Of a stretch of DNA of 36,448 bases, positions 1 through 36,448 are shown piece after piece; the first letter of the stretch is position 1; the number at the start of each line of letters is the position of its first letter. The notes under the pieces are model-generated. The model ran no database searches and was not told the origin of the DNA. It saw only the letters and a program-made list of their open reading frames with translations. The DNA is from Crocinitomicaceae bacterium (GTDB lineage Bacteria; Bacteroidota; Bacteroidia; Flavobacteriales_D; Crocinitomicaceae), in assembly GCA_014762645.1 (NCBI GenBank), contig JABURP010000049.1, positions 1-36,448 of the forward strand. The letters run 5' to 3'. The translations under genes were made by a program, and so were the position numbers.

Positions 1-1
1 A

Positions 2-1285
2 GAGGAAGAAAGAAGATTGATGGCACAGCAAAAACGTAACAAAAATTCAGGAGCTAATTTAGGAAGTGGTTCCAAGTGGTATTTCTACAATCAAAAAGTA
101 TCATCAAATGGATTTAATGAGTTTAGAGTAAACTGGGGTCAACGAAAACTGGAAGATGATTGGCGCAGATCAACAAAAACATCCTTCACCTTTGATACGG
201 AAGACCCCGAAGCTATCGACTCACTACAACTAACCATGGGTAGTGAAGATTCCTTAACTGTAGACATGTTGAAAGCAGATCTCCCACTTACTCCTGAAGC
301 AATGGATTCATCTAACAACCGTTTAATGAACTCACTTTATATGCTTGGTATTATCTACAAAGAACAACTCAAACAGCAAAATGAGGCCATTAAGTATTTC
401 AAAATGCTTGAAAATAGAGGCGTTGAACACCCAAAAGTTCTACCGGCCATCTATCAATTATATTTGATCTATAACAAGAAAGGTGCTCCGGAAGCAAAGG
501 GATACAAGGACCTGATCCTTAAAAAGTATCCGGGGAGTGAAATTGCCGAAATGTTGGAAGATCCAGATTACCTGGAAAAGAAAAGGGAAAAAGAACTGGC
601 CGACCTAAACGCCTATTCCAAAACGCTGGAAAATTACAGATACCAGAGATACCCAAAAGTATTGGCACAATGTAATGAGATTATTGAAAATGATTCAACG
701 AATCAATACCTGTATAAATATTATCTGTTAAAAGCTTTTTCTATTGGAAAGTCCAACCCTGGAAATTCAAACCGAATAAAAGAGCCGTTGCAAGAGCTGT
801 ATAACCTGGCACCGAACAGTGAAGAAGGGAAAGAAGCGAAACTTTATTTGGATCGACTAGCCAAAGGCTATACTATTGTTCAGCCTGACACTAATAAAAA
901 TAATACGGTTGTTTCTCCTTATATCTATGATGAAGAAATGGAGCATTATTTTGTTCTTGTGTTCCCAAGTGATGCGGGAAAAATTAATGCTACCGAGTAT
1001 AAGGTGGGTAACTTTAATAAAGAGTTTTTTAAAAGTTCACGACTGACGGTCAAATCATTTGAATTTAATGGGGGGCAGTTACTGGTTGTACGCGTATTCC
1101 CTAAACAACTTGATGCCCAGGATTACCTTCAGGCATTTAACCACCCAACGGCCCGAACGACGCTAGGCAAAACAGCGGAAACATACGATCACTTCATTAT
1201 AAACTCTGCCAATTTTCAGGAACTAATTAAAAGTTCAGATCTTACGGGTTACCTTGACTTCTTCAAGGAAAAGTATCCGCAGTAA
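2..1285 (+). CDS. sprE: SprE/PorW-like TPR protein, C-terminal part (5' end outside window)
   Basis: C-terminal part of a SprE (Flavobacterium) / PorW (Porphyromonas)-like lipoprotein, a TPR protein needed for T9SS secretion and gliding. The frame is open to the left edge. The first in-window TTG/ATG (17-22) follows charged codons and is probably not the true start, so the gene is treated as 5'-truncated by the window. Near the visible N-terminus is the family-typical block KWYFYN...FRVNWG...LEDDWRRS (about residues 20-50). TPR-like helical repeats follow (about 100-280), then a C-terminal alpha/beta region with YFVLVFP and FNKEFFKSS, ending in FKEKYPQ. The many T9SS-sorted proteins in this window agree with the assignment. 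It ends in TAA; the next gene is about 225 bases away and probably has its own promoter. Family confidence is good, but orthology to sprE rests on recognised motifs only. Confidence 0.8.
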   Translation, partial: EEERRLMAQQKRNKNSGANLGSGSKWYFYNQKVSSNGFNEFRVNWGQRKLEDDWRRSTKTSFTFDTEDPEAIDSLQLTMGSEDSLTVDMLKADLPLTPEAMDSSNNRLMNSLYMLGIIYKEQLKQQNEAIKYFKMLENRGVEHPKVLPAIYQLYLIYNKKGAPEAKGYKDLILKKYPGSEIAEMLEDPDYLEKKREKELADLNAYSKTLENYRYQRYPKVLAQCNEIIENDSTNQYLYKYYLLKAFSIGKSNPGNSNRIKEPLQELYNLAPNSEEGKEAKLYLDRLAKGYTIVQPDTNKNNTVVSPYIYDEEMEHYFVLVFPSDAGKINATEYKVGNFNKEFFKSSRLTVKSFEFNGGQLLVVRVFPKQLDAQDYLQAFNHPTARTTLGKTAETYDHFIINSANFQELIKSSDLTGYLDFFKEKYPQ

Positions 1286-1320
1286 TTTTCTATTTTATTC
1301 ATTCGAATTAAAAATTCTTC

Positions 1321-1328
1321 TACTTTTG
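1321..1328 (+). promoter_or_regulatory. Candidate -7 element upstream of the SpoIIE-type phosphatase
   Basis: TACTTTTG matches the Bacteroidota sigma consensus TAnnTTTG exactly. No clear TTG lies about 20 bases upstream (TTC is there). If used, it would give a leader of roughly 175 bases before the ATG at 1512. That leader contains an imperfect hairpin, GGGAT (1385-1389) pairing with ATCCC (1401-1405). Confidence 0.35.
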
Positions 1329-1511
1329 CCTAGTTGAAAAGCAACAGTGAATCGAACTGACCTACATATCAACGTTGTCAATCCGGGATATATCTATATG
1401 ATCCCTAGGAATATCTGTATTTATTGTATTGGATAAAAACAGATAAGGGAGTTCCCGGTCTCCACACCAAATCGGAAAATCAATTTTTACCATTTTTTAA
1501 ACTTTTGAGCT

Positions 1512-2336
1512 ATGAAAGCAATAGCCGTTGATGAATCAGAACAAGCTGATAAAAAAGTCGATCCATTAGAAAACCGAGCCCGTGAAATGGAAGAGAGTAT
1601 CCGTTATGCCGGTAGTCTGCAAAAATCAATTTTGCCAAATGAACTTATTTTTAAAAGCGTTTTTAAAGATGCTTTTGTGATCTTTCAACCCAAAGATATT
1701 GTGAGCGGTGATTTCTACTGGATATCACAACACGATCAAGATATTTATTTTGCTGTTGCCGACTGTACAGGGCATGGTGTTCCTGGCGCTATGGTGAATA
1801 TTGCTGGTAATACGATATTAAAACAACTCATTAAACAGGAGGGGATGAGAGATCCTTCCCGTATCATTACATATTTGGATCGTGAACTTGTGTCATTGTT
1901 CAACGACAACTTAACAAAGGGACGAACTTATGACGGAATGGATATCGTTTTCTGCCGATTTAATATGGAAGAGGGCGTGGGTGAATTCTGTGGTGCCGGA
2001 CGACCCCTGATACGGATTAGAAATGGCGAACTTACTGAGTTTAAGAAGGGGCCTTCTTCTGTGGGGTACGCGCCAAACGGCACTAAAATATTTGAAACCG
2101 TATCCTTCAAAATACAGGAAAACGATCAGTTTTACTTGTTTTCAGATGGATATACCGATCAATTCGGTGGTGAGAATATCAAAAAGTTCAACCGTAAACG
2201 GTTTCGTTTATTGTTGACGTCTATTCAGGAAATGAGTATGGACCAACAAAAAAAGGAACTACAAATGACACTTAGAAACTGGAAGGGAAAGCAAGAACAA
2301 ATAGATGATGTATGCGTTATGGGGATTAAGGTTTAA
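1512..2336 (+). CDS. SpoIIE/PP2C-type protein serine/threonine phosphatase
   Basis: Cytosolic PPM-type phosphatase of the SpoIIE/RsbU group, 274 aa. Residues about 15-42 are a short charged helix/linker (ENRAREMEESIRYAGSLQKS) typical of the segment joining a sensor domain to the phosphatase. Here no sensor domain precedes it, so this is a nearly minimal catalytic protein. Metal-binding motifs are intact: GDFYW (D67), DCTGHG (D84), SDGYTDQ and the C-terminal DDVCVM. In the wider family such enzymes dephosphorylate anti-anti-sigma factors or other signalling proteins; no partner kinase or STAS gene is visible here. It follows the SprE-like gene on the same strand but with a 225-base gap and a consensus -7 element, so it is probably transcribed separately. 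An 11-bp perfect hairpin spans its stop codon. Confidence 0.9.
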   Translation: MKAIAVDESEQADKKVDPLENRAREMEESIRYAGSLQKSILPNELIFKSVFKDAFVIFQPKDIVSGDFYWISQHDQDIYFAVADCTGHGVPGAMVNIAGNTILKQLIKQEGMRDPSRIITYLDRELVSLFNDNLTKGRTYDGMDIVFCRFNMEEGVGEFCGAGRPLIRIRNGELTEFKKGPSSVGYAPNGTKIFETVSFKIQENDQFYLFSDGYTDQFGGENIKKFNRKRFRLLLTSIQEMSMDQQKKELQMTLRNWKGKQEQIDDVCVMGIKV

Positions 2337-2358
2337 TCCCCATTTCATTGCTTTTATT
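2319..2358 (+). terminator. Rho-independent terminator overlapping the phosphatase stop codon
   Basis: Perfect 11-bp stem ATGGGGATTAA / TTAATCCCCAT with a GGT loop (2319-2343). It is followed by a T-rich but interrupted tail (TTTCATTGCTTTT). The TAA stop (2334-2336) lies in the 3' arm. It separates the phosphatase from the convergent lipoprotein gene that ends at 2360. Confidence 0.65.
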
Positions 2359-2359
2359 A

Positions 2360-2959
2360 TTAGAAATATAGTATGGCAGCCAGTGATATCATTATTATTT
2401 GAACAATTCCTCCCAAAATAAAGAATGCCACAAAGCCCGCCGTTTTGGCCCGTGTATCCTGATAAACGCCTTGAGGTGTAGTGTTAAAAGACATAGTCTT
2501 TCCTGAGGATAACACAACCTTGTTCACCTTTTTCTTTTCCTTTCTCCAGGTCCTGTTTAAAGGGTCATCACACTTTTTATATTCAAGTTTACCATTTTGT
2601 TGACCAAGAAATGAAATTGGTATCACGCGCCCATCCGTGAGATAAATTGTGTCAGTACATTCAAAAGTTGACAACGCTTCCGTTTTTTTTCCCTCCTCTG
2701 GTTCATGCTGTCTATTCAATTTCTTTTGTTTGACCCCTGACGGCTTCAAATTGATATTTTCAAAAGCTTTAGGTATGACATCTGATTTTAATCGTAAAGT
2801 CGTTCCACCCTCCCCTTCTATGGTCTTAACACAATTACTTTGATGAATATTTGTAGGTAAGATCGCTGGTGACTTATTCTCATTCAAAATAAACCCCGAT
2901 TTGCAGGAAGTTAACAGTACAAATCCTACAAGTACCAGAATCTTTGCTGCGCTTTTCAT
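2360..2959 (-). CDS. Small lipoprotein with C-terminal membrane segment, unknown function
   Basis: 199 aa when started at the ATG at 2957-2959. A longer frame to 3058 exists, but its first 33 residues do not look like an exported N-terminus. The chosen start gives a clean lipoprotein signal MKSAAKILVLVGFVLLTSC, with lipobox LTSC. A consensus -7 element lies just upstream (2984-2991). The middle holds the pattern CTDTIYLTDGRVIPISFLG followed by KLEYKKC, reminiscent of small beta-rich domains annotated in Bacteroidota as binding or scaffolding, but I do not recognise a named family. The C-terminus is a hydrophobic segment (GFVAFFILGGIVQIIMISL) that should span a membrane, which is unusual for a lipoprotein. 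It lies 112 bases downstream of the DUF58 gene on the same strand and may be an independent unit. Confidence 0.65.
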   Translation of the reverse strand: MKSAAKILVLVGFVLLTSCKSGFILNENKSPAILPTNIHQSNCVKTIEGEGGTTLRLKSDVIPKAFENINLKPSGVKQKKLNRQHEPEEGKKTEALSTFECTDTIYLTDGRVIPISFLGQQNGKLEYKKCDDPLNRTWRKEKKKVNKVVLSSGKTMSFNTTPQGVYQDTRAKTAGFVAFFILGGIVQIIMISLAAILYF

Positions 2960-2983
2960 AATCTTTGTTGTTTGTTTACCTAA

Positions 2984-2991
2984 CAAACTTA
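2984..2991 (-). promoter_or_regulatory. Candidate -7 element for the small lipoprotein gene
   Basis: Reads TAAGTTTG on the minus strand, an exact TAnnTTTG match, 25 bases before the chosen ATG (2959). It supports the shorter lipoprotein start. No good TTG is seen about 20 bases further upstream. Confidence 0.35.
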
Positions 2992-3071
2992 TTGATACAC
3001 AGCTCGAATAAGTAATTGAATAACGCGAAGCAAGAATTGATTTTTGCGATAAACGCAAACAAGAAATTGGC

Positions 3072-4415
3072 TTATATCACACCTCTGGCTTTAAGTTCCA
3101 GGTATTTATTGATGGAGTCAATAGTAAGATCCTCTGGTGTGGTTAACACGGTTTGAATACCGTGCTTTCGCAATTCCAGGGCTATTTTCTTTTTATCCAT
3201 GGTATACTTCTCAGCAAACGTTTTGAGATAAATATCCTGAACATGCTTGGGTTCCATCCGCGCAGATTTCTCCACTTCTGTATTTTCAAAGAAAATGACT
3301 ACAAGAACATGTAATTGATTAATTCGTCTCAATAGGGGCAAAATACGTTTCAGCGAATAATCTGACTCAATATTGGTGTACAACATAATCAGTGAGCGTC
3401 CTTTTATGTGATTTCGAATACCATGATACAGTATTTCAAAATTAGCTTCCAGGAAACGTGTCTTTTGCATATATAACACCTCCATAATTCGGTTCAACTG
3501 ATTTTTTGATCGTTCGGCCTGTAATTTCGAACCTAGCTTATCTGAAAAAGTCATTAATCCCGCTTTATCCCCTTTGCGGATACACACGTTTGAGAATGCC
3601 AGTGTCGAATTTATTGCATAATCCAATAAGGTTAATTCATTAAAAGGCATCCGCATACTTCTACTCTTGTCAATTATGGCGTACACCTGTTGTTCTCTTT
3701 CATCCTGGTATTGGTTCACCATTAGATCATTCATCCTGGAAGTGGCTTTCCAGTTAACCGTTCGGATATCATCTCCCTGAACGTAATTTTTTATTTGCTC
3801 AAACTCATTGTTGTGCCCTAGTCGACGGATCTTTTTAATACCGGTAACCGCCGTTTTGGCAAACACTTTGAGTTCATATTTTTTCATCTGTATAATAGAA
3901 GGATAAGCAGGAATTACCTCTGAACAATCTATCACCACTTTACGTTGAACCAGATGTGTGAGCGTGCTGCAATACACAAATATGTCATGGAATTTGTATT
4001 CCCCTCTTTCAGTTGGATGGATATAATATTCAAATTCTCTGGATTCACCTGAGCCTATTGGTGCCTTAAAATGAAGGTTTCTCAATTGCAACTGTACTGG
4101 TGGGTTATCATATACAACCGCCCGTATGGTAAAATTGAACTCGTTTTTAATGAACAAGGTTACTCGATTATCATCCCCTACAGATAGTGGATTCATAACA
4201 CTTCTGGTTCCAATAACCGGTTGCTTTTTAAATTGCAGGATGGTGAATTCAAGAATAAAAAGAGCAAGAAACAAGGCAAGTGCAGCTTGTCCTACAAGAA
4301 AGAATGCCGGAAAAATAAAGCCAATAACAAAAATTATGGCCAATATCAAAATTCCTATGAAAAATTCATAGGGTAGATAAAGGTTCTTTATGAATATTCT
4401 GTAAATGGCTTTCAT
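3072..4415 (-). CDS. DUF58 domain protein of the MoxR operon
   Basis: 447-aa membrane-anchored DUF58 protein. Two hydrophobic segments at about residues 18-37 and 38-60 form an N-terminal hairpin. A beta-rich domain follows, then the DUF58 signature around 211-240 (YVQGDDIRTVNWKATSR). Immediately after is a von Willebrand A-like strand with an intact metal-site motif D249-x-S251-x-S253 (IDKSRSM). In many bacteria DUF58 proteins are encoded beside MoxR ATPases, and the pair is thought to act as a chaperone/metal-insertion or envelope-assembly module; the exact substrate is unknown. It is the last gene of the minus-strand operon, starting 7 bases after the MoxR gene. The Bat (vWA/TPR) genes that often follow in Bacteroidota are absent; the next gene is a lipoprotein. 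Confidence 0.9.
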   Translation of the reverse strand: MKAIYRIFIKNLYLPYEFFIGILILAIIFVIGFIFPAFFLVGQAALALFLALFILEFTILQFKKQPVIGTRSVMNPLSVGDDNRVTLFIKNEFNFTIRAVVYDNPPVQLQLRNLHFKAPIGSGESREFEYYIHPTERGEYKFHDIFVYCSTLTHLVQRKVVIDCSEVIPAYPSIIQMKKYELKVFAKTAVTGIKKIRRLGHNNEFEQIKNYVQGDDIRTVNWKATSRMNDLMVNQYQDEREQQVYAIIDKSRSMRMPFNELTLLDYAINSTLAFSNVCIRKGDKAGLMTFSDKLGSKLQAERSKNQLNRIMEVLYMQKTRFLEANFEILYHGIRNHIKGRSLIMLYTNIESDYSLKRILPLLRRINQLHVLVVIFFENTEVEKSARMEPKHVQDIYLKTFAEKYTMDKKKIALELRKHGIQTVLTTPEDLTIDSINKYLELKARGVI

Positions 4416-4422
4416 TTATTCA

Positions 4423-5532
4423 CTATCTCGGTACTTCAACTTCAGAAACAATTTCTTGAATGATGTCCTCAATACTGATTCCTTCCATTTCAGCTTCAGG
4501 CGTCATTATTAGTCTGTGATTTAAGACGTGTGGAGCCACAAACTGCACATCATCCGGAATCACAAAATCTCTCCCTCGTATTGCAGCAAAAGCTTTGGAC
4601 GCCTTTAACATAGACAATGAAGCCCTTGGGGATCCACCGAGATAAAGCTTAGCATGATTTCTGGTTTTATTGGTAATCTCAGCAATATACCGTAGCAGTT
4701 GGTTCTCTACCCGAACCTTTTCGATAATATCCTGGATTTCCTGCAAATCTTTAGGTGTGAACACCCCTGATATTGTACTTAAATCCGGTGATTTAATGTT
4801 GTTCTTATAACGATTAAGAATTTCTTCCTCTTCCATCAATGACGGATAGTTGATTTTAATTTTGAATAAAAACCTATCCAACTGAGCCTCTGGTAAGTTG
4901 TATGTTCCTTCCTGCTCAACCGGGTTTTGAGTAGCCAATACAAGAAATGGGAATTCCATTTGATACACATTGCTATCGTAAGAAATTTGCCTTTCCTCCA
5001 TTACTTCAAACAAGGCTGCTTGTGTTTTCGCAGGTGCCCGGTTGATCTCATCAATTAAAACAATATTGGTAAAGACTGGTCCTTTTTTAAAGCTAAATTC
5101 AGAATTCTGTAAATTATAAACAGATGTACCAATCACATCTGATGGCATTAAATCCGGAGTGAACTGAATTCGTGCAAAATCAACAGACAATGTTTTTGAC
5201 AGAACTTTTGCCGTTAGGGTTTTGGCTACTCCTGGAACACCCTCAAGCAAAACATGACCATTGGAAAAAATAGCAATTAATAAGAGATCAACCATATCTG
5301 CCTGACCAATAACGAATTTTCCAATTTCTTCTCTGGTTTTAAGTACTTTCTGATTTATAAAGCCCAGGTTCAATCCTGACGCAAACATTTGGCTGGCCTC
5401 TTGTGTATAGGAACTGGAAACCGGTGCGTCTTGTTGTTGGGCCTGACCTTCCGTCGTATTTCCCTCACCTGTATTTTTTGGTGCGTCCGAATTCTGTCCT
5501 TCTTCAGGGTTTGTGTTATTCTGTTCTTCCAT
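4423..5532 (-). CDS. MoxR family AAA+ ATPase
   Basis: 369-aa cytosolic AAA+ ATPase of the MoxR family. The first 45 or so residues are low-complexity, rich in N, E, Q, G and T, and look like a disordered tail. The ATPase core shows Walker A GVPGVAKT (98-105), Walker B VLIDE (158-162) followed by NRAPAKTQAALFEVMEER, sensor 1 ATQNP (200-204) and EAQLDRF. The C-terminal lid contains GGSPRASLSMLKASKAFA. MoxR proteins are proposed to act as chaperones that mature vWA/DUF58 partner proteins, and the adjacent DUF58 gene fits that. The ATG overlaps the stop of the upstream DUF4350 gene by one base (TAATG-type junction), which points to translational coupling. Confidence 0.93.
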   Translation of the reverse strand: MEEQNNTNPEEGQNSDAPKNTGEGNTTEGQAQQQDAPVSSSYTQEASQMFASGLNLGFINQKVLKTREEIGKFVIGQADMVDLLLIAIFSNGHVLLEGVPGVAKTLTAKVLSKTLSVDFARIQFTPDLMPSDVIGTSVYNLQNSEFSFKKGPVFTNIVLIDEINRAPAKTQAALFEVMEERQISYDSNVYQMEFPFLVLATQNPVEQEGTYNLPEAQLDRFLFKIKINYPSLMEEEEILNRYKNNIKSPDLSTISGVFTPKDLQEIQDIIEKVRVENQLLRYIAEITNKTRNHAKLYLGGSPRASLSMLKASKAFAAIRGRDFVIPDDVQFVAPHVLNHRLIMTPEAEMEGISIEDIIQEIVSEVEVPR

Positions 5533-6830
5533 TATCTACATTTTTTATAAAAGTATTCTATTTTCTTGTGTAACAATATTAGATCATCATCCGAGACCTC
5601 TACTGCTCCATTCAATTGGTCAAAAATTTCAAATATCTCCCCAATTTTATCTTTTTCCACTTGTGACTTTATGGCCACCTTTTCAATAAATTTCTCATCA
5701 GCTTTTTTGGTGATGATGTAGTAACGTTCTGCAATAAAGTTCAGGAATGTTTTTTCTTTTAGCTTGATCAATTTACTGTGAGATCCCTGCTGCATATAAA
5801 GAGATGACAGGGTGTTAACGTATTCAAGAGAAGTGTTTTCCTTTAGCTCTGCTGCCGGAATAACTTTTTGCATTCGCTTTCCTTTGAAGAGCACATAAAA
5901 TATAGCCCCTGTTACTAAAAGTAGTAAAGCCCAAATCAATGGTGGATGCGCCATTATAAATTCCAATGCACTTCTTCTTCTTTCACCACCACTCATTGAA
6001 CTTTTAGGCCCTCCTGGTGTGTACTTCACATGTTTTTTAAGGTTGTATCGATCCCATTGTACCCTACCTGGAGGTATGTGCTCAAGAACCCTTTCGGCAT
6101 ACATAAAACCATCCCGCTTCATCATAGAAATGTTGGTAAAGCAATACGGGACTGTGTGTAGGAAGAAATATCCTTTACCATACTTCAATTTCACATAATT
6201 CCATTCTTCTCCAGTATTGTTGGTGCCCAGAACAACCGGTTCTTCGTCATCTGGCAAATCAAAGTTCGTTTGGTCAAAGCTGTGCCACTCCTCTTTCTCT
6301 GCCTTGTTCTCATAAATGTATTTGAACTTGTATCGCTTGGTGGATAAATCGGGATGCTCAAATTTGAAATACTGTACTGAATCAATCACAGCATCTTCTT
6401 CAAGGATGTCGTAGGAATTATAGAACAGGTTATACCCAATTTCAGTCGGGAAATCGTGAGCGGCTATAAATGCTGTGTTGCCACTCTCCACAAATTCTAA
6501 AAGGTATTGTGCAGATGAATCAGGCATATAATTGGTTGGGCCAATAAAAAAATAAATATCATTCACACGGGGGTGATCTTCGAGATCATCCTTAATGCCA
6601 TCATACAACTGAATAAAGTTGCCGAACAGCCCCACTGTATCCAGTAACTCTTTCATCATAAAAGTACCATAAGGACTTCTGTCTGTGGGGTGATAGGTTT
6701 TGGTCCAGCTATCCGTTACATAAACAGAATCCTTTTTCTTCTCCGGTGTACTTCTACCAAAAAAGTAAAGCAACAGAACGAGTAGAATTACTACGCCTGA
6801 AATGATCAATATCTTTGTTCGTTTACTCAA
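5532..6830 (-). CDS. DUF4350 domain membrane protein
   Basis: 432 aa. It has an N-terminal membrane anchor (about residues 6-25, ILIISGVVILLVLLLYFFG), then an exported globular region (about 30-280), a second transmembrane segment (about 293-313, PPLIWALLLLVTGAIFYVLF) and a cytosolic helical tail. The exported part begins with the pattern SWTKTYHPTDRSPYGTFMMK typical of DUF4350 proteins, which have a class-I glutamine amidotransferase-like fold without obvious catalytic residues. FFIGPTNYMPDSSAQYLLEF and later HTVPYCFTN are also visible. It is one base from the DUF4129 gene upstream and overlaps MoxR downstream by one base. The function is unknown; context says it belongs to the MoxR/DUF58 envelope module. 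Confidence 0.85.
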   Translation of the reverse strand: MSKRTKILIISGVVILLVLLLYFFGRSTPEKKKDSVYVTDSWTKTYHPTDRSPYGTFMMKELLDTVGLFGNFIQLYDGIKDDLEDHPRVNDIYFFIGPTNYMPDSSAQYLLEFVESGNTAFIAAHDFPTEIGYNLFYNSYDILEEDAVIDSVQYFKFEHPDLSTKRYKFKYIYENKAEKEEWHSFDQTNFDLPDDEEPVVLGTNNTGEEWNYVKLKYGKGYFFLHTVPYCFTNISMMKRDGFMYAERVLEHIPPGRVQWDRYNLKKHVKYTPGGPKSSMSGGERRRSALEFIMAHPPLIWALLLLVTGAIFYVLFKGKRMQKVIPAAELKENTSLEYVNTLSSLYMQQGSHSKLIKLKEKTFLNFIAERYYIITKKADEKFIEKVAIKSQVEKDKIGEIFEIFDQLNGAVEVSDDDLILLHKKIEYFYKKCR

Positions 6831-6831
6831 T

Positions 6832-7635
6832 TTACTTAACTCCTAATCTATCCAGTAACCGCGTGAAATTGGGTTTGATTTCTTCAAATTTTTGCTTGTC
6901 AACTTCGCGTTTACCATACCAAATAATTTCAAAAAAACTCACCGACCTGTTAAATTCGTCATACTCCGGTTTACCTGCCATTTCACGCAAATAGTGAAAG
7001 TTCGTCTTTTCTTTTTCCCACCGAATCCACTTCTTTTCAGCCAAATCTCTAATAATAAAAATGAAATAAATACGCACCGCACCACGGTAATCTCCTTTAG
7101 ACAGAGCCTCCTGTAAAAGTCTTTGCAATTCGGTTAGCGGAATTTCTGTAGGATTAATCTCTTCAAGTGCTATCGGGTCACCTACTTTTTTTCCTTTTCT
7201 AGGAGCATTCACAAAAAGGTAGTATATAAGTAAAATCAGTCCGACAAGGAAAACAGCCAACAACACATAACCAAATATCCCTAGACCGGCAAAACCACCA
7301 CCTCCACCGGAACTACGTCGGCGCCTAGAACTGGAACTTCTCGGCTTTTTGGACGCACCATCACCAGGACCAAACTCACCGTCACCACCGTTTCCTCCAT
7401 TTCCATTTTCAGTTTTGGGTCGGTCCCTGCGGGCCCGGTTATAATCTTCGTTACTCTCGTAAGTCCACTGTCTTCCTGGCCCATCTTCTGATCCTTCGTA
7501 GCGAATGTCATTTCGAATTTCTTCCCATTTTTCTTCGTCAAGGTCATGATCGTACAGGCGGTTGCCGTCATGCTCGCTTTGTGCAAATGACCAGGTAGAT
7601 ACCACACAGAATATCATCATCCAACTCCTAATCAT
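6832..7635 (-). CDS. DUF4129 domain membrane protein
   Basis: 267 aa. A cleavable signal peptide (MIRSWMMIFCVVSTWSFAQ) is followed by an acidic, tyrosine-rich exported segment (YDHDLDEEKWEEIRNDIRYEG). A glycine/serine/arginine-rich linker (about residues 75-112) precedes one transmembrane helix (about 115-143). The cytosolic DUF4129 region (about 160-265) carries ELQRLLQEALSKGDYRGAVR and the family-typical WEKEKTNFHYLREM. In DUF4129 proteins the C-terminal part resembles transglutaminase-associated domains; no catalytic triad is seen here. The start overlaps the end of the SpoIIM-like gene by 8 bases, and the stop is one base from the DUF4350 gene, so it belongs to the same operon. The start ATG at 7633-7635 is chosen for the signal peptide. 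Confidence 0.85.
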   Translation of the reverse strand: MIRSWMMIFCVVSTWSFAQSEHDGNRLYDHDLDEEKWEEIRNDIRYEGSEDGPGRQWTYESNEDYNRARRDRPKTENGNGGNGGDGEFGPGDGASKKPRSSSSRRRRSSGGGGGFAGLGIFGYVLLAVFLVGLILLIYYLFVNAPRKGKKVGDPIALEEINPTEIPLTELQRLLQEALSKGDYRGAVRIYFIFIIRDLAEKKWIRWEKEKTNFHYLREMAGKPEYDEFNRSVSFFEIIWYGKREVDKQKFEEIKPNFTRLLDRLGVK

Positions 7636-9517
7636 AATCTACCTCAGTTTCAAATTGTTTATTGCGCCTTCCAAATTTATCCAGTCGGTTGTAAAGGCCT
7701 TTAGCCGTTTTCATCTCGTTGGAAGAAAAGTAAGAAAACGAAAACGACAGTGCGTATACAGAAAAGATGACAAATAGGAAGATCACATAAATAATTGTAT
7801 TTATAAAATTGAGAATTTGCTGATAGTTATCAAAAACGGTAATGGTAAGATCCTTTACAATATTATCTACCAGACTTACCAAATCAAATTCGCTAAAGAT
7901 ACCTCCGAGCGGGTTTTCCAAAGCAAATTTGAAAATGAAGAAGATGAGTAAGAAAATAGCGAAGGATCCCAGCGAGTCACCGTAAGCGCCTTTTCCCAAA
8001 GAAAACGAATTAATAAAGGCCCTGAAAAAGTCCTTTTTCTCCTGCACAATAATCGCCGGTATCATACTGATAAAAGGGGAGGCGAATATCAACAATAAAA
8101 TCAGATAAAAAGGTGCAAATGCTAATACGGTATAAACCAATGCAGTAAACATCCACATCCAAACAAATCTCCTCAATAAAAATTTAAAAAATCCAGCGAA
8201 TAACGATTCGTCGTCATCTGTGTTGATCACATAAAATACGTTACAGAACAGCAATGCCATTACAAAACTCCAACCTATAAATTTATACAGAGTTGCATAC
8301 TCACCCGTTCCGAAGACTGCCCGCATGGTTTCAAACATGGTTAGATCATAACGAAAGGTTGAGGTATCAAGCGCAAAAATTAACCAAGCTAGCACAATTG
8401 CTACCGGGAAAATAAATGTGAAAAAGATTCTGGATATTTTGGAAATATGTTTGATGAAAAGATAGAACGTGTCTGTAAAAACTTCTCCTGTTTTTCTGAT
8501 TTTATGCCATTCAATTTTCCTGTCAGGAACATAACGTGGAACTTCTTTCAAAGCTATTTTATGAGGAACCCGTCTTGCTACTATAAAGGGGTAGATTACA
8601 TAATAAAATATGATGATAAAAAATGAAACGAGAATTATTGACAACTTCAACGCATTAGGCATTACCTGGTAGTGCCGGGTAACAAAGCTTTCAAGAAAAC
8701 CCGCTATAATGAAAAATGGCACCAGTGAAAGCATTATTGTCAACCCTCGTTTAGCAGTAAAAATGAGCGACTGCACCCGTGAAAATGAACGTGGAAATAA
8801 GAAGCCATTCCCCAATGTTATTCCGGCAGCTCCTGCAATTATTATCGAAGATATTTCAAATGCGCCATGAATCCATACCGCTAGAAATGAGGTTAAAAGC
8901 AAGCCTTTAGCTTTAAACCACCACTGAAAGCAACCTAACATAATTCCGTTACTCAACATGATGACATACGTACCAATTGTTGCAAAAATGCCAAGTGCAA
9001 ATGCAAAAAATGCCACTCTGATATTATTCATGGTGATATTCAAAAACATGCCTGTTTGTTGCATTTCACCATAAACACCCATAGGATCTCCTTTGGCGAT
9101 TCGTTCTTCTGTTGCTTCTACATAGTAATCTCCCAGGATAAGGTTAACAAACTCCGGGTTATACTCTTGTGACACAGCTCCGATTATTATGGCCAATGAA
9201 AAAAACAAGAATGCCGTAAGCAGGTTATAACGCGCCCTATACATTTCCAGCGGAACACTTTCGGTCCAGAATTTCAGGACACTGCCCAGCGGTTGTTTTC
9301 TCTGTTTGTATAAGCTGGTGAAAACCCCCTGGGCCAACTGATTGAGATATACCCTTACAGATCTTCGCGGGTAGAAAGTGCGTGCGTAGGATAAATCTTC
9401 GGTAATTTCAGTAAACAGTTTAGACACTTCATCTGGATCATTATTCTTACGACCTGATAACTTCTCAAATCGAGCCCACTTCTTTTTATTCTGTTTTATG
9501 AAGGAAGTTTCTTTCAT
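7628..9517 (-). CDS. SpoIIM-like multi-pass membrane protein fused to a second membrane module
   Basis: 629-aa integral membrane protein and first gene of the MoxR operon. Residues about 1-320 form a SpoIIM-like (stage II sporulation protein M) domain. It has an N-terminal soluble helical part, then membrane helices near 98-117, 165-196, 211-240, 258-277 and 290-314, with the conserved HGAFE motif at 217-221. Residues about 335-629 form a second block of about five to six hydrophobic helices with little charge. In related Bacteroidota operons the SpoIIM protein is about half this length and RDD or other membrane proteins are encoded separately, so this looks like a gene fusion. SpoIIM homologues outside sporulating Firmicutes have no settled role. 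The start at 9515-9517 begins MKETSFIKQN, as expected for the family. Confidence 0.8.
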   Translation of the reverse strand: MKETSFIKQNKKKWARFEKLSGRKNNDPDEVSKLFTEITEDLSYARTFYPRRSVRVYLNQLAQGVFTSLYKQRKQPLGSVLKFWTESVPLEMYRARYNLLTAFLFFSLAIIIGAVSQEYNPEFVNLILGDYYVEATEERIAKGDPMGVYGEMQQTGMFLNITMNNIRVAFFAFALGIFATIGTYVIMLSNGIMLGCFQWWFKAKGLLLTSFLAVWIHGAFEISSIIIAGAAGITLGNGFLFPRSFSRVQSLIFTAKRGLTIMLSLVPFFIIAGFLESFVTRHYQVMPNALKLSIILVSFFIIIFYYVIYPFIVARRVPHKIALKEVPRYVPDRKIEWHKIRKTGEVFTDTFYLFIKHISKISRIFFTFIFPVAIVLAWLIFALDTSTFRYDLTMFETMRAVFGTGEYATLYKFIGWSFVMALLFCNVFYVINTDDDESLFAGFFKFLLRRFVWMWMFTALVYTVLAFAPFYLILLLIFASPFISMIPAIIVQEKKDFFRAFINSFSLGKGAYGDSLGSFAIFLLIFFIFKFALENPLGGIFSEFDLVSLVDNIVKDLTITVFDNYQQILNFINTIIYVIFLFVIFSVYALSFSFSYFSSNEMKTAKGLYNRLDKFGRRNKQFETEVDYD

Positions 9518-9695
9518 TTGGGTCTCGATTACTGTCGGGATAAAAATAGCATTTTTCCCTTAGCGAGGGCATTGTATCCAAATCTTTTGCCCTTATCCAA
9601 CCTTTGTTTAATTTTTTACGTTTCGGTTAAAAGTTAATTTTAATTCGACAAATAACCACCATTTGTAGATTAAATAGGATTGTCGAGCGATTTTT

Positions 9696-9727
9696 TTTGC
9701 TTCAGTATGGTTTTTGACGTAATTTTG
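9696..9727 (+). promoter_or_regulatory. Bacteroidota-type promoter for the 269-aa secreted protein
   Basis: TTTG (9696-9699), 20-base spacer, TAATTTTG (9720-9727): an exact match to both elements. Transcription should start near 9733, leaving a leader of about 34 bases before the ATG at 9767. Confidence 0.6.
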
Positions 9728-9766
9728 CATGCAATAACGATTTGAAGTTTAGTAACTGAAGAAGAT

Positions 9767-10576
9767 ATGAGGTTTATAAATAAGATGATAGCAGGGTTTG
9801 TGTTGTTGATTGGAGTAGCATCTCCTGGCTTCTCTAACACTTCTATTGAAGGAACATATCAGGGTAAAAACCTTTTTGTTCAAAGCCCCGAAAGCGAAGA
9901 CGGATTTGGATTCTGCGTTACTAAGGTAACTGTGAACGGAGATGTTTCTGCACACAGCCCTCAGGCGAGCGCCTTCCAAATTGATCTGAGTGAATTTAGC
10001 ATACAGATTGGAGAAAAAGTTTTGGTTGTTCTCGAACACGAAGACGGCTGCAAACCGAAACTTTTAAATCCTGAAGTCTTGTTACCTAAAAGCACATTTA
10101 TTCTTGAAGATATTTCATGCACACCGGATGGGACCTTAAGCTGGAAAACTACCGGTGAATCAGGCTCATTAAATTATCAGATTGAACAGTACAAATGGAA
10201 CAAGTGGGTTGTTGTTGGTGAAACGAATGGTATTGGCAATGCAAAACCCAATGAGTACCTTTTTAATGTGTCACCTCATTCAGGAGAAAATAAACTGCGT
10301 GTAACACAAACTGACAACACTGGAAACAAGCGCGTTTCAAAAGAGGTGACTTTTGTTGCTAAAGACATTCCCGAACCTCAAATGGTCGCACAAAAAGGAA
10401 AAATTATTGAATTCGTATCCAATGGTGAAAAAGTAATTACCAAGTATGAAGTTTTTGATGCTTACGGTAATATAGTAAAGAAAGGGATGAATCATACTGT
10501 TGATTGTTCCAACCTCAAAGACGGTGTATATCACGTCAACTATGACAATAAACACGAGAAGTTTATCAAGAAATAA
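9767..10576 (+). CDS. Secreted protein with a short CTD-like C-terminus, unknown function
   Basis: 269 aa with signal peptide MRFINKMIAGFVLLIGVASP (cleavage near GFS/N). The mature part is beta-rich, with three cysteines near CVTKVTVNG, EDGCKPK and DISCTPDG. The segment LSWKTTGESGSLNYQIEQYKW followed by NKWVVVGE resembles a fibronectin-III-like fold. The last 70 residues (YEVFDAYGNIVKKG ... CSNLKDGVYHVNY ... KFIKK) follow the T9SS type A sorting-domain pattern, including the G-x-Y-x-V strand and basic end, though the usual YPNP motif is missing. It may therefore be a T9SS cargo or only CTD-like. It is divergent from the SpoIIM-like gene. A consensus promoter lies in front and a strong terminator follows, so it is a single-gene unit. 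Confidence 0.75.
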   Translation: MRFINKMIAGFVLLIGVASPGFSNTSIEGTYQGKNLFVQSPESEDGFGFCVTKVTVNGDVSAHSPQASAFQIDLSEFSIQIGEKVLVVLEHEDGCKPKLLNPEVLLPKSTFILEDISCTPDGTLSWKTTGESGSLNYQIEQYKWNKWVVVGETNGIGNAKPNEYLFNVSPHSGENKLRVTQTDNTGNKRVSKEVTFVAKDIPEPQMVAQKGKIIEFVSNGEKVITKYEVFDAYGNIVKKGMNHTVDCSNLKDGVYHVNYDNKHEKFIKK

Positions 10577-10603
10577 TAACTCTTACTCAAGATAAGTTAA
10601 AGT

Positions 10604-10632
10604 AGCCTTCCATCACTGGGAGGCTTTTTTTA
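10604..10632 (+). terminator. Rho-independent terminator
   Basis: Stem AGCCTTCC (10604-10611) / GGGAGGCT (10618-10625), one G-T wobble, loop ATCACT, then a T tract. It closes the unit of the preceding secreted-protein gene. Confidence 0.85.
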
Positions 10633-10742
10633 TTGATTTCTACTTATTTGTGATTTCAACCTTTCATCACTTTTTGTTTCTATTTTAACATTTAATAGCG
10701 TAAATTCATGCCAATTTTAACCTCGCAATAAAAACTATAACC

Positions 10743-13700
10743 ATGAAATTATTATTACGCTTTCTGACTTTGAATGCGCTTTTACTCTTTGCAGTATCTG
10801 CATTTACCCAAGGTCAACACTATGACAACAAACCTTATATCGAAGGTGAATTCCTTGTTCAGGTAAAATCAGGAGAAGATATTCGAAACCTCATTCGTAA
10901 AGCCCCGGCTAATTACGAAATGAGTATTGCAGAATACCTATCACCTCCTATGCGCGTTTGGCTTGTGAAGTTTAATCACCACAATGTTGAACACTGGCAA
11001 TTTCAAAATTGGCTGTATGAACAGAAAGAAGTAAGTATTGCAGATTATAACTACCTGGTTGAAATGCGATCTACCCTACCAAATGATGCCAGTTTTACAC
11101 AACAATGGCACCATAATAATACAGGACAAACCGGTGGAACACCGGATGCAGATATTGACTCTGATTTAGCCTGGGATATTACTACAGGTGGATTGACTGC
11201 TACCAATGACGATATCGTTGTTTGTATGGTAGAAGGAGGCGGAGGAAACCTCAACCATCAGGATCTTAGTCCTAACAGATGGATCAACACCAATGAAATT
11301 GATGGAAACGGTATTGATGATGATGGAAATGGTTATGTTGATGATTACTACGGCTGGAACACCGGAACAAACGACGACAATACAGGAACAGGTGGTCATG
11401 GGACAAACTGTCTTGGGATGATCGGAGCAAAAGGTAATAATGGACTAAACGTTGTCGGTGCAAACTGGGACGTTAAGCTTATGGTTCTCAACATGGGTGG
11501 TGGTTTAAGCCAGTCAAATGTAATTGCCGCTTATACTTATCCTTTGGTAATGCGACAAATGTGGAACAACACTGGAGGTACACAAGGTGCTTTTGTTGTA
11601 GCTACTTCTGCTTCATGGGGTATTGACGGAGCTGATCCTGCGAGTTATCCCCTTTGGTGTGCATTCTACGACACACTAGGATATCACGGAATATTGAATG
11701 TGGGAGCGACTACTAACCAAAACCTGGATGTAGATGTGGCAGGAGATATGCCTACAGCATGTGCCAGCCCATATATGATTGGTGTTGGAAGAACAGATCA
11801 TAATGACAATACAGCCGGCGGATATGGTGACCAAACTATTGAGTTCGGTGCACCAGGAATTAATGTGGTAACTACTGCGAATACGAATACTATCACAACT
11901 ACAACGGGTACTTCTTTTTCTTGCCCGCTAACAGCTGGTGTTATTGGATTAGCATATTCTATTCCTTGTCCAAACTTAATGAGCTTAGCCGTCTCTAATC
12001 CGCAAGGAGCAGCAGATGTGGTTCTACAAGCGCTACTGGACGGCACCGACCCTAAATCACAGCTTTCGACAAAATTTATTACCGGAGGGCGACTCAATTC
12101 CAGAAATACGTTGGATGAATTAATGCTGGCAACATGTACAGGTTCGCTTTGTCTATCCCCATCAGCAGTAACCACCACAAATATTAATGACATGGATGCC
12201 GATATCAACTTTACGGCCTATGATTCTGCTGATCAAACGATAATTTATTGGCAAGAATCAGGTACCGGAAGTTGGAACGTGGTAACCAGTGCAACATCTC
12301 CTTATGACTTAAATGGATTAACAGGTTGTACGGATTATGAATACTATCTGGTTTCAGTTTGTGGAACAGACACGAGTAGTGCAACAGCAACACAAACATT
12401 CTCTACAACAGGTTGTGGTAACTGTATTGACTTGAACTATTGTGCTTCGCAAGCTACTGATGGTGTAGATGAATGGATCGACAATTTTAACATAGATACG
12501 TACACTAATAATTCAGGTAATGATGGTGGTTATGGTGACTACACAGGAGCCAGTGTCATCTCTTTAATTCCTGGACAAACTTATCCAATTACCGTCACAC
12601 CTGCATGGTCTGGAACCTTATATGATGAGTACAGCCGAATATGGATTGATGTCAATCAAAATGGAACTTTTGAACCGGCAGAATTATTATACGACCAGGG
12701 AACAGCTACGCAGACACCTGCCACAGGAAACGTAACTATACCTGGTGGAGCTGTGCTTGGTAGTACACGAATGCGTGTACAACTGGCATATCAGGGACCA
12801 GGACAAACAGCATTACCAGATGTATGCGCATCATTTACCTGGGGAGAAGTAGAAGATTATTGCGTAGACATTATCAGTGCGTGTACTTTTAATGTTACCG
12901 AAACACTGGTTGACCCAAGCTGTAATGGTAATGCTGATGGAAGTATCTCACTGAATGTAACCGGAGCGCAACCGCCATATACATATTTGTGGAATCCAGG
13001 TGGATCTACTTCTTCATCAATAACAGGATTATCAGGTGGAACTTACACCGTAACCATTACGGATAATACAGGTCTGTGTGATACTACTATTAGTTACACA
13101 CTAAATGAACCTGCTGCGCTTAGCGCATCCACAGCGATTACTGATGTGACTTGTAACGGAAATGCTGATGGAGCAATTGACCTGACGGTAACTGGTGGAA
13201 CTACGCCTTATACCTATTCATGGTCAACAGGAGCAACAACTGAAGACATCTCAGGTTTATCCGGAGGTTCGTATGATGTAACTATCACAGATGATAACGG
13301 CTGCTCTATCACATTGACAGGTAATGTGGTAAATGAGCCTGCTACACTCACAGGAACATTGAACATTACGGATGGAACATGTACAGTACCAGGTTCTGCT
13401 ACGATTTCTGCTTCCGGAGGAACTTCTCCGTATACCTATAGCTGGTCTACAGGTGATACAGGAACTTCAGTTACAGGACTTCCTGCAGGCCCAATCTCCG
13501 TGACAATAACAGATGATAACGGATGTACAGTAACGGAATCCGGAACGGTTAACTTGGCTGGTGCGGCTTCTATTACATTGAATAGTGCAACAGATGTATC
13601 ATGTAATGGTATGACTGATGGTGCTATAAATGTAGATATCACTGGCGGTACTACACCTTATACCTTCTCATGGTCAAATGGAGCATCCACTGAAGACATT

Positions 13701-14720
13701 ACTAATGTTGGAGCGGGTACTTATACATTAACGCTAACGGATGACGCTGGATGTACAACGGTATTCACGCACACAATTAATGAACCTCCGGCATTGACAG
13801 CTACCTTGACAATTATTGATGGACAATGCGGTGGAAATGGTGATGCACAGGTTGCAGTATCGGGTGGAGCTAATCCATACACGTATAGCTGGTCAACCGG
13901 TGGTACAGGACCTTTTGTAAGCAACTTGTCTGCTGGCCCGATTTCTGTCACTGTTACCGATAATAACGGATGTACAGTAACGGAATCCGGAACGGTTACG
14001 AATAACCCGGATGTGAGTGTTTCACTGACTTCATCTACAGATGCAAGTTGTAATGCCGGAAATGATGGTGCGATTGATGTAACCGTCTCTGGCGGAACCG
14101 GTCCATTTACTTATTCTTGGTCCAACGGTGCAACCACAGAAGATCTTTCTGGTGTGGGTGCTGGTACCTATACGCTCACAGTAACGGATGATCTCGGCTG
14201 TACGGCAACGTTGACCGAAACAATTAACGAGCCAACCGCAATCAGTGGATCAGCAACTACAACGGATATTATTAGTGGTAGTGACGGTTCTGTTGACTTA
14301 ACTGTTACAGGAGGAACACCTCCATACACGTATAACTGGACAAGTGGTGAAACAACTGAAGATCTTTCAGGACTCAGTTTAGCAGGAACTTATACCTGTA
14401 CAATTACAGATGCAAACGGATGTACAACAACCGTAAATGCGATTGTAAATTCACAGTTGAGTATTATTGAAGAAGGTCTTAAGTACATGAATATTTATCC
14501 AAATCCATCCCACGGAACAATAAACATTTTGTTTACGGAGAAGATTCTTGTAGACATTACGATATACAACAGTATGGGACAATCGTTGTTTACATTGTCA
14601 AATAATGGTGATCAAAGTATTGCTATTGACATGAATGAATTTGCCAGTGGAGTTTACATTCTAAATGTAAAAGCTGAAGATGGTACGGAAGTTAACCGGC
14701 GAGTTATGATTAAAAGATAA
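10743..14720 (+). CDS. Secreted S8 (subtilisin-like) protease with GEVED, SprB repeats and T9SS CTD
   Basis: 1325 aa. Signal peptide about 1-22; propeptide-like region about 23-110; S8 domain about 130-460 with the His box GGHGT (H219) and Ser box GTSFSCP (S391). The expected catalytic Asp position in VVCMVEGGGGNLNHQDL is a Glu (E164), so activity is uncertain. A calcium-loop-like NEIDGNGIDDDGNGYVDD lies between. A fibronectin-III-like domain follows (about 470-560), then a GEVED domain (about 562-710, ending GEVEDYCV), seven SprB-type repeats of about 73-76 residues (713-1236), and a type A T9SS CTD (about 1237-1325: IYPNPSHG, SGVYILNVKA, VMIKR). It should be secreted and anchored to the surface by the T9SS. 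The repeats alternate between two subtypes (see findings). A perfect-looking terminator follows. Confidence 0.92.
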   Translation: MKLLLRFLTLNALLLFAVSAFTQGQHYDNKPYIEGEFLVQVKSGEDIRNLIRKAPANYEMSIAEYLSPPMRVWLVKFNHHNVEHWQFQNWLYEQKEVSIADYNYLVEMRSTLPNDASFTQQWHHNNTGQTGGTPDADIDSDLAWDITTGGLTATNDDIVVCMVEGGGGNLNHQDLSPNRWINTNEIDGNGIDDDGNGYVDDYYGWNTGTNDDNTGTGGHGTNCLGMIGAKGNNGLNVVGANWDVKLMVLNMGGGLSQSNVIAAYTYPLVMRQMWNNTGGTQGAFVVATSASWGIDGADPASYPLWCAFYDTLGYHGILNVGATTNQNLDVDVAGDMPTACASPYMIGVGRTDHNDNTAGGYGDQTIEFGAPGINVVTTANTNTITTTTGTSFSCPLTAGVIGLAYSIPCPNLMSLAVSNPQGAADVVLQALLDGTDPKSQLSTKFITGGRLNSRNTLDELMLATCTGSLCLSPSAVTTTNINDMDADINFTAYDSADQTIIYWQESGTGSWNVVTSATSPYDLNGLTGCTDYEYYLVSVCGTDTSSATATQTFSTTGCGNCIDLNYCASQATDGVDEWIDNFNIDTYTNNSGNDGGYGDYTGASVISLIPGQTYPITVTPAWSGTLYDEYSRIWIDVNQNGTFEPAELLYDQGTATQTPATGNVTIPGGAVLGSTRMRVQLAYQGPGQTALPDVCASFTWGEVEDYCVDIISACTFNVTETLVDPSCNGNADGSISLNVTGAQPPYTYLWNPGGSTSSSITGLSGGTYTVTITDNTGLCDTTISYTLNEPAALSASTAITDVTCNGNADGAIDLTVTGGTTPYTYSWSTGATTEDISGLSGGSYDVTITDDNGCSITLTGNVVNEPATLTGTLNITDGTCTVPGSATISASGGTSPYTYSWSTGDTGTSVTGLPAGPISVTITDDNGCTVTESGTVNLAGAASITLNSATDVSCNGMTDGAINVDITGGTTPYTFSWSNGASTEDITNVGAGTYTLTLTDDAGCTTVFTHTINEPPALTATLTIIDGQCGGNGDAQVAVSGGANPYTYSWSTGGTGPFVSNLSAGPISVTVTDNNGCTVTESGTVTNNPDVSVSLTSSTDASCNAGNDGAIDVTVSGGTGPFTYSWSNGATTEDLSGVGAGTYTLTVTDDLGCTATLTETINEPTAISGSATTTDIISGSDGSVDLTVTGGTPPYTYNWTSGETTEDLSGLSLAGTYTCTITDANGCTTTVNAIVNSQLSIIEEGLKYMNIYPNPSHGTINILFTEKILVDITIYNSMGQSLFTLSNNGDQSIAIDMNEFASGVYILNVKAEDGTEVNRRVMIKR
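12879..14450 (+). repeat. Seven tandem SprB repeats inside the S8 protease gene
   Basis: Each unit carries the pattern C-N-G-x-x-D-G-x-I ... GGT-x-PYTYSWS ... G-x-Y-x-V-x-ITD-x-x-GC. Units 3 and 5 are a diverged subtype with AGPISVT and CTVTESGTV. A 36-base stretch is identical at 13516-13551 and 13963-13998, exactly 447 bases (149 codons) apart, i.e. two repeat units. This shows duplication of a two-unit block. Confidence 0.85.
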
Positions 14721-14742
14721 ATAATCAAGAAATACTATAGAG

Positions 14743-14777
14743 AATAGCCTTTCCAAATTGGAAGGGCTATTTTTTTA
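14743..14777 (+). terminator. Rho-independent terminator after the protease gene
   Basis: Stem ATAGCCTTTCC (14744-14754) / GGAAGGGCTAT (14760-14770), one wobble pair, loop AAATT, then seven T. Strong. Confidence 0.9.
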
Positions 14778-14912
14778 TTAAAAAAAACAGGGCCTCCCAC
14801 CAAATAACAAACTTACCCTAATTAAATCTTCCTTTGAGAGACCCTGTTGAAAAGACATTTTCATTGTTGGATACTGACGATAAATGGTATTGGTGTTAAT
14901 ATTCCAATTCAT
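14778..14912 (-). CDS. Possible 44-aa small ORF or gene remnant in a hairpin-flanked intergenic region
   Basis: In the 353-base gap between the protease and the next plus-strand gene, the minus strand has a short frame: ATG at 14910-14912, stop TAA at 14778-14780, 44 codons. Its product starts MNWNINTNTIYRQYPTMKMS and ends SLLFGGRPCFF. It has no signal peptide or membrane helix. The composition looks more protein-like than a random frame, but no promoter is evident. A 13-base imperfect inverted repeat (14786-14798 and 14832-14844) spans its 3' half. On the minus strand this pairs with two G-T wobbles and is followed by an T-rich run, as in a terminator. It could be a small protein, the end of a decayed gene, or chance. 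Confidence 0.25.
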   Translation of the reverse strand: MNWNINTNTIYRQYPTMKMSFQQGLSKEDLIRVSLLFGGRPCFF

Positions 14913-14979
14913 AAACTTGTCCTTTCATACCCTTTATGTTCAGATCTTAAATAGGTAACCATTTAAAATGATTTTTTTG

Positions 14980-14994
14980 CTCATTAACAATGAG
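14980..14994. repeat. Small inverted repeat in the 14720-15074 gap
   Basis: CTCATT-AAC-AATGAG, a perfect 6-bp inverted repeat with a 3-base centre, about 80 bases before the ATG at 15074. It has no T tail in the right orientation, so it is not a terminator. It could be an operator or be incidental. Apart from this, the minus-strand small frame and the terminator, I see nothing else in this gap. Confidence 0.3.
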
Positions 14995-15073
14995 ACAAGG
15001 ATAAGTTCAGCACATAAATTTTATATCTGGCACAGAATTAGATTACTTTGTATTACAATTAATTGATTTAGAC

Positions 15074-15520
15074 ATGAAAACAGCACAATTACTAATCGTG
15101 GCTATTTTCTTTTTATCCCTGAACGGACTTTCACAGGAAAAAGAGGCCAAGTTTTTACAGTTTAATAATTTTTCATCCAACTTTGAGGTACCCGAAGGTA
15201 AGACGTGGGTAATTAATAGCATTTTCTCAAGTTCAATTGGAGAGATTATTGAAAATTCAGACGGTACTATTTCAACTTTACCGGTAAGAATATTTATCAA
15301 GACACTTAATGGGGATATTAAAACGGATTATGCCGGTAATAGATTCGGTCCTCAGGTATATCAATCGGATAATACAGCTGCATCTGTCAGTTACCCCATT
15401 ACGCTACCTGAAAACACCAAGTTTAGTCTTGTTATAGTAGTTGGTAATCCCGGGAACTGCAAGGCATTTAACGGAACAGGATATATCAACCTGTATGAAG
15501 TAACTAACAACACCTTTTAA
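15074..15520 (+). CDS. Small secreted protein, first of a paralogous pair
   Basis: 148 aa with signal peptide MKTAQLLIVAIFFLSLNGLS (cleavage near SQ/E). The mature part is one beta-rich domain of about 120 residues, with the landmarks VPEGKTWVIN, VRIFIKTLNGDI, RFGPQVYQSDN, LPENTKFSLVIVVGN and KAFNGTGYINLYE. The downstream gene has the same domain with each landmark in the same order, so the two are tandem duplicates. I do not recognise the family. The only two-base gap to the next gene indicates an operon. TTACTTTG at 15043-15050 is a near match to the -7 consensus. No CTD is present, so the protein is probably periplasmic or loosely surface-associated. Confidence 0.7.
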   Translation: MKTAQLLIVAIFFLSLNGLSQEKEAKFLQFNNFSSNFEVPEGKTWVINSIFSSSIGEIIENSDGTISTLPVRIFIKTLNGDIKTDYAGNRFGPQVYQSDNTAASVSYPITLPENTKFSLVIVVGNPGNCKAFNGTGYINLYEVTNNTF

Positions 15521-15522
15521 TT

Positions 15523-16176
15523 ATGAAGAAGATTTTGATTTTATCAGCATTGCTGGCTTCCACTGTGTCTTTTTCACAATCTAAAAAGGAGTTAATGGAG
15601 CAGGTGGACAAGAAAAATGCTACGATTGATAGTTTACATAAGGTCATTGCCAATATGGAGAATATCATTGAAAACAGAGATCGGAGTAATAAAATACTGA
15701 CAGAAGACGTAGATGAGTTAACAGTAAAACTACAGGAAGAAACTGATCTGAGAAGAGAAAAGCACGCTATTATTCAAAAACTCAGAAATCGTGCAGCTAC
15801 TGGAGTTCCGAAAATTATGTACATGAGTAACACAAAAAATGTACTGAAGGTTCCAAAAGGTAAGTACTGGACAATTAACCAGTTCATGTCCGACTACACG
15901 TCAAAGATTACCATTGATTCAACCGGGACGCCAATAGCTGAGGAAGTACATGTATTTATAAAAGAGCTTGACGGTACAGTCCTCACCAATCCTGCTCAAA
16001 AATTATACGGCCCGAAAGTATTCAGTTCCCTTCATCCGGAACAAGTGATTCGTTTTCCACTGATCTTTACGGAAGGTGTACAATTTAAAATTGCTGTCTA
16101 CAAAGGTGAAATTGGTGCGCTTGAAGCGTACGACGGTAAGGTCTATTGTACCTATACAGAAAAAGACATGGAATAA
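15523..16176 (+). CDS. Secreted coiled-coil protein, second of the paralogous pair
   Basis: 217 aa. The signal peptide MKKILILSALLASTVSFSQ is followed by a long charged helix, probably a coiled coil (about residues 22-88; DSLHKVIANMENIIENR, DELTVKLQEETDLRREKH). A C-terminal domain (about 95-215) is homologous to the preceding protein: VPKGKYWTIN, VHVFIKELDGTV, LYGPKVFSS, FTEGVQFKIAVYKG, EAYDGKVYCTYTE. The coiled coil may oligomerise or reach across the periplasm, with the shared domain as the head. It starts two bases after the stop of its paralogue and ends 13 bases before the convergent SprB/CTD gene. The function is unknown. Confidence 0.7.
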   Translation: MKKILILSALLASTVSFSQSKKELMEQVDKKNATIDSLHKVIANMENIIENRDRSNKILTEDVDELTVKLQEETDLRREKHAIIQKLRNRAATGVPKIMYMSNTKNVLKVPKGKYWTINQFMSDYTSKITIDSTGTPIAEEVHVFIKELDGTVLTNPAQKLYGPKVFSSLHPEQVIRFPLIFTEGVQFKIAVYKGEIGALEAYDGKVYCTYTEKDME

Positions 16177-16189
16177 TCCTGAATCTCTG

Positions 16190-17407
16190 TTACCTGATGA
16201 CTACAGGGACAGATCGTGTGGCATTTTCTGCAATCACTTTTAAGTTATAGGTGCCTGAAGCCAGGTCCGGAACATCTATCGTAATAAAAGTGTTTTCATT
16301 GGCAACAATAGAACTATATACTATTCGCCCGGCCATGTCGTACAATTCAACTTTTACCTCCTTGAATTCCTGAGGAAGTATTAATTGAAATGATCCATTA
16401 CTTGGATTTGGAAATACTGTGATCGTTCCGTACCCGTCATTATCCTCCAAACCAGCATTTGTAACCACAACACAGTCCGAAGTGTCTGAGCACGGACCAT
16501 CTGTAATTACAACGGCATAATTACCATTTGACGTTGGTGTGAATCCTTGAGTAGTTGCACCACTTATTGCAGTTGGACCTTCACAATCAATCCACTGATA
16601 AGAAACCCCGGTGGCATTTGCGTATAACCCACTTCCTCCTTGTGAAACTGTTACATCCAAGGTGTCTGGTTCAGTTATCGTATCCGTTATACTCACAGTG
16701 CAACCTAAATCTCCCATGACCACCACTGTGTACACTCCGGCGGGAACCCCACTTAGGTCTTCAGGATCATCAAAATCACCTGTTCCATCATAATCCCAGT
16801 CATAGGTATAAGGAGCTGTTCCTCCAGTTACTGTTATATTAATTGCGCCATCACTTCCTCCATTACAGGTAACTGGGGTTATCTCAGAAACAGAAACCGT
16901 TGGTGCCGTACACGGCGAATAGGTTACAGTTACGGTCATATATATATCCTGTGTTGATTGGTATAAATGATCAATTTGATTGATTTGCGCAGATGAGGCA
17001 TAATCTGCTAAAAATGTGTTGGTGCCTCCAACATTATAACTTGAAGGATCTACCGACCATGTCAGCATTGTACTCGCAGCACAGTTTGGAGTTAAGCCTG
17101 TTTGTGTATTATTTGAAACACCATTTAACAATGTTGGTATATTGGTCAGATTATTCAGTGTAAACATGACTTCAACATCTACACTGGTAACTATACCACT
17201 ACCTGTACTTACCCAGGTGCATCCCCATTGATTCCCAATAGATGTCTGCTTCGCCTCCTCTGGACCAACAAACGGAGGACTGCATATATCTCCCGAAGTG
17301 AGGGTTAAACCGACAAGTCCAGAAACAGGTATCTCATACGTTACTGTCTGAGCAAACAGAACCGTTGTAAATAAAAGACTTAAAATTGTACCGTAAAGCT
17401 TTTTCAT
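16190..17407 (-). CDS. Secreted protein with one SprB repeat and T9SS type A CTD
   Basis: 405 aa. Signal peptide MKKLYGTILSLLFTTVLFAQ; an N-terminal beta-rich domain of unknown type (about 20-165, with cysteines in GDICSPPF, WGCTWV and PNCAAS); one SprB repeat (about 167-248: PVTCNGGSDGAINITVTGGT, YTYDWDYDG, LGCTVSITDT). Next comes an Ig-like module with YQWIDCEG, GFTPTSNGNYAV and CSDTSDCVVV (about 255-318), then a type A T9SS CTD (VFPNPSNGSFQL, ASGTYNLKVIA, VPVVIR). It should be exported through Sec and the T9SS to the surface. The Ig-like module recurs in the LamG protein at 32632-34017. No operon partner: upstream is a long gap and downstream a convergent gene. Confidence 0.88.
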   Translation of the reverse strand: MKKLYGTILSLLFTTVLFAQTVTYEIPVSGLVGLTLTSGDICSPPFVGPEEAKQTSIGNQWGCTWVSTGSGIVTSVDVEVMFTLNNLTNIPTLLNGVSNNTQTGLTPNCAASTMLTWSVDPSSYNVGGTNTFLADYASSAQINQIDHLYQSTQDIYMTVTVTYSPCTAPTVSVSEITPVTCNGGSDGAINITVTGGTAPYTYDWDYDGTGDFDDPEDLSGVPAGVYTVVVMGDLGCTVSITDTITEPDTLDVTVSQGGSGLYANATGVSYQWIDCEGPTAISGATTQGFTPTSNGNYAVVITDGPCSDTSDCVVVTNAGLEDNDGYGTITVFPNPSNGSFQLILPQEFKEVKVELYDMAGRIVYSSIVANENTFITIDVPDLASGTYNLKVIAENATRSVPVVIR

Positions 17408-17773
17408 AACTTCGTTTTTAATGGTTAGAATGTTATAGTTCTAAGGCAATCAAATAGTATTTCCCAGACAAACTAACTCATATAACTGTCCCGGAAATAT
17501 TCAAAATGCTGCTTTGATCTTCAGACGTGTTTGGACGATAAATTCAATCCTCATATATAGAAAAGGGGAAGAAATCATTACTATTTCAATCCACCCAATT
17601 CATTGAGGTTTCTAAATATATCGTTTTGAGTGAATTATGCCAAATTTATTCGTTGATGTGTTAATTTATTAACGAATTATGTGTTGCAACGTATATTGCT
17701 ATTATGAGATGCAACAACGCCTTTCAATATATTGTGACGCCGGCACCTCACTGATGTACAACATCTTACACAC
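17408..17773. other. Intergenic region between divergent SprB/CTD and tagged-lipoprotein genes
   Basis: This gap of about 420 bases separates two divergent genes. I see no gene or RNA in it. It contains a 7-bp inverted repeat ATTCGTT (17648-17654) / AACGAAT (17671-17677) with an AT-rich centre. The right end holds the promoter of the lipoprotein gene. Nothing else was recognised. Confidence 0.5.
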
Positions 17774-17804
17774 TTGCAAAATCTGCACCCATTGCTTACA
17801 TTTG
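17774..17804 (+). promoter_or_regulatory. Bacteroidota-type promoter for the tagged lipoprotein
   Basis: TTG (17774-17776), 20-base spacer, TACATTTG (17797-17804): an exact consensus with the same spacer as two other promoters in this window. The predicted start of transcription is near 17810. That excludes the ATG at 17806 and supports the ATG at 17830. Confidence 0.6.
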
Positions 17805-17829
17805 CATGCAACTACTTAAAACAGTGGAA

Positions 17830-18525
17830 ATGAAATATCTACTCTACTCAAGTCTTTTTGTTTGTATCGCTTTCACTTCATGTAAAAAAGAAGGGTGCAT
17901 GGATAAAAATGCGGCGAATTTTGACAGTGAAGCTGAAAAACAAGGTCCGTGCAATTATGGGCCAGTACTCACGGTAAACGGCAAGAACCCAGACACTGTC
18001 CTTGTAAATGAGACCTATAATGATCCCGGAGCTACAGCGACACTCATTGATGGGACCGCTATTTCAGTATCTACTGACACATCACAAATAAACACAAGCA
18101 CTGTTGGTTCATTTGAAATTCATTATAGCGCATCAAATGAATATGGATCAGCTACAGCCACTCGTTCGGTTTATGTTATCATAGGCCAGGGGAATTGGTT
18201 AGGTAATTGGACGTGCACACACAATTGTGACCCGATATTATTTCCACTCTCACAAGATCCTGTAATCATAGCAGGTGCTAGTGAAACTGAAATCGTCATT
18301 GACAATATGTTCAATTTAATTGGTGGCTCTGTTAACGGAACCTTAGATGATCAAATAATTACCATCCCGCAACAAACCGTTGACATCACGTTAGGTGAAA
18401 TCATTCTGGAAGGATCAGGTGCTATGAGCAACAGTGGCAATCAAATTGTTATTGACTACGACTTTGAGAATACCACTCCACTTATTGGCGGCCTGGGTAG
18501 TTGCACTGTTGTATACGATAAGTAG
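17830..18525 (+). CDS. Cysteine-tagged lipoprotein with DUF5011-like Ig domain
   Basis: 231 aa from the ATG at 17830. An ATG at 17806 is also in frame but lies in the promoter and adds residues before the signal. The signal peptide MKYLLYSSLFVCIAFTSC ends in lipobox FTSC. It is followed directly by the tag KKEGC-x17-C (GCMDKNAANFDSEAEK...CNY), also found in three other proteins of this window. Then comes a DUF5011/bacterial Ig-like domain (about 40-115: NDPGATATLIDG, NTSTVGSFEIHYSASNEYG) and a beta-rich C-terminal domain starting GNWLGNWTC. It is probably lipid-anchored in the outer membrane; the function is unknown. It ends five bases from the convergent vWA gene. Confidence 0.8.
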   Translation: MKYLLYSSLFVCIAFTSCKKEGCMDKNAANFDSEAEKQGPCNYGPVLTVNGKNPDTVLVNETYNDPGATATLIDGTAISVSTDTSQINTSTVGSFEIHYSASNEYGSATATRSVYVIIGQGNWLGNWTCTHNCDPILFPLSQDPVIIAGASETEIVIDNMFNLIGGSVNGTLDDQIITIPQQTVDITLGEIILEGSGAMSNSGNQIVIDYDFENTTPLIGGLGSCTVVYDK

Positions 18526-18530
18526 TACAG

Positions 18531-20051
18531 TTATTTAATCTCTGCTTTCACTACTTTTCCATCTAATAGTGTATAATAATACTTTCCTAATTTGAATGAT
18601 TTTCCCGGTTGGATATCCCTGGTATTAAGATCTTCTTCAATGGTATGAATTGATCCGCCAGTATCCAGGGCCAACTGAATATAATCTACATTAATTCCAA
18701 CCGAACCTCCACAAACAATTATGTGCACCGGTCTGTCCAAATCACGTACAAATTTCAAATCCCTGGGTGTTGCCCAATTGTCAACCACCATAATTACTTC
18801 ATCACAATCCGGATAGTCCTTAATTCCCTTTAAAGTAGCTTCCACATTATTTTCAGGACAATCACCCCCACCTCCTTTTTGCATGGTTGATTTCATGGTG
18901 CTATAGACGGGTTTGAAACCTGTATTGCGTGTGCTGTAAATTCCTCCAACACTCCCGGCTCGTTTTTGTGAATCCCTTTTACTGTCCCCATCATTGAAAA
19001 ACACAAACGCTTCCACCTGACTGGAATCTTGTGTCGACTTTACCCAGGACATGGTCTTGGCAATATAAGGAGACATACTCCCGGTAACATCCATAACAAC
19101 CAGTGAGTTTGTCCAACCAGGATTTCTTTTAAAAACAGCCTCTACCACTCCGTAGTCGCCCCCGGCCATCCAATCCGGCATATAGGTTATAACCGAATAA
19201 CCACCTGTCTTCAGAGTAGAAGACTTGTCAACTCCACAACTGTCCAGCTCATACATGACATACACGTGGTAACGTCTTACACCAAACCCTTTACTTCTAC
19301 TGGACCCATAGCCATACCAAGCAAAACCATCTTCTCCTGAAACACTGTCTACCTTTGATTCCAGCGTTTCTTTTTTCCCATCAAAAAAGAAATAACGTGT
19401 CTCGTAACATTTACCTTCCGTATATGCAGCCTTCCCATGCTCCGTCTTCCATGTAAATTTTTCTGTTTCCATTTCAATCGGATCAATCCCTATAGATAAA
19501 GACGTGCCTTCAGGTTCAACACGCTCAATTGAAACATCATTTGCCTCTACGACCTCATTATTTGACACTTCCTTGTCATCACTCATTCCTAGAACTTCAT
19601 CTAAAAACTCAATTTCCGCACGCATGCTTTCCTCCGTTGGTTTAGGCCGATAATAAATCACAAAGCCGTGAAACATTTGTCTTGCCGCACTTTCTTCTAC
19701 TGCTTGTGATTGCCCAACAGTTCTCCAGTTTATAAGTGCATTATCTGCTCCGGGCCAGGATTTTCTGAAGTTAGCTATACGCCTGTTATTCAATGCTACT
19801 TGATCAAATTCAGGATTGCTTTTATACACGGTATATACTAAATCAATCCGAATGATGGAAAGATCCTTTAACGAATCAGGAACCTGCTTTAATAAATTAT
19901 CTTCATCAAAGTTGACCGGAATCTTTATTGCACGTTCACCAACTATAGCCGTTTCAGCATTGTAAACCGCCACCGTGTCGTGAGAATTAATGTTTTGGCT
20001 AAAAGCCGAACATGAGAAAATCCAGGTTAAAATGATAATTGCCTTTTTCAT
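18531..20051 (-). CDS. Secreted von Willebrand A-like domain protein
   Basis: 506 aa when started at the ATG at 20049-20051, which gives signal peptide MKKAIIILTWIFSCSAFSQ. A longer frame to 20102 lacks a sensible N-terminus. Residues about 60-135 contain SIIRIDLVYTVYKS and LNNRRIANFRKSWPG, a layout reminiscent of OmpA-like peptidoglycan-binding folds, but I cannot confirm this. An acidic linker (about 140-200) precedes a domain with paired cysteines. The vWA domain spans about 314-480 with a metal-site variant DVTGSMS (D321, S325), VDNWATPRD and VHIIVCGG. A glycine run GGGGDCPEN lies inside. The C-terminus YYYTLLDGKVVKAEIK is not a clear T9SS domain. The location is probably the periplasm or surface; the ligand is unknown. 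It is divergent from the SDR gene. Confidence 0.75.
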   Translation of the reverse strand: MKKAIIILTWIFSCSAFSQNINSHDTVAVYNAETAIVGERAIKIPVNFDEDNLLKQVPDSLKDLSIIRIDLVYTVYKSNPEFDQVALNNRRIANFRKSWPGADNALINWRTVGQSQAVEESAARQMFHGFVIYYRPKPTEESMRAEIEFLDEVLGMSDDKEVSNNEVVEANDVSIERVEPEGTSLSIGIDPIEMETEKFTWKTEHGKAAYTEGKCYETRYFFFDGKKETLESKVDSVSGEDGFAWYGYGSSRSKGFGVRRYHVYVMYELDSCGVDKSSTLKTGGYSVITYMPDWMAGGDYGVVEAVFKRNPGWTNSLVVMDVTGSMSPYIAKTMSWVKSTQDSSQVEAFVFFNDGDSKRDSQKRAGSVGGIYSTRNTGFKPVYSTMKSTMQKGGGGDCPENNVEATLKGIKDYPDCDEVIMVVDNWATPRDLKFVRDLDRPVHIIVCGGSVGINVDYIQLALDTGGSIHTIEEDLNTRDIQPGKSFKLGKYYYTLLDGKVVKAEIK

Positions 20052-20192
20052 AATATCAGGTTTACTAGTAAATGTAATAGGCTCAAAAAAGTAACCTGGC
20101 ATGGGTTAAACAAGTATTAATCAATACGTTCAATTTGAACGATTATTATATGCTCTCCTGATATTTTTCTTAATTTAAAAGATAAAAAGGCT

Positions 20193-20876
20193 ATGTCTAA
20201 AACAATACTTGTAACTGGAGCAAACAGGGGAATTGGATTAGAAATTTGTAAACAACTTGCAGATAAGGGACATACTGTTTTGCTAGGTGCCAGAAGTATT
20301 GAAAAAGGTAGTGAAGCTGTAGCGAAAATTAATGGAACAGTCATTCCTAAAAAACTGGAAGTTACTTCAGATGAAGACATACAACAACTCGTCCAGGATA
20401 TTAGAAATGATTACAGCACTTTAGACGTGCTGATTAATAATGCCGGCATCATGAGTTCGGCATCAACTTCTCAGGAAGATATGGATGAAGCAAAAAGAGT
20501 GCTCGACACAAATCTCTTTGGTGCCTGGCGTTTGATTCAGGCAGTGGTTCCATTGCTACACGCAAGCAAGCAGGATCCAAGAATTATTAACATGAGCAGT
20601 GGTATGGGATCATTAAATGATCAGTTCTCCGATCATTCTGCCTATCGTCTTTCCAAATTTGCTTTGAATGGTTTAACCCTGCAATTTTCACAGGAACTTC
20701 GAAATATAAAAGTCAACGCCATGTGCCCGGGATGGGTGCGTACCGACATGGGAGGTTCCAGTGCTCACCGCTCCATGGAGCAAGGAGCAGATACGGCAGT
20801 TTGGTTAGCAACAGCTCCGGAAGAGGATGTACCAACCGGTAAATTTTTTCGTGACAGGAAAGTGATCCCATGGTAA
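20193..20876 (+). CDS. Short-chain dehydrogenase/reductase (SDR)
   Basis: 227-aa cytosolic NAD(P)-dependent oxidoreductase of the classical SDR type. The cofactor motif TGANRGIG is at residues 8-15, NNAG at 82-85, the serine region MSSG at 134-137, and the catalytic Tyr/Lys pair YRLSK at Y151/K155. CPGWVRTDMGG (178-188) follows, as in carbonyl-reductase-like SDRs. The Arg in the glycine motif favours NADPH. The substrate cannot be deduced. The stop codon is in the same frame as the following xseA, with no stop between them, but a start of xseA by read-through is not implied. Confidence 0.93.
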   Translation: MSKTILVTGANRGIGLEICKQLADKGHTVLLGARSIEKGSEAVAKINGTVIPKKLEVTSDEDIQQLVQDIRNDYSTLDVLINNAGIMSSASTSQEDMDEAKRVLDTNLFGAWRLIQAVVPLLHASKQDPRIINMSSGMGSLNDQFSDHSAYRLSKFALNGLTLQFSQELRNIKVNAMCPGWVRTDMGGSSAHRSMEQGADTAVWLATAPEEDVPTGKFFRDRKVIPW

Positions 20877-20996
20877 GAGAATTTCCATACAATTATAGCG
20901 GTCAAACACCGATCATCTTTTCAAAATTTAACTACCTTTTCCTCAAATATTCGATTACTTATCGCTCAAGAAAAGAAAATATTCACCCTCACCCAG

Positions 20997-22340
20997 TTGG
21001 CTACATCACTGGAGAACTTCATCCTCAAAAATTTTGGGTCAACCAGCTATTGGGTCACGGCAGAAATTGCTAAAACCAATGAAAAAAACGGGCATTATTA
21101 CCTTGAACTGGCAGATAGTGAAAACGATAAAACTACCGCCCTTTTCCCTGCTACACTTTGGTCTACAGGGTTTAAGAAGATTGAACAGAATATCGGCAAG
21201 GATATTTATAACATTTTGAAAATCGGCAACAAGGCCCTTTTTCTGATGCGTATTGAGTATCATAGATTATATGGGCTAAAACTCAATGTGCTGGATATCG
21301 ATCCTACTTACACTTACGGTGAGATTGAAAAAAAGAAACAGGAAACCATTGCCCTTCTTAAGAAAGAGGGATTGTTCGATTTACAACGTCAGCTCTACCT
21401 CCCCGTAATTGCCAAGAGAATCGCCCTGGTGGGATCACCAAAAACAGCCGGGCACCGCGACTTTTTGAACAAGCTGGAAACAAATGAAGTGTACCGGAAC
21501 TTTATTGTAAAGCAGTTTCCGGCTTCTGTTCAGGGAGATAGAGCAGCAACCGAGATTATAGCTGCCTTAAAAGAAGCAGATAATTATAATGTAGATGCCA
21601 TTGTGTTATTGCGTGGAGGCGGAAGTAAGATGGACCTCAACGTTTTCAACGATTATGAACTGTGCAAAACAATCTGTGAATTGAGATTGCCGGTAATTAC
21701 CGGAATAGGACACGAATATGACGAAGTCGTTGCTGATCTGGTTTGTCGTAAAATGTGTATAACACCCACTGCCGCAGCTGAATTTCTCTATGTTCAGATT
21801 GGTAGTTTTGCAGCCTCTTTGAGAAATGGATATGACGCCGTGATTAATCATTCACGTAGCATGGTAGGAGGATTAAAAGACGAATTTAACCACCTCCATA
21901 AATACCTGATGCACAACAGTCGTCAATTTTTACTGGAATACCAGTGGCAACTCAATGAGGATGGTCACAAATTACAAAAAGGCTTTTTGCGTTTATTGAA
22001 CACCGAGCATAATTTGTTAGACATTCGGTTAGATAAAGTGCACTCTCAGGGTTTAAATAACATACACCTCGCCTTACAGGCTGATCTTCCTGGAAAATTA
22101 GACCGTTTGAGGCTTGCCGGTAATAATTATATGCATTACCGTAACACCGAATTAAAAGGACTGGCTGACCTGCTTCATATGCTGGACCCGCAACGATTGC
22201 TGGAACGCGGTTATACCCTCTCTACGGTGGAGGGAAAAGACGCCAATCACCTGGATGATGCCGCCATTGGTAAGATCATGAAAACCCTCACTTCAAAAGC
22301 CATCATTAGCAGTGAGATTAAAGAAATTAAAGACAAATAA
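20997..22340 (+). CDS. xseA: Exodeoxyribonuclease VII large subunit
   Basis: Catalytic subunit of exonuclease VII, which degrades single-stranded DNA to oligonucleotides, in complex with XseB. The N-terminal OB fold includes SYWVTAEIAK and HYYLELADSE; the central nuclease domain has RIALVGSPKTAGHRDF, LLRGGGSKMDLNVFND and the conserved TGIGHEYDEVVADLV. A long helical region follows, and LERGYTLS lies near the end. The only canonical start in frame is TTG at 20997, but the preceding in-frame codons (KIFTLTQL) look like the normal start of the OB fold. The true start may be a rare codon upstream (ATT 20949, ATC 20961 or ATA 20979). xseB begins two bases after the stop. Confidence 0.92.
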   Translation: MATSLENFILKNFGSTSYWVTAEIAKTNEKNGHYYLELADSENDKTTALFPATLWSTGFKKIEQNIGKDIYNILKIGNKALFLMRIEYHRLYGLKLNVLDIDPTYTYGEIEKKKQETIALLKKEGLFDLQRQLYLPVIAKRIALVGSPKTAGHRDFLNKLETNEVYRNFIVKQFPASVQGDRAATEIIAALKEADNYNVDAIVLLRGGGSKMDLNVFNDYELCKTICELRLPVITGIGHEYDEVVADLVCRKMCITPTAAAEFLYVQIGSFAASLRNGYDAVINHSRSMVGGLKDEFNHLHKYLMHNSRQFLLEYQWQLNEDGHKLQKGFLRLLNTEHNLLDIRLDKVHSQGLNNIHLALQADLPGKLDRLRLAGNNYMHYRNTELKGLADLLHMLDPQRLLERGYTLSTVEGKDANHLDDAAIGKIMKTLTSKAIISSEIKEIKDK

Positions 22341-22342
22341 AA

Positions 22343-22561
22343 ATGGAACTGGAAAAAGACCTGAAATACGAAGTTGCACTGGAAAGACTTCAAAACATTG
22401 TGGATTTGCTGGAACGCAAAGAAATTAAAATTGACGATCTGGCAGATAAAGTGAAAGAAGCCAAGGCACTGGTTGACTTTTGCCGAGAAAAATTAGAAAA
22501 GACAGAAGAGGAGATCAACAAAATTATAGAACCTGGGAAGGATGCTCCGCCAATATCATAA
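22343..22561 (+). CDS. xseB: Exodeoxyribonuclease VII small subunit
   Basis: 72-aa helical subunit that binds the XseA C-terminal helices. Typical features are YEVALERLQNIVDLLERKE near the N-terminus and the paired helix VKEAKALVDFCREKLEKTE, with a length normal for the family (60-85). It starts two bases after xseA and is surely co-transcribed and probably translationally coupled. Confidence 0.93.
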   Translation: MELEKDLKYEVALERLQNIVDLLERKEIKIDDLADKVKEAKALVDFCREKLEKTEEEINKIIEPGKDAPPIS

Positions 22562-23007
22562 CCATTTGTGACCCACGTCATTATTCACCAATTTACCATT
22601 TAATACCTTGTGCATCAAAACACAACTATACGCGATTAACGAAACACATATTTATTGTCTTTTTACTTTGGCAAATAAACGGACTATCTGCTGATCACTG
22701 TAGCAGTCCTTCACCTTTGTTGAATAAATTAACCGTTGCTAACCCTGGAGACAGTTTACAGGAATTGGATACGTTCAAAGAAAAACAACTTTATCTAAAA
22801 GCACAAAGAAAAAAATTAAGTAAGAAAACCAAACGAATAGTAGGTGGAGCCTTATTAGGCGGATCGATTCTCGGTGCGTTTATTACCCTCTTAATCGTCC
22901 AGGAAAACAATGATATTGACCTGGGACTGCTTATTGTTTGGTGTACATTAATTGTAATGGCAATTACCGGTATTGTCTTTTTACTCGCCGGACTGAACTG
23001 GCGGTAG
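22480..23007 (+). CDS. Small membrane protein, start uncertain, unknown function
   Basis: The only ATG in frame is at 22480, inside xseB. The residues it would add are an out-of-frame reading of xseB and are unlikely to be real. The plausible protein begins around 22625-22645, where codons read TRLTKHIFIVFLLWQINGLS, like a signal peptide, but no ATG, GTG or TTG is in frame there. After about 45 polar residues with a lysine-rich stretch (KAQRKKLSKKTKR) come two transmembrane helices (GALLGGSILGAFITLLIV and GLLIVWCTLIVMAITGIVF). The gene may use a rare start codon, or the 5' end may be damaged. The two-helix end with a basic lead-in is common in small Bacteroidota envelope proteins. Confidence 0.45.
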   Translation: MPRKIRKDRRGDQQNYRTWEGCSANIITICDPRHYSPIYHLIPCASKHNYTRLTKHIFIVFLLWQINGLSADHCSSPSPLLNKLTVANPGDSLQELDTFKEKQLYLKAQRKKLSKKTKRIVGGALLGGSILGAFITLLIVQENNDIDLGLLIVWCTLIVMAITGIVFLLAGLNWR

Positions 23008-23022
23008 GTTTTTTGGAATAAT

Positions 23023-24138
23023 TCACTCCACCACCACCTTAATCGCCTCACTTACTCCCATATCTGAATTCAACACCAGGGTTTTTCGGTTTCTTCCGGA
23101 GACAAAACGCACCGAAACGGTATTGGGTGGGATATCACCCAGATTTACTGCGATTACTTTAAGAACATACTCACCGGGAGGTAAATCGAGTTTCAACTTC
23201 TTCTTTTGTTTTTTGATGGGAAAATTTTCCAGCAGCAACGAGTCATTGAGCATAATGTGAACGGTGTCATGATCCATTCTCAGGTGATCCCAAAACTCAA
23301 TTTTTACCTTGTTCTTTTTGGTTTTAATGGTCGCGATCACCTTTACTTCCCGTTCTTCCCCCGGTAAATCGTCTAACGGAGGGAGTTGGACAAGTGTATC
23401 TCTATGATCACCGTTTGGTTGTTGGTTGACGTTCCAAACAAAGGGGGCGCCATCATTCTTTTTGACTCCAACACCGTCAATAAAATAATACGACGAGTTT
23501 TTATTTATATAATCAAATCTGTCAAAGGACTCGAAAGGAATTTCTTCTGTTCTTCTGAAATTACCCAGTATCATGTATTGTTCTCCTCCATTCGCTTTGT
23601 AAAACCCACTAATCGTGGTCCAGTTGATGGTATCTTTTATGAGTTTATCAATTGGATTTCCAATATGTTCTTCAAAAGGTTGTACATGAAAACCATTTCC
23701 GTCACCTAATGGTTTGTCTACAGAAAAATGTGCGCCAAATGAACCGTGAAAATTGGTGTAGCGGGGTGATGGCAACACGTGAAATTCTATATAGTACACA
23801 GAATCTTTTACCATGGGTGAGTTTAGCTTTACGCATAAATATTCAGCCTGGTTGTATTGTCCATAAAACGAAAATGCACCAACATAACCCTTTCCTTCAA
23901 ACGGCAATTGATTTGGAGCCATGGTATTGATGATTCCATTATAACCGCAATCTCCATAATACAGGTCAGGTGAACCGTCGTGATTGGGTAACCGGAACCA
24001 ATGATCCGTGTGTTGCAGAAACACAGTAGCTCCCGGACATCCTGAAGTATCTTCATATCCGGGGTTTGGAATTAAATTTTGACCATTTACGAACTGGAAA
24101 AAAATAATGAATAATATAACCAGAGAGGTTTTTGTCAT
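23023..24138 (-). CDS. Secreted CBM-like protein, unknown function
   Basis: 371 aa with signal peptide MTKTSLVILFIIFFQFVNG. The mature N-terminus, NLIPNPGYED ... CPG, is the usual beginning of carbohydrate-binding (CBM4/9-like, jelly-roll) domains found in Bacteroidota, often in front of OmpA domains. It continues with DHWFRLPNHDGSPDLYYGDC, FEGKGYVGAFSFYG, EYLCVKLNSPMVKDSVYYIE and YFIDGVGVKK (about 20-225). A second beta-rich domain follows (about 265-371, VKVIATIKTKKNKVKIEFWD, LPPGEYVLKVIAV). No OmpA domain or T9SS CTD is present. It lies 81 bases downstream of the beta-propeller gene on the same strand and may be co-transcribed. Confidence 0.7.
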   Translation of the reverse strand: MTKTSLVILFIIFFQFVNGQNLIPNPGYEDTSGCPGATVFLQHTDHWFRLPNHDGSPDLYYGDCGYNGIINTMAPNQLPFEGKGYVGAFSFYGQYNQAEYLCVKLNSPMVKDSVYYIEFHVLPSPRYTNFHGSFGAHFSVDKPLGDGNGFHVQPFEEHIGNPIDKLIKDTINWTTISGFYKANGGEQYMILGNFRRTEEIPFESFDRFDYINKNSSYYFIDGVGVKKNDGAPFVWNVNQQPNGDHRDTLVQLPPLDDLPGEEREVKVIATIKTKKNKVKIEFWDHLRMDHDTVHIMLNDSLLLENFPIKKQKKKLKLDLPPGEYVLKVIAVNLGDIPPNTVSVRFVSGRNRKTLVLNSDMGVSEAIKVVVE

Positions 24139-24219
24139 TGCTATACTGAGTTAGTGCTTCAAGGTAACAAAAGCACAATACTTCAGTTCAAAAGTTGTGC
24201 CTAAACCTTCATAGCAGGA

Positions 24220-25989
24220 TCAATAAAGCACCGTCAAATTTCCGTGTTTATAGGTGTCTGAACCATCTGTGTTTTCAAGGTGTACGGTCCAGAAATAAAC
24301 TCCTTCCACTACACGGTCACCATCATTTGAAATCCCATTCCAGGGCATTGACGGGTCATTTGAAGTATAGACAATTCTTCCCCATCTGTTTAAGATAACT
24401 ATTTCTGTCACCTTACCGCAAGGAGAAATAAAGTACACCTCATCATTAGAGCCATCATTGTTAGGGGTAATAACGTTCACGGAGGTTATCTGACAACTGT
24501 CTTGAGGAAAAGCAGGATTAGGAACACTGACTACAGTAGTATCCTCTGGTTCGTCCGGTGGTGGATAACCAAAACAGCCGTCTTTAATTTTAACGGTGAA
24601 AATATCCTTATCTCCCGAGAAGCTAGAGCTTGCTGTTTGTCCTTCAAAATCTATATCGGTTGTGAACCAACCTGTTCCGTAGATATTGCATGCTGTATCC
24701 ACAGCTATACCCGTTCCACGGTCAAAGCTAGCACCGCCACCTTTAATGACCCAGCGCCATGCTCCTGTTGTGTCAATGGCCGCAATAAAAACTTCAACAC
24801 TATCTCCATTTGAATCAACAACAAGCGTATCAAACTCCGCACTGGCACTAAACTGTCCTGTTACGAATACATTTCCGGAATCATTGGCCACAATCCCAAT
24901 TCCTTTATCTGATCCTTTTTTTGATCCGGCTTTATTTGCCCATAGCCATTGTCCATCCTTTGTGATCTTGGCTACAAAAATATCACGCCCTTTAGGTCCG
25001 CCATTATTGTCCAGCCAAACACCAGGGCCAAAACCACAAATATCCCTGAATTCGCCAGTAACGTACATGTGACCGTCATTGCCATAGGTAATGCCATTTC
25101 CCCTGTCAGATTTTGTGCTTCCCGATTGTTTTACCCACTGAAAATCGCCATTGGAATTATATTTCACGACATAAATATCCTGCTTCCCAAATGAGGTGAG
25201 TGATTGCGTTCCGAAAACGGCATCTCCAGCAAAACTTCCTGTTACGTATATATTATCTTCATCATCAATTGCAATTGCATTGTCTCTATGTCCGTAAATT
25301 CCATCAAAAACTTCTACCCATTGCCAGTTTCCGTCATTAGAAAGTTTAGCAAGAAATGCAACAGAATCACCTGCTGGCATTAATACCTGAATAGCATCAA
25401 AATTCGCGTAATGGTCTACGGGATCATTATTCGATAAAAATCCGGTAACATAAATATTCCCCTGACTATCACTTACTAGTCCTTGTCCGTGATCGTCATT
25501 ATACGGATATGATGCTTCATCAACTCCGGCGTTTTTCATCCAGACCTCATTGCCGTTCGGATCAAGTTTTACAACAAAAATCTGATCAGTATATGAAGAA
25601 CTGTTGTATACACTCAGGCTACCCCAAACGAGCCCCCCCCAACAAGTTCCAGTCACATATACATTTCCTTGTGGATCAACACACAGACCGAGGCCACGAT
25701 CATCATAATAATTTATCCCGTTTTTTACCCAAAGATAATTTCCGTTAGGGTCCAGTTTTGCTACGTATACTTCTTTTGAAGAAGGGTAAGAAAACCCTGT
25801 ATCAAAGGGTCCAAAGTATGCTTGCTCATTGTAATAGCCCGTTTCATAGATGTTGCCTTCTGCGTCAACAACTATTTTACTCCCTTTATCAGGAGAAAGT
25901 CCACCCGCACTAACTACCCAATCAACCGTTTGACTCATTGAATAATTTAAGGCGAATAATGACAATAGTATGGATAGAAGGCTACGCAT
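24220..25989 (-). CDS. SBBP-repeat beta-propeller protein with T9SS type B (gliding-associated) C-terminal domain
   Basis: 589 aa. Signal peptide MRSLLSILLSLFALNYSMSQ, then about seven SBBP-type repeats (about 25-480). Each runs G-x-I-Y-x-T-G ... F-V-x-K-L-x-x-x-G-x-x-x-W, for example VYVAKLDPNGNYLWVKN, IFVVKLDPNGNEVWMKN and IYVVKYNSNGDFQWVKQ. These should fold as one beta-propeller. The C-terminal 85 residues are a type B sorting domain of the CHU_C/gliding family: VITPNNDGSNDEV, EIVILNRWGRIVYTS, WNGISNDGDRVVEGVYFW, HGNLTVLY. The protein should be secreted by the T9SS and may be an adhesin. An eight-G run lies in the coding strand (25633-25640). Upstream of the start is a 10-bp palindrome CAAACGTTTG (26012-26021). 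Confidence 0.88.
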   Translation of the reverse strand: MRSLLSILLSLFALNYSMSQTVDWVVSAGGLSPDKGSKIVVDAEGNIYETGYYNEQAYFGPFDTGFSYPSSKEVYVAKLDPNGNYLWVKNGINYYDDRGLGLCVDPQGNVYVTGTCWGGLVWGSLSVYNSSSYTDQIFVVKLDPNGNEVWMKNAGVDEASYPYNDDHGQGLVSDSQGNIYVTGFLSNNDPVDHYANFDAIQVLMPAGDSVAFLAKLSNDGNWQWVEVFDGIYGHRDNAIAIDDEDNIYVTGSFAGDAVFGTQSLTSFGKQDIYVVKYNSNGDFQWVKQSGSTKSDRGNGITYGNDGHMYVTGEFRDICGFGPGVWLDNNGGPKGRDIFVAKITKDGQWLWANKAGSKKGSDKGIGIVANDSGNVFVTGQFSASAEFDTLVVDSNGDSVEVFIAAIDTTGAWRWVIKGGGASFDRGTGIAVDTACNIYGTGWFTTDIDFEGQTASSSFSGDKDIFTVKIKDGCFGYPPPDEPEDTTVVSVPNPAFPQDSCQITSVNVITPNNDGSNDEVYFISPCGKVTEIVILNRWGRIVYTSNDPSMPWNGISNDGDRVVEGVYFWTVHLENTDGSDTYKHGNLTVLY

Positions 25990-26089
25990 AATTGTTTTGG
26001 GGTTTACTATTCAAACGTTTGATATTTGATAAAAGTTGTTTGCCGGATGAAACTAAACTCGTTTAATCCTTCGCTAAGAACAGTTGGGC

Positions 26090-26515
26090 TCAGTCGATAG
26101 CTAACTTTTTCTTCAACATGTCCATCATCTCTTGATGATCAAATGCCAGCGACGGAAGTTGATCCAGCCGGAACCACTGAACATCTTCAGCATCATCTGA
26201 TGCTTTAATATTTACGTCATGGTTTATTACAACGTAGTGGGGTACGGATATAATCCTTTTTCTAGGGTCACGATTCGGATCATCAAAGACATGGAGCTGT
26301 CTTAGCTCATGGATGTCCACATCTGTTTCTTCTTTCAACTCGCGTATTGCCGCTTCTTGCAAGGTCTCTCCTTCATCCAAAAATCCTCCTGGAAACGCCC
26401 ATTTGTTTTTGTACGGTTCATTCTTGCGTTTGATAAGAAGTACCGAATAATCATCTCTTTCTTCTTTCAAAACTATTGCATCAACAGTAATATCAATTCT
26501 GGGCCACCTGGACAT
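26090..26515 (-). CDS. NUDIX hydrolase
   Basis: 141-aa cytosolic NUDIX hydrolase. The Nudix box is complete except for one position: G44-x5-E50-x7-R58-E59-L60-x-E62-E63-x-D65-V66, with Asp where Gly is usual. Upstream, VLLIKRKNEPYKNKWAFPGG is typical of enzymes acting on nucleoside diphosphate derivatives such as ADP-ribose or sugar-nucleotide compounds. Downstream, EDVQWFRLDQLPSLAFDH matches the COG1051-type ADP-ribose pyrophosphatase layout. No helix-turn-helix is attached, so it is not an NrtR-type regulator. It is divergent from the GH16 gene, with 80 bases shared between the two starts. Confidence 0.9.
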   Translation of the reverse strand: MSRWPRIDITVDAIVLKEERDDYSVLLIKRKNEPYKNKWAFPGGFLDEGETLQEAAIRELKEETDVDIHELRQLHVFDDPNRDPRKRIISVPHYVVINHDVNIKASDDAEDVQWFRLDQLPSLAFDHQEMMDMLKKKLAID

Positions 26516-26595
26516 AGCTTGAAATTAATGATAATTTTTGCATCAATTGAATACCTGTTATTATTACATATACTTTTTTCAATTAACTTAATGAC

Positions 26596-27372
26596 ATGAA
26601 CCACCATAAGCAACTTAACTTATCCTTATTGCTAGCAATAATACTTGTCTTTCTTGCCACACCCGGACTTTGCCAAAGTCCAAAATGCATTGAAAAAGAT
26701 TACAAGTTAGTTTGGCAGGATGAGTTTGACGGACAAGAAATAGATCGTTCAAAGTGGAATTATCGTTCAACGGGGTCAAAACGTGGAATCGGCGTTGTGC
26801 GTAGAGAGAATTGCTACCTGGATGGTAACGGACACTTGATTATTGAGGCCACAAAGGAGGACAGCAATTATTATATTGGTCAGATATCCACCATTAAATT
26901 GGCTCTTTTTAAGTACGGCTATTTTGAGTGCAGGGTAAAGCTGAACAATCAGGTGGGGCCTTCAACAGCTTTTTGGTTACAATCTCCAAAATTTGGGAAG
27001 ATTCTTGATGACCCAGGACAAGCAGGGGCAGAGATTGATATTATGGAATACCGAAGAAAGCTCCGCACCAATGAGATTCATCATACAGTACACTGGAACG
27101 GCTACGGGCCTGAACATGAGCAAAAAGGTAAAAGCCCTATTCACAAAGGTGTGGATGAAGGGTTTCACACCTTTGGCCTTATTTGGACTGACAAGAGATA
27201 CACTTTTTATGTGGATGGTAAGAAATCCTGGTGTACTAAAAAAGCGATTTCACACATTGAACAGTATATTATCTTAAGCGTAGAATTAAACACCTGGTCT
27301 GGAGACCCTTCTAACTCTAAATTCCCTGATAAAGCGGTGTACGATTATGTTCGCGTTTATCAGAAGAAGTGA
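26596..27372 (+). CDS. Glycoside hydrolase family 16 (beta-glucanase-like), secreted
   Basis: 258 aa with a signal peptide (about residues 1-26, hydrophobic core LSLLLAIILVFLATPG). A single GH16 domain follows: LVWQDEFDGQEIDRSKW, FKYGYFECRVKLN, and the active site E146-I-D148-I-M-E151 (the ExDxxE form; E146 nucleophile, E151 acid/base), then WNGYGP, GFHTFGLIWTDKRYTFYVDG and YDYVRVYQKK. Such enzymes cut beta-1,3 or mixed-linked glucans, laminarin or related galactans; the exact substrate is not readable from sequence. It is single-domain and has no CBM or T9SS CTD, so it is probably periplasmic or released. There is no polysaccharide-utilisation (SusC/D) neighbour in this window. Confidence 0.92.
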   Translation: MNHHKQLNLSLLLAIILVFLATPGLCQSPKCIEKDYKLVWQDEFDGQEIDRSKWNYRSTGSKRGIGVVRRENCYLDGNGHLIIEATKEDSNYYIGQISTIKLALFKYGYFECRVKLNNQVGPSTAFWLQSPKFGKILDDPGQAGAEIDIMEYRRKLRTNEIHHTVHWNGYGPEHEQKGKSPIHKGVDEGFHTFGLIWTDKRYTFYVDGKKSWCTKKAISHIEQYIILSVELNTWSGDPSNSKFPDKAVYDYVRVYQKK

Positions 27373-27428
27373 AGGCAGAAAATTACCGCATCTTCAACGC
27401 AATTAAATACGCGATTTAATTCATCAAG

Positions 27429-27436
27429 TATATTTG
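27429..27436 (+). promoter_or_regulatory. Candidate -7 element directly in front of the TPR regulator
   Basis: TATATTTG, an exact TAnnTTTG, ends four bases before the ATG at 27441. If real, transcription would start at or beside the ATG, giving a leaderless mRNA. No TTG is seen about 20 bases upstream, so this may be chance. Confidence 0.25.
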
Positions 27437-27440
27437 TTCC

Positions 27441-29141
27441 ATGCAATGCCAACAATTTTTGAAATTTATCCTTTTTATAGGGCTCTTAAGTAGCTTCTCT
27501 CTGGCCATTGCTCAATCCCCTTATAATGATCCTGACACCCGATATATAGACAGTTTAACCTCTGTCGCTCTTCAATATGAACTGAATAATGACGAGAGCT
27601 TTGTGCAAAGTCTTGATCATTTCTATAAGGCTTTTGAGTTTATAGAGACAAAAGATGAATTCTCAGAAGCCAGGGCCTTGCTCTATTCCCAATTTGTTCT
27701 ATTTAATTATCGCACCGGTAATTATGACGAGGTCATACATTATGGCCGGAGTCTCATGGAAATCAACGAATCTTCTGAATACACCGGTCAAATTTTCTCT
27801 GTCTATCAGTACATGGGAAAAGCATACTTGAAACTCGGCGAGGTAGAAAATGCCATTGATATTGAAAAGCGCGGAATCGAACTAAGTATTAAAAACTTTG
27901 GAAAGCCTAACAACACATCCATTTATCATTTCATGTATAATGAACTTGGACTTACTTATTTATGGTCCGGTCAATATGATTTGGCTATTGAGAGCTTTTA
28001 TAAGTCATTAAATTCGGGTTGGGACTTTAATGCTCATTTTACATTTGTCCTCTTAGAAAATATTGCGGATGCAACTATTAAAAAAGGAGACCTCCCAGCG
28101 GCAAGAATATTATTGGACTCTTTAAAAATTCACCCTGGCCGCAGTGAACATATCCGGAGGGAAATTAACTATTTGATACTGGAGGCAGAATATAATATTG
28201 CAAAAGGAAATCTGAAATTGGCAGATAGCTATGCAACACAGGCCAAAGATGTATTAAGCAATTCCGTTGAAAATCATGATGACGTATTATGGAACAGAAT
28301 TTTGGATGTACATATAAAGTATTACATCCTAAAAAACGATCAAAAAGGAACATCAGCAATGATTTTGCGCAAGCAATTATTTAATGACAGTATCTCATTA
28401 ATTCATCAGAGAAATTCGCTCATCACCAGAAATCTATTTTATGAAAAAACCATTGAAAATAAAGATCTGAAAATAAAAAATGCTGAGTTAGAAATTTCTG
28501 CCAATAGAGCTAAGTTAAAGCAAGAAGAGTATGCCAATAAAAACAGAATACTACTGATTATATCCTTGTCTTTAGTATTAATCATCATACTACTTATCGT
28601 TCTAAGGGTGATAAGAAAAAGAGCAGTTACCGCCAAGCTTGAAAAAACTGCAGCTGACATTAAATTGCTACAATCAATAAATGAGAAAAGGGTACTTGAG
28701 AAAACTATAGAGAATAAAGAAAAAGACATTTCGGCTCTTTCTAATTATTTATTGAGTAGTTCTGTTCAGATCAATGATTTGAAAGTGGTTTTGAAAAGAA
28801 TCAATGCGATATCCAACCCAGAAGAGAAGGAAGAATTATTACTAGATTTCATGATCAGTACGAAAAATAAGATTCGACATATTCAAGAACAAGAAACCAT
28901 CCTTAAGCATATTGATCAGGTCAATGATAAGTTTTTCAATCAGCTGAGCAAGCAGCATCCCGACCTCACCAAAACGGAAATATTAATTTGTGGATTAATC
29001 CGGGCAGGTTATTCAAATGATCAAATTGCAACGGAAAAAAACACCACTGTAAACAGTGTTAAAACATCCAAGACAAGGATCAAAAAGAAGTTGAAAATTG
29101 AAAAAAGCATTAAGCTCGACACCTATATTAAAGGGCTTTAA
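27441..29141 (+). CDS. Membrane-anchored TPR protein with C-terminal LuxR-type HTH
   Basis: 566 aa. The signal-like N-terminus (about 1-25, FILFIGLLSSFSLAIAQ) is followed by TPR-like helices in the periplasm (about 40-320: YQYMGKAYLKLGEVENAI, YNELGLTYLWSGQYDLAI). A long helix precedes one transmembrane segment (about 370-390, ILLIISLSLVLIIILLIVL), then a cytosolic coiled coil. The C-terminal helix-turn-helix has the LuxR/GerE layout: LTKTEILICGLIRAGYSNDQ, NTTVNSVKTSKTRIKKKL. This one-protein sensor/regulator design is common in Bacteroidota. Its target is unknown; the tagged-lipoprotein operon starts 115 bases downstream, which makes that operon a candidate by position only. Confidence 0.88.
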   Translation: MQCQQFLKFILFIGLLSSFSLAIAQSPYNDPDTRYIDSLTSVALQYELNNDESFVQSLDHFYKAFEFIETKDEFSEARALLYSQFVLFNYRTGNYDEVIHYGRSLMEINESSEYTGQIFSVYQYMGKAYLKLGEVENAIDIEKRGIELSIKNFGKPNNTSIYHFMYNELGLTYLWSGQYDLAIESFYKSLNSGWDFNAHFTFVLLENIADATIKKGDLPAARILLDSLKIHPGRSEHIRREINYLILEAEYNIAKGNLKLADSYATQAKDVLSNSVENHDDVLWNRILDVHIKYYILKNDQKGTSAMILRKQLFNDSISLIHQRNSLITRNLFYEKTIENKDLKIKNAELEISANRAKLKQEEYANKNRILLIISLSLVLIIILLIVLRVIRKRAVTAKLEKTAADIKLLQSINEKRVLEKTIENKEKDISALSNYLLSSSVQINDLKVVLKRINAISNPEEKEELLLDFMISTKNKIRHIQEQETILKHIDQVNDKFFNQLSKQHPDLTKTEILICGLIRAGYSNDQIATEKNTTVNSVKTSKTRIKKKLKIEKSIKLDTYIKGL

Positions 29142-29179
29142 TCATTGTAAAGCACTGAAAACAAAGGATTCACGAAGCT

Positions 29180-29201
29180 GCTTACTTTTTGCTTACTTTT
29201 T
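29180..29201 (+). repeat. 11-bp tandem direct repeat before the lipoprotein operon
   Basis: GCTTACTTTTT occurs twice without a gap (29180-29190, 29191-29201), 56 bases before the first lipoprotein gene. It may be part of a promoter or regulator site, or a slippage product. Confidence 0.5.
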
Positions 29202-29256
29202 GTCAAACGATTTAAAAAAAGGATTTCCTATTATTGCTGAAACCAATTATTTCTAA

Positions 29257-30312
29257 ATGAAAAAACAACTCCTCTTACTATGTTCCATATTTGGGATATT
29301 AGTGATCACATCTTGTAAGCAAAAAGGTTGTACAGATCCTTTGGCCGAAAATTATTCTTCAGAAGCAGAAAAAGATGACGGCAGCTGTACCTTTTTACAT
29401 GATAATTATTCCGGAACAGGTTCTATTACCCAAGGTCCTGCAACGACCACCATTAATAACTTATTTTCACAAGGAACCAGAGTTGCCGGTGTCGGCACCA
29501 TTACATCTTCAGACGGGTTATCCTGGACAGTTCCGGCTGAAAATAGTTTCCAAGACAACTCATTTCCATGGGCAAGTGATATGCACAACATATATGTAGC
29601 TGGACATGATTATGCTGACGTAGCATCTGCTGAAGCCGGCTTGAACTCGGCAGATATTGTTGAAATAGACGCCGGGGGTGAATTGATTACTGCCTATATC
29701 TGGTCCGATAATTATTTTGAAATGTACGTTAATGGTATACCTGTAGGAAAAGACCCGGTTCCTTTTACGGATTTCAATTCTTGTATCGTTCAGTTCCGAG
29801 CTAATCCCCCATTTGATGTAGCCATGATGTTGGTGGATTGGGAGGAAAATTTAGGTCAGGGTTCTGAATCTCACAGTGGCTTCTCTCACCACGCGGGTGA
29901 TGGAGGAATGGTGGCCGTATTTAAAAACTCAATGGGAACCGTAATAGGAGTTACCGATAATTCCTGGAAAGCCCAAACGTATTATACCGCACCTGTAACC
30001 GACTTATCCTGTCTTTCAGAAAGTGGTTCATTGCGCTTATCTGACAATTGCTCAACAGCAGATTCTAACGACGGAAGTTCACATTATGGCGTACACTGGA
30101 GCATACCACAAAACTGGCAAAATGAGGGTTATGACGACAGCTCATGGCCATCAGCCACAACCTATTCCAACACAGAAATTGGTGTATCGAACAAACCATC
30201 TTATACAAATTTCACTGATGTGTTTGACGACGCCGGAAATGATGCCCAGTTCATCTGGTCTACCAACGTAGTTTTAGATAACCTTGTATTAGTAAGAAAA
30301 ACAATTCAATAA
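29257..30312 (+). CDS. Cysteine-tagged lipoprotein, unknown function (first gene of operon)
   Basis: 351 aa. Lipoprotein signal MKKQLLLLCSIFGILVITSC (lipobox ITSC), immediately followed by the tag KQKGC-x18-C (GCTDPLAENYSSEAEKDDGSC). The rest is a beta-rich exported protein. The segments WSDNYFEMYVNGIPVGKDP, ANPPFDVAMMLVDWEE and DDSSWPSATTYSN resemble galactose-binding-like (jelly-roll) domains such as those in sugar-binding beta-sandwich proteins. I cannot name the family. The gap to the next gene is five bases, so the three genes 29257-32420 form one operon. All of its products carry the tag. Confidence 0.72.
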   Translation: MKKQLLLLCSIFGILVITSCKQKGCTDPLAENYSSEAEKDDGSCTFLHDNYSGTGSITQGPATTTINNLFSQGTRVAGVGTITSSDGLSWTVPAENSFQDNSFPWASDMHNIYVAGHDYADVASAEAGLNSADIVEIDAGGELITAYIWSDNYFEMYVNGIPVGKDPVPFTDFNSCIVQFRANPPFDVAMMLVDWEENLGQGSESHSGFSHHAGDGGMVAVFKNSMGTVIGVTDNSWKAQTYYTAPVTDLSCLSESGSLRLSDNCSTADSNDGSSHYGVHWSIPQNWQNEGYDDSSWPSATTYSNTEIGVSNKPSYTNFTDVFDDAGNDAQFIWSTNVVLDNLVLVRKTIQ

Positions 30313-30317
30313 TAAAT

Positions 30318-30944
30318 ATGAAAAAACTAACTCAAATAAGTGTTCTGGCATTTGCCGTGCTAGCACTTGCGTCTTGTAAGAAAAAAGGGTGTAATGATGC
30401 AAATGCGTCCAACTATTCTGCGGAAGCCGAAAAAGATGATGGAAGTTGTGTATATGACTTTGTCATTACAAGTGAGGCTGTTGATGAAAATGGTGAACTG
30501 TTGGCTTCGTATAAATGCGAACAAGCCGTAAATGGTGTTGAAAATTCAATCCCTCTGTCATGGAAAAATGTTCCTGATGGAACTGGATCACTCGCTATTA
30601 TAATGCAGCATTTTCCCAATCCATCTGATCCTGTAAATGCAAATCATTATTTACTACTTTGGGATATTGCACCTACTGTCACAGAGATTCCTTATGGCAC
30701 AGCTGATGACGGCCCCTGGTATATGGGGTCCAACAAAGATGGCACTTACATTTCGTATACATCTCCCTGTTCACCAACATCAGGAACACATGCCTATGAG
30801 ATTGTGATTTATGCACTTTCTGAAACGCCTTCTTCACTACCTACTCAAAGTTCATTGAGCGTTGACCGAACAACATTGCTTGATGCAATTGGTACAGTTA
30901 CGGTAATTGATCAGGCGATACTCGAATTTAATGATGTAAACTAA
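30318..30944 (+). CDS. Cysteine-tagged lipoprotein with PEBP/YbhB-like domain
   Basis: 208 aa. Lipoprotein signal MKKLTQISVLAFAVLALASC (lipobox LASC), followed by tag KKKGC-x18-C (GCNDANASNYSAEAEKDDGSC). The following ~160 residues are a phosphatidylethanolamine-binding protein (PEBP, YbhB/YbcL/RKIP-like) domain: FVITSEAVDENGEL, SIPLSWKNVPDGTGSLAIIM, NHYLLLWDIAP, SYTSPCSPTSGTHAYEIVIY and ALSE. The core PEBP order is kept. A lipid-anchored, exported PEBP protein is unusual, though YbhB-like proteins are often found beside YHYH-domain proteins. Its ligand is unknown. It is six bases upstream of the YHYH gene. Confidence 0.85.
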   Translation: MKKLTQISVLAFAVLALASCKKKGCNDANASNYSAEAEKDDGSCVYDFVITSEAVDENGELLASYKCEQAVNGVENSIPLSWKNVPDGTGSLAIIMQHFPNPSDPVNANHYLLLWDIAPTVTEIPYGTADDGPWYMGSNKDGTYISYTSPCSPTSGTHAYEIVIYALSETPSSLPTQSSLSVDRTTLLDAIGTVTVIDQAILEFNDVN

Positions 30945-30950
30945 AAAAAA

Positions 30951-32420
30951 ATGAAAATCAAATTACTACTTACACTACTGTTAGCCTATTCGATTTCTTT
31001 TGGACACGGAAAAGGACATCATCATAAAGCCGACTTAAAAACCTGGCATTTTGAAGACGGAACGACAATCGAAGGGGCCTATAGCCTTTCAAAAGAGGGC
31101 AAAGTATATATAGAAACCTCCAATCATGCCGTCGTAGCTTATTCAATTGAAACGTTAACCGACGCAGATGAGTCTTTTGTTCAAACAAAAATTGATGAAG
31201 TAGAGCAATTAAATAACGACACCGGATTACTCACCATTGAAAAGCACGAACATGTCACAACTAAGTCGGACAATAATTCTGCTGGCTTCCCGGTATGGGC
31301 GTACATTTTAATGGGATTGATCGTTGCATTACAAGTAACCATCTTACTCAAAAGAACGAAGAAAAGAACAGTATCAATTGGACTTTTTATAGTTGGTCTC
31401 ATTGGTCTGGGGTCAATTGTGGCGGCCTGTAACAGAAAAGGATGTATGGACCCATTAGCTGAGAATTACAATGAAAAAGCTAAAAAAGATGATGGTTCAT
31501 GTACCTATACTTTCACCTATTCTGCTTCGCCAAATGCCAATAACATCTCAGATATGGAAGCGGCTTTTGCTCCTTATGCACCACACGTTTCATATTCAAA
31601 TGATGGAACTACCTTTTTCGTTGAAGCAGACGCCATTGCGAATCATGACATGATGAAAGGAATTACGGCATGGATTGACCAGTTTCCTATTTACCAAAAA
31701 ATGACAGGTTCTAACTCCTGGCAAATTCCTATCCAACCTGAATATTCAGACGCCGGTTATACGATTCAGGAACATTTTAGAAAATATGCGATTGGTGTAG
31801 CTGCTAATGGTATTGCCATTTTCAATCCATACAATGCAACTGGAGAAATATCTGCAGACATTGGTGAATTAGATGAGTATGGCGGACACGCAGGAACTGG
31901 AGATGATTATCACTATCATTTACCACCAACCCATTTAGATGCAGGATCATCTCCAACAATTGTGGCATATGCCCTGGATGGATTCCCGGTTTATGGTGCT
32001 TTAGAGCCAGATGGATCGGCTATGCAAGATTTGGACCCTGTTTACCACGGCCACGAAATAAATGGTAGTTTCCATTATCATGCTACGTCATCCTATCCAT
32101 ATATGGTGAATACATTTAGAGGATTTGTTGGGGTTCAAGATTTAAACCAGGCACCTTATGACCAGATAGTTCCACAACCGTCTACGCAAAATTTCAGGGG
32201 AAATCCTTATGGTTTATCCGGAGGAGCTTCGAGTACCTTAATTGATTCTTGCGTAGCAAATGGCAGCGGTAATGGATACACGCTTTATTATACATTGAAT
32301 GGCACGGACAAGAAGAAAGTAGAATATTACTGGGTGGCTGGTCCAACGGATACCATCACGCTTAATTTCTATCACGATACCGGGTCCAATTTGGATCAAA
32401 CACAGGTTTGGACGAGGTAA
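30951..32420 (+). CDS. YHYH-domain protein with an N-terminal membrane module and internal lipobox-like cysteine tag
   Basis: 489 aa. Residues 1-18 are a signal peptide followed by a His-rich run (GHGKGHHHKAD). An exported segment (about 25-110) follows, then two transmembrane helices (about 116-135 WAYILMGLIVALQVTILL and 143-158 VSIGLFIVGLIGLGSIVA). The second ends in AAC at C160 and runs straight into the tag NRKGC-x18-C (GCMDPLAENYNEKAKKDDGSC) that in the sister genes follows a lipobox. Residues about 185-489 are a YHYH-type domain: DDYHYHLPPTH (YHYH at 320-323), FHYHATSS (374-377), YALDGFPVYGALEPDGS. YHYH proteins occur beside YbhB/PEBP genes, as here. The protein reads as a membrane module fused in frame to a lipoprotein. 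Metal binding by the His motifs is inferred. Confidence 0.85.
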   Translation: MKIKLLLTLLLAYSISFGHGKGHHHKADLKTWHFEDGTTIEGAYSLSKEGKVYIETSNHAVVAYSIETLTDADESFVQTKIDEVEQLNNDTGLLTIEKHEHVTTKSDNNSAGFPVWAYILMGLIVALQVTILLKRTKKRTVSIGLFIVGLIGLGSIVAACNRKGCMDPLAENYNEKAKKDDGSCTYTFTYSASPNANNISDMEAAFAPYAPHVSYSNDGTTFFVEADAIANHDMMKGITAWIDQFPIYQKMTGSNSWQIPIQPEYSDAGYTIQEHFRKYAIGVAANGIAIFNPYNATGEISADIGELDEYGGHAGTGDDYHYHLPPTHLDAGSSPTIVAYALDGFPVYGALEPDGSAMQDLDPVYHGHEINGSFHYHATSSYPYMVNTFRGFVGVQDLNQAPYDQIVPQPSTQNFRGNPYGLSGGASSTLIDSCVANGSGNGYTLYYTLNGTDKKKVEYYWVAGPTDTITLNFYHDTGSNLDQTQVWTR

Positions 32421-32451
32421 AAGAGTTTACAGTTAATCTATTATTTACGGC

Positions 32452-32484
32452 AAACCCTCTTCAATTTAAGAAGGGGGTTTTTTA
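32452..32484 (+). terminator. Rho-independent terminator after the lipoprotein operon
   Basis: AACCCTCTTC (32453-32462) / GAAGGGGGTT (32470-32479), one T-G wobble, seven-base loop, then six T. It ends the three-gene operon. Confidence 0.88.
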
Positions 32485-32631
32485 TTTGTTTTTCAATCAC
32501 TCAAACATAGTGTTATTGAAGGCATGGTCCTGACTTCATGTGACTAAACTCAACTACTATAATTACATTTATCATCTACTTACCAAAATGGTAGGCCTAT
32601 CTTTCACCTTGAAAAACAATAAATTGTAATT

Positions 32632-34017
32632 ATGAAACAAGTAGTACTTCTTTTAGCCTTGATCACAGGTCTTAACAACTGGGCACAGGCGCCCGGCAAT
32701 GCACTGTCCTTCGACGGTACAGATGACCATGTTACCTCAACTTTACCGACGGTTTTTACCAATATTACGAACAATGACTTTACTATTGAATTTTGGATAA
32801 ACCCTAACGGTAGTACAACACAAAGGGTGATGCACGCCCAACAAAATACCAGTAATTTTGTATCCATTTTATTAAACACATCTAACTCCGTATATTTTTA
32901 CGTTTACGAAGGGGGAAATACACATTCCATTTCATCAGACGCAGCTTTACCTTCTGCATGGACCCACGTGGCATGTGTTTGGGATTCAGGAACACAAGGC
33001 TTAAGCATGTATATTGATGGTGTTCTGCAAACAGGCGCCAATGGTGGAACTTCGTCTAACGCGACAGACGGTTTGTTTTATATTGGTTCCAAAACAGATG
33101 GTTCACAATTACTTAATGCTGAATTGGATGAGTTCAGAATATGGAATATTGCAAGAAAAGAATGCGAAATAAATGTTTCTATGAATTCTGAATTTGATAC
33201 GAACCAGCAGGGTCTGGTAGATTATTACAAATTCAATGAAGGCACAGCAGGAGGAACAAATACAGGAGTAACCTCACTTCCGGATTTTACAAATAACCAT
33301 AACGGTACGCTTGTTAATTTTGCTCTAAGTGGGACAAGCTCTAACTGGATCACATCAGGCGCCAATATTACATTACTCAATGAAAATCCTGCCAACGTAG
33401 CCACGGTATTAAATGAATCAATTTGTGCCGGATCATCTTATAGTTTTGGCGGTTCAAACCTAACATCTGCAGGAGTGTACTACGACACATTAACGTCTGT
33501 TGTTTATAGCTGCGACTCTATCGTTGAATTGAATCTCGCTATAACCACCATTGATAGTACCGTAATTGTTTCGGGCATTACACTAACTGTTCAGGAGAGT
33601 GGAGCAACATATCAGTGGGTAGATTGTGATAACGGAAATGCCCCTGTCGCCGGAGCAACCGGACAATATTTTACACCTACTGCCAATGGAAATTATGCCG
33701 TTGAAGTTACCGTCAATGGGTGCACATCAACCTCAGACTGTTATGTAGTAGCCGGTGTGGGCCTTGAAGATATAAACCCACTGAATGGTGTTCAGGTTTA
33801 TCCCAACCCAACATACGGACTTATCACTATACAGACTGCAAACAATGATCAAAACCTAACTGTTATTGTTCGTTCTGCCAGTGGTGAAGTCATTCATTAC
33901 CTACAACCGTCAAACAAAGAACTCATCACCTTTGAGCTTGAAGGGGAATCAGGCATTTATTTTATCGAATTAATTTCTGATAACGAACGCGCAGTACACA
34001 AGGTGATTAAATATTAA
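32632..34017 (+). CDS. LamG-domain secreted protein with T9SS type A CTD
   Basis: 461 aa. Signal peptide (about 1-18, VVLLLALITGLNNWA). A LamG/concanavalin-like lectin domain (about 20-225) shows NALSFDGTDDHV, FTIEFWINPNG, WTHVACVWDSGTQGLSMYID and AELDEFRIWNIAR. A short linker with ESICAGSSYSFGG (a motif frequent in Bacteroidota surface proteins) comes next, then an Ig-like module (about 310-380: YQWVDCDNG, YFTPTANGNYAVEV, CTSTSDCYVV), also present in the gene at 16190-17407. A type A T9SS CTD closes the protein (VYPNPTYGLITI, SGIYFIELIS, HKVIKY). It is probably a surface adhesin binding sugars; the ligand is not known. It is bounded by terminators on both sides. Confidence 0.9.
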   Translation: MKQVVLLLALITGLNNWAQAPGNALSFDGTDDHVTSTLPTVFTNITNNDFTIEFWINPNGSTTQRVMHAQQNTSNFVSILLNTSNSVYFYVYEGGNTHSISSDAALPSAWTHVACVWDSGTQGLSMYIDGVLQTGANGGTSSNATDGLFYIGSKTDGSQLLNAELDEFRIWNIARKECEINVSMNSEFDTNQQGLVDYYKFNEGTAGGTNTGVTSLPDFTNNHNGTLVNFALSGTSSNWITSGANITLLNENPANVATVLNESICAGSSYSFGGSNLTSAGVYYDTLTSVVYSCDSIVELNLAITTIDSTVIVSGITLTVQESGATYQWVDCDNGNAPVAGATGQYFTPTANGNYAVEVTVNGCTSTSDCYVVAGVGLEDINPLNGVQVYPNPTYGLITIQTANNDQNLTVIVRSASGEVIHYLQPSNKELITFELEGESGIYFIELISDNERAVHKVIKY

Positions 34018-34058
34018 AGGTTATACGCTACATCTTGAATTATATTCAATGCTCTGAC

Positions 34059-34094
34059 TTATTGCCTCAGGATTTCCTGGGGCAATAATTTTTT
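34059..34094 (+). terminator. Rho-independent terminator after the LamG gene
   Basis: TTATTGCCTCAGG (34059-34071) / CCTGGGGCAATAA (34076-34088), one wobble, loop ATTT, then six T. Very strong 13-bp stem. Confidence 0.92.
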
Positions 34095-34210
34095 ATAGAA
34101 AGTCCTTTTTGAGGGTTTTCAACTTCTCATTTTACAGCTGAAAGTTTCCAGACTTATTAAAATACCATTTTTACGGTACTCAATTTCATGGTTTTACCGC
34201 TTTTGAGGTA

Positions 34211-34241
34211 TTGTTCGAATTTTTTTTCACGTCTAGATTTG
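34211..34241 (+). promoter_or_regulatory. Bacteroidota-type promoter for the HmuY-like operon
   Basis: TTG (34211-34213), 20-base spacer, TAGATTTG (34234-34241): an exact match. Predicted transcription start near 34247, about 32 bases before the ATG at 34279. I did not find a convincing Fur box, although iron control would be expected. Confidence 0.6.
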
Positions 34242-34278
34242 CCCTTATTAAGAATCAGTCTAAATAAAAATAAGAACT

Positions 34279-35496
34279 ATGAATACACTATTACCTGGGT
34301 TGTGCTTACTGATTTCATGTATCAGTTATTCACAAATTGAAGACTCAGTAGTCCTGGGAGCGGGCTATACCAATGAATCCTATTACAGTTTAGAAAATGG
34401 AGAAATAGCCAATGTAGATAATAACAATTGGGATCTGGGGTTCGATTTGAGCGGATTTGGTGCAACCATCAAACTAAACCGGAGACAAAGTATTATGTGG
34501 GTATACCCTGGCATAACCTCCGATTGGGCAACACTGGACACAACAGGAATGAATTCCTGGGCAACGTACACCGACACCTACAATTCCTGGGATGAAGGTG
34601 CTTTTAATAATTGTGCCGATACTACAGATGCTTCGGATGTAGGGTGGGGTTTGTATAACTCCGTTACCCACATTATTGAAGGTGAGCGCATATTTGTGAT
34701 GGAATTAAGTAATGGCGATTACAAGAAAATCTATTTTGAACAACTAGCAGCCGGTACTTACTCCTTTAAATACGCCAACTTAGATAATACCGGAGAAGTC
34801 AATGAAACCGTCGTTAAGTCTAATTATCCAGATAAAAATTTCGTTTATTACTCTGTTTTAACTGAGTCTATAGTTGATAGAGAGCCCGTTTCCGCAGTTT
34901 GGGACATGGTCTTTACAAATGTTGTGTTAGAATTAGCTCCGTATTATTTTGGCGGGGTTACCAACGTATTACATAACAAAGGTATAAGCGTTTCAGAAAT
35001 TAGTGGTGTCCCTACTACTAGTGCAACTTATGGCGCTTTTGAAGACCCAATAAACACCATAGGTTCAGATTGGAAGACATTTGATATGGGGCTTATGCAA
35101 TATCAAATAGAAGACTCACTCACCTACTTTGTTCAAACTGCTTCAGGAGATGTGTGGAAACTCTTTTTTACAGGGTTCAACGGTTCAACTGATGGCAAAA
35201 TCTACTTCACCAAAGAAAAAGTGGCCTTCGCTAACGTAGCACAAGAAAACCCAATTGATATGAAACTATACCCAAACCCGGCTAGTCATCTGTGCACTAT
35301 ACAAACAAAGGGAGATCCCATTACATCCATTAAACTGTTCAACATGAACGGCCAATTGGTGTATTCTCAAACTTACAATGCTGAGATGGGGAATATTGAA
35401 ATCCCTACATCCTCCTTTCAGGAAGGGATTTACTTATTAAATGTAGTGAACACCCAAAATGAATTAAGCACCTATAAATTAATTGTAAAACATTAA
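34279..35496 (+). CDS. HmuY-like haem-binding protein with T9SS type A CTD
   Basis: 405 aa. Exported N-terminus MNTLLPGLCLLISCISYSQ; signal peptidase I cleavage after SYS is likely, though a lipobox-like LISC is also present. The central region (about 20-320) has the HmuY layout: NWDLGFDLSG with the following IKLNRRQSIMW, later VWDMVFTNVVLEL, and near the end YFVQTASGDVWKLFFTGFNG then GKIYFTKEKVA. HmuY of Porphyromonas binds haem at the cell surface. The last ~80 residues are a T9SS CTD (KLYPNPASHL, FNMNGQLVYS, EGIYLLNVV, YKLIVKH), which a Porphyromonas HmuY lacks. It starts the operon with the CbiX-like gene (two-base gap). Haem binding is inferred from the family. Confidence 0.75.
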   Translation: MNTLLPGLCLLISCISYSQIEDSVVLGAGYTNESYYSLENGEIANVDNNNWDLGFDLSGFGATIKLNRRQSIMWVYPGITSDWATLDTTGMNSWATYTDTYNSWDEGAFNNCADTTDASDVGWGLYNSVTHIIEGERIFVMELSNGDYKKIYFEQLAAGTYSFKYANLDNTGEVNETVVKSNYPDKNFVYYSVLTESIVDREPVSAVWDMVFTNVVLELAPYYFGGVTNVLHNKGISVSEISGVPTTSATYGAFEDPINTIGSDWKTFDMGLMQYQIEDSLTYFVQTASGDVWKLFFTGFNGSTDGKIYFTKEKVAFANVAQENPIDMKLYPNPASHLCTIQTKGDPITSIKLFNMNGQLVYSQTYNAEMGNIEIPTSSFQEGIYLLNVVNTQNELSTYKLIVKH

Positions 35497-35498
35497 AC

Positions 35499-36431
35499 AT
35501 GAAAAAAGTAAGATCAATCAGCTTATGTTGCCTTTTCGCATTGCTGCTAATAGGATGTAAGTCTGAAGATTCCATTGATGTAACAGAACCATCCGAATCA
35601 AATGAAAAAGTGGGCGTACTGCTGGTCAATCACGGTTCCCATTCTCCAACCTGGCGGCAAATGCTGCTTGATGTTGAAGATAATGTCCGAGAAGAAATAC
35701 TCGCAAATCCAAGAATTACAGAACTTAAAACTGCTTTCATGGAATATAATGAACCATCTATTGCTACGCAAATGAAGTGGTTTGATGAAAATGGATTTAC
35801 AGATGTGATCATTGTTCCCATATTTCTAACGGTGAGTTCACATTATTCGCACGACATTCCTGTAATCGTGGGCTTAAGTTCAGACCCGAAAATTACAGAA
35901 TCATTGGCTGAAGAAGAGATTGAAGTTTACAAATCAAAAGCCAGGGCAACCATTACGCCGCCATTAGATTATACCACCTTGCTCAAGAAAAATGTTGCGC
36001 GCCGTGTAGAGGCTTTAAGTGACGATTCCGACAATGAAGCCGTGTTACTCGTTGCTTATGGAGATGAGCAATATAACCAGCAATGGGAAGAGATGGTGGA
36101 AGAAATTGGCCAATACCTCAAGATAAAAACAGGTCATGAAATGATCGCTTATGCCTGGTGTGGTCACATTGTCGAATACTCTTCTGATCCCACCACAGAG
36201 GGGATAGAAAAATTGTTTGAATTTGAAGACAACGTAATTGTAATCCCTGTTTTGGTTGCCAACGACGAACATTTTCAGGGAGAAATCATTCAGGACGGAG
36301 TGAACGCCGCCTCCAATACGTCACATGTAAAGTATATAAAGGACGCCATATTACCGCATAAAAAATTGGAACAGCGGGTGGTGAAAATTTTGTTTGAAAA
36401 GCTGGAAACAATACGAGTGGCAGATGTATGA
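35499..36431 (+). CDS. CbiX/sirohydrochlorin-chelatase-like protein, exported as a lipoprotein
   Basis: 310 aa. Lipoprotein signal MKKVRSISLCCLFALLLIGC (lipobox LIGC, C20) places it outside the cytoplasm, unlike the cytosolic class II chelatases CbiX/SirB it resembles. The first half (about 36-130) carries both metal/tetrapyrrole His motifs: VLLVNHGSHSP (H45) and FLTVSSHYSHDIP (H115). A second half (about 180-300) has the same fold order but the first motif is VLLVAYGDEQY (Tyr for His) and the second VANDEHFQGEII (H258). The two-domain, one-active-half form resembles long CbiX proteins. With a HmuY-like neighbour, removal or insertion of iron from haem in the periplasm is the likely task. The stop overlaps the next gene's ATG. 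Confidence 0.82.
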   Translation: MKKVRSISLCCLFALLLIGCKSEDSIDVTEPSESNEKVGVLLVNHGSHSPTWRQMLLDVEDNVREEILANPRITELKTAFMEYNEPSIATQMKWFDENGFTDVIIVPIFLTVSSHYSHDIPVIVGLSSDPKITESLAEEEIEVYKSKARATITPPLDYTTLLKKNVARRVEALSDDSDNEAVLLVAYGDEQYNQQWEEMVEEIGQYLKIKTGHEMIAYAWCGHIVEYSSDPTTEGIEKLFEFEDNVIVIPVLVANDEHFQGEIIQDGVNAASNTSHVKYIKDAILPHKKLEQRVVKILFEKLETIRVADV

Positions 36432-36448
36432 AGGTAGGGAATTTTCAC
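36428..36448 (+). CDS. Start of the third gene of the haem-type operon (cut by window edge)
   Basis: ATG at 36428 overlaps the stop of the CbiX-like gene by four bases (ATGA), a classic sign of translational coupling. The seven visible codons read MKVGNFH. Too short to identify; related clusters suggest a TonB-dependent receptor or transporter, but the sequence does not show it. Confidence 0.4.

Follow-up and report, generated by a model that had tools for sequence, protein, structure and literature searches.

An exported CbiX-like chelatase next to a predicted electron-transfer gene in a putative haem-iron acquisition operon of a Crocinitomicaceae bacterium

The locus described here bears on how bacteria that have neither HmuS nor haem oxygenase release iron from haem. 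In the hmuYRSTUV system of Porphyromonas and Bacteroides, an HmuY-type catcher and a TonB receptor accompany HmuS, a CobN-type protein, and iron is described as being removed from haem outside the cytoplasm without ring opening (PMC12583661). The Iht system of P. gingivalis is described as having an exported class II chelatase lipoprotein, a TonB receptor and an ABC importer (IhtC-E), and that description names no redox partner or HmuY (PMC10913741). Its chelatase, IhtB, is an exported CbiK-like protein for which removal of iron from haem has been proposed (PMC10913741, PMC6460266). In the HfpR/HfpY operon of Flavobacterium psychrophilum, a haem-binding protein of the HmuY family and a TonB receptor are co-transcribed; the middle gene encodes a DoxX protein, and the operon as described has no chelatase (PMC9331221). 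Flavinylated extracytosolic systems of the NosR-like and PepSY-like types form a further group, and term searches of the main text of the surveys PMC8238504 and PMC11334425 gave no mention of chelatase or CbiX. We found no description of a CbiX-plus-electron-donor cassette in the literature searched.

The window analyzed here is a stretch of 36,448 nucleotides, one whole contig (C67), and the gene set sits at its end (34279-36431). The features of the locus, including its continuation on contig C87 of the same genome, are as follows.

34211..34241, plus strand: promoter-like string of the Bacteroidota type, TTG-N20-TAGATTTG, 37 bases upstream of the first start codon
34279..35496, plus strand: HmuY-family protein (gene 1), 405 aa, with a Sec-type signal (by eye), an HmuY match and a T9SS type A sorting domain
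34366..34749, plus strand: HmuY domain 1 of gene 1, residues 30-157, by profile match
35266..35487, plus strand: T9SS C-terminal sorting domain of gene 1, residues 330-403 (PF18962, E 7e-14; TIGR04183, E 1e-11)
35499..36431, plus strand: CbiX/SirB-type class II chelatase lipoprotein (gene 2), 310 aa, proposed haem de-chelatase, from profile, fold, alignments and tree
35556..35558, plus strand: lipobox Cys of gene 2 (LIGC, C20), invariant in 14/14 relatives
35631..35633, plus strand: active-site His H45, aligning with CfbA H9
35841..35843, plus strand: active-site His H115, aligning with CfbA H75
36428..36448, plus strand: first 7 codons (MKVGNFH) of the third gene, for a NosR-like FMN-binding/4Fe-4S membrane protein
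L003:13158-14534, minus strand: full copy of the NosR-like protein (VKKGLIH...), contig C87
L003:12835-13161, minus strand: DUF6686 gene, contig C87
L003:10598-12838, minus strand: TonB receptor, contig C87
L003:9649-10611, minus strand: HmuY lipoprotein (second HmuY), contig C87

An initial annotation had described three co-oriented genes with spacings of 2 and -4 bases, and we reproduced all coordinates, strands and gaps: the first two open reading frames are 2 bases apart, and the ATG of the third gene at 36428 overlaps the TGA of the chelatase frame by 4 bases. The third gene was said to be cut off and in need of extension rightwards. Contig C87 supplies this remainder: downstream of the NosR-like gene lie the genes for DUF6686, a TonB-dependent receptor and a further HmuY lipoprotein, the second of the operon. 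The window end thus probably holds the 5' part of an operon for acquiring iron from haem. The two contigs were joined on a 54-bp overlap and synteny. When the last ~110 bp of the window contig were compared with the matching end of C87, 54 bp were identical before the sequences diverged; in the divergent end, residues 287 and 293 are H and R, as opposed to D and W in both the family and the C87 copy. Mis-assembly, or sequence from another strain, may account for the extreme end of the window.

An exact promoter upstream had also been claimed. The string is present and resembles the Bacteroidota promoter consensus. However, a scan of both strands of the window for the TTG/TAGATTTG pattern (gap 17-23) gave 5 copies, compared to 6.7 +/- 2.6 in 30 simulated sequences, and only the position of the copy at 34211-34241 favors it. 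Because the pattern was not above expectation, the promoter was dropped as independent evidence.

Compared to hmuYRSTUV, the operon shares the HmuY-type catcher and the TonB receptor. Unlike that system, it pairs a class II chelatase lipoprotein of small size with an apparently dedicated electron donor in the membrane; one HmuY is predicted to be T9SS-exported, and no HmuT/U/V-like gene was seen within the operon.

The first protein had been assigned an HmuY-type layout with a T9SS sorting domain, and profile and fold searches agree. Gene 1 matches HmuY PF14064 (E 2.7e-7, 31.3 bits, cut-off 27) in two stretches, so it probably carries tandem HmuY domains, and its Por_Secre_tail match (PF18962) places it among T9SS cargo with a type A CTD. 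For its predicted structure (pLDDT 80.5), the eight top VIA rows are HmuY or HmuY-like proteins (PinO, BfrB, BfrC and 4gbs), matched over 127-161 residues with Z of 11.2-13.4. These alignments run from 12-20 to 316-319 and cover both halves, giving the HmuY all-beta fold; T9SS C-terminal domains are the next VIA matches (Z about 10). Plain Foldseek ranked HmuY weakly (8b6a, E 5e-3; 6eu8, 9e-3; 3h8t, 1.3e-2). The haem ligands of P. gingivalis HmuY are two histidines, and H131 of gene 1 is invariant in 18/18 orthologues. The second HmuY, on C87, scores 65.8 bits against PF14064. No HmuY gene other than these two, both in this operon, was found in the 4.23-Mb genome. Gene 1 is presumed to encode a surface or secreted haem catcher.

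Gene 2 was called a class II chelatase with H45 and H115 as key residues and with a lipoprotein signal, and each part of this assignment was borne out. The protein scores 58 bits against CbiX PF01903 (cut-off 22), and its predicted structure (pLDDT 87.8) has the two-lobed class II chelatase fold, closest to SirB (Z 19.5, 240 residues, 3.6 A) and then to ferrochelatases. H45 and H115 are invariant in alignments of 14 and 28 sequences and form the N-lobe histidine pair; the CfbA residues they align with, H9 and H75, are presumably its metal-binding pair. In the second half, W220-C221-G222-H223 (WCGH) is invariant in 28 aligned sequences. The sirohydrochlorin nickelochelatase models NF002090 and NF033198 (NCBIfam) gave 78-81 bits, under their cut-off of 120, and CbiK PF06180 gave 13.5 bits, below its cut-off of 26.2, placing gene 2 outside the CbiK family. 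FetB (9b86), which we take to be the same protein as IhtB, is CbiK-type, unlike the CbiX-type protein here, and its fold match (Z 15.0) is no closer than those of ferrochelatases. Fold and histidine pair are shared with cytosolic SirB/CbiX/CfbA; unlike these, the gene 2 family is exported, and it is often found beside HmuY and TonB-receptor genes.

Export was assessed from signal peptides and lipoboxes, judged by eye throughout. A Cys precedes the HGS motif in 71 of 75 chelatases, and in L118 and L121 (Nitrospira) it lies inside a Sec-type signal; a regular-expression count of lipoboxes (53/75) is too strict. No signal is apparent in the first copy at L081, but one with a lipobox is encoded immediately upstream in a different frame.

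We kept the best 80 of 201 related CbiX loci for counts and scored neighbors with profile HMMs built from the loci themselves. In these best 80, the gene directly downstream of the chelatase is NosR-like in 34 and PepSY-type in 41, two electron-transfer types unrelated to each other, and no locus has both; 67 of the 75 chelatase-partner gaps, measured between model matches, are <=60 bp. Since the partner adjoins the chelatase in 75/80, a chance neighborhood was ruled out, and an electron-transfer protein is the most constant neighbor of the exported CbiX chelatase. At L087 the contig ends, and at L079 the receptor and a NosR-like protein are encoded in a single open frame (assigned to NosR by eye in the CbiX tree). 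The chelatases of L125, L128 and L133 have neither a signal peptide nor an adjoining redox partner. Because these three form one twig within the PepSY clade of the CbiX tree, we conclude that partner and export were lost together, once. The weak relatives L045-L054 belong to a different family, with mostly Sec-type starts (by eye) and no WCGH, and were excluded from the counts; no NosR or PepSY match was found in the stretches fetched for them, and phmmer with one of them gave no matches in the PDB.

The full NosR-like copy on C87 combines FMN_bind (PF04205, 40 bits), a flavinylation motif (DAISGAT, of the D..(S/T)GAT type) and a 4Fe-4S membrane domain (PF12801, 33 bits). It has a predicted periplasmic domain of the covalent-FMN type and two CxxxCP motifs of the iron-sulfur type. 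FMN_bind with its flavinylation motif and Fer4_5, and PepSY_TM_like_2 in the other partner type, are features shared with the flavinylated extracytosolic systems. Among 31 full-length NosR-like proteins, 30 match the D..(S/T)GAT pattern and all 31 keep its D, G, A and T; the PepSY-type partners have H17, H40 and H130 in 41/41, and the genome has an ApbE gene. The initial annotation, mostly right on the locus, had overlooked that the third gene codes for electron transfer and that exported chelatases have a precedent.

HmuY next to a lipoprotein CbiX was to be sought elsewhere, and it does recur, in 43/80 loci near the chelatase (42/80 without L065) once matches to the T9SS tail only were removed. 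The count comprises 35 found by tail-free models, 7 added by Pfam and L065, unscanned, by its likeness to L062 and L066; Pfam was run on 10 of 11 proteins that the tail-free models had missed and gave 7 HmuY and 3 T9SS tails only (L111, L114 and L120). A TonB receptor lies within about 8 kb of the chelatase in 57/80 loci, and both genes are present in 41/80. HmuY was not found in 37/80, and in 21/80 neither HmuY nor a receptor was within reach; some of these contigs are short, but about half of the loci are flanked by 8 kb on each side. It is very unlikely, in our view, that the redox protein reduces iron only after its release, for Fe(II) uptake, while the chelatase works on ferric haem or spontaneously. 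The survey PMC8238504 connects PepSY-type proteins with the reduction of iron outside the cytosol, but the adjacent partner tracks the chelatase more closely than do the receptor or HmuY at ~8 kb.

The full order HmuY-CbiX-redox-(DUF6686)-receptor-HmuY is present in 18/80 loci, L061 among them, and none of these 18 operons has a haem importer gene between the frame genes; among all 80 loci, 11 contain an ABC ATPase cluster. This bears on whether CbiX might be a periplasmic carrier that delivers haem, without chelatase turnover, to an acceptor such as the membrane redox protein. Periplasmic CbiK of D. vulgaris binds haem and is the model for such a role; gene 2 adjoins uptake genes, and its fold matches periplasmic CbiK (2xvz/2xvx, Z 15.5) and FetB as well. 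With no importer in the full-order operons, and with the histidine pair and WCGH invariant in all 28 aligned sequences, we regard a carrier as quite unlikely.

We also examined 16 HmuY frames, hand-picked rather than random. In 4 of the 16, the CbiX slot holds a binding protein, a FecCD permease, an ABC ATPase and HemS. Slot identities rest on Pfam for L145 (all four genes), L151 (HemS), L147 (DUF6607) and L148 (DoxX-like) and on BLAST clustering for the others; HemS PF05171 scores 235-241 bits in two scanned frames, and the weak DoxX-like match of L148 lies just upstream of the receptor. In the receptor tree, the window groups with L105 (PepSY) and L153 (no CbiX) with support of 100/100, whereas in the CbiX tree it falls in the NosR clade (100/100), separate from L105. 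Because the two trees place the window with different relatives, the chelatase and redox gene seem to behave as a cassette in a conserved HmuY-receptor-HmuY frame.

The theme first proposed for this locus, surface capture by HmuY and an exported chelatase acting on haem, is backed in context by the TonB receptor and second HmuY of the operon and by the HemS-bearing frames. The nearby receptor is weak evidence since Bacteroidota have many. Its best PDB sequence matches, mainly over the plug region, are the colicin I receptor, a TonB-linked receptor and BtuB, with haem receptors lower. These matches to BtuB and the colicin I receptor would suit a system that removes or swaps the metal of another tetrapyrrole, such as a corrinoid, a chlorophyll breakdown product or a sirohaem-like compound. 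CbiX relatives act on sirohydrochlorin, some members occur in the phototrophic Chlorobia and Chromatiaceae, and L039 has a cobalamin riboswitch upstream of another receptor. However, scans of the window and of 31 loci found no such riboswitch in the window and none in 30 of the loci, and a cobalamin system was rejected as first choice; with HmuY as neighbor and HemS in the same slot of related frames, another substrate is improbable.

Taken together, we think it rather probable that the operon removes iron from haem reductively in the periplasm, with reaction direction and substrate deduced from the gene families. The T9SS-secreted HmuY and the HmuY lipoprotein, recognized by family and fold, would catch haem at the cell surface. 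The TonB-dependent receptor would bring it into the periplasm, a substrate suggested by its neighbors. The NosR-like protein, from its domains and motifs, would pass electrons outward and reduce ferric to ferrous haem; a PepSY-type membrane protein would take this role in the sister clade, and such proteins are known for haem binding and electron transfer. The CbiX lipoprotein, with its fold, histidines and export signal, would then run in reverse on the periplasmic side to yield Fe(II) and protoporphyrin. Fe(II) would enter via an ordinary ferrous transporter, and the porphyrin could be reused by the HemH whose gene is present in the genome. The chelatase and electron donor would form a two-gene cassette, able to occupy the place that a haem importer/HemS cassette takes in other lineages within this receptor frame.

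Metal insertion is the activity for which class II chelatases are known, and this counts against de-chelation. A reductant does fit haem de-chelation because HmuS is reported to be NADH-dependent in vitro and to convert ferrous haem (PMC12583661). Disruption of a CbiK-type gene in B. fragilis left haem-iron use unaffected, according to unpublished data quoted in PMC6460266. The exported chelatase might instead insert or exchange a metal, e.g., Mn or Co, in an imported or surface porphyrin. Gene 2 has the fold and active site seen in class II chelatases that insert metals, and a review reports that FetB of P. gingivalis makes Mn-protoporphyrin (PMC13402209). However, insertion of a divalent metal should need no electron donor, yet 75/80 loci and L079 have one, and some relatives carry haem-type import and HemS in the same slot. 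We therefore consider metal insertion unlikely and retain reductive iron removal.

The chelatase had been proposed as a chemistry different from that of HmuS. The absence of detected CobN/HmuS (PF02514; 0 matches in the genome, control positive in 5/14) agrees with this, but the idea of an exported chelatase had already been put forward for IhtB, as described above. An HmuS-type explanation was set aside, with no CobN in this genome and CobN in 4 of the 299 genomes that were sampled from the order. Given this general rarity, the absence of CobN from CbiX-bearing relatives was not used as support; CobN occurs in 2 of 8 such genomes, both of family f26, home of the Chloroherpetonaceae locus. No haem oxygenase (PF01126) was detected in the genome.

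For the exported CbiX clade as a whole, we see about an even chance that its members are reductive haem de-chelatases, each tied to its own membrane donor (NosR-like or PepSY-type by clade), that the cassette is exchanged between Bacteroidota haem-receptor operons, and that it is a second ring-sparing solution unrelated to HmuS. If true, many of the exported sirohydrochlorin-chelatase-like proteins found in Nitrospira and in Bacteroidota from the environment may act on haem. One operon names a small soluble-type enzyme, a likely reductant and a receptor, and the signal-less relatives without a partner and the frames with HemS in the same slot are natural controls; therefore, the question is testable. 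The chelatase was not found in three congeners and is rare and patchy, occurring in 3/200 genomes sampled in the family and 6/299 in the order; Maribacter polysiphoniae and Flammeovirga pacifica carry orthologues. The CbiX cassette is also present, partly without HmuY, in Chlorobia, Gammaproteobacteria (including Chromatiaceae), Nitrospira and one planctomycete.

The initial annotation had read the right end of the window as the start of a possible haem operon combining an HmuY-type T9SS protein with an exported CbiX-like chelatase. Its ORF positions, strand, 2-base gap, and overlapping ATG were recovered exactly. Extending the locus rightwards, as it had proposed, led to a second contig of the same genome (C87), which supplies the third gene and the remainder of the operon.

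34279-35496, + strand: protein 1, HmuY (PF14064) with a T9SS type A sorting domain
35499-36431, + strand: protein 2, CbiX match, 2 bases after the protein 1 ORF
36428, + strand: ATG of the third gene, overlapping the stop of the protein 2 ORF
C87, read backwards: NosR-like protein of 458 aa (FMN_bind and Fer4_5), then DUF6686, a TonB-dependent receptor, and a second HmuY, a lipoprotein (65.8 bits)

Protein 1 scored 31.3 bits against HmuY in two stretches (cut-off 27) and its sorting domain had an E value of 7e-14. Protein 2 matched CbiX at 58 bits (cut-off 22); NCBI sirohydrochlorin nickelochelatase models gave 78-81 bits, below their cut-off of 120. The pairing of HmuY-T9SS and CbiX-like lipoprotein genes was confirmed. 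The promoter string described ahead of them is present but no more frequent than expected, and is not counted as independent evidence.

The window is an entire contig (C67) of a 4.23-Mb genome that is 98.99% complete. The very end of C87 matches the final 47 residues of protein 2 at 81%, and C67 and C87 are identical over 54 bases before diverging. The window ends in seven codons (MKVGNFH) that align with the first residues, VKKGLIH, of the NosR-like protein on C87. The join is supported by independent genomes with matching gene order (loci L056 and L058, and L063 without DUF6686). Locus L105, from a genome of the same family (G020), has this order too, except that its redox gene encodes a PepSY-type protein. 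The last ~110 bp of the window encode H287 and R293 where the C87 copy has D and W; because the C87 version is closer to the family, this end may reflect strain variation or be erroneous. DUF6686 is a small protein with CxxC; its gene (L003:12835-13161, on the C87 stretch) recurs directly before the receptor in L056, L096, L116, L122, and L134.

Scanning species genomes with a chelatase alignment gave 201 relatives, and our counts cover the best 80. The gene directly 3' of the chelatase encoded a NosR-like protein in 34/80 loci, a PepSY-type membrane protein (PF16357) in 41/80, both in none, and neither in five, with Pfam confirming both partner types in example loci. Among the five, the L087 contig stops 211 bases further on, and L079 has its NosR-like protein in a single open frame with the receptor. 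In L125, L128, and L133 the protein opens directly with the chelatase domain and lacks a signal peptide. In a tree of 81 chelatases, each partner type corresponded to one of two fully supported clades, and these three signal-less proteins formed a single twig within the PepSY clade. An electron donor accompanies the exported chelatase, and the two traits, export and partner, were lost jointly; this is our strongest result. The first copy in L081 likewise has no signal in frame; a lipobox signal can be read upstream in a different frame, so this copy is probably frameshifted.

A flavinylation-type motif was found by pattern in 30 of 31 full-length NosR-like proteins, all 31 of which have the D, G, A, and T of the motif; these proteins also keep CxxxCP motifs. 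H17, H40, and H130 are kept in 41/41 PepSY-type proteins, a family described in the available text of PMC11334425 as haem-binding transmembrane electron-transfer proteins.

The L079 frame (8929-12600, uncultured Persicobacter) runs uninterrupted for 1223 aa with an apparent receptor signal peptide inside it, either a fusion or a lost stop. An Rfam Flavo-1 RNA (61 bits) lies between the CbiX lipoprotein and NosR-like genes at L037:9045-9126. One PepSY-type gene is flanked by two different CbiX lipoproteins at L108:310-2980 (Pelodictyon), L043:9063-11593, and L044:2609-5234, the last two from two genomes of one family. Four Nitrospira loci (L115:174-1868, L118:3985-5754, L121:3872-5749, and L123:4057-5748) also encode another exported protein, 563-625 aa long, and in three of the four it sits immediately before the receptor. 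Its weak Pfam matches to CbiX and ferrochelatase (L118 scanned) point to a double-length exported chelatase.

The AlphaFold model of protein 2 was confident (pLDDT 87.8). Its closest solved folds were SirB (Z 19.5), then ferrochelatases and CbiK; periplasmic CbiK of D. vulgaris scored Z 15.5 and FetB of P. gingivalis Z 15.0. The key histidines proposed earlier, H45 and H115, are invariant in both alignments of the clade and align with CfbA H9 and H75, which we take to be metal ligands. W220-C221-G222-H223 is invariant in the second lobe, and a cysteine precedes the HGS motif in 71 of 75 related chelatase ORFs. After the lipobox, HmuY lipoproteins of full operons mostly carry C-x-K/R-x-E-L/I (13 of 16 examined; CEKDEI in this genome), and the chelatases share no common surface-export signal. 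Such post-lipobox residues are linked to surface export. This difference and the Sec-exported forms of the chelatase in Nitrospira point to a periplasmic chelatase and a surface HmuY.

In the probable mechanism, the binding of haem, its reduction, and the way in which the chelatase runs are inferred. HmuY would catch haem and the receptor pass it through; the flavin/iron-sulfur (NosR-like) or PepSY protein would reduce it in the periplasm, and the chelatase would strip iron from the reduced haem. The genome encodes ApbE, for flavin attachment. It also encodes a ferrochelatase; presumably the organism can synthesize haem itself and takes it up for the iron. The initial annotation had contrasted the CbiX-like lipoprotein with the CobN-like HmuS of known HmuY loci; no CobN/HmuS was found in the genome, nor was a PF01126-type haem oxygenase. 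HmuS, a known de-chelatase, is NADH-dependent and acts on ferrous haem (PMC12583661, in part), which makes a built-in reductant chemically sensible. Some observations do not strengthen this reading. Plain Foldseek with the protein 1 model ranked HmuY weakly, and the receptor's best PDB matches were a colicin I receptor, a TonB-linked receptor, and BtuB. Manganese insertion is reported for FetB (review PMC13402209, in part), and a CbiK-type gene of B. fragilis was dispensable for haem-iron use (PMC6460266, in part).

HmuY occurred in 43/80 loci after removal of T9SS-tail artefacts (tail-free models gave 35, Pfam added 7, and L065 was counted by likeness); the rest showed no HmuY. A receptor was present in 57/80, both in 41/80, and either in 59/80. 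The full order HmuY-CbiX-redox-(DUF6686)-receptor-HmuY was found in 18/80 (14 with PepSY and 4 with NosR-like). Neither HmuY nor receptor lay within reach in 21/80, including the three signal-less loci and some short ones. The only two HmuY genes found in the window's genome are in this operon. Sampled genomes of the order had HmuY matches in 81/299 and the chelatase in 6/299. In Methylococcales sponge symbionts (L071 and L075), a CbiX-NosR pair has a TonB receptor ~0.8 kb upstream and no HmuY match.

On the receptor tree, L105 (PepSY) and L153, which lacks a chelatase, group with the window at 100/100; the chelatase tree places the window in the NosR clade. Pairwise identities fit both placements. 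Those to L105 are 53% (receptor), 47% (HmuY-T9SS), and 50% (CbiX); the values for L056 are 45%, 40%, and 69%. Given this disagreement between receptor and chelatase, it appears that the chelatase and donor entered a pre-existing haem-receptor frame together, as a cassette. Their place appears to be where other lineages keep haem-type import and HemS. Among 16 HmuY loci of the order that we selected, four (L144, L145, L151, and L157) have four genes between HmuY and receptor, in L145 a periplasmic binding protein, a FecCD permease, an ABC ATPase (its top NCBIfam model is a haem one, at 255 bits against a cut-off of 261), and a HemS/ChuS protein (PF05171, 241 bits; 235 in L151). In three others the slot between HmuY-T9SS and TonB receptor holds a family identified as DUF6607 in L147 (6558-7472, 346 bits, locus scanned; also L148:4097-5017 and L150:4604-5527), possibly another haem-handling protein. 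In the remainder it is empty or holds DUF6686.

We judge the system to be probably a form of extracytoplasmic haem de-chelation, a known process. The general idea is not new, since IhtB/FetB, like protein 2 an exported class II chelatase, has been proposed to remove iron from haem (PMC10913741, in part). The outline in the initial annotation was largely right, although it described a narrower and less sharply defined system than the one seen here. Among the matches listed in open-licence literature, we found no description of the CbiX-type clade with an electron donor (a report elsewhere is possible) and no paper on CbiX together with PepSY. Papers naming HmuY and CbiX mention CbiX, in their available parts, only incidentally or among the cited references, a glycoside hydrolase paper apart; the main texts of two flavinylation surveys (PMC8238504 and PMC11334425) contain neither "chelatase" nor "CbiX." The new features are the electron-donor pairing and the cassette exchange. 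Elsewhere in the window, three adjoining genes at 29257-32420, one with a YHYH domain and one with a PEBP domain, share by eye a C-x-D-x-x-A-x-NY...KDDGSC motif.
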